From contig NC_054704.1 of NCBI RefSeq assembly GCF_016097555.1, positions 81,105,952-81,169,951 on the forward strand: a stretch of 64,000 nucleotides of DNA. Reading direction: 5' to 3'. Position 1 is the first letter of the stretch. Each line of letters opens with the position of its first letter. Both the position numbers and the translations under genes were made by a program. Origin of the DNA: Gigantopelta aegis (Eukaryota > Mollusca > Gastropoda > Neomphalida > Peltospiridae). A model generated the notes under the pieces. That model did no database searches. It had not been told where the DNA came from and saw only the letters and a program-made list of their open reading frames with translations. This document shows, one piece after another, positions 1-64,000 of this stretch.

Positions 1-551
1 TGAATATGAATGAATTTTCACTCATAACGTTTGCCTACACTAAACTTAGCCAGTGTCTACAGACTAAAACATTGTCCAGAACGAAGTAATGGCAATGTAG
101 ATTTCAAACTATACTGAGCTACACTTTATTAATACCATATCAAATGCTAGTTAGCTATTCTGATTATTTCAGTTTTACTTATAAATTAAACGTTAGATCT
201 CCTCCTCTATAAAGAAAACCCCAAACAAACAAGCAAATAAAATAAAAAAAAAACCCAAAACAAAACAATAATAAAAATAAATTGTGCTAAATTCTTGACA
301 GAATGTTATTTTAAGAAACAAAATGTTTTATAGAATTCTTGAATTAACACACATACAAGTTTGTTTGGTCGACCCCAGTTATTATCAAGTTTATGTCGTT
401 TAAAAATAATCTTATTTTGGCAAATTGTTTCACTCGGGACAAAACTTTAATCATAACTAACATCTCTGCTGTTTTGTTTCTTAAACATTTATTTTATTAT
501 TCTAGTCAAACAGTATAACTATAGAACAATACTACTAAATTACAAACTCAC

Positions 552-688
552 TGGTTAAAATATCACGTGACAACGAATGTTGCTGGAGACTGCGCAGATT
601 CCTCTGGAGCAACTTCCGTTGCTGAAGCAGATTGGCTGCATTCTTGACCTTGGCCTTCATCGCACCTGACATTTCCGTCGCTTGGTGT
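552..688 (-). CDS. DMRT2: DMRT2-like gene, exon following the DM-domain exon
   Basis: Read on the minus strand, the block starts after a splice acceptor (TTATTGTAG, AG at 689-690) and ends at a GTGAGT donor (546-551). Its length of 137 nt is one base completing the last codon of the DM exon, 45 open codons, and one base left over. It joins the DM exon in phase: ALRR is followed by HQATEMSGAMKAKVKNAANL, the place and general character of the basic helical tail that follows DM domains (ALRRQQ... in most family members). The rest is Leu/Gln/Arg-rich and likely helical. The protein continues in exons beyond the left edge. Identification rests on phase, splice signals and the RRxQATE junction; the exon alone would not be recognisable. 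Confidence 0.75.
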
Positions 689-1297
689 CTACAATAATTT
701 AAAGCACGATTGTTAATTATGGTTCATAAAATCTAAATAGTTATATTATTATACTGGAATATTTGTAGAAAACAGGAACCTTCAGGGACTTGTCTAACCT
801 GAAATAATTAAAGAGGGTCGTCAAAAAAGAAGAACAAAAAAGAAAAAGAGAAAAAAAAAGAACAAAAAGAGCAAAGAAACAAAGGCACAGTAATATTGCG
901 CCATCACCATCTAGACAATAAGTACACTAGTAACAGCTCAAAATGCCTCAATTGTCCATAATGTTCCAATGGTGATCTCAGAAGGAAAACAGATTACATA
1001 ACTACGTCTATTATGTTTCAGCAGTTACAAACTGAACATAAGAGATTGAGAGCCAGACAAAAACTTTCACTGTGGAAAACCCCTAATTGAAGATGAGTAC
1101 CACCATATCATAACATCAATTTAAGAACAATATTGGTCAACGATTTAAAATTCAGGAATATATAACTTCATATAATAATATATTTACAAATGTATCTACG
1201 CAAGATTTTTTTTTATTATTCAAAACCAAAACGCAGACTGTGCATGTGCGATATGCAAACTTGTTCCTGAATCATTCTTACATATAGAGAACAACCG

Positions 1298-1421
1298 GAC
1301 ACTGTCTTAAGATATCGGATTTAACCTGCCAAGGTTAGAATGGCGAACGCTGCGAGGCTTAGCCGAGCTGTATTCGCCATTCGACCTGACCAGAATAAAG
1401 CCGATATCTTAAGAGAGTAAC
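1298..1421. mobile_element. Short hairpin MITE (family with TTAAGATATCGG arms)
   Basis: The arms are inverted: GTCTTAAGATATCGG at the left against CCGATATCTTAAGA at the right, with a second pair AATGGCGAA/TTCGCCATT inside and a GC-rich centre. A related, more diverged copy is at 46228-46295. No coding potential is seen. Confidence 0.6.
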
Positions 1422-2183
1422 CAATTATTTTTATTTATCCCCCAATCCTATATAATTCGAAAAATTAATTGAATTAACCATTGTATGACCCAACTTTACC
1501 TTTTTGTAGGGTAGTACTCACACGTGCTGGATGCATTACCGATTACAATATATATACTCTTCAAAAAAGAAGGGAACTCTAATAAGAATTTACAATTGCC
1601 AAAATTGTAAGGTATATTAGCTGTGGGGAATGGTTATATGATAATAGTCAATTAATTGTTCAAACATTACAACCGGTAGTTCACTATTACAGTAGGGTTT
1701 ATGGCCACCAAAGATCTTGAAGGACGATTGATGTCAGAAGTGAAATTTGAAAGTCGACGGGGTTTTTTTCTCCAGTAAATCGCAAATTCAAACAATAGAA
1801 ATGAGTAAAACAAAACAATAACAACTATATGATCAACATAATGAAACAGATTGACAGAAATAATGTTCCATAGTGATTAATCGACCTTCCTGGAAATTGT
1901 CAAAATCGAGAATGTCTTCAAAACCTTTTAAAAAATATTAACCATCAACTGGAAATAAAATGATAAGTAACATTTAATAACACACCAATCCTTTGCTGAT
2001 CATAACTGATGTAAACGTAGTTCCGACTCAAAAAACTATATTATAGAACTTTATCTAATCATCGTATCATTAGAATAGTATGATGTTTGTATGTGTCTTG
2101 TTCGTTCAAACATGTAACATGTTTTGCATCCAGTTCCGTTCATGTTCAATACATTTTAAAAATATATTTTATCTTTATCTTTT

Positions 2184-2416
2184 CCCCATTAGGCTATTTA
2201 TCATTACTCCACAACTGGTGTAACAAAGGCCGTGGTATGTTGTATTCTTTCTGTGGGATGATGCATATAAAAGAGCCCTTGCTGCTAATCGAAAAGACTA
2301 GCCCCTGAAGTTGCGACAGCAGGTTTACTCTCAATATCTGTGTGGTCCATAACCATATGCCCGACGCCATATAACCGTAAATAAAATGTGTTGAGTACAT
2401 CGTTACATAAAACATT
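2184..2416 (+). mobile_element. SINE, tail type A, 5' truncated
   Basis: It lacks the tRNA-like head and starts in the segment after the B box. It keeps the shared core (GGCCGTGGTATGT, CTGTGGGATGATGCATATAA) and tail A, which ends CGTTACATAAAACATT. Full-length relatives in the window are at 18335 and 12201. Confidence 0.85.
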
Positions 2417-2904
2417 GCCTTCCTTTCTTTATCTTTTCTTGTCACTATATATAGTGATTGCAGGTTAGCATGTATAAGAATTAGTCATTGTTTTACCTTT
2501 AGCTTAGTATCATGTTTGTATGTGTCTTTCTTATACTTATGTATGTTGTATATAGTATCACACCTCGCCATGTAAGGGGAGCTATCACTCTCGCTTCGCA
2601 TCACTTCTCTGAGACGAGTTCAAGGGGAGTAATGTTTAGATCCCCCTAGCATGTGAATATATTTGGTATCAATGTGGTAATATGTAAAATAGTTCCCCAT
2701 AATCTAAGTTAGGGGAGCAATTAATCATTTCCCTAATTTTTTTTGTTTTCATGGTGATGTATATAGTATATGTGTTTTGCACCTTGTTTCGTAGGTGTAA
2801 CGTTTGCACGGAATCAAGTTTATCTTGTCTTATATTTTTTATTATAGCTACCAACCCAGCAACCTATCATTTATCTATATGATTTCACGAAGGTATTGTT
2901 TTTA

Positions 2905-3280
2905 TTTTTCCCAGTGGCTTCTAATGAAAGGCGAGCTGACAAACCACCAACACGTGTTAAATTCTCCGGCGCTAATAGACCGTAGACTGGCACGAGGTAG
3001 CCTGCAAGACATTAAGCAAAACGACCTCCGCGTGACGCGTCTCGTTACAAACGATACCAGTCGTTTGGTAATTAATACATTAATCGGAACTATTTGGCAC
3101 CTGACCCGACAGCACGCGCAACGCGAGACATGTCACGGATAGAGATCTACATGCGCACTGGCGACGCGCTTCTGATCTCCCCCAAATTTTGATTTATTTC
3201 CGAACTTTGGTTCATTAACGGAAGCGAGCTTCTCGGTTTACGATAAACTCGCCTATAATAACCAGGTGTTTCGTTTAGCG
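2905..3280. other. GC-richer block inside the DMRT2-like intron, possible regulatory DNA
   Basis: This stretch is clearly richer in GC and CpG than the AT-rich intron around it. It holds homeodomain-type TAATTAAT/CATTAAT cores and a CACGTG E-box (ACACGTGTT). A 112-codon plus-strand frame (2804-3142) overlaps it, but has no splice signals or family resemblance that I can see. Calling it an enhancer is inference from composition and position only. Confidence 0.25.
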
Positions 3281-3700
3281 GTGGATATGAAACGCCATCT
3301 ACGTTTTCAAGAGAAAGTTCAGAGATTACATGTATGATCTGTGTTTGTTTCCGGGGGACTATTTGTTTGTGTGATAAGCTTACACAAATCCTTTCGCTTG
3401 TTGATGATATTTTATCTCGGGCCATATGGCGAGTCGCGTCGTTATTTCCTTATCGCCCATGTTTTCTGGACAGGAACATCAAAGAATGAACTAACAGATA
3501 CATGTTATACATCCTGCTGGTAGGGATGTTATGTTTTGTCAAACCCTTATTTAATTTATTAAAGACAATATCAACAATTATCACCGGATTCCATTGTTTT
3601 ATATCTAGTCAGTACTAGTCGTAGGTTTAATAGCATGATTTGTTAGCTTAATAGGTAGCAGTATACCAAACGACATGTGACCGGTTTTATGTTCATTCCG

Positions 3701-3941
3701 TCATTCATTTATACTTATTGTCGTGCTTATGTCCAATTGATGTTCAAGCACGCTGCCCTGGGCACATGCCATAGCTATCTGGGCTGTGTCCAGGAAAGTG
3801 TTTTAGTTGTTAGTGAAATAAGTCGCCCTGTATAGTGGCCTTACCCATTGAGTCGTTAAAGTCGCTTTTAGTGGAAGCCGGTACCGAGATGTGAACCCAT
3901 GCCCTTAAAGACTTAAGTCTGGCGGCTTCACCGTGCCCGAC
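3701..3941 (-). mobile_element. SINE family D, degraded
   Basis: Read on the minus strand, a tRNA-like head with a B-box-like GGGTTCACATCTC is followed by the unit that ends in GTGCTTGAACATCAATTGGA and an ATGAATGA-type tail. The same order is seen at 7449 (plus) and 19803 (minus). Confidence 0.75.
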
Positions 3942-3942
3942 A

Positions 3943-5492
3943 CTTGAAATACAACACTGAATACTGCCTTTCTTGTTATTAGTGATATATATATATATAT
4001 AATATGACTTGTTTCATCTGACCAGTAATATAGCTGTAATTTAATTTGAACTGATATCAGCCACTCAAATTAAGAGGACAATTTTGGTAGGGTAGTCAAA
4101 GACGTTTTCTGCTGAATCTGAAACCAGCAACATAATCCCAATTTGTTATGGTACGAATTTTTAAGCAAGTCTTGGAAATGGCAGTCCTCTTACAGGCGAT
4201 GCAGGGGATGAAATATCCTGTTACGGATCTCCTGGGGGATTGGCAGTCCTCGTAAAAATAAGTACCTGATAGTCGATCATGGAATCAATCACGGCTTTGT
4301 CTAGAACGCCCTTTCGACTGAATCTAAATACGACTTGGAAACGGTTTTGTCGTTCAGATTACTTTAAAGGTGCATATTATGTTGATTGAAACGTTTGATG
4401 TAGCAACTTTAGTCACACAGTATTATGTTACTATTACCGTCTACTGGGTTTGATTTGGTGGCAATTCACGGATTTTAAAATATACCCAAAAGAAGTCTTT
4501 GGTCTCTGCTATAATTAAATATAAATAAATAAGTAAATATAAATAATTAAACATAATTCAGTTATTTCATTTTACAGTATATCTAAGTCAATCCTTTATT
4601 TTTCGTGTATGGTAAGTGTTACATATGTGCAGTGCTTTCATATTATACTTATTAATTAATGGGTGAAATGTCAACATCTCTGAAACAACCAGAGGATCGT
4701 AAAAAACCCCACCTATTAGAATAAATGTGTATTATAAGCATTTGTATAAAATTTAAAATCTACGCACTTCTATATCATTAGGTGTATTTATAAAACAAAT
4801 ACCTCAGCCATATTCAGCCACATTCTATAAAGCAGAATTAATATAAACATTTCACTGTGGTATATTATAGAGATTATACTGAACACTTTTGAGTGAAGTA
4901 ATAAATAAAAATATATAAATAAATTAATTACTTTATAAAAAAAGAAAATATAAAACCTGTATTTGTGTTATTACGTGTATATTACAAAATAAAAATTGAC
5001 TTCTTGCGGTATTGTTTATGTTTAGAGTAAACAAGGAAAATTCTAACAATAATACTGTTTTTATGTGCAAACGACAATGAAGTAAAGCAATAATTTAATA
5101 TCAGTTTCTATATTAGACTCAAACGATTTTAAATGCAATAGTTCCAAGATTCACTGAAACATTATCCAGTTACTCAATTTTATGAACATTATTATTATAT
5201 TTTTATTATTATTATTTTTGTGAAATATAAAAAAGAAAAATTAATAATCGGAGAAAATGTAATAAATAATAAATATACGTATTTCCCCCATAAAACCTGC
5301 TTTAAAATATATTCTACAATATATTAAAAAAACCTACCAATACGGCATTCTTGCATAATATACGTTGTCCACCTAAAGATGAAGATATACAAATTCGATA
5401 TTTTTAGTATCTATCCAAATACACTATAAACAGTGCTTGCTTTTCCAATTTGATTCCAAATACTTCAGTTATAACTATATACAAGAAGTCGA
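3943..5492. other. AT-rich intronic DNA, no gene seen
   Basis: It contains short (TA)n tracts and long A/T runs. The motif GGCAGTCCTC occurs twice (about 4173 and 4231), which hints at an old repeat. No exon with paired splice sites was recognised. Confidence 0.4.
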
Positions 5493-5592
5493 GGGCCCCG
5501 CTCCACGATGCGATCTTAGCGCTAAGATCTTCTTAAGTTATGCACTTAAGAAGGTTAACTTAGTGCTAAGATAGCTTCGTGGAACTGGGTCC
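5493..5592. mobile_element. 100-bp palindromic MITE
   Basis: The left arm GGGCCCCGCTCCACGATGCG pairs with a right arm ending GCTTCGTGGAACTGGGTCC. Inside, ATCTTAGCGCTAAGAT is itself a palindrome and CTTAAG repeats follow. The whole unit folds into one hairpin and is noncoding. Confidence 0.7.
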
Positions 5593-5677
5593 TGGTGAGT
5601 ATTTTCAAAACATGTCTAACAGATGTGAATAATACTTGAATCAATTTAATAAATAGAACACCTACCCTTACTCCGAA

Positions 5678-5680
<3 letters not shown>

Positions 5681-5713
<33 letters not shown>
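5681..5713 (+). repeat. (CAA)n microsatellite
   Basis: Uninterrupted CAA/ACA triplets. They produce a false leucine-rich frame on the minus strand. Confidence 0.95.
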
Positions 5714-5714
<1 letters not shown>

Positions 5715-5864
5715 AACACGGAAACCCCCCAACAAACGAACCACACAACCAACAGTTAACGTACCAACGATCAAACCAAGCCACTGAAACACCCAACTAC
5801 CCGCCTACCTACCCACCCACCAACCAACCATATTTAAAAAAAATAAAAAGAGAATTTAAAGAGA

Positions 5865-6270
5865 CAGTCCTGAGGTTTTTGCCATCTTAACATGTTTTCA
5901 CGCAGGTGAGCGTTTTCAACAACAATTAATTACAGTTAACACGCCTCTGTATTTAAAATTTGAGTAAATGAGTTACTGGTTACGTAAAAACTAATTCAGA
6001 TAACCCATCTCTTGTTTTTTGTTGTTGTTGCGGTACTCATCATGACCAAGTAAATGAAGTCTTAAATATTAGTGTCTATATACACAATGTGTTTTTGGTC
6101 CCCGTAATATATGTAGTAACTCAAAATTCATTTTGCTGCCTAATACAAAGTTGTTGTTTTTTCGTACGAAGGAAATTATTGTAAAACCGTTTCAGCTGCT
6201 ATGAACACTAGGACGATCGGAAACACAGTGTGTATATAAGCACTGCTATTCTAAACAATATCATACATTT
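5865..6270. mobile_element. Degraded palindromic TTAA-type MITE
   Basis: It starts with a weak match (AAAGAGACAGTCCTGAGG) to the terminus of the intact copies at 21168 and 31675. It keeps the central TTTTTTCGTACGAA and the ACGATCGGAAACACA segment. The right terminus is lost where a SINE begins at 6291. Confidence 0.5.
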
Positions 6271-6290
6271 GACGTGTTACTTTAGTTGTT

Positions 6291-6598
6291 AAAGTTTTGT
6301 TTCATTTAAATACACCACTAGAGCACATTGATTAATGAATCATCGGCTATTGGATGTCAAACATTTGGTAATATGACTCCTCAGAGGAAAACGCTACCTT
6401 TTTCATAATGCAGAAAGGGATCTTTTATATGCACTTTACCACAGACATGAAAGCACATACCACGGCCTTTGACCAGTTGCTGTGCACTGGTTGTAACCAG
6501 AAACAACCCAATCAGTTGAATTGATCCACATGGATGGTTCGATCCTGCGACGTAAGCAACTCATGCGAGCACTCAACCGACCGAGCTAAATCCCCCTT
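6291..6598 (-). mobile_element. SINE, head E and tail B
   Basis: On the minus strand the head carries an A-box-like TAGCTCGGTCGGTTGAG and a B-box-like AGGATCGAACC. Then come the core and tail B (GACATCCAATAGCCGATGAT, then the GTGTATTTAAATGAAAC end). The head matches 61901-62075. Confidence 0.8.
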
Positions 6599-6709
6599 TT
6601 AGTGGATAAAAGGCTTTAATGGTAGGTAACATGTCACAACAACAATAAACGCAAGACAGTCTGTTTAATACATTCCGAAAAGCAATCGTCTAAAACTAAA
6701 CCAATAAAA

Positions 6710-6836
6710 CACCTGGGTGGCCATTATTCTCTATCTCTCAACAACCAATAAACAATTAGCTCACTGACAGTCGCGCCATCTACAATATCACTTGTGTCCC
6801 TTGTTTGCGACATCGTGCACACATCGGTGTTCGTAA
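6710..6836 (-). pseudogene. Broken partial duplicate of the DMRT2-like DM exon
   Basis: About 127 bp closely match part of the DM exon (7053-7200), in the same orientation. Matching landmarks include the segments for CARCR, for GATGGCGCGACTGTCAGTG and for the end of the DM domain. The copy lacks 20 net bases between the CRN and KGHK codons, which shifts the frame. It also has TGA where the true exon has a Cys codon, and has neither the donor nor the upstream acceptor. It lies in the intron 207 bp from the real exon, so it looks like a local partial duplication that never worked, or stopped working, as an exon. Confidence 0.8.
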
Positions 6837-7042
6837 CCACCACCCCCGCCCCCCAAATTCCAAACCAAAGCAAAATAACAACAAAATAAATCAATACAAA
6901 AACCCACCCACGCCTCCTCAGAAACAAAACAAAAACAAAACAAAACCAACCCTACCAAATCAAGCAAATCAATCAAAGAAAGAAACAGTAAAAACAGATG
7001 TAACATTTCAATAATAATCAGAAATAATAAAGTGTATCATAC

Positions 7043-7380
7043 CTTCTGAGCGCCACCTGGGCCGCCATTATTCTCTGTCTCTCAACGACCAATAAACAAT
7101 TAGCACACTGACAGTCGCGCCATCTACAGTATCGCTTATGTCCCTTGAGGCACGACACGACGCCATGGTTGCGACATCGTGCGCATTTAGGCGTCCGTAG
7201 AAGACGTCGAGGTACACTTTTAGACTTGTCGCTGTTTCCGCCGGCGGTCAGGTTTTCCTGTATCTCTGCGCGCGTTTCGTTCTCGTCGACGCTTTCATCG
7301 ACGCTTTCGTCGTCGTCGTCTTCCTCGATATCGAGATATTCGTCGTCGTCTAGTTGCACCGAGTCGCTATCCTCGTCCAT
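7043..7380 (-). CDS. DMRT2: DMRT2-like transcription factor, exon with start codon and DM domain
   Basis: The first 113 residues are encoded here. DM-domain proteins bind the DNA minor groove through two intertwined zinc sites. Both are complete: Cys66, Cys69, His81, Cys85 and His72, Cys90, Cys92, Cys95. The run [18 protein letters not shown] followed by [19 protein letters not shown] is closest, from memory, to vertebrate DMRT2 rather than DMRT1 or DMRT3. The N-terminus is strongly acidic (Asp/Glu-rich, about residues 2-36). I chose ATG at 7378-7380 because a splice acceptor (TTTCTGTTTCAG) ends three bases upstream, so the longer open frame before it is intron. The donor is AG|GTATGA at 7037-7042, phase 2. 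The DMRT2 family acts in somite, muscle and nervous-system development in other animals; the role here is inferred. Confidence 0.92.
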
Positions 7381-7448
7381 CGTCTGAAACAGAAACCAGC
7401 AGAAGTTGAAATACGTTTTAAAGAGGGCATTCATATATACCTAATGGA

Positions 7449-7706
7449 CCGGCCTCGGTGGTGTAGTGGTTTAGCCATTGGACATAAGGCTGATAGGTAC
7501 TGGGTTCGCATCTCGGTACGAGCTCCCACCCAGAGCAGAGATGTAAGGGCCACTACACCGACTTCTCTCTCACTAACCACTAACAACTAATCACTAACCC
7601 AGTATCCTGGACAGACAGTCCTGATGGCTGAGGTGTGTGCCCAACAGCGTGCTTGAACCTTAATTGGATATAAAGTATAAATGAATGAATGAATGAATGA
7701 ATGAAT
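7449..7706 (+). mobile_element. SINE family D with (GAAT)n tail
   Basis: A tRNA-like head has A-box-like GGTGTAGTGGTTTAGCCATT and B-box-like GGGTTCGCATCTC. The body has a run of CACTAACC repeats and ends CTTGAACCTTAATTGGATA, followed by (GAAT)n. It lies just upstream of the DM exon. Confidence 0.85.
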
Positions 7707-8067
7707 ACCCAAAATTACTGGATCGAATCAGGAATTTATTCCCCATCCACCCAAAACTATTTTTATTGTTTGAATGGCTCAAAAATCATCTCTAGTTTCT
7801 ACCAGACTGCAACAGTAAATACACCTTATTGGATTTATGGAAATTAGGTATAGCCCCTATGGAGGATTATGAGTATGTTGTTCAAAGATTATTCCTGAAT
7901 TGTGAAGACAAAAAGCTATTACAATTTGTTTTGGGTCTACCCTAATTTTGAATAATCTATAGAAGTAAATTATCATTACTATTTCGTGAATACAAATTAA
8001 CATATTTTTCTGTGGACATTTATGAGGCAACTGCCCCAGACCCATGACCCCTCTGGCTACGGCCACG

Positions 8068-8147
8068 AATGAATGAATGGATATTAAATAAGTGAATGAA
8101 TGAATGAATAAACGAATAATAAATAAATGAATGAATGAATGAATACG
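8068..8147 (+). repeat. (GAAT)n-rich microsatellite
   Basis: GAAT/GAATAAA tetramers with interruptions, like the tail of the family-D SINE. It may be the remnant of a second insertion. Confidence 0.7.
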
Positions 8148-8296
8148 TAATCAGCTATTGGGTGTGGAACAAACGGAGGTAACTTCATCAATGAATTAAT
8201 GATCAATAAAAATAAAAATTAATGATCAATAAAAAGTTAACAGTTAAAAATTAAATTAAAACAGTGCAAATAGTTGTGCAAAAATATAAATATAGT

Positions 8297-8470
8297 GTCT
8301 TCAGGGTTATTTTCACTATTTTGATATTTTCAGTAAATATGTGTTTACAAAATCTTCAGGGCCATTTTCACTATTTTGATATTTTCAGTAAGTAGCTGTT
8401 TACAAGATCTTCAGGGTCATTTTCACTATTTTGATATTTTCAGTAAGTAGCTGTTTACAAGATCTTCAGG
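8297..8470 (+). repeat. Minisatellite, 55-bp unit, about three copies
   Basis: TCTTCAGGG recurs with a period of exactly 55 bp (8301, 8356, 8411, 8466 for TCAGG). Each unit contains TTTTCACTATTTTGATATTT. The last two units are nearly identical. Confidence 0.9.
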
Positions 8471-8850
8471 GGTCTGGTGTTATCGTGCACCTGATGTTCA
8501 TTTAACAATCGTACAGTTCCATAGTCTCGGGGCGAGGAACTTTAGACCAAACCGAGACACGATGGCGGAGCACACAAACGAATCCCAGTCTGCTATTTAC
8601 TCTGAAATACTGTGGAAGTTAAGTGGCCACAAGGGGTCATAATTATCTATTTATTCAGAAATATTACAGACAAAAAATGGCCACACAAGGGAGAACTAAT
8701 ATTTCAGGTGTGTGTATTGTACAGCTCGCGAGAATATAATTCGTAGAAACAACGCCAAACATACTCAGTAACTGATAGCTCAAATCTAGTTGTATTTAAC
8801 ATCATAACCGGGCTGAAGTGAACATTAATACATTTTATACCTAAGTTAAA

Positions 8851-9154
8851 ACATTATTTTGTTTAGCGACACCACCAGAGCACACTGATTTATTAAACAT
8901 CAGCTCTTGGGTGTCAAACATTTGGTAATTGGTAACTAGAAGACTTGGAGGAAACACGCTACATTTTTCGATTACTAGCAAGGGATCTTTTTTAAATGAA
9001 TTTTCCCACAGACAGGACAGCACATACCATGCCCTTTGGTGGACTGGTTGGGACGGATAAAAGGCAATCAGAGAATGGGTCGACTGAGGTGGGTCGATCC
9101 TACGATGCAAGCACCTCGGGTGAGCGCTCTATCGACTGAGCTAGATCTCGCCCG
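8851..9154 (-). mobile_element. SINE, head E and tail B
   Basis: The minus-strand head reads TAGCTCAGTCGATAGAGCGC with a B-box-like AGGATCGACCC, then the core and tail B ending TGTCGCTAAACAAAA. It is moderately diverged. Confidence 0.8.
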
Positions 9155-9335
9155 TGGTAAAGCAATCGACTTTAAGAATGGTAGGTACAGGGTTCGCATC
9201 TCCAACCAAGGGTGAGTTAGCTGCTAAGCGAGAAGGCGTAAAACCACTACACCCCTTTCTCACAATCTCTTCAAAAGACGATCTAAATCGTTCAGATTTT
9301 TGTCAAGGAAAAAGTGCTTGAACTCTAAAACTATT
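9155..9335 (+). mobile_element. SINE family D fragment
   Basis: A partial head (AGGGTTCGCATCTCCA) and part of the body (CCACTACACCCCTTTCTCAC, AGTGCTTGAACTC) abut the preceding SINE. The A-box end is missing. Confidence 0.55.
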
Positions 9336-9336
9336 T

Positions 9337-9449
9337 AAAAAACAAACTTTATTGACCCCAAAAAATAAATATAGCAGTGCCAGTGTTGAGGCCCTGGTAT
9401 CGCTACTTTACAGTCATTTAATATGTTAAACATTGTACATAAGTGAATA

Positions 9450-9492
<43 letters not shown>

Positions 9493-10790
9493 ATTAATTG
9501 AACAGTAATAATGGACATAGATACATGTAAAACATAGTTTATAGTTTTATGGGGTTAACAGAGAAGCTAGAAATAATAAAAATAAATAGAAGGAAGGAGA
9601 TAAAGAAAGAAGAAAGAAAGACTGAAGGAAAAGTAAATCAATTTAAAGAATAAATTGAAATAGAAAATAGTACATTTATCATTATTATTATTGTCATCAC
9701 CACTACCATTACCATGTACTACTACTGTATTATTATTTCACACATATAGGGATAATGTATACGATGTAATTTAACTTAAAATCAAAACAGAATAGTAAAA
9801 AAAGATGGAAAAAAAAAGAGTGCTTGGAAGGGTAAGAAACATGTGTATGGCAGAGAATAAAAAACATTGAAAGAAGGCAATATTGTGATGAAATCTATTT
9901 CCAGACAAACTAAATAGCTGCTTTTATTGCTGTCGGTAAGAAGTGGTATTGTTAAGTTTCATTCAATAAAAAGGTCAAGCCAAGGAATCCATTTTTATGG
10001 AACGTTTCATAGCTACAATTTAAAAAAAAAATCGATATCAAATTTTAAAACATATTTTTAACACTATTATTGTTTTCCCTGTATTTTCATACTGTAGATA
10101 TAATACTTGATATCTACAGTTAACCAATTTATGAAGCTTCTCTTTTTGTTATTAGTTATACCAAATATGACAATATCTTTGCTGAAATTGATTTCGTTTC
10201 CTGTTTTACATAGAATACATGATTTTACATCTTTCCATAAATTATGAACTTTGTCACACTTAAAAAAAAAAAAAAATGTAGTAGTGTTTCTGGATAATTG
10301 CTACAAAAGCTACAAGCATTAAAATCAATATAATGAATAATATGTAAGAATTTGTTAGCCGCAAGGATTCTGTGCAAAATTTTATATTGAAACCATGCTA
10401 AAGATGTATCTTTCACGCTATGGAAAGGGAGAGTATAAAACGTTTCCCATTCCTGTATATTATACATAAATCCCTCATTTGCATATTTTATTTGTGCTTT
10501 TGGTATTGTTATTCTAGTATTTAGTATATCGTATATATGTTTGCAGCCACTTTTGTCTTTTAACAACATGCTTAGTTTAAATGTGAAAATGAGATTTTTT
10601 AATGATGTAAAAATTGTAAGTTGTTTAAGTTATGTATAAAGGATTAGCATTTATTAATGAAGCATATTGCAAAAACATTCGTAGGTATGTGATATTTTGC
10701 TATGAAATCTTCGTATTTTAGGAAGTCTCCTTGTTCATTCAATAGATCAAAACGAATTTAACAAAGAAATAGATGAATACAAACACAAAT
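9337..10790 (-). mobile_element. LINE (non-LTR retrotransposon), 5' truncated, C-terminal end and 3' UTR
   Basis: Read on the minus strand, 10225-10569 is an open frame resembling the C-terminal region of LINE reverse transcriptases: FHSVKDTSLAWFQYKILHRI, AANKFL, then a CxxC (CSFCSNYPETLLHF). Just upstream, in another frame, FDLLNEQGDFLKYEDF continues the same family pattern. Downstream, a shifted frame continues with NLWKDVKSCI...FGITNN. The 3' end is TTTTTTGGGGTCAATAAAGT, a typical LINE terminus with a polyA signal. At least two frame breaks separate the pieces, so it is dead. Assignment to an L1/Tx1-like clade is a guess. Confidence 0.7.
9451..9488. repeat. (TA)n microsatellite
   Basis: About 19 uninterrupted TA units inside the LINE 3' region. 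Confidence 0.95.
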
Positions 10791-10919
10791 TTAATATATC
10801 AAACTATAATTACTGTAGTTTGATGATCATAGCATAACGATTACATATTCGGTAGGTAAGGCAGAAATATTTGGAGAAACACCACACAAATCATCAAACT
10901 AGACTACGTTACCGGTGAA

Positions 10920-11095
10920 ACTTAAAATACCCCCACCCCAAAAACAACAACAACAACAAGAACACCAACAGCCCCCCCAAACCCCCAAAAAACAACCCCA
11001 AACCACAACCCCCCAAAAAACCCAACCCCCAAACCCACCCCCAAAACAAAAACAAAAACAAACAACACAAAACCCCACAAAAAGCTCCACCCTAA
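10920..11095 (+). repeat. A/C-only low-complexity tract
   Basis: About 175 bp made almost only of A and C (CCCCAAAAAC-type runs). It yields spurious Pro/Gln-rich and Gly/Val-rich frames on the two strands. Confidence 0.9.
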
Positions 11096-11307
11096 CAATC
11101 CCAACCACCCACTGACAGGTATATTGCATTCTTTTGTAGTCTTGATTACAACATTTGGGCATTTCCCTGATGGCCGACGTTTATTTACAGCCAGTTTTGT
11201 AACATTTGAATGCATGTACTCTATTTTGATCAATATTGTATTCAAACATTTCTCTTGCTGTTAGATCCATATCAGATGATAAATAGCTACTTGTAAGTTG
11301 ACGTAAA

Positions 11308-11447
11308 GTTCATCAGGCTAACCAAGAGTGGTCTTTGGTGATCATTACAACCGCAGTGATTGACGTTACAAAACTGTTAGTTTTTATAACGTCAGTCACA
11401 GCTATATTGAATAACCACTGAAGTTTATTTCATGTAGCCTGGTTAAA
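11308..11447. mobile_element. Hairpin MITE, about 140 bp
   Basis: Nested inverted pairs: CAGGCTA/TAGCCTG outside, AGTGGT/ACCACT, then GTGATTGACGTTACAAAAC against TTTTTATAACGTCAGTCAC at the centre. Noncoding. Confidence 0.6.
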
Positions 11448-11929
11448 GTTGTGCATTTGATTTTCACATCTGTATATACCAATATTTTAAACATACACAA
11501 AAATGCCCCAAATAGGGACGGTAGAAAATAAATAATATAACAATTCACAGAGACGTATTTAAACAAGTATAACTGTATTTACATTCACATTTACATTTAT
11601 TGACATGCATGGATTATATGAGCGCCAAATGCTGGAAACATCGTATTGATTTCACACTCGTACATATCAAGAATTGACAACACAAGGTCAGCATGGGTCA
11701 GATAATATGCAAGCGACACTGATAAAATAAACGTCCTGTTTAGCAGGATTCCCAAGTATTCTGTAATGCGGCTGAAATTGATTCATACCTACACTGAATG
11801 AACATGATCAGGAAACAATAGAGTTAGTTCTCACACAAAAATAATCAAATGTACTTGACACTAAACTGTAACAGATGAAAGAGATCACAGTGTCGGTTTC
11901 ACACACAGATGTTGATTTCTTCCTAATTT

Positions 11930-12115
11930 TTTACAAGTCAAATGGAGATTTCCTTCTACAACCAGACAAAAAGGGCGTGATGTTGGCATAGGATCCCCTT
12001 TTGAATAGTGCCTTTAAAATGAACAGCAGATTCAAAAGGCACCTCTTGGAAAACTCCCAACTATATCGACCCCTTTAGACACAGATATATTGGAAAGTTT
12101 TGTTTTCGGAAGGAA
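11930..12115 (+). repeat. Dispersed repeat X, first copy
   Basis: TTCTACAACCAGACAAAAAG, the following CCCCTTTTGAATAG segment and the CAGATATATT end are matched at 12890-13090 with the same order and spacing. The two copies lie about 950 bp apart. Confidence 0.6.
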
Positions 12116-12200
12116 CTTTAGTATATACTTTAAAACAATATATCTTAAAGTCACAGACCTAGTTTCATCCTGTGAAAATGCACACACTGTTTGGAAGAAG

Positions 12201-12521
12201 AAAATATTTTACTTAACGACGCACTCAATACATTTTATTTTACGGTTGTATGGCGTCAGACATATGGTTAAGGACCACACAGATATTGAGAGAGGAAACC
12301 CGCTGTCGCCACTTCATGGGCTACTCTATTCGGTTAGCAGCAATGGATCTTTTATATGCACCATCCCACAGACAGGATAACACATACCACGGCCTTTGAT
12401 ATACCAGTCGTGGTGCACTGGCTGGAACAAGAAATAGCCCAATCTGCCCACCGACGGGGATCGATCCCAGACCAACCGCGCATCGAGCGGGTGTTTTACC
12501 ACTGGGCTACGTCCCGCCCCC
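12201..12521 (-). mobile_element. Full-length SINE, head A and tail A
   Basis: The minus-strand head GGGGCGGGACGTAGCCCAGT (A box) is followed by a B-box-like GGGATCGATCCCC, the core GGCCGTGGTATGTG and tail A ending GTCGTTAAGTAAAATATTTT. It is one of the best-preserved copies. Confidence 0.9.
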
Positions 12522-12524
12522 ATA

Positions 12525-12890
12525 TGTTTGGTTAATCTACAAACCTGTAACACATTTGGATACAGTTACAATAGAGTGAAACAAGAATCTCTTGAAACGG
12601 GGACATATCCTTAGAACAAAGAACACACTAACAAAAAACTAGTATAGAGCTCGTCTCCATAACCGTTATTTTACAACTATGAAAAATGCATTTCGTGACA
12701 TTAGAAACACTTAGATGATCAAAAACAATTGGAATGTAGGGAAATGGATAATATAAACAATAAAATCTGTCTGATTTCAGTTATCCAAAACAGCTCTAAT
12801 AGTGAAACAAACACCGTAGTGTTTAAAACCTAGGGTCTGTTACTTAAAGTTAAAACATGGTAGTGGTTTACTAGTACTCTGCTAAACAAT
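12525..12890. repeat. Dispersed repeat Y, also at the right end of the window
   Basis: TTAATCTACAAACCTGTAAC, ACTATGAAAAATGCATTT, GATCAAAAACAATT and TAATAGTGAAACAAACACC match 63611-63960 in the same order. Together with repeat X it is probably part of a longer element; no coding sequence is visible. Confidence 0.6.
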
Positions 12891-13090
12891 GGGGGGAAAC
12901 AAATCGAGATTGGCTTTTACAACCAGACAAAAAGGAGAATCCATGGTGCCGAGGTGCTAACTGTGACTCCCCCCTATTTAAATAGATTATTAAACATGGA
13001 TAACAAACTCAAAATGTCATATTGGTTATGCACCCCTTAAAAACACTGCATCCGTCCCCTATAGACAGATATATTCTTTGATTTTGATTT
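12890..13090 (+). repeat. Dispersed repeat X, second copy
   Basis: TTTTACAACCAGACAAAAAG and the downstream blocks match 11930-12115. Confidence 0.6.
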
Positions 13091-13320
13091 TAATAGGATA
13101 CTAACAATAATAGCTTTACGACATCGTGGTCTTTTCCACTAAAACTAGTTTCTTGCTGTAATAACCGAATATATCTTACACTAATAATAAAGTCTGCGGT
13201 CTTAATAGACAGACAACTGTTACACAAGGAGCCCGTTATAGCAAGGTTTGAACGTACAATGAACTGATCCCATCTAAGCAGTGTGTAGATTGTAAGATTT
13301 CGGCGCGGACGTAACGTACA

Positions 13321-13324
<4 letters not shown>

Positions 13325-13362
<38 letters not shown>
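13325..13362 (+). repeat. (CA)n microsatellite
   Basis: About 19 CA units, creating a false Cys-Val frame on the minus strand. Confidence 0.95.
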
Positions 13363-13366
<4 letters not shown>

Positions 13367-13573
13367 TTTTGAATATCATCATAAAAAGGTCGCAGGAAGG
13401 ATATGTTCTGTCGAGTACAAGTCTCCGCTTGCATAAAGGCCAAAGTAATCGTGTGTTTTTTGTTCTAAATGTTATAACATTACTGAATGGCAACCTGGTA
13501 ATAAACACATGGGTGAACCCGGTACCGCGGTGCGTTCTAGGAGCATTGCGCTGCTTGATGATGGGGTAGACCA

Positions 13574-13703
<130 letters not shown>

Positions 13704-13856
13704 ATACAGAGTGTGTGAGACTGTGTGTAAGAGAAAGACATGGTATGAAAAGACTGTTCTAAATAAGCTCTAGTGCTAGTTTTTATTTTAAACGGGCAGT
13801 CCTCTTTCTGGTGGTTTAAGAGGGATGAAATTTCCAGTAAAGATATTTCGACAACT

Positions 13857-13860
<4 letters not shown>

Positions 13861-13937
<77 letters not shown>
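13861..13937 (+). repeat. (GA)n microsatellite
   Basis: About 38 uninterrupted GA units. Confidence 0.95.
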
Positions 13938-13938
<1 letters not shown>

Positions 13939-13965
13939 AGAAAATGATATTTTATATACATTTAC

Positions 13966-14112
13966 CAACACACAGTACAGTGCATATTATAACCTTTTGT
14001 CGTGGGGCAGTGGGTGAGACGGCAAAACATTCAAGATTCCTTAGAAGGAGATCGATCCTGTGATCAATAGCACCTCAGGCGAGCGCTCTACCACTGAGCT
14101 ACATCCTGCCCC
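13966..14112 (-). mobile_element. SINE fragment with tRNA-like head
   Basis: The minus-strand head GGGGCAGGATGTAGCTCAGT, GGTAGAGCGCTCGCCTGAGG and B-box-like AGGATCGATCTCC is the most tRNA-like head in the window. The tail is missing. Confidence 0.75.
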
Positions 14113-14829
14113 AATAAATAAATGGAAATCCGGTGTTGATAGAATATTGAGAGCGTATTTGCGAGTGTACATGTGTGTAGTTATCGCTCGAGTGAATGAA
14201 CATGTGAATACGACTGTATGTTATCTGACATTTGATCAAGTATATTGATCATGTATATTGTGTTTCTTTTATAAAATAAAAAATTGACTATTTTAGAAAT
14301 AAATAGAACATTCATTCATTCGTTCGTTATTTTACTTGATTTATTCATGGTTTCGTTCATGATTCATTTATTTATACACTCATACATTCATTTATAGATT
14401 CATTCATTCACTCATTGACTTTTTAAAAACGATATTACAATTTATGGCTTAAAAATGAATGTGGACAATCGAGTTAAGCAAACTATACTACAGAATGTCC
14501 TTATATTGTCACAAGACTGTCCGTGAAAAACGAAAACCTTTCTTTTAATTTAATAACACGTTTTAGTTTTAATCTGTACCAGTTATTGATTTTGTAGTCA
14601 ATTGGACTACAGTGCATAATTGTGGTTCTTCTTCTTCATTCTGCTCTATTATACCTTTCATAACTATCACCTATATTTCGTAATTTATGTAGGTGATAAT
14701 AATTATTTTACGTCCTTTTTGGGAAACGTACATAAATTAAAAACATCAGTATCACTCTGTTCTTCTAAATATTTCAATTGAATCAGGCCTGATCACATGA
14801 CATTTTTTGAGATCCGCATGAGGTGGAAT

Positions 14830-14990
14830 ACAACTTGAGGTGCAAATGGGTCGGAGGATCGATCCCACTCGGTGGACACAATAGATTTATTTCTGTCCCA
14901 ACCATTTCGCCATGACTTGTATATAACAAATTGTGATGTGTGCTGCTCTGTCTGTGGAGAAGTATATACAAATGTCTATGGGGAAGTATA
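14830..14990 (+). mobile_element. Degraded SINE, head E-like
   Basis: GAGGTGCAAATGGGTCGGAG, GATCGATCCCACTCGGTGGA and GACTTGTATATA retain the order of the head and core. The tail is not recognisable. Confidence 0.5.
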
Positions 14991-15399
14991 TACACAAAAA
15001 TGCATTGTTATTATTCATTGGCGGCAGCCGGTTTTCTCTCTCATCACTTGACCAAGTTTTAAATCAGATTTAAATCACCATATGTTAGACATCAAAGTAG
15101 ATGTATGTAAATATTTGCTGAGGTGTTCTACGCTAATAGCTCGAAAAGACAAATAACTTGTAAACTGTATGATATGGTAATTGGTTCCGAACAAATCGCA
15201 CACACGCACAAAAACATGGACGGACGGACAAACACAAAATGCATATACAATCAAAACAAATGTATAAATTATATAAAGCAATTTGTTTACTTCACATTAT
15301 ACGCCGAACCAAGTAAAATGCTGTACCTAAATATATAAACAAATTTAATATATAAATTAATTTAAACATACATATCTCTGAATCCAGAAAATCCATTTT

Positions 15400-15427
<28 letters not shown>
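15400..15427 (+). repeat. Poly-G run of about 28
   Basis: A homopolymer followed by G-rich DNA (GGGGGAGGTTTGGAGGGGG). It is able in principle to form G-quadruplexes and its length is error-prone in assemblies. Confidence 0.9.
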
Positions 15428-15432
<5 letters not shown>

Positions 15433-17461
15433 ACATGAGGTGGAATGCCAAGGGAACTTTGGGGGAGGTTTGGAGGGGGATCATAAGAAAATGAAAATTA
15501 ATATATAATAAAATTATAACTCGCAAAATAATGATTATAAGATAACAGAAGCGATTCTATTATTTTTGTCTATATTAAATAAAGGCGAAGTCACATTTTT
15601 CCCAGTTAAAAAGAAAGTAAATTACTTTTTTATGACTTTAGAAAAGCATAAATGTTACATAAAATGTTGGGTTTTTTTTTTACAAATAAAAACGATTAGG
15701 ATGTAAGATATTATTTTTGTGGAGTAATCGAGTGTGATCTGTAGAAATATTTAATTTCATAACACTCATAATATAGAAACTTGAGCATTATATTTTAAAC
15801 ACTGCTATTGTGAACGATCATGATGTAAGATATTAAACTACATGTGTTAACTTTTTGAGGAGAAATTAAGTGGTATTAAGTGATCTATAGAAATAATTGA
15901 TTTGCTAACTTGATGACTTTAACATTTAAACACTGTCATTATAAACACTTATAAATAGTATAAGTTTAATATTTAAAAATCATATTGTAGTCATTTAATT
16001 CAACTTACATTTATGTTTTACCGGTAAGTATTAATTTATAAAAAATTAAAACGTTAAATAAAATATACGGACAAAATGATGGAAGGAAAAAAAGACAAAC
16101 AACAAACAAAAAGCAAACGAAATTAAATGGAATTTTAAATAAATACGCTGTAGATAGGTTAGTAGGTAGTAGATAAGAAAATAAATAACTACATGTATAT
16201 CACTAAATCAGTAAATAATTATGTAAGTAAGTAAGTAAATAAATAATTGAGAAAATGAATAAACGGGTGGATGAATGAATGAATAAATAAATGGAAGATA
16301 GAGAAAATATTTCTATACAATTTCTTTATATAAAAATGCATTGTAAATAGAACATGACGCTATGTAAATTTATAATGTATCACGAAGACACAAACTTGGA
16401 AACTTCGGACTGTTAATAAACTAAACACTTGTCCCTTGACTTTAATATGAAGGGTTTAGAATATTTAATTATAAAACTAGTTGTATAAAAAATTAAATCT
16501 TAAACCAAAACAACAAAACTATCATTATGTGTGCAAAACATTAATATTTTTTTAAATATGTACTAGTATATAGTAGTATACAATATATTAACAAAGACAT
16601 TCAAATGTATTTTAATTATATATCTATAATGCATAGAAAATGTAACCATAAACATGTCAAATTCATAAAAAGTAGTATTGTAAAATACTTTAAAGTTTAC
16701 AATTTAAATCAGGCTAGGTTCATATTAGAAAGCAACTGAATATGATATTGTGTTAATACTAGTGTTATAACACATTGATGGAATAGATAAGAAGTAATAA
16801 AACATTTAGAGTTTATAGATTTTAATAATAAATTATTCTAAACAATTAGAATAAAATCAATTAAACAATTATTGTTGTTGCATGTATTATTATTATTATT
16901 ATTATATTATCATCATTATTATTAAAGAATTTCATGCACAATATAGAATATTACTAAACCTCGTTGAAAGCATGTATTGTTTTATAATAAATATTTAATT
17001 TTCTTACAATAATTAATAAACAAACAAACTAAAACTGTTTTATTACCTTTTTCTAAATAAAATGATCCAATTTTCATACTATGATGGAAGCGTATTAGTA
17101 TTTTGTATTAGTCAATAGTTTGCTAGTAAATACACATTATATCAAAACTCATTTTTTTATTTTTAAATATATTTAAACAGATACTCATTGTATACTTGAA
17201 TGTATATAATTACGTTTAAAAAATATTTTTTTTACACTTTACCATACAATTTGCCAGTTTAATAAAACTATTGAACTACTTAATATTTTTCCATAGATTT
17301 TGATGCTGAAGATAATATCAAGACATGGATAATGGCTATTTAAAGGACCACCGTAACCCATTATTTTAAAAACATGAAATAAAATAGAAAATATAACTTT
17401 TCCTATGATATTAACAGCTATTAACAGATTGTAAACGTGACAGAACTGGAATATAACTTAC

Positions 17462-17507
17462 TTGTTTTATCGCCTTCCAAACAAACGCCTTCGTTCACAG
17501 GCAACAA
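17462..17507 (-). other. Possible 5' UTR exon of the DMRT2-like gene
   Basis: On the minus strand a TATA-like TTTATAAGC (17531-17539) is followed about 30 bp later by a short stretch ending in a strong donor AACAA|GTAAGTT (GTAAGT at 17456-17461). The DM exon begins with an acceptor just before its ATG, so a noncoding first exon is required somewhere upstream, and this is the best candidate seen. The start is estimated from TATA spacing. Nothing directly links this exon to the gene. Confidence 0.3.
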
Positions 17508-17524
17508 TGAATGAATATAATTGC

Positions 17525-17860
17525 TTCACTGCTTATAAACAAGAGATATATGTCTCGGTGTGACCCTCACAGAGAACACATTAAGATGTGGTGTAAATAC
17601 GTTTTATTGGTCGCAATTATTCACATGTGTCTTGAAAGAGAAGCCGAGAGAGAAAAACGAAAACGCGATCTGATTGGCTGCTCGCGAGAAACAGTCACGC
17701 CCTTCGGCTGACGTCTGGCGCGATGGGGGACAGATTTGTACGGAGCGCAAGACGTGGTGGAGAGAAGTTTGAAGAAGTTTAGATACAACTGATAATTTAC
17801 TGTAAAGTCACTGGTGCGAGCCGTGACCCCCCCGCAAAACAGCGATCCCTCAACACGGAG
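17525..17860 (-). promoter_or_regulatory. Candidate promoter region (TATA, two CCAAT boxes, CpG-rich)
   Basis: Read on the minus strand: CAGCCAATCAG (near 17680), GACCAATAAAACG (near 17600) and TTTATAAGC (17531-17539) lie in promoter order. The block is richer in CpG than its surroundings (GCGCGATGG, CTCGCGAG). Orientation toward the DMRT2-like gene fits, but divergent use cannot be excluded. Confidence 0.35.
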
Positions 17861-18004
17861 GTCTTCCAGTGAGGTCAGATGAATCGTGTATGGAAATGAA
17901 TCAGTGAAATAGATTTTTATTTGAAATGCAGTTTCGAAGACATTTAACGTTTACACACCTTTTTAAATGAATAGTTTTTTTTGTTCAGTCTTCTCCTGGT
18001 GAAA

Positions 18005-18225
18005 CAAGTTTAGTTTGTTCAACACCATTGGCTATTGGATGTCAAACGTTTGGTTATTCTGACACGTAGTGATCAGAGGAAACCCACTACATTTTTCCTA
18101 ATGCCGCAAGTAATCTTTTATATGCACCATACCACAGACAGGACAGAACATACCACAGCCTTTGATATACCAGTCGTGGTGCACTGGCTGGAACGAGAAA
18201 TACCACAAATGGGCCAACCGACTGG
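18005..18225 (-). mobile_element. SINE with tail B, head truncated
   Basis: Tail B (GTTTGACATCCAATAGCCAA on the minus strand) and the core TATCAAAGGCTGTGGTATGT are present. The tRNA-like head is cut off after the CCAGTGCACCACGACTGG segment. Confidence 0.8.
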
Positions 18226-18334
18226 CCCCTCTCCTGATGATGTTAACTTATAGTATATCAACGAAACGTTGAGAAACTTCAGTGTTTGAGACTTTGTTTT
18301 ATTACTTACAGTGCAGTGTTACTCGTTTGAAAAG

Positions 18335-18677
18335 AGGGGCGGAACGTAGCCCAGTGGTAAAGCACTCGATCGATGCGCGGTCGGTCTAGGATCGATCCCG
18401 TCGGTGGGCCCATTGGGCTATTTCTGGTTCCAGCCAGTGCACCACGACTGGTATATCAAAGGCCGCGGTATGTACTACCCTGTCTGTGGAATGGTGCATA
18501 TAAAAAATCACTTGCTGCTAATCGAAAAGAGTAACCCATGAAGTGGCGACAGCGGGTTTCCTCTCTCAATACTAGTATCTGTGTGGTCCTTCACCATATG
18601 TCCGACGCCATATAACCGTAAATAAAATGTGTTGAGTGCGTCGTTATATAAAAAAAAAACCCATTTCCTTTTACATT
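18335..18677 (+). mobile_element. Full-length SINE, head A and tail A, with 12-bp TSD
   Basis: The A box lies in GGAACGTAGCCCAGTGGTAA and the B box in AGGATCGATCCC. Then follow the core and tail A ending CGTTATATAAAAAAAAAACC. It is flanked by the direct repeat TCGTTTGAAAAG (18323-18334 and 18678-18689), the target-site duplication. Confidence 0.93.
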
Positions 18678-18689
18678 TCGTTTGAAAAG

Positions 18690-19802
18690 TTCATCTTTCT
18701 AGCCCATTCGACTCTGTATTGTACAGAGATACGGTCATGATCGTGGATATTGGTTTTATCGTTCAAATTTAAACCATCTTTGTATCCGAATGCATCAGCC
18801 TAGCGCTTGAAATAAATCGATTATTGCTCAAGAGAAACAGTAAACTCATTAATTAGTGCATTAATTATTAATAAAAAATACTAACACGTCTAATTAAATT
18901 TTAATATTTTCGACGTAAACGTAGTCCAGCTCTGTTAACTGCAACTAGTCACATGACATGTCGGTTTTTTCACACGTCCCATCAGTGCCTGATGAGAGAC
19001 ATATCAAAAGTCGTGTTATGGTAAACAGCAAAATTCCCTTGTTGCTATTTGTAGCTGTAGCCAATGTTGTTATATCGTGACCAGTTAGATAGACTTATAC
19101 TATAATGATAAAACAAAACATACTTAAATTGCGGCGTAGTTTTTGTTTGTTTCTTGTTATTGTTTGTTGGGTTGGGTTTTTATGATGGAGGTATTAGAAC
19201 TGTGAAAAGTCACATTCTGGTATAATATACTGAAAAGTAGTCATTTTATGAAAAAGTTAGACCCCACAACTATTAAAACATTACGACAGCAATATATATC
19301 ACCCAGTACCACCAACAAGACCAATATGCCTTCCTGTTATGTGATTATTAAAGAAGCTGTTTTAAAGATTGCACAATGGCTGCTCTCCGCCAAAATTATT
19401 TATTAATTTTTATTTTCATTGTATCATGAACTGCTCAAAATAATGACAAGCGAGTAATTAATTTGCCAACATAAAAACATATTGGGAAATCTTTAGCGGA
19501 TGAAAGAGCCCAGTTCTAGTGTACTTAATATGCAGCCATATTTCTTTGAGGGCGAATAGCTTGCTTCCGTTTTAATGGATGTGCAACATATAATTTTCTG
19601 TTTCTGGTTTTACCCAGAAGTCTTGAGAAAGATACCGTTTATGTCAAGTGACAGCATATTACACTTTTGACATTATCGAGTTGATTATGAAAATACATTA
19701 AGAAAATATTATAATTTATTATTGTTTATCATTTAAGATTTATAATTGTTGGTCAACATGGGCAAATATGACATACAATATAATATTGTGGACCCTTATT
19801 TA
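18690..19802. other. AT-rich DNA, no gene seen
   Basis: No exon, repeat family or hairpin was recognised with confidence. Confidence 0.4.
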
Positions 19803-20074
19803 TTTCATTTCAACTTATTTTCGTGCTCATATCTAATTAAGGTTCAATCATGCTGTCCTGGGCACACACCTCAGCTATCTGGGCTATCTGTCCAGGACAG
19901 TGGGTTGGTGGGTTAGTTCTTAGTTGTTAATGAGAGAGAAGAGGGTGTAGTGGTCTTACACTTACCCATGGAGTCGTGAAAACTCGCTCTGAGTGGGAGC
20001 CGGTACCGGGCTGCGAACCCTGTATCTACCAGACTTATGTCCGATGGCTTAACCACGACACCAGCGAAGCTGGT
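19803..20074 (-). mobile_element. SINE family D
   Basis: Minus-strand head (CTGGTGTCGTGGTTAAGCCA, B-box-like AGGGTTCGCAGCCC), CCCACTGTCCTGGACAGATA and the CTTAATTAGATATGAGCACG end. It matches the copy at 7449-7706. Confidence 0.85.
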
Positions 20075-20279
20075 TTGTGCACCCTTAAATACTATTTTCA
20101 AAAAAACTATTCCTGTATATGGTAAACGTTAAGTTCGTATTAAATTGAAGATTAAAATAGGAAAATAATTATTACAAACTACGTGCTGTAACTACTCAAC
20201 TCTATGAACCTGTTCATTTCACTATTATTACAAACAATTTAAGTATTAAATTGTAAAATGACATGTTAAACGAGTTTCC

Positions 20280-20420
20280 CGTCTGATACTACGCATAATT
20301 GGCAGAAGCGGAGTCCCAGTCAAGTTGCTATCGGAATCCACGCGTCATCGAGGCAAGATTTACGATTGAGGCATTCCTTAAACGACCCATTCGCGCACCT
20401 GTTCACTGCATTCAAGATAA
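20280..20420. other. GC-richer block, possible conserved noncoding DNA
   Basis: A short stretch with CpGs (CCACGCGTCATCGAGGC, CCCATTCGCGCACC) stands out from AT-rich surroundings. No splice pair or family match is seen. Confidence 0.2.
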
Positions 20421-20960
20421 AACAAACCTTTTGTTTTTAGAATTAACTGATATACACATCTTGGTTTTTTTTTCTTCTCTACCGCTTTATGGAATTGCAA
20501 TTATGGTTTTAAGTCATATGAAAGTGAGTTTTTCTTTCTCTTATTGAAAGAAACGTCTGTTTCGTTCTCTCAAAATGTTCCATTCGTCAAACAACGCGAC
20601 GCTGAACAGTATTAACAAAGCTGTTGAACAGAAAAAGTTTGTTTTTGAAGTTAATTGTTTTTGTATTTTCAACACTTTAAAAGAGTTAGAAGTATACGGT
20701 TGCTGATTACTTTACAAATCAAAATGTTTTTCATTTCGACGTGGGAGTAATAATGGTGAAATTCAAATATATTGCAAAAAGTGACAAACTCAGTAAAATC
20801 GCATCGCATGACCAAGTACTGTTATAACCAATTTAAATGAAACCACCGTAAAGTGTTCGCAAGGGAAATAAATTTATAAAAAAAACCCCCACCAAAATAA
20901 AGTTTGATGTTTTGGACAGGGAGTGACTGGGATTATTTTCTAGTTATTAAAATGAACAAA

Positions 20961-21090
20961 AATAATTTAACAATTGTACAACAAAGTGTACACCAATAAT
21001 TTAACAATTGTACAACAAAGTGTACAACAATAATTTAACAATTGTACAACAAATTGTACAACAAAGTGTACAACAATAATTTAACAATTT
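20961..21090 (+). repeat. Minisatellite, 34-bp unit rich in TTGTACAA palindromes
   Basis: AATAATTTAACAATTGTACA starts at 20961, 20995, 21029 and 21075. The third unit is 12 bp longer. Each unit carries one or two near-palindromic TTGTACAA cores. Confidence 0.9.
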
Positions 21091-21167
21091 AACATAGTTT
21101 AGACCACATCTACATTTAGCTAACAGAAAAGTAATTTACGTTGTCAATGTTAGTTTTATTCGCTACT

Positions 21168-21557
21168 TTAAAGGGACATTCCTGAGTTTGCTTCACTTTT
21201 TAAGATGTTATTGACTAACGGAGACTTTTTAACTATTGTAATTACATATCAAATATATTTTTTCTGCATAAAATATCAGTGGCTGTATATTAAACATGTT
21301 TCTGATCGTTCTAATATTTGTACTAGGTTAAATTTCATTTTATTTCCTAGAATATTGTTTTTTCATACGTACGAAATTATTTGAAGACCAAATCAGTTGG
21401 GCGTTTTACGAATATTAAGACAAACAGAAACACATTGAATATACAGACACTGATATTCTAAACAAGAAAATATATTTAATATGTAAGCTTAATCGTAGAA
21501 ATATTTTATTAGTCGGAAACATATTATAATGCAGCAAACTCAGGAATGTCCCTTTAA
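21168..21557. mobile_element. Palindromic MITE with TTAA ends, 390 bp
   Basis: The termini TTAAAGGGACATTCCTGAGT and ACTCAGGAATGTCCCTTTAA are perfect inverted repeats. The homology between halves continues inward to the centre at TACGTACGA. Reading TTAA as target duplication, the element begins AGGGAC at both ends. A second copy in reverse orientation is at 31675-32058. No coding sequence. Confidence 0.88.
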
Positions 21558-24429
21558 GATAAGTATGTTAAATCAGTTAATTGACATAAATGTAAGAATG
21601 CCCACTCTTCTCCAAAATGTTTCTTTTAAAGTTCTATTTATTAATATTAATAATTGATTTAAGAAAGATTATATCATTGTATTCCGTGACTTCTTATCAT
21701 TAATTAATGTTTTATCTTTTGAACACTTCTTATCACAACCATTCTTTTATAATTTCAATATAAAAATCAACAGGAAATCTGTTTTAAAAAAAGAAATGGC
21801 TTGTGAACCGCAGTAACACGGATTAAATTAATTCTTTTTAAAATATCAGGTAGTTGTCAACTCACTTAAGGCATACCATAGGAAAACAAAACTAAATAAA
21901 TGAGAGACACAATTAATATCCCTCTAGATGATTATCTCATTCAATGAAAATTTAGGAAAATGTATATTATAATAATACACTTATATCTTTTGAAGTACCA
22001 AATTCTCAAATACATCCCTCCCCCCCCCCCCCCCCAACAAAAGAAAAAACAACAACAAAACCCAACAACAAACCAAAACACACACAAAGAAACCCAACAA
22101 CGATACAAAACGAAACAAAACACGAAATTATTTTATTTCAAAACTTAAATGGCATACTATCTATTTGAAATACAAGAAATAAAACTAAGATGGTTCCAGT
22201 ACAAAATATTGGACAGAATATTAACTCCTATTAAACATTTTGGCATCTTAAAACTTGACAGTAAAATATATACTTTTTTATAAAGGAAAATAATTTATAG
22301 TGTATATATTATGGGAATATAAAATCATTCATAATTTTTTGAATGATTATTCCAGTTGGGTATTGAACTCATGTATGAATACATGTAATTTAAAACTCTC
22401 CACCGATCTAGTGATATTTGGTTGTAAAGATAACATTAAAATAAATATTTTTGGTTTTTAACTCTTATTGCTATTAGTCAAATATTTGATATGTCAATGT
22501 ATGTCTAATTAAATAGTATGCCTCTCCAAAACGAAGCCAAGCAAAGCTATGAAGTAGAAAAACAAACACCCCGCATATCATTTGAGTAAGAACAACCTTA
22601 AATATTATATTTACTGGGTCTGCCTATGGACTATTACTATGTCTCCGAGTGCATCATTAGCCGTTGCAATTTATACATTGCTGTATATTATTACTTAATG
22701 TATGCCAGCACACTTTCTTAACTACGGTTCACTGGGCTTCCATTTTTTGTGGAAGACTTGGTTGACCAAGTGGGTAAGGTCGCTGTTAAATGCCATGCGA
22801 ATCTGTGCGGTAGATTCGACACTTTATGATTTTAAATATTAACAAACTCTTCAGCAAGTGACCAATGTAACCTTATCTCTTTGGACAGGGCTTATTTAAT
22901 CACATTCATTTGCGTATCCAGCGGTCCACATATTTTTAATGGAAAACTATTGTTTGATACATAGTACAACATCATGTGTTTTCTTTGCAAATTGTACATA
23001 TTTGTGAGCGTTGTGCATTAAATGAAGAAGAAACATGAACGTTTAATGTGTCCCGAGTGTGTGCGTGTGCACGTGCGTGTGTATTTTACCCTTGACATGG
23101 GTTGTGCAACATGAATGTAGTAGAAGACGAATATTACTTTGTTCTAGTGTATCCTTTCTACAGTACCATAAGAGATACATATATTAAACCTTTTTATTAT
23201 ACACACAATAAACTATCATTTAAATCAACGCAACTCTTGTCCAGCGACAATTCAAAACAGCTATTTAAATTGTGTATTTGACCACTGCTACCACGCATAG
23301 AACAGACAACATTGATACATGACATATGTTATTATATTGTATATTATTGCTATGTATATATTACCCATTTACTGTTGACTTTTATCGATTGTAACTCGTT
23401 GCTACTTACCATTCCCAGCAATGTGCACATTATATTATTTTACTTATAAATATTTATCCATGCCTACAAAATGTATATTTTTTGGGGCAAAATATAAATG
23501 TATTATTGCCAAAAAGGTAATGGAAACACAATTAACTGACATAGACTGGTTTTAACCATACACTAAATTCTACCATGAAATGATGTCTAGTGGAAGTTTT
23601 GTCACTGTTAAAGAATCGGTTAATTTAATAAATTCTACCAAAAAGTTACGTCGCGGAAACATCGCCATTGGTGAGAATCAGTTAATTTTCATAGACTGGT
23701 TTTCAATCGCATACTAAATTTCACTGAAATAATGTTTCGTGGAAATCACGTCATGACAAAAATGTGTGGTGACATATATACATGATATCACATCTTTTAT
23801 CAGCGTGTATCCGATAACCCATGACGCTAGTTATTTGGGAGGGACAAATTACTCTCCGCCCCTGTGGTTTTGAGACAGGGCTGTTATTTATAGCTGCAAT
23901 AGAAGAAATAGTCGGCTTACTTGATTTCAGAGTAATGTACTTGAGAACATAAATCATCGCTTCCACGGAGAGATTTCAGATTAACCGTATAAAGCTTGTG
24001 CGTTAGCATTGTATTACTTACTGCTTTTGATGTCTCTTTTTTTTTTACCATTATAACGTACGTATATATTAATCTGAGTTCCAGAGGGACAAAATGCAAC
24101 TTCACCCTAGACCATTCAGCCCCCTAAATTTCTAGGTATTTTATGCTATGTAATCCAAAATGGTAAAGACATCATGAAATGATCAGATATTAAGGGGACT
24201 GAGTGATATAGGGTAAACTTATATTTTAAGCTGCTACAGAATCTGGAGGCTAGATATATCATAACTATTTGAAGTTGAATAGCAGAACATATTATATACA
24301 GTGCAGAACAACGCCATTTTGCAGTAAACCAGTTGAATGTGTTGTGTATTGACGGTACAGTTTTCATCGTCGTACATAGCTGACTTTAAAATGGTGCACA
24401 GTACAAATATTAATGTAAAAAAGTTAAAA
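21558..24429. other. AT-rich DNA, no gene seen
   Basis: It contains a C-run at 22020-22035 followed by an A/C-only tract to about 22130. A motif near 23521-23760 is repeated imperfectly (ACATAGACTGGTTTTAACCA and CATAGACTGGTTTTCAATCG), suggesting an old tandem repeat. No exon recognised. Confidence 0.4.
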
Positions 24430-24640
24430 TTTGTTTTGTTTAACGACACCACTAGAACATATTGGTTTATAATATAATCGGTTATTGGATGTCTTAAAAA
24501 GGAAACCCGCTAATTTTTAATTGTTTTTTTTTACATCAGTAGCAAAGCATCTTTTATATGCATTAGCCCACAGACAGGATAGAACATATCACGGCATTTA
24601 ATATACTAGTCGTGGTCCACTGACTGGAACGAGAAATAGT
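24430..24640 (-). mobile_element. SINE with tail B, head truncated
   Basis: Tail B end (GGTGTCGTTAAACAAAACAA on the minus strand) and core are present. It is diverged, with a T-rich insertion near 24525. Confidence 0.75.
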
Positions 24641-25328
24641 AATGTAAAAAGCTATAGTATCGAATGAGAAGCTACTCAACATGTGATGGGTGTACTAAAC
24701 TGATGGCCGTCTGGTCCACTGTCTTTTATCATATCCGAAAGTCTTACTTTTCTAATCTGAATGACAAAACAATATTCCTGGGTCAAAATCGCATCTCTGC
24801 ACAAGACAGAATCGAAAGGATGTTTTAGGTAAAGTCGTGATTGCTTCCATAACAAGATAAAACAAATTTTCTTACTTCTATAATAATTTTTTCTTTGGGA
24901 TTTTCGTTTTATGTTCCTCCGCCGACTGCACTCCTGTAGACTTTATATATGTAGTTTCTCAATAAATGATTTGTCCTTCCTCCAAATACACATAATTTCT
25001 CATTGAATATGTACTTAAAATGTACGCTTTTGAAACAAGGTCTGTAGCTAGCGAAGACGGAGAAGACATGGCAGAGGAAAGTTACTCCCACCCCCAAAAA
25101 TGGAAAGTTGCCATGTAATAAATAGGATAAGACCCTATATAATTGAGTCCTAGAATCGTTAAAAGGAAACAAAGACATATAATAAGTTATAACAATTATA
25201 AATAAACCAATAATGTAGATGGATGGCAAAAAAAAACCAGAAGGGGAAAAAAAGGTCAAATTGTACAGCTTCAATAGTTTAAAAGGAAATAAACCCTACT
25301 ACTACTAGAATTAATAAACTGAAATAAA

Positions 25329-25654
25329 AAAAGAAAGAAATGTTTTATTTAACGACGCACTGAACACATTTTATTTACGGTTATATGGCGTCAAACATAT
25401 GGTTAAGGACCACACAAATAATGCAAGAGGAAACCAACTGTCGCCACTTCATGGGCTACTCTTTTCGATTAGCAGCAAGGAATCTTTTATATGCACCATC
25501 CCACAGACAGGGTAGTACGTACCATGGCCTTTGACATACCAGTCGTGGTGCACTGGCTGGAACGAGAAATAGCGCAATGGGCCCACCGACGGAGATCGAT
25601 CCCAGACCGATCGCGCATCGAGCGAGCGCTATACCACTGGGCTACGTCCCGCCC
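25329..25654 (-). mobile_element. Full-length SINE, head A and tail A, with 13-bp TSD
   Basis: The head has TAGCCCAGTGGTATAGCGCT and the B box has GGGATCGATCTCC. Tail A ends GTCGTTAAATAAAACATTTC. The direct repeat AAACTGAAATAAA occurs at 25316-25328 and 25655-25667. Confidence 0.93.
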
Positions 25655-25744
25655 AAACTGAAATAAAGACATATATTAACAATTATAGATGAACCAACAA
25701 TGTACATAAGATTGCTAAAAAACCCCACCAAAACAAAAAATAAA

Positions 25745-26065
25745 AGCTATTTTTTTGTAGTTAAGATTTACGCAGCGTGAAGTCGTATATCAATAGCCGT
25801 GTTATCATTAATGTAGAAACAGGTCGCGTGAGGTTTCCGATTTTCCTCCAAGTGTCACCGACTGGCCTGCCGCTACTAATGATCTTTCAAGAGAGGGCAA
25901 GCAGGCTTTTCCCAAAGCAAACAACCATTTCGTTTTGATGATCTCGCAAAAAGCGTTCATCTCTAGAAGCAATAAAACTAACACGCCAGTGAGAGAACAC
26001 ACACGTAGAGATTGGCGTGTTCTCGACTTTATCCTCATCCAATATATTACAGTAACACGACAGAA
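25745..26065. other. GC-richer unique block, function unknown
   Basis: More balanced composition than the flanks, and no match to any repeat in the window. Overlapping minus-strand frames of 69-92 codons exist without clear splice sites. It could be conserved noncoding DNA or an unrecognised exon. Confidence 0.2.
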
Positions 26066-26138
26066 CAGCCTTGTACGGCAGTGCATCTAAATACAATATA
26101 TATCAGAGGCGTGTCACGCACAGACATTTGTATAAAAG

Positions 26139-26454
26139 TTTAACTTTGTTTTGCTTAACGATAACACTAGAGGACATTGATTAATTAATCATCGGTTAAT
26201 TGGATGTCAAACATTTGGTAATTTTGATATATAGTCTTAGAGCGGAAACGCGCTACATTTATTTCCATCTGTAGCAAGAGATCTTTTATATGCATCGTCC
26301 CACATATAGGGTAGCACATACTACGGTATTTGATATACGAGTTTTTGAGCACTGGCTGGGATGAGAAATAGGCTGATTGGACACCGACAAGGATCGATGC
26401 CAGACTGACCGCGCATCAGGTGAGCGCTTTGCCACTGGGCTAAATCCCGACCCA
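26139..26454 (-). mobile_element. SINE, head A and tail B, diverged
   Basis: Head TAGCCCAGTGGCAAAGCGCT, B-box-like GGCATCGATCC, core, and tail B ending TATCGTTAAGCAAAACAAAG on the minus strand. Confidence 0.85.
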
Positions 26455-26500
26455 GGAATGATTTACGTTTTACTCAAACAGATACTTGAAAGAAAGTGTT

Positions 26501-26591
26501 AGGCCCAAAACACACCTAAGTTAGATCTGGGTCTGGGTCTGGTTCTGAACTCAGACTCAGACCAAGATCAAGACCCAGTTTTGAGCCTTAC
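26501..26591. mobile_element. Hairpin MITE of about 90 bp built on GGTCTG repeats
   Basis: GATCTGGGTCTGGGTCTGG on the left pairs with CAGACTCAGACCAAGATC on the right. Outer GGCCCAAAAC/GTTTTGAGCC extend the stem. Confidence 0.55.
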
Positions 26592-29247
26592 CGCGAAGAA
26601 CCATTTTAGGACGGTACCTAGCCTAAAAATAACTAAGTGGACGGGGAGGAGAGTTAAAAACATTACAAACAAATAATGCAATACTGAATCTTCTCCAGCT
26701 ATACAAAAAGCCTTTAAAAGGGAACCTTTCGGTATGTTTCTAGGATAAAAGCCCCGGTTTTTATTGATTTTGTTTTGGCCATTTCACATATTTATTGAAA
26801 TTCCTTGTACTTTGTCATTCGACTCTGTCTTGCAAAAATATGAGATTTAAAATACAATAATACGTCTGTCGTTTCGACTTGGATATCTTGTGCAAAGAAG
26901 TAAGAAGAACATTATGAGTACAAATTATGCTTACCAAAGAAATGGGCGTCTTCTATGTTCTGTCAAAAGACGAATAGAAGTCTTAATAACATTTCAAGCC
27001 AAAATATTTAGGAATAGTTTAAGACATCTTGGAGAAATCAAACACCAAAACAAGTAGACCGCTTCGGTTCGTAAATAACACAATTTTAGCAGATTTTATG
27101 AAGCAATAAACGTCACGAGATCTCGTGAAAAGGGAGGGGAAAAAATGCGATCCCCCAAGAGGCATCCGAAAAAGATGTTAGTAATTCTGTAAGGGAAGTA
27201 ACTCTTTACATCACTCCGCAATAACAAGTACTTTACAAATAAAAGTTTAGTAGGTTGATTATAAATCCACCTGGGACAAGCTGGAAACATAATTTTTGTT
27301 TTCGAATCCATAGCAATAGTCATGTGGGCGGATCTAGGGAATATTTCATGGAGGGGACCTAGGACAAAACGGCAGATGGGCCAACTCCTCAAATAGAGCA
27401 CTTCGATAAAACATTCATGAAATGAAAATTGTAAACATATTGTTAAAAATGAGGGGGCATTCGAATATTTTTAATGGAGACATACACCCTGGTCCCACCT
27501 TTGGACCCGTCCTTCCTATAAATACTTTCTGAACGTGTTTCTTGTTTTGAGATTGCTTTCAGTTATAGGGAGATACTGCTGACTTTGTATCATGGTAGCA
27601 TGTGTCTGACAGCGTTTGTGGTTATTAAAGTTGCATGTCATTACAGTTTCTAGCATAAAATATAAATATCTGTATCACCAATGTATTGATTGAAAACATA
27701 TTTTACTGTACAAAGAACAAAAGAATTGGGCACAAATTTGACAACTTACGAGGCCCTCTTCTATAGTATACATACAATATACACAGCGACTTATATTACA
27801 ATTTACATAGCTGTAAATGTAAACTACATTTAAACAGTCAAGAATAACCAGTGGAAGGAAATGTATCAATACCAATGTATTTGAGGTCCTAATGTTTGTA
27901 ATAGCTTTTCAAATGAGATTTTAAGTCCATCAAATTTGAGCTATAGGAGTGACTTGTGTACTTTTACACATCGTTTTATACACGATTTTCATTGCTGTAT
28001 TTGGTGATATTTGTCCATAAAGTGAGACAAATATAGAGAATTTGCTTGTTGTCTGTCCGTCTTAGGGCGATCAGAAACAAATTGGATATTGGTATTCTAA
28101 ACAAGAAAATATAATTAATATGTAGTTTTAATTGTTAAAAATGCTCTGTTAATGGAAATATTTATGTTACACTGTCTTCGAAGTCAGAAATGCCCCTTGT
28201 TAAGACTCGAATCTACAGTGATTGTTTGAATAATACAAGAACAATCAGGTTAATACCAAATACACGTATATTAACATTGCTAAATAATGGACGTAATTCC
28301 AAACATTTTGTAAATTGACCAAAACGATAGACGTGTACAAAGCAAATCAAATTGTACTGTCTTCGTTTTACTATCTCTTTAGAGAAAACTGATTTCATAA
28401 GTAAAATTCGTTAGATAAAATGTAGATTTAATCTTACAAATTGGAACTGTTTTCAGACTGATATATGACAGGTTGCTGGATGGTGGTTTTTGTTTGTCAC
28501 GTTTCATCTAGGCATTACTAACAAGACAAGACACATATTCAATAACTGAGGCCACATGACCAAGATACTTTAAAAACAATTAAGGAGTGCGCTATGTGTA
28601 CAATATATATTTAATTTAACCTGGCAGATTTTTATTTAGACATAAGGCTCTTCCTTTGATACACTTTACACTTTGGTTTGAAATCAATAAAATACTATTT
28701 TCTCATGAAGGATTTACTATAAAATAGTCTGAAATGAAATATTTCCTGTAATATGGACATACTAAATGAAAATTATATTCATCTTCAACTTGATTGAGAT
28801 TACACTGTGTACAGAATATTATAGTCTAATTTCTTTCTATAACTAGATATCTGCTTTTTCTGTACGTTCAGTTTATATGATACACACATACATTTGCTAA
28901 ATAATTATTCTCCAGCGATCTGATCTTTATTTTGTGATAAATGTAATATTTACTTTTCTGTTCCTGAAAATGTTTGATAAAATAAGTATTAATTTGATAT
29001 TGCCATATTCTCGATCAATCAAAAAAAAAGAAAGAATCTTTTTCTGAAATAAGTGTTCTTACACGCAACACCCAATAAATTATATCATATCATTTCAACA
29101 CACCAAACCAAGCTTTGGGATATCTGGATGACTCCATATGTAACAGTTTGCACCAATATTTTATACAACGGTTACAATATTTCACATACAAATGATATCT
29201 ACCTATTTTGCAAAACACAGCATTTGATGAAACTTTCTTTGAAAGCA
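26592..29247. other. AT-rich DNA without a recognised gene
   Basis: A repeat-like stretch (27310-27520) carries GGAGGGGACCTAGGAC and GGGGGCATTCGAATA. The right half of a degraded palindromic MITE lies at 28045-28204. The rest gives no recognisable feature. Confidence 0.4.
28045..28204. mobile_element. Half of a degraded palindromic TTAA-type MITE
   Basis: GCGATCAGAAACAAATTGG, TATTCTAAACAAGAAAATAT and the worn end AGAAATGCCCCTTGTTAA match the right half of the copy at 21168-21557. Confidence 0.6.
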
Positions 29248-29259
29248 GTAAATACATAA

Positions 29260-29653
29260 AACCGGCGTCGGTGGCGTCGTGGTTAGGCCATCGGTCTACA
29301 GGCTGGTAGGTACTGGGTTCGGATCCCAGTCGAGGCATGGGATTTTTAATCCAGATACCGACTCCAAACCCTGAGTGAGTGCTCCGCAAGGCTCAATGGG
29401 TAGGTGTAAACCACTTGCACCGACCAGTGATCCATAACTGGTTCAACAAAGGCCATGGTTTGTGCTATCCTGCCTGTGGGAAGCGCAAATAAAAGATCCC
29501 TTTCTGCCTGTAGTAAAAGAGTAGCCTATGTGGCGACAGCGGGTTTCCTCTAAAAACAATGTCAGAATGACCATATGTTTGACGTCCAATAGCCGATGAT
29601 AAGATAAAAAATCAATGTGCTCTAGTGGCGTCGTTAAATAAAACAAACTTGTT
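29260..29653 (+). mobile_element. Full-length SINE, head C and tail B, with 12-bp TSD
   Basis: The head has GGTGGCGTCGTGGTTAGGCC (A-box-like) and GGGTTCGGATCCCAGTCGAG (B-box-like). The linker with CCTGAGTGAGTGCTCCGC, the core and tail B follow, ending GGCGTCGTTAAATAAAACAA. The direct repeat GTAAATACATAA occurs at 29248-29259 and 29654-29665. Confidence 0.93.
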
Positions 29654-29713
29654 GTAAATACATAACAAAAATTTACTTTGTACCTTTTTGCTTACAGGCA
29701 TTACATAGACTAC

Positions 29714-29740
29714 ACTATACTATCGTGTTAGATAGTATAG
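29714..29740. repeat. Small perfect hairpin
   Basis: CTATACTATC and GATAGTATAG are a perfect 10-bp inverted repeat around a short loop. Confidence 0.6.
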
Positions 29741-29873
29741 AACAACAAAATGAACAACGCTTTCAAAAACTACACGTTATAACACTACTAATATAAAGAC
29801 ATTCTGCAACTAGGTTCAAATTTAAATTTGTTTGGAAAATGTACAACACTTACAATTCCAAGAATACCACTGA

Positions 29874-29905
29874 TATATATATATATATATATATGATAGA
29901 TAGAC

Positions 29906-29940
<35 letters not shown>

Positions 29941-29976
29941 TAGATAAAGACAGACAGATAAAATAGATAGATAAAT
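29874..29976 (+). repeat. Compound (TA)n, (GATA)n, (GACA)n microsatellite
   Basis: (TA)n passes into GATA and then GACA tetramers, with later interruptions. Confidence 0.95.
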
Positions 29977-30229
29977 ACATGTATTACTGTAAAAAATATC
30001 GTTTCTCTTTAGTTATTTTCAAATAAATAAAAATAAAAAGTATAAATTTAAATAAAGAAAAAATGACATAAATAAATCGCATTTCCAAAGAAATTTAATT
30101 ATCAGTTGCTACTGTAAAATGCTTTCTCTAAAGGTCGAAGGTAAAAAAGCACACAAAAACACCCAAAACATAAAGTGATGTATCGCGAAGAACTGGCTCG
30201 ACAGTGTGTACTCGAGTTCCTTGTAAAAT

Positions 30230-31070
30230 AACTGTAAGCAGAATTCTATTTACTACACCAACCGAGAAGCGTTTGTTTTCTTTGAGCAACCCAATACCCT
30301 TATCATGCTAGAGCGCAAAGGCCGCGAGTCACAGAATCCTGCTATTAGGACCAATTAATTGATATCCTAGACAACTCAAAAAGGAATACCCGTGGCTGAC
30401 TACAAACAGACCCGTGCTGGTCGTGCCATATGTGACTTCCTAACGCACGTCACGGGGAAGTGCAATGTGTATCATTTATTTACGGACATGGGTGATGGAA
30501 TCGCTTATGGTTGTGATCTCTGCAGGTTTTGGCGCGAAAGTCCACTTGACGTCTGCTTGTATCGTCTGGGAGTCGTATATCTTGTTTGATTTTAATAATT
30601 TGCGATAATAAATGGACGAAACTTGACAAAACATATGCTAGTTTTTCTTCTTCCAATAACTAATATTGAGAAGGCGAGGTCGACCCGACCCGCAGCATGA
30701 GCTAGGTATTCTGCCTTTTCCCTCCGTCCCGCCATTGCGCACCGTCTCAAGATGTCTAAGTGTGTAAGAAAATACAATCCCGGTTGTCCTCGATGGGAAA
30801 CATATGCAGGACTCGTAACAGCATTACGATTTGAGGAAAGGTTTTAAATCACGGGTGTTTTCTTTTGTCCATCGTGAAACCAGAGACAGCCTGTTACCCC
30901 TCCGGCTAACACTTCTACACTAACCCTTTGCCCTATGTATGTTCTCATTTAATTAGCGAGACTTCCTTTGCCCGCGGGAGAACGCGAGAATTGAGGAACA
31001 AGATGGCGACGTTGTTGGCCAACTGAAACAACAGACGGCGTTGAGTGATTTATGCTTACAGCACGGATTG
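30230..31070. other. GC-richer, CpG-containing unique region; nature unresolved
   Basis: Three blocks stand out: 30290-30560 (with GGACCAATTAATTGATATCC), 30660-30760, and 30940-31030 (TTTAATTAGCGAGAC, CCCGCGGGAGAACGCGAG). Homeodomain-type cores and CpGs suggest regulatory DNA. The short frames here (65 codons at 30392 plus, 61 at 30592 minus) lack support. Confidence 0.25.
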
Positions 31071-31389
31071 TCTTGTTGTTTCACTCAAATGTTTCTCTTA
31101 TGTTTCTCTTCGTCGAGTTAAAAGTGAAAATGTATAAAAATATGCCTACAAATAAAAAATAAACGATAAAGGCTGTTGCTGGACTTTAAGAGTCAAGATT
31201 TTTGTTATTTTTAATCAAAACAAATAAAAGGAGACTTTCTGAGGTTGCTGTCATGTTCATCAAATGTTGGAAATTAATCGTTTCCTAACAAAACAATAAT
31301 GTTATGAGTTATGATAGCAACAAATCAGAGGCATAGCTAAGGTTTTCGAAAAATACGGAATATAGCTCTAAGAAGTGGTAAACAAAGTT

Positions 31390-31543
31390 GAAGTTTATCC
31401 TTGTTTAACAACACCACTAGACTCAGAGCACATTGATTTATTTATCATCGGCTACTAAATGTCAAACATTCGGTTATATCGACATATAGTCTTAGGATAT
31501 CCGCTACATTTTTTTTTCATTGGTAGCAAGGGATCTGTTATAA
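31390..31543 (-). mobile_element. SINE tail B fragment
   Basis: On the minus strand it carries the tail-B block with GACATTTAGTAGCCGATGAT. The fragment stops inside the core. Confidence 0.7.
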
Positions 31544-31668
31544 GGTGTACATGTACTATACAAAATCAAGTCCCATAGCCGGCCATGTTAACGTTTGTGT
31601 TTTAAAACACTGTATGCAATATATCAACCAAACTATGACCAATAAATATCACTACTCACCCCAACCTC
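31539..31668. repeat. Dispersed repeat Z, copy 1
   Basis: GTACTATACAAAATCAAGTC, CCATGTTAACGTTTGTGTT and ATATCAACCAAACTATG match 58003-58127 in order. Noncoding. Confidence 0.65.
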
Positions 31669-31674
31669 AAAATA

Positions 31675-32058
31675 TTAAAGGGACATTCCTGAGTTTGCTG
31701 CATTTTAAGATGACTAATAAAATATTTCTACGATTAAACTTACATATTAAATATCTTTTCTTGTTTAGAATATCATTGTCTGTATATTCAATGTGTTTCT
31801 GACCGTCTTAATATTTATAAGAAGCCCAAACTGGGTTTTGTCTTCTAATAATTTCGTACGTACGAAAAAAAACATTTTTAGGAAATAAAATGAATTTTAA
31901 CCTAGTAAAAATATTAGAACGACCAGAAACACATTTAATATACAGCCACTAATATTTTATGCAGAAAAATATATTTGATATATAATTACAATCGGTAAAA
32001 AGTCTCTGTTAGTCGATAACATCTTAAAATTGCAGCAAACTCAGGAATGTCCCTTTAA
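31675..32058. mobile_element. Palindromic MITE with TTAA ends, 384 bp
   Basis: The same ends as the copy at 21168-21557 (TTAAAGGGACATTCCTGAGT and its complement), in the reverse orientation. The centre is TTTCGTACGTACGAAA, a perfect palindrome. Confidence 0.88.
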
Positions 32059-33069
32059 CAGAGGTAGTATACAGTCAGCTCCATTGGGTCCATGTTTAAA
32101 GGCTAATTATTTGGAATAGAAAGTAAATTCTAAAGCCTGGTGATAGCCAAGGAGTTATTTTAAAAAATGACAGTTGGTCCGTCACCAGCAGTGCAAACGG
32201 TTTAGCCGTAACGAGGCTTGGTATTCATACACCGGGTTCTCCTTGTGACAAAAGTGGGACGTGGTCATTTTGGGTAATTTTAAAACAAGCTGATTTTGTG
32301 AAAACTTTAATGGCTAAACCTTTATTCAAATGAGGTTTTTTGTAAGCTTTGATGAGCAAAGTTTCCATAAATATATATATTTTTTCATTTTCATTTTCAT
32401 TCGATCTTGCATATTTAAATACATACAATACATCTACACAAAACTATGATTGTCACATTAAAATAAAATATATATCCATGAATATTATACAAACTTACAG
32501 ATATTGCTTGATACATTTATAAAAATAAAGCCTGCTCAATATTTTCCCATCTGTTTCTTATTCTAGAAGCCTTTGCCGGAGGGTATAAATATAATGAATA
32601 TAATTCTGTTTGTTTATGAAACTTAATATGTTCTAAACATGTTTTCAGATTTGGTAATACTTTTTTCATTCTACACATATTATTAACAATAAACACAAGT
32701 TAATAATGTCAGATTTTGGAAAATTAATAAAAATGCCGAACAAAAGAGAATCGGTTCTATAAGTTTCCATAAATATATGTGTGATATCCGCCAACTCCCG
32801 CTTGGGTGTGGTTTGTATGGGTGTGAACATTGTCAAAAACGCACTCAAAATCATGCAGTTTGGACACATATATGATGAAAGTAACACAAACATTTAACTA
32901 AAAATATTTAAAATAAGTCCTTTTTGTAATTATGATCCTGTTTGTAATTTCCTTCAGCCTAAACTACCTGCATCTTTCTTCATGTTTAAACCATAGGTGG
33001 GTTGGCATGTATAAATCTCAGCTGAAGAAATTGGTACCTTTCAAGGCTCATTGTCGGTATAGCCACAGT
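32059..33069. other. AT-rich DNA, no gene seen
   Basis: No feature recognised beyond T/A runs and a short (TTTTCA)n stretch near 32382. Confidence 0.4.
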
Positions 33070-33310
33070 TTCGCACAAAATTTGAATACTTTTTTTTTTT
33101 TTTTATACATGTACCCCACATGTTTCAAGCACAAGGCTACCTGATACAGTGATACTAGATGAAATAAAATTGCATACATTTTTTGCCCAGATGAAACTTT
33201 TTTTTTTCACAATCAACACACTGACATTTATCACTAATCACAGGACTTGTGTGTTAACGTCTCTATTAAAAGCTCAGTGCACCTCGATCTTTGACCCAGC
33301 CGGAAATTAT
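33070..33310. repeat. Degenerate dispersed repeat, related to 58140-58290
   Basis: CATTTATCACTAATCACAGG and GTGCACCTCGATCTTTGACC resemble CATTTATCAGCGATGGCAGG and GGCACACCTCCAACTTTGAC at 58200-58260. It lies after repeat Z at 58 kb but 1.4 kb from it here. Confidence 0.4.
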
Positions 33311-33324
33311 TGGTTTTGCACTAT

Positions 33325-33525
33325 CTATATGCACTATCTCACAGACAAGCTACCATATACCAGGGCCTTTGATATTCCAATCGTGGTATATTGACTTGAA
33401 CGAGAAATAGTCCAATAGGAGTTGGGGCGGGGGGAAGGGTTGGGGTGGGGTGGGGTTTGGGGGGTTGGCAATCCCAGACCGACAGCGCATCAGGCGAGCG
33501 CATTACCACTGGGCTACCTCCCGCC
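33325..33525 (-). mobile_element. SINE, head A, tail truncated
   Basis: Minus-strand head GGCGGGAGGTAGCCCAGTGG and core are present. A G-rich expansion (33424-33470, GGGTTGGGGTGGGGTGGGG) interrupts the region between head and core. Confidence 0.8.
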
Positions 33526-33800
33526 AGACGTAGCCCAGTGGTAAAGCGCTCGCTTGATGCGCGGTCGATCCCCGTCGGTGGGCCCATTGGTCTATTTCCC
33601 GTTCCAGCCAGTGCGCCACAACTGGTATGTGCTATCCTGTCTATGGGATGGTACATATAAAAGATCCCTAGCTGTATTAGGAAAAAAGTAGCGGCTTTCC
33701 TCTGATGACTACTTGTCAGAAATACCAATTTTTTTACATCCAATAGCCGATTTTTCATTAATCAATATGCTCCAGTTGTGTCATGAAACAAAACAAACAA
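33526..33800 (+). mobile_element. SINE, head A and tail B, head-to-head with the previous copy
   Basis: It begins AGACGTAGCCCAGTGGTAAA immediately after the opposing SINE. The B-box region is shortened (GCGGTCGATCCCCGTCGG). Tail B is worn (CATCCAATAGCCGATTTTTC). Confidence 0.85.
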
Positions 33801-34440
33801 ACCTCTCTCCCGCCCACTGATAAATAAAGCAAATTAATTATCCTTCATACTTATACACATACGTTTTTTGGTGTGTGTGCTTTTCGACTTATGTTTCTAA
33901 TTGAAAACGTTCTAAATGTTCTGTGTCAAAATATTTATTGTCAGTAACGTATTTGTTTAATATATAGTCAAATCCTGGACGCAATTCCAAATGTTGTAAG
34001 GCAATGTCTCACCAGGTTCTCTTATTCGCGTGATTGTTGAAACATGTGTCGATTGTTACAGGTTGCTCCCCCGGGGACAGCCATCCAGTGGTACATAACA
34101 ACACCCCAGACCTAAGACAAACTCGGTGCTATTTTGATCTCCGTCCAAGAATTCCACACTAGAGGCGAGGAAGCGCTAATCTCTGTTGGCTCGCCACTAC
34201 AAAGGGCGGACCGAAACGACGACATTTAGGATGGGTGTTCAGTCAAACCGTTACTGAAACAAAACCCATTAAAACGCGGATCTGGTTACGATTCAAATGT
34301 CACTGAGGACTAAAACTTGTTTTCAAAAAAAAGAATTTCCTTCGCTTCCATCAACGCCCAGAATTCCTCCTTCCTCCATTTCCCCCCGTCTTACTTCGAG
34401 ACAACAATGGTTCTATTGACAGTTTGATTGAAACATATTT
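33801..34440. other. Unique DNA with a GC-richer middle, no firm gene
   Basis: The stretch 34040-34230 is GC-richer (GGTTGCTCCCCCGGGGACAG). Preceding it, GATTGTTACAG could act as an acceptor on the plus strand, but the frame closes after 17 codons and no donor is evident. Confidence 0.2.
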
Positions 34441-34840
34441 TATTGCATTTAACTTGGAAGGCCTTCTCATAGGCGTACGGGCTCTCAATTTGGTAAGAAG
34501 GGAGGGGAGGGGGCAGGCTAATTTTGTGCCCGAATTTAACGAAAATGCCCCAATCTGAATCACAATATTTATTCATATTAATGAGCATTGCTACCAAACA
34601 ACTAAATAGGGTTGCAAACGAATTCCTACGCATTTTTACATGGCTTACAACTAAAATTGTGGGCAAAATGATGGAAATACATGGTGAAAAGGTTTCAGGC
34701 CGGCTCATTTTGCTTGAATATCTCTTTCGTTTTTGCCCAAGTACGAGGATGTACTTCCAGCACGGGGTGGGGGTGGGGGGACTTGCCCCGCTCCTCCCCC
34801 GCTTATGTACACTCATATATAGGTGAAACGGTGGTGCATG
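34441..34840 (+). repeat. Dispersed G-rich repeat W, copy 1
   Basis: AATAGGGTTGCAAACGAATT, GGAAATACATGGTGAAAAGG, GCTCATTTTGCTTGAATATC and a GGGGTGGGGGTGGGGGGA tract recur in part at 53640-53860 and 61662-61815. The minus-strand 152-codon frame here is a by-product. Confidence 0.6.
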
Positions 34841-34898
34841 GTACAGCAAAGTGATGTCAGAAACGCTATACCATTGTAAACCTATTTAATATCTGTGT

Positions 34899-35202
34899 GG
34901 CGGGACGTAGCCCAGTGGTAAACCTTGATGCGCTGTCGGTTTGGGATCGATCCCCGTCGGTGGGCCAATTGGACTATTTCTCGTTCCAGCCAGTGGACCA
35001 CGACTGGTCTAACAAAGGCAGTGGTATCTGCTTTACTGTCTGTGGGATGGTGCATATAAACGATCCCTTGCTACTAATGGAAAAATGTTGCGGGTTTTCC
35101 CCCTTTAAGACTATATGTCAGAATAACCAAATGTATGACATCCAGTAGCCGATGATTAATAAATCAATATGCTCTAGTGGTGTCGTTAAACACAACAAAC
35201 TC
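34899..35202 (+). mobile_element. Full-length SINE, head A and tail B
   Basis: GGCGGGACGTAGCCCAGTGG, GGGATCGATCCCCGTCGGTG, core, and tail B ending GGTGTCGTTAAACACAACAA. Confidence 0.9.
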
Positions 35203-35479
35203 TTCTCTTTTTTCACTTAACATCTAATATGTGTTTTTAAAAATGATGATCAAATGACCTACCGTGTTTGTCTACCAGACCCAGAAGTGTTTTCCTTCTA
35301 GGATAAACCGGAGTTCCTTACTTCTTCGAGAGTTATACCCCCCACCATCTCACCGAGATTTCCTTTTATGTCCGCAACCTCATGTACTGGTCAGTATGGG
35401 ACAACTTCACGTTAGAAGAGCTTAAACTGAAAAATCATGAAATGTATGGGGCAAAAATAACACTTGAATAAATAAGTAA

Positions 35480-35730
35480 TTGAATTCAGACCCGTAGGAA
35501 CGACATCTGGAGTTGGAGGGAGGGAGGCACAGTCTGTATTGGGGTTGGGGGCACAAGCCAGATTTATATTTATTCATATAGAGTAGGAAAGAAACCCGTA
35601 CATTTTCGTCCTCGGCCCCGGATTTCCCCCCTTCCTGTTTCTAAGCGACTGGTATTTCATGCTGTAAAAAAAGGAATAATATGGGCTGTGGTACAAAAAA
35701 ATTTGGGGGGGGGGGGGGGGCAATTGACCA
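35480..35730 (+). repeat. G-rich repeat with CCCGTAGGAAC motif
   Basis: AGACCCGTAGGAACGACATC, then GGAGGGAGGGAGGC and a G-run at 35703-35720. CCCGTAGGAACCGGGG recurs at 38364, and the complement GTTCCTACGGACC at 60609, so these are members of one dispersed family. Confidence 0.5.
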
Positions 35731-35822
35731 TCGATTTTTGTAGGTTCTCTTTGGTAAAGCAATTTTTCACATTACATTTTGTTTGACACGACATTTTATA
35801 AGTAAGCCAGAAAAAAGAAAAA

Positions 35823-36103
35823 CGCTCTCAGCATGTTCTTATTTACAGTTATATGGCGTCGGACATATATGGATAAGGACCACACAGATTATGAGATAAT
35901 GAGAGAGGAAACCTGTTGCCGGCAGTACACGGGCTACTCTTTTCAATCAACACTATGATCTTTTCTGTGTACCACCCCACAGTCAGGATATATTCATTGT
36001 TACACCAGTTGTGGTGCACTGTTCGACAAATAGCCCCCAATGGGCCCACCGACGGAGATCAATCCCTGTACATTAAGCGATCGCTTTAACATTGGGGGGA
36101 ATC
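35823..36103 (-). mobile_element. Degraded SINE, tail A
   Basis: Tail A (CATATATGTCCGACGCCATA on the minus strand) and core are recognisable. The head is eroded (AATGTTAAAGCGATCGCTTA). Confidence 0.75.
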
Positions 36104-36177
36104 CAGCCATTTTATCATCAATACATAACACAATAAACTGGTTTTGTACAAAATGTCAATGTCAATCAGTCAATCGA

Positions 36178-36220
36178 TCCGTCGGTCGGTCGGTCGGTCG
36201 GTCGGTCAGTCAGTCAGTCT
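36178..36220 (+). repeat. (GGTC)n(AGTC)n microsatellite
   Basis: Six GGTC-type units followed by AGTC units. Confidence 0.9.
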
Positions 36221-36429
36221 CTCTTTCTGTGTGTCCGTTATTCTGGGGGTGGGGGTTCATTTGTGATTAAATAAATCTCTTTATAGTCTGTTTAGCCCAA
36301 ACATATTCCATTACCGCTGCCAGTAATACACAACAACTTAAATAACAAACTACACCTGCATGTTTTGGAATTGATTTCAGAAATGTATTGTTTACCGAAG
36401 ACCCTTTGATCAATAGAACAGAGAGATCA

Positions 36430-36795
36430 GAGATCTGATAAAAACCTGTGTTTGTTCTCAGATACGATCAACGGCCAGCCACTCCTGGCAGTCCAAAAAC
36501 ACCCACCAGAGGGCGTCGCGAGATCACCCGTTGCCTCACTGATGACGATTTCATTCCGCAAGTAGAAGTCGCCGGAAAGCCGATACTGTTTTTCCACCAT
36601 TCTCAGAGACACCGGAAAAACAGTGGAGAAAAGGATACGGGGATAGATACGTCGATTGCGATGCGTCCGGCTATCTGTTTCCTAGACTTAGAGAACAAGA
36701 GGAAGGAAAAAAATCTGGCTAACCTTTCGATTAGGAAACGGATTTGCGAAAGTGGTTTTGATTCAAAGACAATCGAGAGATCCGCCGATTGATGC
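36430..36795 (+). other. Possible coding exon or conserved block, unidentified
   Basis: GC-richer unique DNA. On the plus strand an acceptor-like TTTGTTCTCAG precedes an open frame that runs to 36792 (RPATPGSPKTPTRGRREITR, then CLTDDDFIPQVEVAGKPI). Its Pro/Ser/Thr and Asp-rich content looks protein-like. A possible donor is CCGCAA|GTAGAAG near 36560. The opposite strand also has a 61-codon frame. I recognise no family. Confidence 0.25.
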
Positions 36796-37000
36796 TGCGG
36801 TGCTCGGCGACTGATGGCGGAATATAATACTTGATACACAACACACACGTGCGAGTTCGATCATTAGTTGGGTCAAGTTCCCGCAGTGGGACCTACAGCA
36901 GTTCACTGCTAGATGTACGCCAGGCACACTTGCACGAGTTAAATTTAGTTCATTGGTTAGACTAGTGGCCGTATTAAGGCTGAAACAACTATGGTCAAGT

Positions 37001-37158
37001 AAAGTTTGTTTTATTTAACGACGCCACTAGAGCACATTGATTTTTTTTTATCTTTCATTGGCTATTGGACGTCAAACATATGGTCACTCTGACACAGTTT
37101 TTTTTAGAGGAAACCCGCTGTCGCCACATAGGCTACTCTTTTACGACAGGCAGCAAGA
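37001..37158 (-). mobile_element. SINE tail B fragment
   Basis: On the minus strand it runs from the core (GGCGACAGCGGGTTTCCTCT) to the tail end GGCGTCGTTAAATAAAACAA. The head is absent. Confidence 0.75.
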
Positions 37159-37278
37159 CATAATAAATTATATAGCAAGATTAAGAAAAACAATTCCCAC
37201 GGATATTGAAATATTCTACGCTAAAGGTCCCTTTACGAGAAACAAAGTCATATTAGTATTCTCCGTACTAAACTCTCT

Positions 37279-37297
37279 CACCCCCCCCCCCCCCCCC
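37279..37297 (+). repeat. Poly-C run
   Basis: Homopolymer of about 19 C. Confidence 0.9.
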
Positions 37298-37430
37298 ACA
37301 CCTCCAGTCAGTATTCTTCGGGGGTGAAAATACTACATTGCACCGGTACTCAGATGCGATCCTGGCATCTGGGAAAGTAAGGCCAGGTTTTGGGGCTATA
37401 GATATTCGGCTATATTCAAAGAAAGAAAGA

Positions 37431-37785
37431 AATGTTTTATTTAACGACGCACTTAACACATTTTTATTTACGGTTATATGGCGTCAGACATATGGTTAAG
37501 GACCACACAGATATTGAGACGAAACCCGCTGTCGCCACTACATGGGCTACTCTTTCCGATTAGCAGCAAGGGATCTTTTATTTGCGCTTCCCACAGGCAG
37601 GATAGCACAAACCATGGCCTTTGTTGAACCAGTTATGGATCACTGGTCGGTGCAAGTGGTTTACATCTAACCACTGAGCCTTGCGGAGCACTCACTCAGG
37701 GTTTGGAGTCGGTATCTGGATTAAAAATTCCATGCCTCGACTGGGATCCGAACCCAGTACCTACCAGCCTATAGTTCGCTGTCGA
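37431..37785 (-). mobile_element. Chimeric SINE: head C joined to tail A
   Basis: On the minus strand head C (CTGGGTTCGGATCCCAGTCG, then CCTGAGTGAGTGCTCCGC) is followed by the core and by tail A (CCGTAAATAAAAATGTG, GTCGTTAAATAAAACATT). Head C is elsewhere joined to tail B (29260, 44434). The same head C-tail A arrangement is at 50947-51327. Confidence 0.88.
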
Positions 37786-37910
37786 CATTAGATCCAGTAG
37801 TATTAGATACTATTAGATCATGCACAGATATTTTACATTTATGCACATTTAAATACATATGTTTACAAATGTCAAAAAGCGATTCTGTTCGCACACTTCT
37901 TTAAGTTAAC

Positions 37911-38128
37911 GGTGTAACAAAGGCCGTGTTATGTACTATCCTCTCTGTGGTATGGTGCATATAATAATATCACATAACAGATCCCTTGCTGCTAATCGAA
38001 AACAGTAGCCCATGAAGTGGCGACAGCTTCTTCTCTCAATATCTGTGTGGTCCTTAAGTTAACCATATGTCCGACGCCATATAACCGTAAATAAAATGTG
38101 TTGCGTGCGTCGTTAAATAAAACATTTG
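37911..38128 (+). mobile_element. SINE, tail A, 5' truncated
   Basis: It starts in the core (AACAAAGGCCGTGTTATGTA) and ends CGTCGTTAAATAAAACATTT. A short duplication interrupts the core near 37960. Confidence 0.85.
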
Positions 38129-38874
38129 TTTCCTACCTTCTTTAAGTTAAACTATATCCAGAAGAATGTATGTAGTATCGCTTTGACATCAATATGCATA
38201 TTAAAAAGTCACAGCTTTGTTGACGTCACGCCAAAGCATTGTTGACGTCACGTGAAAGGAATGTTAAAATGTTTATGGTAACGTTTCCGACTATTTTCAT
38301 TACTTCACGGAAAATGTCAAAATACCATTCAAATGCGTACCCCAGCACCCACTTCTCACAGGCCCGTAGGAACCGGGGAGAGTGGGGATAGGTACCCCCA
38401 GTTGGAGGACAAAAATACATATTATTTTTTGTCATATTCTATATAAATAAAGAAAACAATTTGGCTTATCCACCCAAAAACCCCCACACCAACAACCAAA
38501 ATAAACAAAAGAAACCAACATTGCCTCCTCCACTACTGATTGTGCTCTACCTCCACAACTCCAAAATGTCGTCTCTACGGTCTTGCCTTGATCCGTACCT
38601 GACGGGGAATAAAGGTAGCGCGGGACTAGGTACAGTAACAATCCATTGTCCGTAAACAGCGAGCTTGATGATACAAAGAATATCAAGTACATAGGTCTCA
38701 CTAAACAGATGCCATCTACCATTGAAATCCATGTTAAATTGGCAATAGAACGGGTTCTCGTTGGCACTAACAACATACACCATTGCGAACATACATTATA
38801 TAAGCATTTATTTTCACTCCAAAATTGAGAACATTTCCCTCTCAGATTTTTGCTATATTACCGCATCTAGCTGT
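38129..38874. other. Unique DNA, no gene seen
   Basis: It includes the tandem pair TTGTTGACGTCACG (38217 and 38240 regions) with TGACGTCA palindromes, and a CCCGTAGGAAC repeat piece at 38364. No exon recognised. Confidence 0.35.
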
Positions 38875-38990
38875 TAGTCCAGTAAAAATATGACTGAACC
38901 TAGAATAAATTGCAACAGATTTTGTTGTTGTATATTGTTAAAATGACCGCACTGAACATTATTTCCAAAATCTACCGAAATCTGACACAA

Positions 38991-39042
38991 GAAAAGGTGC
39001 TAATTAGCATAAATCCAATATGGCTGCCAAAACAAAATTTGA
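38991..39042 (+). repeat. 52-bp direct repeat flanking the nested insert, left copy
   Basis: Identical to 41632-41683 over all 52 bp, beginning GAAAAGGTGCTAATTAGCAT. Only one copy is expected in the uninterrupted arm, so it behaves as an unusually long target duplication. Confidence 0.85.
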
Positions 39043-39149
39043 TGATGATGATGATGATAACTAGTTTAACGTGCCCATATACCACTAGGGTTTCGAACAC
39101 GCCCATCCCGAGTCCGACCTCCGATAAGATCGGTGGCATGACTCGGGAT

Positions 39150-39152
<3 letters not shown>

Positions 39153-39180
<28 letters not shown>
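39153..39180 (+). repeat. Poly-G run of about 28
   Basis: Homopolymer within the retroposon-like insert; length likely variable. Confidence 0.9.
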
Positions 39181-39366
39181 TGAACATTTTGAAAATAGCA
39201 ATTAGTAAAAAAAAATAATAGAATAAATAAAAAAATAAAAAGGTTACAAGCCAAAAATAAAAAGAATTGACTGCTCGGCCGAATATTTATATAATTTGGA
39301 GCATTTTAGAAGGACAGTCCGAAATTAAATAAGATAATGAAGAGAGGATCGGACTATTTAATAATA

Positions 39367-40868
39367 TATACTCTTCAAAAGAAGAAACGCAAAACCACAT
39401 TGTCGTAACATTTGGAGAATTGATTTAATTATTGAATGGTGAGTCCGATAATTACCAAATGTTGCAGGATTGTTCACAATTCACTCTAGTCCATTGTGAG
39501 TAAGTGATAGGACACACCACCAAGGTCAAGGTCATCTGGAGTCAATACCGGGTGTGGCCTCCGCGTGTGTTGACAACTGCCTGGCACCGCCTGCCCATTG
39601 AAGCAACCAGAGTACGGATGACGTCCCGGGGGATGGTGGCCCACTCGGCCTGCAAGGCTGCTGCCAGCTCGGGCAGGGTCTGGGGCTGTGGTTGTCGCTG
39701 TCCGAAGCGTCGGTCCAACTCGTCCCATAGATGCTTAATTGGGTTCAAATCCGGTGATATCGATGGCCAAGGAAGGACATTAATGTTGTTGTTCTGTAGG
39801 AAAGCCGTTGTGAGACGTGCTGTGTGAGGCCTGGCGTTGTCATGTTGGAACACTGCGTTGGCGTTGGCCATAACTGGAACGATGTGTGGCCGGAGGATCT
39901 GGTCAATGTAGCCCTGTGCATTCAGGTTGCCCTGCACGTGGACCAGGTCAGTTCTGCCAGTGTGTGAGATGGCTGCCCACACCATGACACTATCCCCGCC
40001 GAATCTGTCCACTTCCTGCACGCAGTTTGCCGCATAACGTTCACCACGACGCCTAAACACGCGACATCTTCCATCATGACGTCGGAGCAGAAATCGGGAC
40101 TCGTCACTGAACCACACCTGTCTCCATCGCAGTTGAGGCCATTGTCGATGAATCTGGCACCACTGCAGTCGGAGTCGACGGTGTTGTGGTGTTAAGATGA
40201 CACCTCGAACTGGACGTCTGGCACGAATTCCTACCTCACGTAGGCGGTTCCGTACGGTCTGGTCGGATATCCTGCGCAAACCTGGTATTGCTGCGGCTGT
40301 GGAGGTGGCAGTAGTCAATCGTTCCCGAAGGTGGCGTACCCGGATGTAGCGGTCCTGCCCGGGGGTAGTGACCCGTGGTCGACCGGATCTAGGGAGGTCA
40401 CGTGTTGATCCATGTTGCTGGTAACGGTCCCACAGTCTGGAGATGGTGCTTGGGGACACATGGAATGCCCTGGCAACGGCCGTTCTGGATTCGCCTGCGT
40501 CTAGTCGGCCGATGGCATTGTTTCTCTGCGGTTCACTGAGACGTGGCATGTCCTGGATTGTCAACTGTCGGCCAGATACAGAGGCCAGGCAAGCGAACAC
40601 CCTGCACTTTTATACTGTCGGTGTTCATGTTGCACGTGCAGACAACGCACGTGCAGTGGTGACATGGTTTGCACGTGGCTGCGTTTTTGCGAATATTCAC
40701 ATTTTGGAACTTTATTGTACAGTAGCTGCGTTTTATCGAATGTAACCGTGGGAATGTGTTTGGGACATGCAATGACCTTATATTCACAAAGCATGAACCG
40801 GTAGGAAACATAAAATCGGAGTTATAACCCATTTGTACCCTTTTGCGTTTCTTTTTTTGAAGAGTATA
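39367..40868 (-). mobile_element. Tc1/mariner transposon, copy 1, with 28-bp TIRs
   Basis: The termini are TATACTCTTCAAAAGAAGAA on the left and the complement of TATACTCTTCAAAAAAAGAA on the right. They match over 28 bp with one mismatch, and TA is at the ends. The length is about 1.5 kb with one intact transposase frame on the minus strand. A second copy is at 55250-56735. Confidence 0.95.
39542..40549 (-). CDS. Tc1/mariner-like transposase, intact frame but catalytic Glu replaced
   Basis: Cut-and-paste transposase. The open frame has 352 codons; I prefer the second Met (MPRLSEPQR), the usual Tc1 start, giving 335. Numbered from the first Met: a helix-turn-helix domain at about 26-62, the GRPR hinge near 73-76, a second DNA-binding helix set at about 111-126, and the DDE domain with Asp166 (FSDESRF) and Asp254 (HDNARPHTA). 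The third acidic residue, expected 34 residues later in SPDLNPIE, is Lys289 (NPIKHLW). Asp203 replaces a Gly conserved in the sister copy (GGGSVMVW). It is therefore probably inactive despite the full-length frame. Its neighbours are only the terminal repeats. Confidence 0.93.
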   Translation of the reverse strand: MPRLSEPQRNNAIGRLDAGESRTAVARAFHVSPSTISRLWDRYQQHGSTRDLPRSGRPRVTTPGQDRYIRVRHLRERLTTATSTAAAIPGLRRISDQTVRNRLREVGIRARRPVRGVILTPQHRRLRLQWCQIHRQWPQLRWRQVWFSDESRFLLRRHDGRCRVFRRRGERYAANCVQEVDRFGGDSVMVWAAISHTGRTDLVHVQGNLNAQGYIDQILRPHIVPVMANANAVFQHDNARPHTARLTTAFLQNNNINVLPWPSISPDLNPIKHLWDELDRRFGQRQPQPQTLPELAAALQAEWATIPRDVIRTLVASMGRRCQAVVNTRGGHTRY

Positions 40869-41631
40869 TTTTAAAAAAGAAGTAATTTCGACATAAAATT
40901 TTGAACGCAGACCTAAAAGTTTAAAGTCCGATCGATATGTCCACGCGAATGGCCTCGTTAAGGCCGTTTGGGTGCACAGCTTAAAGGGACGAGATGGGTT
41001 GCATCCCGTCAAGAAAACCCCTAGATTGACAGTCGATAGACGTTGAAGTTGTAGTGCTGTGCTGAAATACAGATCTTGAGAAGCCGGATCCGTCAGAACG
41101 AGAGAGAATATCAGACTAGGGTATAGTCCAGTCGTCATGGGTTGGTATAGTGGTGCGGACGGGCCCGACTCCCAAGGATACGAGATGGTATCACTATAAA
41201 GCAAGGTAAAGTCTAGAAAAAGAGTAGTAGGGGCCGACCCCGCTTCCTGTTTCTTCTTAGAGTGGGGCGGTCAATCTTCCAGTGCTGCTTGGACAGGTTC
41301 GGACATGTAGAGACTAAACGCGAACAACCGTGGCGTTCTGCAGAATGGCCGGCATACGAGACACGATAAAAACAAGTCGACAGTCAGACGGAGAAATGAC
41401 GTGGAGGCAAGGAATCTCGCTAAAAAAGAATCCAACCTGGTGGTGCAGGCTGTCGAAACGAGAAGCGTTCCAGCGTTCAATCAATTCCAATGGCCGCATA
41501 CATCCCAGTAGAAAACTTCATTTCGCTGACAAAAACAATGAAATGAAGGACCCCCAAGTCGAGCACACGAAAGCACGTGCAGTGTGCATAAGCGAAACAA
41601 ACACGTCTTACCGCGTGGAGCTCCAGACTGG

Positions 41632-41683
41632 GAAAAGGTGCTAATTAGCATAAATCCAATATGGCTGCCAAAACAAAATTTGA
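41632..41683 (+). repeat. 52-bp direct repeat flanking the nested insert, right copy
   Basis: Identical to 38991-39042; the left arm of the long-inverted-repeat element resumes here. Confidence 0.85.
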
Positions 41684-41763
41684 GGCCCTATATCTCCTAA
41701 ACGGTTGATTTTAGACCCCATAACTGTATTATAAGTAGATAGGAAAATATGATACTAAAGAAT

Positions 41764-41876
<113 letters not shown>

Positions 41877-41899
41877 TTAAATATAGCGTGACGCACCTA

Positions 41900-41926
41900 T
41901 GACGTCATGACGCAAATATGACGTCA
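41900..41926. promoter_or_regulatory. Two CRE-like TGACGTCA palindromes
   Basis: TGACGTCA at 41900-41907 and 41919-41926; one is kept in the opposite arm at 45320-45327. This is the consensus site of CREB/ATF factors. Function here is not shown. Confidence 0.3.
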
Positions 41927-42489
41927 TATTGTGTCATCAAGACTCAAAATGGATCATATTTAAGATAAAAACGTATAGTTTCCAGCAGATACGCTACTAT
42001 AATCTTAAATTTACCCATGAATTTATTAATAATTCTTAATACTTAATGATATAATATCACAAATGATAGGCAGGATGATAACATGTACTGTCAGGTTAAG
42101 ATATAATGTCTTGGAGGAAAACAAATGTCTCAAATAATGCCACGAATTTCATATATTTCCTGATGTGCTATCTAAAATAATATCATCAGACAATTTATGT
42201 TGTATTTGATCAACAAAGCAATTCAAATCATGATAGTTACACAACTAGCATCTACCAAAATAGTTTGGCTACTGACGCCTTTGGAATTACCACATACATG
42301 CCTCCATCTTGTGAGGAGTTCATGTTTTATGTTCAAAATTTTATTTTATTTTTGTAAGAGTGATCTCCAGTTTCTGACTTCAGACCATCCTCTTTTCCCA
42401 CCCAGTTTAGCACCTGATAGCATAGCTGATAATTGTGACACTTGGCTGCTTCACCAATAAAATAAAAAAGAGTACCAGTGAGGTACATG

Positions 42490-42871
42490 ATACGCCCGTC
42501 AGGAGAAAACCATAGATATTAATGAATATGATACGGGTATGATTCAAGTCTAATTATGTGAAATGTTTGCAATGGGATGGATGAACAGTAAACGATCCTG
42601 ACTTCTGCAAATGCTAAACAAGATTTTCCTATGATGTTCAGACTATAGACAAATCATTTGATTTATTTGTATCACAGTGACCTAGTAATTGTATGTGACA
42701 CACCACCATCCCAAGTTGTTCTTACATTTGAGGTGTGATGGTCCTGTATGCATCTGTATGCAAGTTATGGTCCGGACAAGAAAAATTTAACAGACGGACG
42801 TACAGACGGATGAACATACATACGGACGGACAACGCCATACCATAATACGACCCATCATAGACGGGCGTAT
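42490..42871. mobile_element. MITE with ATACGCCCGTC / GACGGGCGTAT ends
   Basis: Perfect 11-bp terminal inverted repeats bound 382 bp with no coding frame. The interior ends with a run of ACGGACG-type units (42795-42832). From memory, elements with this ACGGACGGACAACGCCATA-like segment next to GACGGGCGTAT are common in molluscs. Confidence 0.7.
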
Positions 42872-44420
42872 ATATAAAAAACTTCTTTAGTATTGCACTT
42901 TTCATATTACAAATAATATTGAGGTTGTATGACTACAAATTTCCTGTATATAAAATGTAGATGACAAATTTGCTCACCAAATTAACCCTCAAGAAAATAT
43001 TGTCCCAAACCAGATACAAGTACAAGCTGTCAATATTTTCAAAATAAAATTTAAAAATCGGTTCCTGTCTTTTCATGGTAGCAATGTATGTTAGTGTCAT
43101 CACCAATGAGATGTGTAATTTCAGTGAAATATCAACTCCAGTCTGTACGAACAAAAGGTTAGTGCCTTGATCTGTCACTCCCTAGAACAACACACCCTTC
43201 CTGACCTGTCTTGCAGGAGGACCACCCGCTCAAGACTGGCATGACAAATTAAAATTTGCACAAAACACAACTCATTGGATATATTTACATACAGCTCTGA
43301 TGGCGTGTATTCTTCCTCAGGTGTTCGCGAAAGATGAGCATATCTTCCCACAACTCTGACACCCAACAGAAACGCATCCTTCAGTTATCACATCTGTTGT
43401 TGACATCTTACTGATGAAAAATATGTACAATATGTTTACCAAAACAAAATAAAAAGGTTGGTACAAAATCAAAATAGTGTAGCTATAGTATCGGACATAA
43501 TTTTAGCCAGTGATGAGTCACCATGTCTATCATAAAACCTTTGGAAAGCATTAATGGGTCTTTGAATATCATAACCTTGATTAAACAACTTTCGTACAAA
43601 AGGTATATGGCGTTCTTTGAAATTGGAAAATAATAAGCATGCCCTAAGGTATATTTTAGAAGCAGACACCAGAAACAATAATGAATATTGCTTAACACAA
43701 AGGGTAAACTGACTATTGGAACACTAAACACATCCCTTTTGTAAAACATCTTAGTTTGACATTTTGAATCTTTGTAGTGTCCAAGTTATCAAAATGTTGA
43801 TGACTGATGGCTTAACTACACATTGGCTACAGAGTGTCAAACAAATGTAGGTACATTAACAATAACCATACCAGTATAAACGGTGGACAGTTAAATTAAT
43901 ACAAAGTAAGTAGCCATGTAAAAATATAAATATCACAAGTAAGTATATTAACAATTTAAAATTTTAAATTCAAGGTGGAACAGAAAAGATTCCACCACAT
44001 TTCTTCTATTAAATATATATTTTTAGCTTGCTTGAGATGATGGCACCCAAACCAAAATGTGGCAGACCAAGGTTTTAGTACATATACAGGGGCATCAACT
44101 AAATGTGCAATATATCACAGGCGTTCAAATGCGGATGCCATGCCAAAATTCCCTCCTTACTGCTGAACCTGTTTACCATAAAAATAAAGAAAAGATAATA
44201 TTTTGGGCTAGGTCAAACATGATCTTTATATTTTAGTTAAATTTGACATCTAGGTATCTGGTTTGGGTAAAACGTACTCCTCGTCTTCTCAGTCTTATAC
44301 ATTTGTGGTTGTGGTACCACCTCGAGATTATTTGTAATTGGGAAAGGTGCACCACTTAATGTTGATAGGTACACTGTGGAAGAAAAATCTCCCTCTAACA
44401 TCTGATGCAGCCAGGTATTA
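42872..44420. other. Interior of the long-inverted-repeat element
   Basis: AT-rich. Minus-strand frames of 60-90 codons occur (43175-43366 and 43469-43749) but show no motif I recognise. They may be remnants of a transposon-encoded protein. Confidence 0.3.
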
Positions 44421-44433
44421 CACTTACCATGTA

Positions 44434-44733
44434 AAGTTTATTTTATTTAACGACGCCACTAGAGCACATTGATTTTTTATCTTATTATCGGCTATTGGTC
44501 GTCAAACATATGGCCATTCTGACACTTTTGCACAAACCATGGCCTTTGTTGAAACAGTTATGGATCACTGGTCGGTGCAAGTGGTTTACATCTACCCATT
44601 GAGCTTTGCGGAGCACTCACTCAGGGTTTGGAGTCGGTATCTGGATTAAAATCCCATGCCTCGGCTGGGATCCGAACTCAGTACCTACCAGCCTGTATAC
44701 CAATGGCCTAACCACGACGCCATCGAGGCCGGT
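44434..44733 (-). mobile_element. SINE, head C and tail B, with 13-bp TSD
   Basis: Minus-strand head GGCCTCGATGGCGTCGTGGT, B-box-like GTTCGGATCCCAGC, linker CCTGAGTGAGTGCTCCGC, and tail ending GGCGTCGTTAAATAAAATAA. Part of the core is deleted. The direct repeat CACTTACCATGTA occurs at 44421-44433 and 44734-44746. It is inserted in the right arm of the long-inverted-repeat element. Confidence 0.93.
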
Positions 44734-45626
44734 CACTTACCATGTATACCGGCACTATCAGGTTCAAATTCAGATGGGAAAGTAGGATGACATGAAGCCA
44801 GAAATCCTGGCATAGCTGTTCAGACGTGGAACATCTGAACCTAATCCAAAGGATCTCCTCACAAGAGCCAATCTCAAGTTTATAAAGTGTCAATGTAAAA
44901 AAGGATTGTGACTTTACACAATGCAACTTCAATGCATGTGGTGATTGCAAAGCCAAATGTGACAGTTGGCAAACTATGTTTGTAGATACCACATAACTAG
45001 ATGACTTGGACCGAGGTGATTTGAATTGCTCTATTGAACAAATTCAGCATAAATTATCTCATATTATACTGGATGTCACATTGGGACTTTTGCTTTAATT
45101 AGTAGCATCATTTTACACATTCGCTTTGTTCCGAGACAATATGTCTAAACCTGACAATACATGTTATCATCCTACCTATAATTTGTGATATTACATCATT
45201 AATGAATTAAGCATTATAATGAAGTCAGTGGGTACATTTGTGAGTATTGTATTGTATCTGCTTGAAACTTTACGTTTTTATCTTAAATATGAGCCATTTT
45301 CAGTGATGATGACGCAATATGACGTCATAGGTGCGTCACACTATATTTTTGACAAAATATTTTGATTCTTTGGTATCATATTCCTATCTACTTATAATAC
45401 ATTTATGGTGTCTAAAATCAATCGCTTAGGAGATATAGGGCCTTAAATTTTGTTTTGGCGGCCATATTGGATTTATGCTAATCAGCACCTTTCCCGGTGT
45501 CAGATTTGGGTAGATTTTGGATATAATGTTCAGTGCGGTCATTTTAACAATATAGAACAAAACAAAAACCTGCTGTTGCATTTTTTTCTAGGTTCACCTA
45601 AACTTTGGCTTAAATTTACTGGACTA

Positions 45627-46227
45627 TGTAGTACCGGTCCGAACAGGTGGTTCGTTAACCGATTCATTCCGGCTGTCTCTTCCGCTATACACCCATGTTC
45701 CAAAACGTCAATGCACAATATTATAAAATAACATGGGTAAAATTCACCCAGAAGGCTTACCATTAAAAATCAAATTGTTTTAATTCTTTCCCAATTACTA
45801 GAAGTGAATATGTGAACCACAACATTTGTCATAATTAGGAACTAAAGTGGATCAATAGTCAATAATAGTGGATCAATAGTCATGATCAATGAACTCTCAC
45901 CCGGAAGTGAACTGTGTAGTAAGACTACATAGCCTTTTCGCACGGAACTACTTTTACGTTAGTTATAATCAGCAAAGGAATGTTGCATTGTTCGAAGTTA
46001 CTTATTCTTTTATTTTCACTTGATTATTTTTCAAATCGTTTTGCAGATAATTATGTATTTAAAACTATGTAATAAATTGTTGTTAATTTAAAAACTGTGG
46101 TGTATGCATATTATAGGCAACAAAGCATGCAACACGTGTGGACATACTTCTCTCGAAAACGGTAAAATTATGAAATAAAATGGTTAATTTCATTAATGTT
46201 TCGCTTTATGTGGATTGCAGGGTAAAT
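45627..46227. other. AT-rich DNA, no gene seen
   Basis: A short tandem duplication (AGTGGATCAATAGTCA) lies near 45847-45882. Nothing else recognised. Confidence 0.4.
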
Positions 46228-46295
46228 AAAATAACTGGTTACTGGCTTAAGATAACGGCTTTATCCTGCTCTATAAACAGTAACCAGTTGTTATC
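46228..46295. mobile_element. Hairpin MITE related to the one at 1298
   Basis: AACTGGTTACTG and CAGTAACCAGTT are perfect inverted repeats. GGCTTAAGATAACGGCTTTA matches the arm of the 1298-1421 element. Confidence 0.55.
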
Positions 46296-46590
46296 TAAAT
46301 GTGTTTACAGTAAAAATATTCTAACTCTTTTGATGGTTGGTTACGTGCTCACAATACCGGTATGGCATGGATTTCAGATCTAACAATATCTACTGTTTTA
46401 AATATTTTATTTATTTTAACACATATTATTAATATCGACACATGGAGACATTTTTTTGTTGAAATAAAAGTTCATGTTGGGACCCCAATATATTGACACA
46501 AAGCTAATATCGATTCAATCTTATCGACTCGAAGGATATATCGACTCAGGCAAGATCGACACAGCATATATTAGTCTTGTTCCACTTTAG

Positions 46591-46636
46591 TGTTCGCTTG
46601 ATGCGCCGTCGGTCTGGGATCGATCCCCGTCGGTGG
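46591..46636 (+). mobile_element. SINE head A fragment
   Basis: GTTCGCTTGATGCGCCGTCG and GGGATCGATCCCCGTCGGTG are the end of head A. It is cut off by the next, opposing SINE. Confidence 0.75.
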
Positions 46637-46940
46637 ATTTTTATTTAACGACGCACTCAACACATTTTATTTACGGTTATATGGCGTCGGACATATGGTT
46701 AAGGACCACACAGATATTAAGGAAAGAAACCCGCTGTCGCCACTTCATGGGTTACTCTTTTCGATTAGCAGCAAGGTATCTTTACATGCTCCACCCCATA
46801 GACAGGATAGCACATAACACAGCCTTTGATATACCAGTCGTGGTGCACTGGCTGAAGCGAGAAATAGCCCAATGGGCCCACTGACAGGGATCGATCCCAA
46901 ACCGACCGCGCATCAAGCGAGCGCTTTACCACTGGGCTAC
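46637..46940 (-). mobile_element. Full-length SINE, head A and tail A
   Basis: Minus-strand head TAGCCCAGTGGTAAAGCGCT, B box, core and tail A ending GTGCGTCGTTAAATAAAAAT. It abuts a plus-strand head fragment on the left and another SINE on the right. Confidence 0.9.
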
Positions 46941-46952
46941 TGGTCAAAGGAG

Positions 46953-47255
46953 AGGGGCGGGACATAGTCCAGTGGTAAAGAGCCGCCTGTTGCGCGGTCA
47001 GTCTAGGATCGATCCCCGTCGGTGGGCTTATTGGGCTATTTCTTATTCCAGCCAGTGCACCACGACTGGTATATCAAAGGCTGTGGTATGTGCTTTCCTG
47101 TCTGTAGCAAAATGCATATAAAAGATCCCTTGCTGAATTAAGAAATGTAGCGGATTTCCTCTGATGACTACGAGTCAGAATTACCAAATGTTTGACATCC
47201 AATAGCCGATGATAATTGATGTGCTCAAGTGGTGTCGTTAAACAAAACGAACTTT
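46953..47255 (+). mobile_element. Full-length SINE, head A and tail B
   Basis: AGGGGCGGGACATAGTCCAG, AGGATCGATCCCCGTCGGTG, core, then CATCCAATAGCCGATGATAA and GGTGTCGTTAAACAAAACGA. Confidence 0.9.
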
Positions 47256-48250
47256 AGATTGGTGCAACCTATATGATGTAGCGATTCGGCTTAAGAATGA
47301 TTACTTTACGTGGTATTTTAGATAATGTTACCAAAGATGGATTAAAACTTAACTAATGCAAAACTTATAACATGGTCGTTCTTTGTTTTTACAGCCATTT
47401 TAGTAATCATCTTGGATTTAAACAATGATAACAGTTCACTGTATTAACAAGTGAATGCAATAATTTAATTTCTTTCTCTCTAAAACATTTGAAGTGAAAA
47501 TTATTGCTTTGGATAAAATAAAATGTCGGATACGACCACTTCTTACTTTTGGCGACTATTTTTGTGTGGCCTTCTTGAAGTTAAAACATAATTATGCAAA
47601 TATTTCAGCAGAAAGTTGTATTAGTGAATTCCTCGACCCCTATTACAAACATCTTGCTCAGTTGATATAAAATGCGATAAATAACAATTTACTTATATAG
47701 AACAACTTATGCTATAGTGGCGGCAATCTTGGATTGAAATAATGTTGCATTGTCTTGATTAGATGAGAGTAGTACAAAATTTATTCCGTGACCCTAAAAT
47801 CCAGTCATAGGCGACACTTTTGTCATAGACGATTGCAAGTATCAGATATATTGCCAGTTATGTGTATTGGCAGCCTATGTGGACGCCATCTTTTGAATAT
47901 TTAAAAAGCTAAAGGATTTCAAGTCCTCAATCAGCACTTTCCAAAGATGCAAAAACCCACAAAGAACAATTGTAGGTACACTAAATATTGTTTAAATTTA
48001 ACCTTTGAGTTGACCTTGACGTCTGAAATCGGGTAGCCTCTCTCAAAACAGTTATATGTTCCTAAAGTCGAACTGTTCCGAATGTTGTGCTTTGGGCCAA
48101 TGTGTTATAATATCGCCCATGTTTGGACTGCACAATATCCTGTTCCTGAGCATATGCTCCTTGGGACATATTAGGCAGTTGGGACATTTTGGGGTGCTTC
48201 ATGCTCCTATGTATTAAAATTGCATCGTTTGACCAGTTTCCGCAGCATAT
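47256..48250. repeat. Probable old dispersed repeat with ATCTTGGATT motifs
   Basis: GCCATTTTAGTAATCATCTT (near 47394), GTGGCGGCAATCTTGGATTG (47717) and GGACGCCATCTTTTGAATAT (47881) are related, which suggests a diverged repeat. No exon seen. Confidence 0.3.
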
Positions 48251-48830
48251 ATTGTCTCTCCAGCCACTTGGTTTCTTTTGTTGAAGAGAAATGTTTCGTA
48301 TATTTCATTTGCTTCGCCTAAGGAAAATTTGCTCAATTTGTTTTAGCACGACGTCTATGTCAGTTGCGTCATCTTCTTCCCCAAAAGAAAACTCGTCAAA
48401 GAAATCAAAGGAAGAAGGAAGGAAGGAAGGAAATATTTTATTTAACGACGCACTCAACACATTTTATTTAAGGTTATATGACGTCGGACATATAGTTAAG
48501 GACCACACAGATATAGAGAGGAAATCCGCTGTCGCCACTTCAAGGGCTACTCTTTTCGATTAGCAGCAAGGGGTGTTTTATATGTACCATCCCACAGACA
48601 GGATTTTACATACCACGGCCTTTGTTACACCAGTTGTGGAGCACTGGCTGAAACAAGAAATAACCAATGGGGCCACCGACGGGGATCGATCCTAAACTGA
48701 CCGCGCATCGAACAAGCGCTTTACCACTGGGCTACGTCCCGCCCCTAAGAAATCAAAGGCTTCCTCACCAACAAATGCTAAAACGACAGTTCTTAATGCG
48801 GTATTTTGTTTCATTGGTTTTTGAATTTTC
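48250..48830 (-). mobile_element. LTR-retrotransposon gag-like fossil fragment
   Basis: On the minus strand the sequence on both sides of a SINE resembles the Gag N-terminal region of Gypsy-type LTR retrotransposons (acidic, helical, leading to a basic segment). Only a fragment remains. It is broken in several places, no LTRs or pol region were found nearby, and it was old enough to be a passive target for the SINE at 48412-48746. Family assignment is tentative. Confidence 0.35.
48412..48746 (-). mobile_element. Full-length SINE, head A and tail A, with 13-bp TSD
   Basis: Head GGGGCGGGACGTAGCCCAGT, B box AGGATCGATCCCCGTCGG, and tail A ending with a (TTCC)n stretch on the minus strand. The direct repeat AAGAAATCAAAGG occurs at 48399-48411 and 48747-48759. 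Confidence 0.92.
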
Positions 48831-49139
48831 TCCAAGCCTATAATATTTTTTTTATTATCCCACTGCCCGCTTTGTCCTATCTTTCAACTTCTTTCGCTAT
48901 CCACCTCCACATCCGTCCTTGTCTCTCCATCCGCTTGTATCTTGTGGCTATCTGTGCCACACACCTGCCATTCCCCCAGAGGGGCGATGGTGTGGACAGC
49001 TCAGAAGACAGAGTCGGAGGAAACGTGACAGAAAGGGTCGAAGCAGATTGAAATCGTGGGAGAAATTGGAAAGTTTTTTTTATAATATTAAGATAATTAG
49101 AATGATAGGCAGAGGGTGATAGACGAGAAAGATGAATGA

Positions 49140-49225
49140 ATGTGTGAGCCAGCTTTGACGGGATTTGAACCACTGTCGTCAGCTCGATTGTCCCAGCTTA
49201 TCCACTAGACCACGGAGCTCTCTCC
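49140..49225 (-). mobile_element. tRNA-like SINE head or pseudo-tRNA
   Basis: On the minus strand CCGTGGTCTAGTGGATAAGC resembles an A box and GTGGTTCAAATCCCGTC a B box, 30-odd bases apart. The T-arm stem does not pair properly and no acceptor stem closes, so it is not a working tRNA. It differs from heads A-E. Confidence 0.4.
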
Positions 49226-49852
49226 TATATTTCTTTATAATTCGTGCATGTAGATCTAATTTGCTAGGCACAGGAATATTGGTCCAAATTGTCGACTCAA
49301 CACTGATCCAGCAACATCTCCCTTCTTATTCTCTCCCATTTTTATTTTCAAAGTTCAATGATTATATACCTTTAAGGCAACACACGACCATTGGTCGTGT
49401 CGTTACTTGCTGTAGCAGCTTAACCTACACAATTCTGATATGCCTTTTGAAATCTTTCTTTGATGATTTACAAGTAAGTTGACCTCTGTAGTATTTAAAA
49501 CTACATTCCCTGGAATATTTTTATTATTTTCGCATATAGAACAGAATATCCAATTACGTTTGGTACATATATGACGCCGCACTCCGCATTGGTTTCACTA
49601 CGCTGGCTTATCCAGGTAAAAAAACAAAGCCATGATTTTGAAAGTGGAACACTTGACGGGCTCGTACCGAACTCGGTTTTCATTGGCTTATCACAAGTAT
49701 AGAATTCCCCAACAAGAGATCGTTAGATTTCGCAATTTTTGAACAAATTTAACCTCTTGATTGATGGGTCGTCTCATATCTCCAAAACATATTTATATCC
49801 ATAGAGCCATGATGATAGAAGTATGGTACAACGCCTTTCCAGGGGTCGGTGA

Positions 49853-49870
49853 GGGGGGGGGGGGGGGGGG
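49853..49870 (+). repeat. Poly-G run
   Basis: About 18 G in a G-rich context. Confidence 0.9.
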
Positions 49871-50039
49871 GAGATTTGCCTTGAAATTTTGACAGTGGCC
49901 AGCTGTTGACATACGCGTTAGGGGTGTTACCAATTACGTAACTTTCTAGGGGTAGAGTTAGAGGGTACCGTGTTCGATTTACGTAACATTTTTCAAGACT
50001 TATTTTTATTCATTACTTAACCTAAAAAGGTTTTTTGGA

Positions 50040-50385
50040 AATGCGCGGTCAGTCTAGGATCGATCACCATCGGCGGGTATACAAAAAGACCATGGTATGT
50101 GATATCCTGTCTGTGGGATGGTACATATAAACAATCCCTTGCTAAAAAAAATAAAATATAGCAGTTTCCAAGGCACGTGTGCAGGTATTTCAGCGGGGTT
50201 GGGGTTATAGACTGTTAAGCGAAGTTTATACGGGGCCATGCTCCCCCCAAAACTCATTTCAAATTTTTTTTTAAGCTTGGGCAAGTAAGGGTTTCGACCT
50301 CCAATACCCTCCACCTGCACATTCACCAAATTTCTCTGTAAGATTATATGTCAAAATTACCAAATGTTAGACATTCAACAGCAGA
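50040..50385 (+). mobile_element. SINE, head A and tail B, interrupted by a short element
   Basis: The head (GCGCGGTCAGTCTAGGATCG) and core (CTGTGGGATGGTACATATAA) precede a foreign segment at about 50171-50330. Tail B (GTCAAAATTACCAAATGTTA) resumes after it. The end is truncated. Confidence 0.8.
50171..50330. mobile_element. Short MITE-like insert with GTGCAGGT/ACCTGCAC ends
   Basis: 8-bp inverted repeats (50179-50186 and 50313-50320) lie near both ends of a segment that interrupts the SINE. Noncoding. Confidence 0.5.
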
Positions 50386-50452
50386 TGGAAGGAAGGATAG
50401 GTTTTATTTAACGACGCACTCAACACATTTTATTTACGGTTGTATGGGGTCG
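50386..50452 (-). mobile_element. SINE tail A fragment
   Basis: Only the last part of tail A (AACACATTTTATTTACGGTT region) and a (GGAA)n stretch remain. Confidence 0.75.
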
Positions 50453-50946
50453 AATGATTATTAAATAAATATGGTTTTATCTTTGACGTCATTAAACTAT
50501 CGATAATACGTTGTCAAGATCAAACCGGTTTTAACTACAGCGCAAGATTTCTTAATTTTTTGAGACGAACCCTACAATTTGAAATCGGCAAACGCACGTG
50601 TTAAGTGAAACTAACAGGCCGTCGTTTGTGCTTTGCCGAGCTATGGCGGCACATGCGACGAATCAAGCGTATACGTTTGACGATATCCGTTCATAGCGAA
50701 CACACACGACTTTTTTAAAAGTGCATTTGAACTTGTATTTCACATTTGTACATGTTATAATATGGTAACCAGATAAAAGGTGCCTTCTCAAAGTTGCATA
50801 ATGATGGCTATTGCAAATCATATTTTTTATTAAATTGTGCTTTAACATTTAAAGACCTTTAACTATATGCCCATAAATGATTATAGGAAATTATTTTATC
50901 TACTAGTAGAAAATACATTTTTTATTGAAGAATATTTATCACAAAC

Positions 50947-51327
50947 GGAAGGAAATGTTTTATTTAACGACGCACTCAACACATTTTATTTACGGTTATA
51001 TGGCGTCAGACATATGGTTAAGGACCACAGTTTTTGAGAGGAAACCAGCTGTCGCCACTACATGGGCTACTCTTCCGATTGGCAGCAAGGGATCTTTTAT
51101 TTGCGCTTCCCACAGGCAGGATAGCACAAACCATGGCCTTTGTTGAACCAGTTATGGATCACTGGTAGGTGCAAATGGTTTACACCTACCCATTGAGCCT
51201 TACGGAGCACTCACTATGGTTTTGAGTCGGTATCTGGATTAAAAATCCCATGCCTCGACTGGGATCCGAACCCATTACCTACATGGCTGTAGAACGATGG
51301 GCTAACCACGACACCACCGAGGCCGGT
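50947..51327 (-). mobile_element. Chimeric SINE: head C joined to tail A
   Basis: The same head-tail combination as 37431-37785, with head GGCCTCGGTGGTGTCGTGGT, B-box-like GGGTTCGGATCCCAGTCG, and tail A ending GTCGTTAAATAAAACATTTC. Confidence 0.9.
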
Positions 51328-51700
51328 AAATAATAGAGTATAGATGCCAATTCATCGTCTATGGACAAACCCTTCGTGCATAAATGCCAGGCATTGGTGG
51401 ACAGTCGCCACCGGAAAAACCAAACATCTAACCAGGGGAGACCCCATCAACTTGTATCTTTTTAAACGCACCCCAGGGACTGTACACATAACAGTCTTCA
51501 CCAGTCGTAAGAAACTTGTTAGAAGATTTGTCGTCTTTCTTACGACCGGAGACTCCTTTAGTCTGCGCTCCATCACCGACCTACCCCACACCCCTAGCCA
51601 TGCCTCCGTCAGAAATTCCGTCGTCAGTGTTTTAAAGTTCACAGCTTGCTGTGAAAGCCGACAACAAGTGATTAAAGATGGTCATATTAAGACAAAGACC
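51328..51700. other. Unique DNA just downstream of the EF-hand gene
   Basis: GC content is moderate. A plus-strand 146-codon frame (51344-51784) and a minus-strand 96-codon frame (51352-51642) overlap, neither recognisable. Part may be an extended 3' UTR of the EF-hand gene. Confidence 0.25.
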
Positions 51701-51717
51701 GCTTTTGTGTTATACAT

Positions 51718-51723
51718 TTTATT
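51718..51723 (-). terminator. PolyA signal of the EF-hand gene
   Basis: AATAAA on the minus strand, about 62 bases after the stop codon at 51785-51787. No other canonical signal was noticed between stop and this point. Confidence 0.6.
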
Positions 51724-51784
51724 GGGACCTTGCGCGTTGTGCAAAGTTGACATTAGCTCGATCAACCGAGTCTTCAGAGCCTAG

Positions 51785-51861
51785 TTATTGTCCAGTCGCA
51801 TCGAAGTCCGCAACGTCATCGTCAGTAGTCTCCTCGTCTTCATCCACCACAGCCTCGATCA
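51785..51861 (-). CDS. Secreted EF-hand protein, last coding exon (acidic tail)
   Basis: After an acceptor TTTTATTGTAG (AG at 51862-51863) the exon supplies two bases completing a Met codon, then 24 codons and TAA. The encoded tail (residues 122-145, VVDEDEETTDDDVADFD) has 11 Asp/Glu in 24 residues. Acidic tails of this kind can bind calcium weakly and are common in secreted or luminal calcium-binding proteins. Phase 1 matches the previous exon exactly. The (20 bp)x6 minisatellite lies about 30 bp upstream in the intron. Confidence 0.8.
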
Positions 51862-51892
51862 CTACAATAAAATTAATTTTATACAAAGACTT

Positions 51893-52012
51893 GTGGGCCT
51901 AAACAGTCACCAGTGGGCCTAAACAGTCACCAGTGGGCCTAAACAGTCACCAGTGGGCCTAAACAGTCACCAGTGGGCCTAAACAGTCACCAGTGGGCCT
52001 AAACAGTCACCA
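51893..52012 (+). repeat. Minisatellite, six perfect 20-bp units
   Basis: GTGGGCCTAAACAGTCACCA is repeated six times without error. It lies in the last intron of the EF-hand gene, 30 bp upstream of the acceptor of the final exon in gene orientation. Perfect identity suggests recent expansion. Confidence 0.97.
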
Positions 52013-52549
52013 GAGTAAATAGACGACCGGCAGAATACACATTTTAGGAGTGCGTGTGTGTCAGAACCACCGAATTGTTTTTGGATTATCGGTAAACTTG
52101 ACCACTGGGGACCCAACAAATGGGCAACTACATTTATGACATTTACACATTAAACATGTATAAATGAACCTCTTGGAAGTCCATTTAACGACACTACAGC
52201 ACATAAGCAGATCAGGTTTTTAAAACTGGCTTCCCCTACCTTTCAGCCCCACCCTCTGGCTCCGAGATGAGAACTAGCCAATTCACCGCCATCCCTCCTA
52301 TTCATGCCATGTGAACTTCCTACAAAAGTTGATTGGAATCGTCAGTTTTGGGTCACGTTGTACGACTGTTAAGGCCCATTTTGTAACATTTACCCATTGT
52401 AACCGTCTACTGCGTAATAAAAATTGGGCCCCAGTTTATAAACACCCAATCTTTAACAAATGCTTAAAACGTTATCGCAGGTGTTAAATATTTGCCTATT
52501 TAAAAACACTGATTAACATTGAATTATGGTCCTGTGCGGAAACAGAGCT

Positions 52550-52690
52550 AGATGTAAATGCAGACATTACATTTTCTCATTCTGTCCAGTGCTCCACGAC
52601 TTGCTATATCAAAAACAATGCATACACTAGTATCAATGGGAGAGACTTGCAGCGTATTAATCTCAAGTGGATGTAGCAGATATGGTTGTG
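52550..52690 (+). mobile_element. Possible very degraded SINE
   Basis: CTGTCCAGTGCTCCACGACT and TGCTATATCAAAAACAATGC resemble the SINE core (CAGTGCACCACGACTGG, TATATCAAAGG). Nothing else remains. Confidence 0.3.
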
Positions 52691-53012
52691 TTAAATGCAG
52701 CAGCCAATAGTTGTGGTATACGACAACTGTAGATTTGTTTTGTTTTATGCCAACAATCTTGTTGAATATGCTTCCACCAAAGGGAGTTTCCCGAGAAAAT
52801 TTAATAAACATTTATACGACTATTGTTAATTTCTCATTTTAATACTAAAATCCATGTCGGTGGTTCCGTAATATATACAATAAAATTACCTCCCCCCCCC
52901 CGATAATTATGCTTTACCAGGACATTTCAAGGTTTTAGATGTGAGCGGTATACAAGTCTTGGAATAAACATTCAACATGCTTTCAAATCCAGATAGGAAC
53001 CATGTTACTTAC

Positions 53013-53072
53013 TTTTTCCCATGCTCTTGGAATAGAACAGTTTCAGTTCAACCAAATTCAGTTTTCCATCAT
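53013..53072 (-). CDS. Secreted EF-hand protein, exon 3 (second half of EF-hand 2)
   Basis: 60 nt between acceptor TTTTTCTTCAG (AG at 53073-53074) and donor GTAAGT (53007-53012). Two bases complete His101, then DGKLNLVELKLFYSKSMGK (residues 102-120), then one base. Joined to exon 2 it restores a canonical 12-residue loop: Asp98, Asn100, Asp102, Lys104, Asn106, Glu109. The exact repair of the loop across the intron is the strongest evidence that both exons are real. A 23-bp minisatellite begins about 40 bp upstream of the acceptor. Confidence 0.85.
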
Positions 53073-53112
53073 CTGAAGAAAAATCGATTTAATTAAGAAA
53101 TTGCTACCACAT

Positions 53113-53320
53113 ACTAAAGCCCTATTACACTACTTACTAAAGCCCTATTACACTACTTACTAAAGCCCCTATTACACTACTTACTAAAGCCCTATTACAC
53201 TACTTACTAAAGCCCTATTACACTACTTACTAAAGCCCCATTACACTACTTACTAAAGCCCCATTACACTACTTACTAAAGCCCCATTACACTACTTACT
53301 AAAGCCCCATTACACTACTT
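53113..53320 (+). repeat. Minisatellite, nine 23-bp units
   Basis: ACTAAAGCCCTATTACACTA-type units, nine in a row. Units 1-5 have CCCTATT and units 6-9 have CCCCATT, so two variant blocks expanded separately. It is located in intron 2 of the EF-hand gene next to the exon 3 acceptor. Confidence 0.97.
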
Positions 53321-53559
53321 AATAAGCAGTAACGTTTTCAGTTTAGAAACTAATCGACTTAGTTGACTGCGTCTAAAGGGAACCGAAGTAACACCTAATT
53401 TATGTTTTCATTTTAGTTTTAAAATCATGTTCAAAATTCAATGTTTCCTAATTTCATACAAGTAGTCGATAACCGATGGAACTGCCAAAGTAATTATACC
53501 TTTAGTATCTGTGCATTGCATTGATAAATGCAGTGACAATGCAACCGAAACACTATACA

Positions 53560-53900
53560 ATAACCGTTCAACCACCGCCTTCAGTGTACGACCCCAACTC
53601 CCCGAATTGGGACGAAAGTGGCCGAATGTGGGCAACATTGATTTAAGCATTACTGCGAAACAGCTATGTAGGGTTGCAAACAGTACGCATTTCTACATGA
53701 ATTACATTAATTACAACCAATATTGAGTAAAATTAAAATGCAAGGTGGAATGTTTCAGGCCACCAATTTCCCGGAACATTTCATAATTTTTGTCTGAAAT
53801 TCAGGATTTACTTCAGCTCTAAGGGGGGCGAGGTCGAGGGTGGGGGGTGGGGGTGGGGAGGACTTATTAAAGGCATTTCCGGGACTACTTTTAAAATAAC
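53560..53900 (+). repeat. Dispersed G-rich repeat W, copy 2
   Basis: GTAGGGTTGCAAACAGTACG, ATTTCTACATGAATTACATT and GGTGGGGGGTGGGGGTGGGG match parts of 34441-34840 in order. Intronic. Confidence 0.5.
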
Positions 53901-54210
53901 GCATCTTTTGTATTCTACTAGGTCTTATTGGTGACAACGGGCTTGTTCTCTTAGACCCCCAGACTTTGACGAGCACGATTCCAATAGTCTACTATCGACT
54001 AAGCTATTATATCGTCAATGTTTACCACCATTATAATGCCGACATAATTGAATGTTACAGAATATTGTCCCTCCACATTTAAACTCCAACCATTTGGTTA
54101 AGGCGACGCCACACGATACGAGTGCCTCTTACGATAATAGCTACGAGAACCAGCATTCCGAGAGTACTGCTAAATCAATACATGTCCCCACAAAAAAATT
54201 TTCTCCTAAA

Positions 54211-54362
54211 TTCAAGGGACATAACTATGGAAAATGGGTAAATCGCCATGAAAGTCAAACTGAAACAATACATGATATAGCTACACAATTTCTGACCAAT
54301 ATTATTAGGCATTGTGAAAAGAAAAAAACGTCTGGAAAACTATGTGGCACAATCCGATGGAC
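54211..54362. repeat. Dispersed repeat with CATAACT...ATGGGTAAATCG motif
   Basis: CAAGGGACATAACTATGGAA, AATGGGTAAATCGCCATGAA and GTCTGGAAAACTATG follow an order I know from a very common noncoding molluscan repeat. The 113-codon frame over it is incidental. Confidence 0.55.
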
Positions 54363-54530
54363 AATAGTGTCCTCAGGCACAGTAGAGGACTAATAAACTA
54401 ATGCCTTGCAACCGATGAAACCGTAATGTTAATTCTTGTGAATTAGCAATTCTGTTTATTTTCGTGTATTTTCTCGTGTGGCGTCGTCCATCATGGTTAC
54501 GCCCCCCCCAAGTTTAAGCATAAGACTCAC

Positions 54531-54687
54531 GGTTTTTATCAGCGTCGCTGAACGTCGTCTTTAGAACCGAGTTGGTTACTTTAAGACCGGTTACTTGAGC
54601 AATCTCGTCAAGCTCAACAAACCGATCACCGTTTAGGTCGAGGTCATCGTGAACATTGACCAGTTCGTCTGCAGCTACGCGTTTGGA
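54531..54687 (-). CDS. Secreted EF-hand protein, exon 2 (EF-hand 1 and start of EF-hand 2)
   Basis: 157 nt between acceptor TTTTCTTTCAG (AG at 54688-54689) and donor GTGAGT (54525-54530): 52 codons plus one base. EF-hand 1 has the loop Asp65, Asn67, Asp69, Phe71, Glu73, Glu76 (DLNGDRFVELDE), a standard calcium-binding set. The exon ends inside the second loop (SDADKN plus C), completed by exon 3. The entering helix of hand 1 is KRVAADELVNVHDDL and the linker is IAQVTGLKVTNSVLKTTF. It begins in phase 0, compatible with exon 1. The family is an EF-hand pair; I cannot name an orthologue. Confidence 0.87.
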
Positions 54688-54839
54688 CTGAAAGAAAAGT
54701 CACAAGACACTTCGTGATTCATGCAAAGAGTTTGTATAATGGTTTTGTGACGGTACATGCTCTTAATTTGTTTTCGCCTGTGGCGATATTAATTGTTTTA
54801 AAAGGCCGTGTGCAGTTCCAAATTGCACTTAGCCAGGTG

Positions 54840-54965
54840 GGCAACTTGTTACGTAATACTTCTGCGCGACGGTCCTCGATCGGTACGCCTAATACACACC
54901 CAGAGCAGGTGCGGAGGCCATGTGGCGAGTAGTTACGTAATACCTCTGCGAGTGCGGTTTTTACA
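54840..54965 (+). repeat. Imperfect direct repeat around TTACGTAATAC
   Basis: TGTTACGTAATACTTCTGCG and AGTTACGTAATACCTCTGCG lie about 80 bp apart in intron 1 of the EF-hand gene. Confidence 0.6.
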
Positions 54966-55249
54966 ACCGTGATTTGGCGACGATGACGACAGCCAGACTG
55001 AGATCAGAGAAAAATATACCGACTCTGGGAGAGGTGGAAATTCAGATGATAGGGGAGGACCGCCTTGTACCCCCAGGCAATTTTCTGATTTTATAATAAA
55101 TAGCTAGGGCTTAGAGATATCTGGGAGAAGCAAAAAGGACAGAACGATAGAAAGGTATCCCGGGGGAACGTTAGTCCGGTTGGACTTTGGTAAATATTTT
55201 ATTTCTGCTCTGTTGTATAACCTTGATGTGACTGATGTGACTTTAAATA

Positions 55250-56735
55250 TATACTCTTCAAAAGAAGAAACGCAAAACCACATTGTCGTAACATTTGGAG
55301 AATTGATTTAATTATTGAATGGTGAGTCCGATAATTACCAAATGTTGCAGGATTGTTCACAATTCACTCTAGTCCATTGGAGTAAGTGATAGGACACACC
55401 ACCAAGGTCAAGGTCATCTGGAGTCAATACCGGGTGTGGCCTCCGCGTGTGTTGACAACTGCCTGGCACCGCCTGCCCATTGAAGCAACCAGAGTACGGA
55501 TGACGTCCCGGGGGATGGTGGCCCACTCGGCCTGCAAGGCTGCTGCCAGCTCGGGCAGGGTCTGGGGCTGTGGTTGTCGCTGTCGGAGGCGTCGGTCCAA
55601 CTCGTCCCATAGATTCTCAATTGGGTTCAAATCCGGTGATATCGATGGCCAAGGAAGGACATTAATGTTGTTCTGTAGGAAAGCCGTTGTGAGACGTGCT
55701 GTGTGAGGCCTGGCGTTGTCATGTTGGAACACTGCGTTGGCGTTGGCCATAACTGGAACGATGTGTGGCCGGAGGATCTGGTCAATGTAGCCCTGTGCAT
55801 TCAGGTTGCCCTGCACGTGGACCAGGTCAGTTCTGCCAGTGTGTGAGATGGCTGCCCACACCATGACACTACCCCCGCCGAATCTGTCCACTTCCTGCAC
55901 GCAGTTTGCCGCATAACGTTCACCACGACGCCTATACACGCGACATCTTCCATCATGACGTCGGAGCTCGTCACTGAACCACACCTGTCTCCATCGCAGT
56001 TGAGGCCATTGTCGATGAATCTGGCACCACTGCAGTCGGAGTCGACGGTGTTGTGGTGTTAAGATGACACCTCGAACTGGACGTCTGGCACGAATTCCTA
56101 CCTCACGTAGGCGGTTCCGTACGGTCTGGTCGGATATCCTGCGAAAACCTGGTATTGCTGCGGCTGTGGAGGTGGCAGTAGTCAATCGTTCCCGAAGGTG
56201 GCGTACCCGGATGTAGCGGTCCTGCCCGGGGGTAGTGACCCGTGGTCGACCGGATCTAGGGAGGTCACGTGTTGATCCATGTTGCTGGTAACGGTCCCAC
56301 AGTCTGGAGATGGTGCTTGGGGACACATGGAATGCCCTGGCAACGGCCGTTCTGGATTCGCCTGCGTCTAGTCGGCCGATGGCATTGTTTCTCTGCGGTT
56401 CACTGAGACGTGGCATGTCCTGGATTGTCAACTGTCGGCCAGATACAGAGGCCAGGCAAGCGAACACCCTGCACTTTTATACTGTCGGTGTTCATGTTGC
56501 ACGTGCAGACAACGCACGTGCAGTGGTGACATGGTTTGCACGTGGCTGCGTTTTTGCGAATATTCACATTTTGGAACTTTATTGTACAGTAGCTGCGTTT
56601 TATCGAATGTAACCGTGGGAATGTGTTTGGGACATGCAATGACCTTATATTCACAAAGCATGAACCGGTAGGAAACATAAAATCGGAGTTATAACCCATT
56701 TGTACCCTTTTGCGTTTCTTTTTTTGAAGAGTATA
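55250..56735 (-). mobile_element. Tc1/mariner transposon, copy 2, with 28-bp TIRs
   Basis: The same termini as copy 1 (TATACTCTTCAAAAGAAGAA and complement) and near-identical throughout. It has 12-bp and 3-bp deletions in the transposase relative to copy 1. It lies in the first coding intron of the EF-hand gene, in the same orientation as that gene. Confidence 0.95.
55424..56416 (-). CDS. Tc1/mariner-like transposase, intact frame with two small deletions
   Basis: The open frame of 347 codons from 56467 gives 330 from the preferred Met (MPRLSEPQR). Compared with copy 1, four residues are missing directly after the first catalytic Asp (FSDELRR instead of FSDESRFLLRR). One Asn is lost between the second Asp and the Glu, so the spacing is 33 rather than 34. 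The third acidic residue is Glu284 (NPIENLW) and the GGGSVMVW motif is normal. The DDE residues are thus all present but the geometry around two of them is altered, so activity is doubtful. Confidence 0.93.
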   Translation of the reverse strand: MPRLSEPQRNNAIGRLDAGESRTAVARAFHVSPSTISRLWDRYQQHGSTRDLPRSGRPRVTTPGQDRYIRVRHLRERLTTATSTAAAIPGFRRISDQTVRNRLREVGIRARRPVRGVILTPQHRRLRLQWCQIHRQWPQLRWRQVWFSDELRRHDGRCRVYRRRGERYAANCVQEVDRFGGGSVMVWAAISHTGRTDLVHVQGNLNAQGYIDQILRPHIVPVMANANAVFQHDNARPHTARLTTAFLQNNINVLPWPSISPDLNPIENLWDELDRRLRQRQPQPQTLPELAAALQAEWATIPRDVIRTLVASMGRRCQAVVNTRGGHTRY

Positions 56736-57648
56736 TTTTAATACTGTATTATACCAATATTCTTTAGACAGTGTCTTCGGTCATCTGACGAAGTAAATCG
56801 TAGACTTATTGTTCTAAATTTATACGAGTATTTGGTAATATAAAGCTTAGCCAGTCATCCTAGAAGACCTAGGTAAACTGTAGGTTATTGTCTTTGTGAT
56901 AATTACCAGTATTAATTCTGTGTTACAAGGTTACTGAATGAGTAGTTAGGGTTAATTAAAAATTAACCAGTTAGGAATAGAGCTGCAATTCCTTTATTAA
57001 TTAACAACTTCTAGAAGCGTTTCTCAATTATCACACGTGTGGGTGTTGTGTCACGGTGAAGTGATTCGCATATTGTGTAAACTAGACACCTAGAGATTAA
57101 CTAATTAAGTGATCAGTTCTGGGTTGTTATTATTGTTATTAATTAACTACTGCGGCTGTACATTTATCAGCGTAGGTTAATACAGATTCCAAAGTGTATT
57201 GTGTTTTGTTGTGTTTTCTAGTGAACTAAACGTGCTATAATAATATATACTTTATATAAGATCGTATCTCTGATCATACCTAGACGAGCCATACTCGGGT
57301 AAATACCGCCCGTTACAGAGAGATCTAATAGATATACAGTTAGGAGAGATATTTGGACAATCGTGTTTTATTCAGTTACGGGTATTATAGAATCCCCGTG
57401 ACAGGTTTCTATGTTTCTATGTGGGGAGTTTTTCGTTACCAACAACACTTCAAAACGTTATGAATACAAATGTCTTTTTGGACGATATTTTGACCACTAA
57501 AAACCTACATACAAGGTTAACAGACTTGAAATCTTTGTCTAGTTAGTTTATTACTAAGTTATTGTCAAAATTAGGTAATCTTAAAGCTATTATCGCTTTG
57601 TAAAAACGGGGCCATCATTACTTAGTTTTAGAAAATTAGAAATTTTAC
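56736..57648 (-). other. EF-hand gene intron 1, distal part
   Basis: AT-rich with no repeat family recognised. A further small exon in this interval or in 54690-55249 cannot be excluded, although exons 1 and 2 join in phase without one. Confidence 0.4.
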
Positions 57649-57792
57649 CATGTCGCCACGTTTAGTCTCGATCCGCCTCTGGCAGTCATAGCAGAAAGCC
57701 CGACAGTCTTCTGGGCTGATGACGCCAAAGCCGTCCACGGACTGGAGGACCAAGGTCAAGGCCGACATAAGTACAAAGAAATAGGTCTTCAT
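57649..57792 (-). CDS. Secreted EF-hand protein, first coding exon with signal peptide
   Basis: 48 codons from ATG (57790-57792) to a GTAAAA donor (57643-57648), phase 0. Residues 1 to about 21 form a typical signal peptide: MKTYF, then a hydrophobic stretch VLMSALTLVL, with probable cleavage near SVDG. The mature start carries Cys30, Cys34 and Cys37 (DCRAFCYDC). The total predicted protein is about 145 residues: signal peptide, short Cys motif, EF-hand pair, acidic tail. An acceptor GTTTTCAG ends one base before the ATG, so I take the longer frame upstream (MHINVFR) as intron and expect a noncoding exon further up. The likely role is extracellular or secretory-pathway calcium binding; a shell-matrix role is only a guess. 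Confidence 0.8.
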
Positions 57793-58002
57793 TCTGAAAA
57801 CATTAATGTGCACCGAATCAATAAATTAAGGCCATAATAAGTACCAAGAAATGTCAAAATATATACTCGATGAAATTTATTCAAACAGGGCCATAGCTGT
57901 CTAAACCAAATTAAAACAAATGTGTTATCGTTTTACAAACTTTACAATCGTTCCAGTAGTTCAACGTGGGCCATGTTCCCAAGTCATCGTTTGTGTTACT
58001 AT

Positions 58003-58127
58003 AGGGTGTACTATACCAAATAAAAATCCCATAGGCGACCATGTTAACGTCTGTGTTATAAACACTAATATTGTATATATCAACCAAAAACTATGGGTTA
58101 TCAGTACTACAACCCCTACCTCAATGT
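58003..58127. repeat. Dispersed repeat Z, copy 2
   Basis: GTACTATACCAAATAAAAAT, CCATGTTAACGTCTGTGTTA and ATATCAACCAAAAACTATG match 31539-31668. Confidence 0.65.
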
Positions 58128-58139
58128 ATCAACTCTTTT

Positions 58140-58290
58140 AGGCAAATTTGTACCCATCATGGCTTTTAATTTTATTTTTTTTTTTTTTTATTTAAACCAC
58201 ACATTTATCAGCGATGGCAGGACTTAAAAAAGTTAGGCACACCTCCAACTTTGACCAAGGTGGGTATTACTTGGTAGTCCCAACTTATAT
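58140..58290. repeat. Degenerate dispersed repeat, related to 33070-33310
   Basis: CATTTATCAGCGATGGCAGG and GGCACACCTCCAACTTTGAC follow repeat Z and resemble the block at 33.2 kb. Confidence 0.4.
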
Positions 58291-61189
58291 AGCTGGTTAG
58301 TAAGGTGTTGATTCTAATATATTGTATACATATATTATAGAAGACTACTTACGCATTTGTCATTAGCCCGTGATATGGCTATTAACAAGTCCAAGACAGT
58401 TTATAGCATTTCTGCAGTTATCAAGCATAGCACCCAGTGTTGGGCTCTGAAAATGTGAGATATGAGGACAAAAAACTGCACAAGAGCTTTAGATTTCACT
58501 AATTTGGGTACAACAGGCTTTTGTCTGCACACCAAGGTCTTTAGTACAGTAATGTCCTTTTGGTAAGTTGTAGAAAAAAAGAAAATAGAGCGCGTTTCGA
58601 ATTTTAATATTACAGCTCTGCTCAACATTTGTTATAAGGTTTAAATGTTTCGAGGTTGCAAGTTCGTGCTTTGGTCCATTTGTTTTGGACATACCCTTCA
58701 TCGCCTCCGCGCATTTAAAACCCTGCACATGGACCAATTGTTTCAGGATAGTATTAAAATTTGGCCAATAACATAGGCCTAAATATTAATTTAAAAATAT
58801 TAATTTAAAATACAATACCTATCCAAACATGAAAGGAATAAATGATTTGCCTAGAATCTTATTTAACAAATATTCTAGCGATCATCTAGCTAAGGGCCAC
58901 AACTAAACGCGTTTTATCATTTTGATAAAAACGCAAACCCGAACAGCTGTTGACTTCGGCTTTACGAACAATAACGATTGAATTAATCGTCAGAAATCGG
59001 TAATGTTCGTAAACTAGGATGAATAATTTGTTTACGTGATTCAGAACCTTAGTTGCAAATCAAGTGGTGAAATTATTTTCCCAAATATAGTTATCAGTTA
59101 AACTATCGGCCATAAATACCATTTATGTATATTTATTATGTGCAATATTTGTAAAGAACCGATTTATGTCACTAACAAATTTAAACCACCGAAGTAAAAG
59201 AACCGATTTATTAATTATGACTGACCGGCATTTTTATACAAAGGAACACAACGTGAAATTCTCGCCACTAATTTTAAGATTAGTTTCTTTCATGGCGCAC
59301 ACAGAATCTTAAAACTTGTATAACAAGACTGCAGTCCAAAAAAAAAAAAATTGCAAAAGATTTAATGAGCATTAATCATTTTCAGTCTATGAGGCAACCT
59401 CATATTTAACTAATTACAGTTATGGGCCAAATGTTTTCAGTGTGACGGTTGTAAACTATAAGTACAAATATAATACATTAACATGACAATGTGAAAATGT
59501 GAAAATCGAAAAAAATTTATAATAAAGATTTTGCAATTTAGTTCACGTGAATATTTATAGTTCGCATTTACCTACAATTACCTAAATTAATTTTCACCGA
59601 CAACCCATAACGACTCCATACTAAAGTCTCTTGATCTAGTTGGGTTTGTTAACCTCGTCACAAAACTGCTTCAAAACGTGAATTGACATGTTAGTTAACG
59701 TTAGTATATTGTGATTAACATTAACATTAAAATGCTAACACTTTGGCAGAACACCATATGTACTGTGGCCAGAAGGAATGGTTGTTTTAAAGCTAATGTC
59801 CACTATTAAAGCATAATAAAAATAGCACCTTTCAATACTTTACGTCGTATTAAAAATACTCCACACCCAAATCATTGTTTACCTACCCTGGGTTTCTGCC
59901 AGAGGGTACGGAGGATAAAATTGCATGTACCCAAAAATATCGGAAATTAATGGATATATTTTGTTTTAAATTAATAAAAAAGTAAAAAGAATTGCCGTCT
60001 TTAAAATTTGTATAAACCCATAACCACCCATATACCTTTGAATATTTAGTTTTTATTACGTACTCTCAAACTTATTTTCTGCCATAAAGCCGAATGCCGT
60101 TGGCAGATGTTGAAACACTTGGGTCGTCTTATTTTTTGATGTGCCGTAAAATATAATTAAATCACTTGTTCCTCCATGAATGATTAAATAAAATAACACT
60201 GATATATTGTAATTGTTTTATTCCAATATATAATAACATGGGTTATGTCAAATGTGTGGTGCAAACTTACCTGAAAGTTTGAAACCATGATTACAAAATC
60301 CTGAAGATAAGACTGCCTCTACATTTGTACAGGCATGTAGGAACAATATTTGAAGTGTGCGTGTGCGCGTGCAGTCTAGTGAGGGATACACATATTCATC
60401 TTTATTTATTTATTTATTTTTATATATATTATATATATATTATATATTATTATATATATATTATATATTATTATATTATATATTATTATATTATATTATA
60501 TATTTTTTTTTTTATGTAGAGTAGTGAAAATTTGAAACATACATTTCTGTCCTCAGGCGTGGGATGGAAAACAAGCCCCTAGGCCCGACCCTCCCCCACC
60601 CACCCCAGTTCCTACGGACCTCATACATTTTATGTTAATAAATACAAAGGCTACATTATGATGTTGTCGATAGGACAGTCGTAAAGTGATTGTCGGTATG
60701 TGGCAACATATTTTCCAACATTTTGTGTTTCTGTGCCAAGCCGTGGACAGTTTTAGCAGACGGGCAACACGTTTGTTTATTTAAAATACACGGTTTCACC
60801 CAACACAAGTTTTAGAGGACAACTTAAGATAAAGAAAATTGCGCTAATTTTAGTTTTTTGTTAAAGTATTATATATTGCTTTGTTGAGGAGGGTACGCTT
60901 TTATTTAGTAAATTTACAAAATGGGCCTATGTAATATCCACTGACGTGTCATGTTTACATCCATGCTGAACAAGATTTATGATGAAATATTACATTTTGT
61001 GTGTTTTTCTTCTAATAGGTCTATTTACTTCAATTTACATAAAAAAGTCATACAAAAAACTGTTTAGAAAAATGCTTGTTGTTTGCTAAACATTGCTTCA
61101 CATTCCTGTACGCTTTTCGGTCTGTACGCTTTTCGATCTGTACCCTGGGCGAGTATTAACATTCAATATAAACATGCGTATAACTACAC
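58291..61189. other. AT-rich DNA upstream of the EF-hand gene, no exon recognised
   Basis: It contains a worn repeat piece (59880-59965, AGGGTACGGAGGATAAAATT), the (TTTA)/(TATAT) tract at 60405-60512 and a reverse CCCGTAGGAAC-family piece near 60545-60625. Confidence 0.4.
60405..60512. repeat. (TTTA)n and (TATAT)n low-complexity tract
   Basis: Almost pure A/T for about 110 bp. Confidence 0.9.
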
Positions 61190-61194
61190 AATAT

Positions 61195-61380
61195 TGAAAT
61201 GTTACACCTACTTGAAACCTGACTCTTGGTCTTTCCACAACAGTGTCCAGTGGATGAGCTAACGACAATGTCAATGCTTCTCGGTCTCAGCTATTTATCT
61301 ATCAAGTCACGTGACCATACTTTCATGTGTCACATTTTGCACGTTCTTCCGTAATGACGTATTTTGCGCGTGCCAAAATC
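61195..61380 (-). promoter_or_regulatory. Candidate promoter and 5' UTR exon of the EF-hand gene
   Basis: On the minus strand a palindromic E-box GTCACGTGAC (61306-61315) and a TATA-like GATAAATAG (61291-61299) precede about 80 bp of GC-richer sequence. That sequence could end at a donor (TTTCAA|GTAGGT, near 61213). The gene needs an upstream noncoding exon, and this is the best candidate within 4 kb. Linkage is inference. Confidence 0.3.
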
Positions 61381-61619
61381 TCATGCACGTCTTTCCTCTC
61401 CGTTCTTAATGTAAATAATTGTATATTGCAGCAACTCTCCACGGGCGAGAATGTATTGATCTGAAGATTCGGCCATCACATTAATTAGGGAGGTTCCACA
61501 TACCATCACAGGGTGGTGGGGTGGACGAGAGCTACAAGAATGATCTTGTTATGTTGGACATACTATAGGCGAACGGTCTCCCATTTTAAAGCTGGGGAGG
61601 GGGCAGGCAGAATTTACAA

Positions 61620-61815
61620 CCGATTGGGGTGGGGTGGGGTGGGGTGGGGGTGGGGTGGGGTGGTTAGAGTGATAGAAATACATGGTGATAAGGTTTCAGA
61701 CAAGCTCATTTTGGCCAAATATCTATATTTTTTTACTAAAATTTGAGGATTTGCTCGAACTCGGGGGCGGGGAGGGGAGGGGAGGGCAGGAAGCATCTGC
61801 CCCCTTCCGTCATGT
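61620..61815 (+). repeat. (GGGGT)n tract and dispersed repeat W, copy 3
   Basis: GGGGTGGGGTGGGGTGGGGT (61625-61664) leads into AGAAATACATGGTGATAAGG and a G-rich end, as in 34660-34800. G-quadruplex formation is plausible. Confidence 0.6.
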
Positions 61816-61900
61816 CTCGTACGCTTATGATGTTGCAATTGATTTAAATAAAATAATGACAAAATATTTACCTTTATTTAAATAGGGGGGGGGGGGGAGG

Positions 61901-62075
61901 GGGCGAGAGTTAGCTCAGTCGGTTGAGTACTCGCTTGAGGTGTTTGCGTTTCAGGATGAAACCACGTCGGTGGATCCATTCAACTGACTGGGATTTTTTT
62001 CTAGCCCATCCAGTGCACAACAATTGGTGCTTTCCTGTCCGTCTCTCCTGGTGCACTGGCTGAAACGATTGAACA
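61901..62075 (+). mobile_element. SINE, head E, tail missing
   Basis: TTAGCTCAGTCGGTTGAGTA (A box), CAGGATGAAACCACGTCGGT (worn B box), then CCAGTGCACAACAATTGG. It ends in a compound microsatellite. Confidence 0.75.
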
Positions 62076-62081
62076 ATATTC

Positions 62082-62140
62082 CTCTCTGTGTCTGTCTGTC
62101 TGTCTCGCTCTATCTCTCTCTCTCTCTTTCTCTGTGTGTA

Positions 62141-62189
<49 letters not shown>

Positions 62190-62190
62190 T
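62082..62190 (+). repeat. Compound (CTGT)n(TC)n(TG)n(TA)n microsatellite
   Basis: Four simple-repeat types in succession directly after the SINE, ending in a T run. Confidence 0.95.
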
Positions 62191-62499
62191 CAATTAGAAA
62201 ACAACTTAAGGCAGACATCAATTTAAAAAGAAGTTTATTAATTTTAATCCACTGTTTTACAGCTCTTACAAACAATATTTTAATAAACTGTAACGATTCA
62301 AACAATCACATCTTTTAAAACCTCAGAATTTTAAATTAAAAATATTCCAACATGGTCTAGCAAAAAAAGAAATCAATACAAGTCCATTTTTTATCAACAG
62401 AAATAAAGAAAACCATTCAATATAACCATTCGAAAAGAAAAACAAAATAAATACTGAGATGGACACATATTCGCGAACTATTTGATTGGTTCCCGACGT

Positions 62500-62935
62500 G
62501 ACCATTTACAAAAACCTAGCGGACATTTGTTTTGCCCGAGAGGACACAAAGGATATGTACACTATGTTACATTATGAGATTGAGGATGATTTTAATTTTA
62601 TCCTTTCGTGTCCACGATATGAAATATTAAGAAATAAATTTATTTAAAAATACTATTTCAACCACCCCAGTGCCTTCAGACTGATACAACTCTTGACAAC
62701 TGAAAACAATAAGGAGATAAATAATCTTTGCAACTTCTTACAACAGGCGAACCGATTTAGAGAACAATTACTTGTACAAGCAAATTAAATTATATGCACA
62801 TATATAATGCTTCTTATATTAGTTGTTTGTATGTACTTGTCTGCAAGTCACTCTCCACCATTGGTCCGCACTTTTGTATATATTGATGTTTTCCATTCTT
62901 ATAATGCTGATAAGTTGTAAAACGCAATAAAAGAA
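62500..62935 (+). mobile_element. LINE fragment, C-terminal end and 3' UTR
   Basis: From about 62520 a plus-strand frame with one stop reads DDFNFILSCPRYEILRNKF, then KYYFNHPSAFRLIQLL and NNLCNFLQQANRF to a stop at about 62786. That is the pattern of the last residues of LINE ORF2 proteins (HFL.CP.Y..LR...KYY...PS..K). The 3' region ends near CGCAATAAAAGAACAAAAAA. It is 5' truncated and dead. Confidence 0.65.
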
Positions 62936-63560
62936 CAAAAAACTTGGCTGAACTCTGCCCTGTTAAAACAACTCCACTGTCGCACAAACTCGGATGTTTC
63001 CAATATCGATTTTTGTCCAACTGGTCATTCCATTCATACAACGGTCACGTGTCTCACGCTGCTTTCAATATAAGGCAGTGATTACTATCCATTGTTCTAG
63101 CTTAATTAATGAATTAGTCAACACTTGCAGTGAGAGCACAAAATCCGCCAACCATTCCTCTACATTGCTGACCTGTGACGTCATGCAAGCGTTTGCATAT
63201 TAAGAGCTATCGTGTATATTAATGAGACTCCTTCTCTGTGAAAGTTTGCGGATGATTTTGATTTGATCATATCCAGATGAACGTAAATGAAATAACAGAC
63301 AATCCTTATAACTAAATATGAAACATACTTACTAATAACACTACAAAATTATTTTATATATATAAAGATTTAAAAAAAACCCAAAACAACAACAAAAAAC
63401 CTCTAAACGTATTGCGCTACAGGACGCTAGTATTACCAAGCCTCATTTGCATGATGCATTTTTACAAATTACATGGTCTATCTGGACTTGCTTAAAGCTT
63501 ATTTTGCGGTACAAGACAACATTTCGTTTTAGTATTTAAAATGTTCACAAATAGGATTTT
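62936..63560. other. Unique DNA, no gene seen
   Basis: No exon with paired splice sites recognised. A short A-rich tract lies at 63371-63400. Confidence 0.35.
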
Positions 63561-63569
63561 AATTAAAGG

Positions 63570-64000
63570 CGCAGATGCTAGTTTGTCCTTGAAAATGGAC
63601 ACTGTATTCAGTTAATCTACGAACTTGCAACACACATTTGGAGAAGGTTATAACAGAGAGAAGCTAAAGTCTGTGATGTTTAAACAGACAAATACCATCT
63701 AAAAATAACTACAGCTAGTCTCGATAACCATTATATCTCAGACGAACGTGCGTTTTTAGAATTATGAAAAATACGTTTTGGGATTAGTTAAAAACCCTGG
63801 ATGACCAGAGCCACTTCAGATTTACGAAAATTAATATTCTCAACAATAAAATGTAAGTACCGGTACTTCTAATTTAAATGATCAAAAACGACTTTAATAG
63901 TGAAAAATACGTGGTAGTGTTTAAAAACTAGCGTCTGTTACTTTAATCGTCCAACCGCTGATGATTTCAGTGTATGCGACAATATGGGTCAACGTTGTCA
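63570..64000. repeat. Dispersed repeat Y, second copy, runs off the right edge
   Basis: GTTAATCTACGAACTTGCAA, ATTATGAAAAATACGTTTTG, GATCAAAAACGACTTTAATA and GTGTTTAAAAACTAGCGTCT match 12525-12860 in order. Confidence 0.6.

Follow-up and report, generated by a model that had tools for sequence, protein, structure and literature searches.

Mytimycin is the precursor of an antifungal peptide in mytilid mussels (PMC8004829). In the available part of that paper, the precursor is described as a signal peptide followed by a Cys-rich and usually cationic peptide, a dibasic site and an acidic C-terminal extension with an EF-hand domain, encoded by a multigene family. The mature peptide carries a charge of 0 to +10, the function of the EF-hand is stated by the authors to be unknown, and mytimycin is suggested to be restricted to Mytilida (PMC8004829). 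The precursors of mytilin, myticin and myticalin similarly combine a signal peptide, a cationic peptide and an anionic C-terminal extension, as far as the available text of the reports goes (PMC8004829, PMC3210125, PMC5577615). Their extension is without a defined three-dimensional structure (PMC8004829), in contrast to the EF-hand pair of the genes described below. The same layout was not matched in the accessible portions of PMC8933548, PMC3374290, PMC4517812, PMC9808598 and PMC12466427. Here, a gene of the gastropod Gigantopelta aegis and its relatives in the same genome are compared with these systems.

Gene structure

The original prediction was of a four-exon gene on the minus strand of the window, which is the whole 64-kb stretch of DNA analysed, with agreeing intron phases (0, 1, 1). 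Joined in these phases, the four exons form a single open frame of 145 codons that encodes 145 residues and is followed by a stop codon and an AATAAA signal (Table 1). The prediction also held that a calcium loop is split by an intron and restored on splicing, and intron 2 does interrupt loop 2.

Table 1. Predicted features of the window gene (positions are those of the window).
Feature	Position	Strand	Description
5'-UTR intron, predicted 3' end	57793..57795	-	acceptor-like AG (57795-57794) and one untranslated base before ATG
Coding exon 1	57649..57792	-	144 nt; signal peptide (residues 1-21) and short peptide segment; leader homologous to related loci
Peptide segment FGVISPEDCRAFCYDCQRRIETKR	57658..57729	-	residues 22-45; three Cys; net charge 0 through QRR and +1 through TKR
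Intron 1	54688..57648	-	phase 0; Tc1-like transposon inside
Coding exon 2	54531..54687	-	157 nt; EF-hand 1 and beginning of EF-hand 2
EF-hand loop 1 DLNGDRFVELDE	54604..54639	-	residues 65-76; Arg at position 6 instead of the usual Gly
EF-hand loop 2 DKNHDGKLNLVE		-	residues 98-109; intron 2 falls in the 4th residue
Coding exon 3	53013..53072	-	60 nt; remainder of EF-hand loop 2 and exit helix
Coding exon 4	51785..51861	-	77 nt including stop; MIEAVV... acidic tail
Poly(A) signal AATAAA	51718..51723	-	begins 62 nt beyond the stop codon

Each exon junction was compared with other possible joins. Joining exon 2 to each of the 3088 minus-strand AG sites restored an EF loop at only two, one of which was the proposed acceptor. 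The reverse test was weaker, as 12 joins among 4118 GT sites restored the loop when joined to exon 3. A tail with at least 40% Asp/Glu was found for the proposed exon 4 alone among the 849 downstream acceptors that open at least 20 residues; on the plus strand, used as a control, 5 of 1144 acceptors gave such a tail. Between 54.7 and 64 kb, one ATG alone, that of the proposed exon 1, combined a hydrophobic leader (threshold 2.0) with a phase-0 donor scoring at least 0. Splice scores, calculated with approximate weights, were mixed: the donors of exons 1, 2 and 3 ranked 32nd, 40th and 1st among 473, and the acceptors of exons 2, 3 and 4 ranked 3rd, 7th and 53rd among 357. The predicted four-exon model is well supported. 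Minisatellites adjoin two acceptors of the gene.

An AG and one base stand immediately before the ATG in the window gene, in L044 and in all 16 of the related loci that were tested, as against 50 of 1223 control ATGs. The gene therefore probably begins with a non-coding exon upstream of the window ATG. The arrangement could also have been conserved through shared descent alone. No convincing second family copy was found within the 64-kb window.

Features of the predicted protein

The N-terminus is hydrophobic, with a best 12-residue hydropathy of 2.62 against a best value of 0.6 past residue 22, in agreement with the signal peptide proposed earlier; cleavage after residue 21 was set by judgement. 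The three-Cys motif (Cys 30, 34 and 37) and the C-terminal acidic tail encoded by exon 4 were likewise present. The EF-hand pair, also foreseen in the original prediction, was recognized by Pfam EF-hand_7 (PF13499) on the joined protein with 38.6 bits (E 1.4e-9, cut-off 30). The exon-2 frame alone scored 16.7 bits, and exon 3 alone gave no EF-hand match in Pfam. Ligand residues fit in both loops, for which calcium binding is predicted. Basic sites, RR and KR, follow the peptide. The predicted mature protein has a pI of 4.35 and ends in DATGQ, with no ER-retention signal; it is probably secreted.

Among the solved-structure matches listed (the best 60 of 71, with E up to 1), the window protein resembled EF-hand pairs only. 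The best match had an E value of 2.7e-5, and those to troponin C and other proteins were restricted to the EF-hand pair; the first 48 residues matched no solved structure. Matches to NCBIfam were far under the cut-off. The first 100 residues had no match in phage records, and 33 pattern matches in viral contigs included no relatives. The original prediction matched no named protein, and five motifs of the window protein were absent from the open-licence PMC literature.

A family of related loci

When matches to the EF-hand exon and to the leader-plus-peptide exon were combined, 18 related loci besides the window were found in the same genome. The EF-hand exon had 18 matches, three being the window's own exons and 15 lying outside, and the leader-plus-peptide exon of a relative matched 17 places, 15 along the peptide and two in the leader only. 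The C2033 copies may represent another haplotype of the cluster at C8:47.9 Mb, and the independent genes besides the window may then number fewer than 18.

In 15 of the 18 loci, the leader exon also codes for a cationic, cysteine-bearing peptide. Ten loci were modelled through exon 3 with the splice phases of the window gene, at which their splice sites had been sought, and seven of these through a homologue of exon 4 (FLEA...); a pattern search did not find this exon in L014, L018 and L023. Intron 2 has the same position and phase in the modelled relatives as in the window gene. In these relatives, a cationic peptide of the pattern C-x3-C-x7-C-x2-C is followed by a basic site (RKRG) and then by the EF-hand region. 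Within the seven complete relatives the four-Cys peptide has a charge of +10 or +11 and the acidic EF-hand region one of -10 to -19. The tails of L013 and L021 are weakly acidic or non-acidic.

By a simple count on these few related sequences (21 pairs for each region), the peptide stood out as strongly constrained, with a dN/dS of 0.03 against 0.25 in the signal peptide and 0.31 in the EF region. The counts left out L014, L018 and L023, for want of exon 4, and L043, L044, L020, L041 (exon 2 interrupted), L042, L016, L011 and L019, which have no complete model. The dS of the peptide (0.46) is like that of the signal peptide (0.45), so the low dN/dS of the peptide is not accounted for by recent copying. 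The cationic peptide matched no Pfam family and no solved chain, so homology gives no support to its activity. Six motifs from the first exon of the relatives had no printed match in the open-licence PMC literature.

The window protein is 45–48% identical to the seven complete relatives, and its exon 2 is 51–62% identical to that of 15 relatives. In the segment encoded by exon 1, the window protein shares VDG, SP, C-x-A-x-C and KRG with the relatives, and all three window cysteines align with cysteines of the relatives. The window gene is homologous to the relatives in leader, peptide core and EF-hand region, and it has their three splice phases. In place of the cationic four-Cys pattern it has C-x3-C-x2-C with a charge of 0 or +1. 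In an exon-2 tree the window forms the longest branch, with weak support (0.25) for its placement, so that its short peptide may be either ancestral or derived. By its sequence, the window gene is a divergent member of the family whose peptide segment is short and uncharged. Because the relatives' leader exons code for a cationic cysteine peptide in a mytimycin-like layout, the three-Cys motif is interpreted as the reduced counterpart of that four-Cys peptide.

Some family copies contain in-frame stops: L016 (C9:58872742) in the leader, L011 in exon 3, and L019 and L042 in exons 2 and 3. The window gene might then be a relic en route to a pseudogene, or its model might err at exon 1 or 4. The donors of exons 1 and 2 and the acceptor of exon 4, which are of middling strength, the Tc1-like element in intron 1 and the minisatellites noted above would fit such a reading. 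It is nevertheless very improbable, as the four exons of the window gene are all intact and join in phase, their boundaries are those of the relatives, and dN of the EF region (0.39–0.48 against the seven relatives) lies well below dS (about 1.4–2.2).

Proposed function

We propose, with a probability of roughly two in three, that the window gene belongs, as a diverged copy, to a multigene family encoding secreted prepropeptides in which an acidic EF-hand pro-region masks a peptide and then frees it. The common plan would be a signal peptide, a small cysteine peptide, a basic cleavage site and an acidic EF-hand-pair pro-region with a short tail. In the secretory pathway, which is rich in calcium, the acidic EF-hand region would load calcium and fold, hold the basic peptide and neutralize its charge. 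Cleavage at the basic site would then liberate the peptide, whose putative role is antimicrobial or of a similar secreted kind. The window gene keeps the leader, the exon plan and the EF-hand region, while its peptide segment is shortened to an uncharged CxxxCxxC form. The cationic part being absent, charge pairing does not apply to this gene, which counts against the proposal, although the charge of mytimycin mature peptides also reaches down to 0. It may release a different, non-cationic peptide of the FGVISPEDCRAFCYDC type, or its product may act uncut as a secreted calcium-binding protein. The cysteine count of three in the window protein is an odd number and counts against the precursor reading, as do the weakly acidic or non-acidic tails of L013 and L021.

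The same loss of most of the cationic peptide alongside a retained EF-hand region, as measured by the dN and dS values above, is also what would be seen if the protein had another extracellular job (in mucus, egg fluid, sperm or a gland store), with the EF-hand region as the product and the N-terminal segment as a remnant. The hydrophobic leader and the lack of an ER-retention signal are equally in keeping with this. Such a job seems unlikely, however, as SP, CxAxC and KRG persist in the window peptide segment, and a mere remnant would not need them.

Beyond the prepropeptide reading, we tentatively consider it possible that the EF-hand pro-region acts as a reusable carrier whose secreted peptide can be exchanged, with calcium loading controlling folding, charge masking and release. 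Three kinds of cargo would then exist in the genome beneath a shared leader, linker and EF-hand scaffold: the near-invariant four-Cys peptide with its charge of +10 or +11, the three-Cys segment of the window gene, which is uncharged, and segments that lack Cys and bear Trp, Gly and Tyr. The last are found in L011 and L019, where the peptide stretch differs while the leader and linker DNA are close to those of siblings. As exon 3 is interrupted by stops in both loci, and exon 2 as well in L019, the Cys-free class may be dead. The window peptide, for its part, may have arisen by decay of the common cationic peptide. Both points count against the carrier.

Comparison with other EF-hand systems

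The SPARC calcium-binding profile shows a weak resemblance to window residues 51–109 (19.0 bits, under the Pfam cut-off of 22), and no other SPARC-type domain was reported in the Pfam search of the window protein. Proteins of the calmodulin and troponin C kind have four EF-hands and are cytosolic, whereas the window protein has two loops and a hydrophobic leader. It also differs from the lumenal CREC (reticulocalbin) proteins, which have about six EF-hands and an HDEL-like C-terminus, in its two loops and its DATGQ end.

Several EF-hand proteins of molluscs, some with signal peptides, have been connected with the shell or mantle. Hdh-SMP5 of abalone has 134 residues and a signal peptide and is expressed most highly in the mantle (PMC10741955); EFCB1 and EFCB2 were found in the shell proteome of the limpet Lottia (PMC4094399); and the pearl-oyster mantle has EF-hand genes with signal peptides (PMC3120837), the pearl-oyster EFCBP and PFMG1-like genes being further examples. 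Hdh-SMP5 is small and acidic like the window protein, although three EF-hand regions are predicted in it in the text available, as against two loops here. By its primer sequences, no identity with Hdh-SMP5 was seen: four primers translated in three frames encoded no peptide that the window protein contains, and none of the four has its first 14 bases anywhere in the window. These proteins and the acidic pI of the window protein would suit calcium binding outside the cell, at the mantle or in the shell, by an EF-hand protein whose acidic tail makes contact with carbonate mineral, a role proposed for Hdh-SMP5, EFCB1/EFCB2 and EFCBP. Such a biomineralization role is quite unlikely, since most of the nearest relatives (15 of 18 loci) bear a conserved cationic peptide, a feature unmentioned for those shell proteins in the available passages. 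The original prediction stood as regards a small EF-hand protein that is probably secreted and has an acidic tail; its suggestion of mantle or other extracellular calcium handling gained no specific support.

The family has the mytimycin plan with a different, near-invariant peptide, which makes the general role of the EF-hand pro-region testable, namely whether it binds calcium and masks the charge of the peptide until cleavage. The window gene provides a natural contrast, as the carrier has been kept and the cationic cargo has not. The four-Cys peptide of the relatives is a concrete candidate for antimicrobial assay. If the carrier idea is true, the mytimycin EF-hand would be explained as an architecture common to unrelated peptides.

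As in mytimycin, an acidic EF-hand extension follows a dibasic site, and a non-coding 5'-UTR exon, mentioned for mytimycin (PMC8004829), is predicted for the window gene. Mytimycin has ten invariable and further accessory cysteines, as against three in the window protein and four in the modelled relatives, and the variant studied has a mature peptide of 54 residues (PMC8004829). Its gene is described with three exons and two introns (PMC3210125), in contrast to the four coding exons here. The family and mytimycin are likened by layout as described and not by sequence, and a common origin is thus not implied.

Gene structure of the window gene

The original prediction described a four-exon gene with phases 0, 1 and 1, and its coordinates and phases were found to be correct; the rebuilt joins encode 145 residues followed by a stop. 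Two EF-hand loops match the 12-residue pattern, DLNGDRFVELDE at residues 65-76 and DKNHDGKLNLVE at residues 98-109. The loop previously said to be split by an intron is the second one, with intron 2 falling in its fourth residue. Assuming cleavage after Gly21, a site predicted by eye only, the mature protein has a pI of 4.35 and three cysteines.

Features of the window, with positions in the window
Feature	Position	Strand	Description
Window gene, coding exon 1	57792-57649	minus	rebuilt from window sequence
Window gene, coding exon 2	54687-54531	minus	rebuilt from window sequence
Window gene, coding exon 3	53072-53013	minus	rebuilt from window sequence
Window gene, coding exon 4	51861-51785	minus	rebuilt from window sequence
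Tc1-like transposon inside intron 1	55246-56741		32-bp inverted ends, 94% complementary
Transposase open reading frame of this transposon	55424-56467	minus
Second Tc1-like copy	39542-40600
Minisatellite just upstream of exon-3 acceptor	53112-53325		23-bp units, 9.3 copies
Minisatellite just upstream of exon-4 acceptor	51893-52013		20-bp units, 6.1 copies
DM DNA-binding domain exon	7021-7440	minus	Pfam DM, E 4.6e-24; presumably DMRT2-like, an indication of animal origin
Dispersed repeat of ~245 bp (examples)	46590-46881, 18654-18404, 12207-12451, 25343-25586, 48436-48676		eight copies >200 bp at 81-89% identity to query; further partial or weaker copies
Open frame	10228-10629	minus	weak match to reverse-transcriptase zinc-binding domain, 16.4 bits, below cut-off

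The joins were compared with chance alternatives. Against the EF-hand-pair profile, the joined protein scored 38.6 bits, whereas the exon-2 frame by itself reached 16.7 and exon 3 by itself gave no EF-hand match in this search. When the 3088 minus-strand AG sites were joined to exon 2, only two restored an EF loop, one of them the proposed acceptor. The reverse test is less discriminating, because 12 joins from 4118 GT sites restored a loop with exon 3. Among 849 open alternatives, proposed exon 4 was the sole tail with at least 40% Asp/Glu (plus-strand control, 5/1144). The stretch from 54.7 to 64 kb contains a single leader-like exon whose donor is usable. Splice-site scores, calculated with approximate weights, were mixed: the exon-3 donor ranked first, the exon-2 acceptor third and the exon-3 acceptor seventh, while the other two donors and the exon-4 acceptor were middling.

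The Tc1-like insertion in intron 1 looks recent, because it shares 98.5% identity over 1512 bp with the other copy near 40 kb.

A gene family in the same genome

The family was searched for in the 1.149-billion-base genome, in which the window lies at C6:81105952-81169951. The window protein gave 18 matches, three to its own exons and 15 elsewhere. The leader-plus-peptide exon of one relative matched 17 places; 15 of these extend along the peptide at 80-99% identity (one with a stop) and two cover the leader only. One EF-hand place (C8:23290183) has no leader match and three leader matches have no EF-hand match, which brings the total to 18 loci besides the window, match counts for large families being lower bounds. 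The leader at C8:23297213 was paired with an EF-hand exon 6 kb off on position alone. The loci are distributed over contigs C1 (two), C2 (four), C8 (four at 23.3 Mb and three at 47.9 Mb), C9 (two) and the unplaced C2033 (three); those on C2033 may duplicate the 47.9-Mb cluster.

Models extending through exon 3 were obtained for ten of the 18 loci. Donors and acceptors were sought at the phases of the window gene, so phase agreement does not count independently; independent support comes from consensus sites at the expected places and from restored EF loops. The exon-1 donors of these ten score 3.9 to 7.7, versus less than 2 for other listed in-phase donors. Exon 4, sought with a pattern derived from the first relatives, was identified in seven of the ten and begins FLEA, matching MIEA of the window gene. 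AG plus one base immediately precedes the ATG in all 16 related loci tested (cag 13, tag 3), and also in the related locus L044 and the window gene, versus 50 of 1223 control ATGs. This suggests a predicted 5'-UTR intron, although a few bases kept by shared ancestry alone could also account for it.

The peptide of the relatives

In the relatives the leader is followed by a peptide that reads WFFRSVRRIR(F/I)SPYHTLGCMAACKWARSWACKACKRKRG, with minor variation between loci, and whose cysteines are spaced C-x3-C-x7-C-x2-C; an acidic linker then leads into the EF-hand region. The charge of the peptide in the seven complete models is +10 or +11, versus -10 to -19 for the remainder. Averaged over 21 pairs, dN/dS in the peptide is 0.03, compared with 0.25 in the signal peptide and 0.31 in the EF region (linker, 0.27 over 14 usable pairs). 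Because dS is similar in the peptide (0.46) and the signal peptide (0.45), the peptide is indeed under the strongest constraint. No Pfam family and no chain among solved structures matched it, and a search for its motifs in open-licence PMC papers found no match.

Two members with a putative third kind of cargo, L011 (5284-5436) and L019 (5207-5374), keep leader and linker DNA but differ in the peptide stretch, which is replaced by the cysteine-free segments WLTIPTVKGWWYTSKRR and WWFISNKWLSTGRGWGYASKRR, respectively. Both may be dead genes, because they carry in-frame stops in exon 3 and, in L019, also in exon 2.

The window protein shares 45-48% identity with the seven complete relatives. Its exon-1 segment keeps VDG, SP, C-x-A-x-C and KRG, and all three of its cysteines align with theirs, but it has one cysteine fewer and no basic RSVRRIR stretch; net charge of the segment is 0 up to QRR and +1 up to TKR. 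Against the seven relatives, dN is 0.39-0.48 and dS 1.4-2.2 in the EF region, versus 0.16-0.28 and 0.34-0.54 in the less constrained signal peptide. Exon 2 shares 51-62% identity with 15 other copies, themselves mutually 56-96% identical, and the exon-2 tree gives weak support to the position of the window copy.

Proposed role and comparison with known systems

Charge, constraint and layout suggest that the EF-hand region is most likely a calcium-loaded acidic pro-domain, which would carry and mask the small basic peptide until cleavage. Sea water contains calcium near 10 mM; at that level, an EF-hand pair outside the cell would be permanently loaded, as expected of a structural or carrier part rather than of a switch. 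Secretion, cleavage, binding and activity of the family products are putative. The cargo of the window gene is not basic; thus, this gene would either deliver a different peptide or have the EF-hand part as its product.

A shell role of the window gene is possible, since EF-hand proteins occur in mollusc shells and mantle, as described in accounts of Hdh-SMP5 (PMC10741955), EFCB1/EFCB2 (PMC4094399) and pearl-oyster EF-hand genes (PMC3120837). The layout described for mytimycin, a mussel antifungal-peptide precursor, is a signal peptide, a cysteine peptide, a dibasic site and an acidic EF-hand extension (PMC8004829). In that account the EF-hand function is stated to be unknown, and restriction to Mytilida is suggested. 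Mytimycin is described with ten invariable cysteines, in contrast to four in the relatives and three in the window protein. Membership therefore fails, but the likeness in plan stands.
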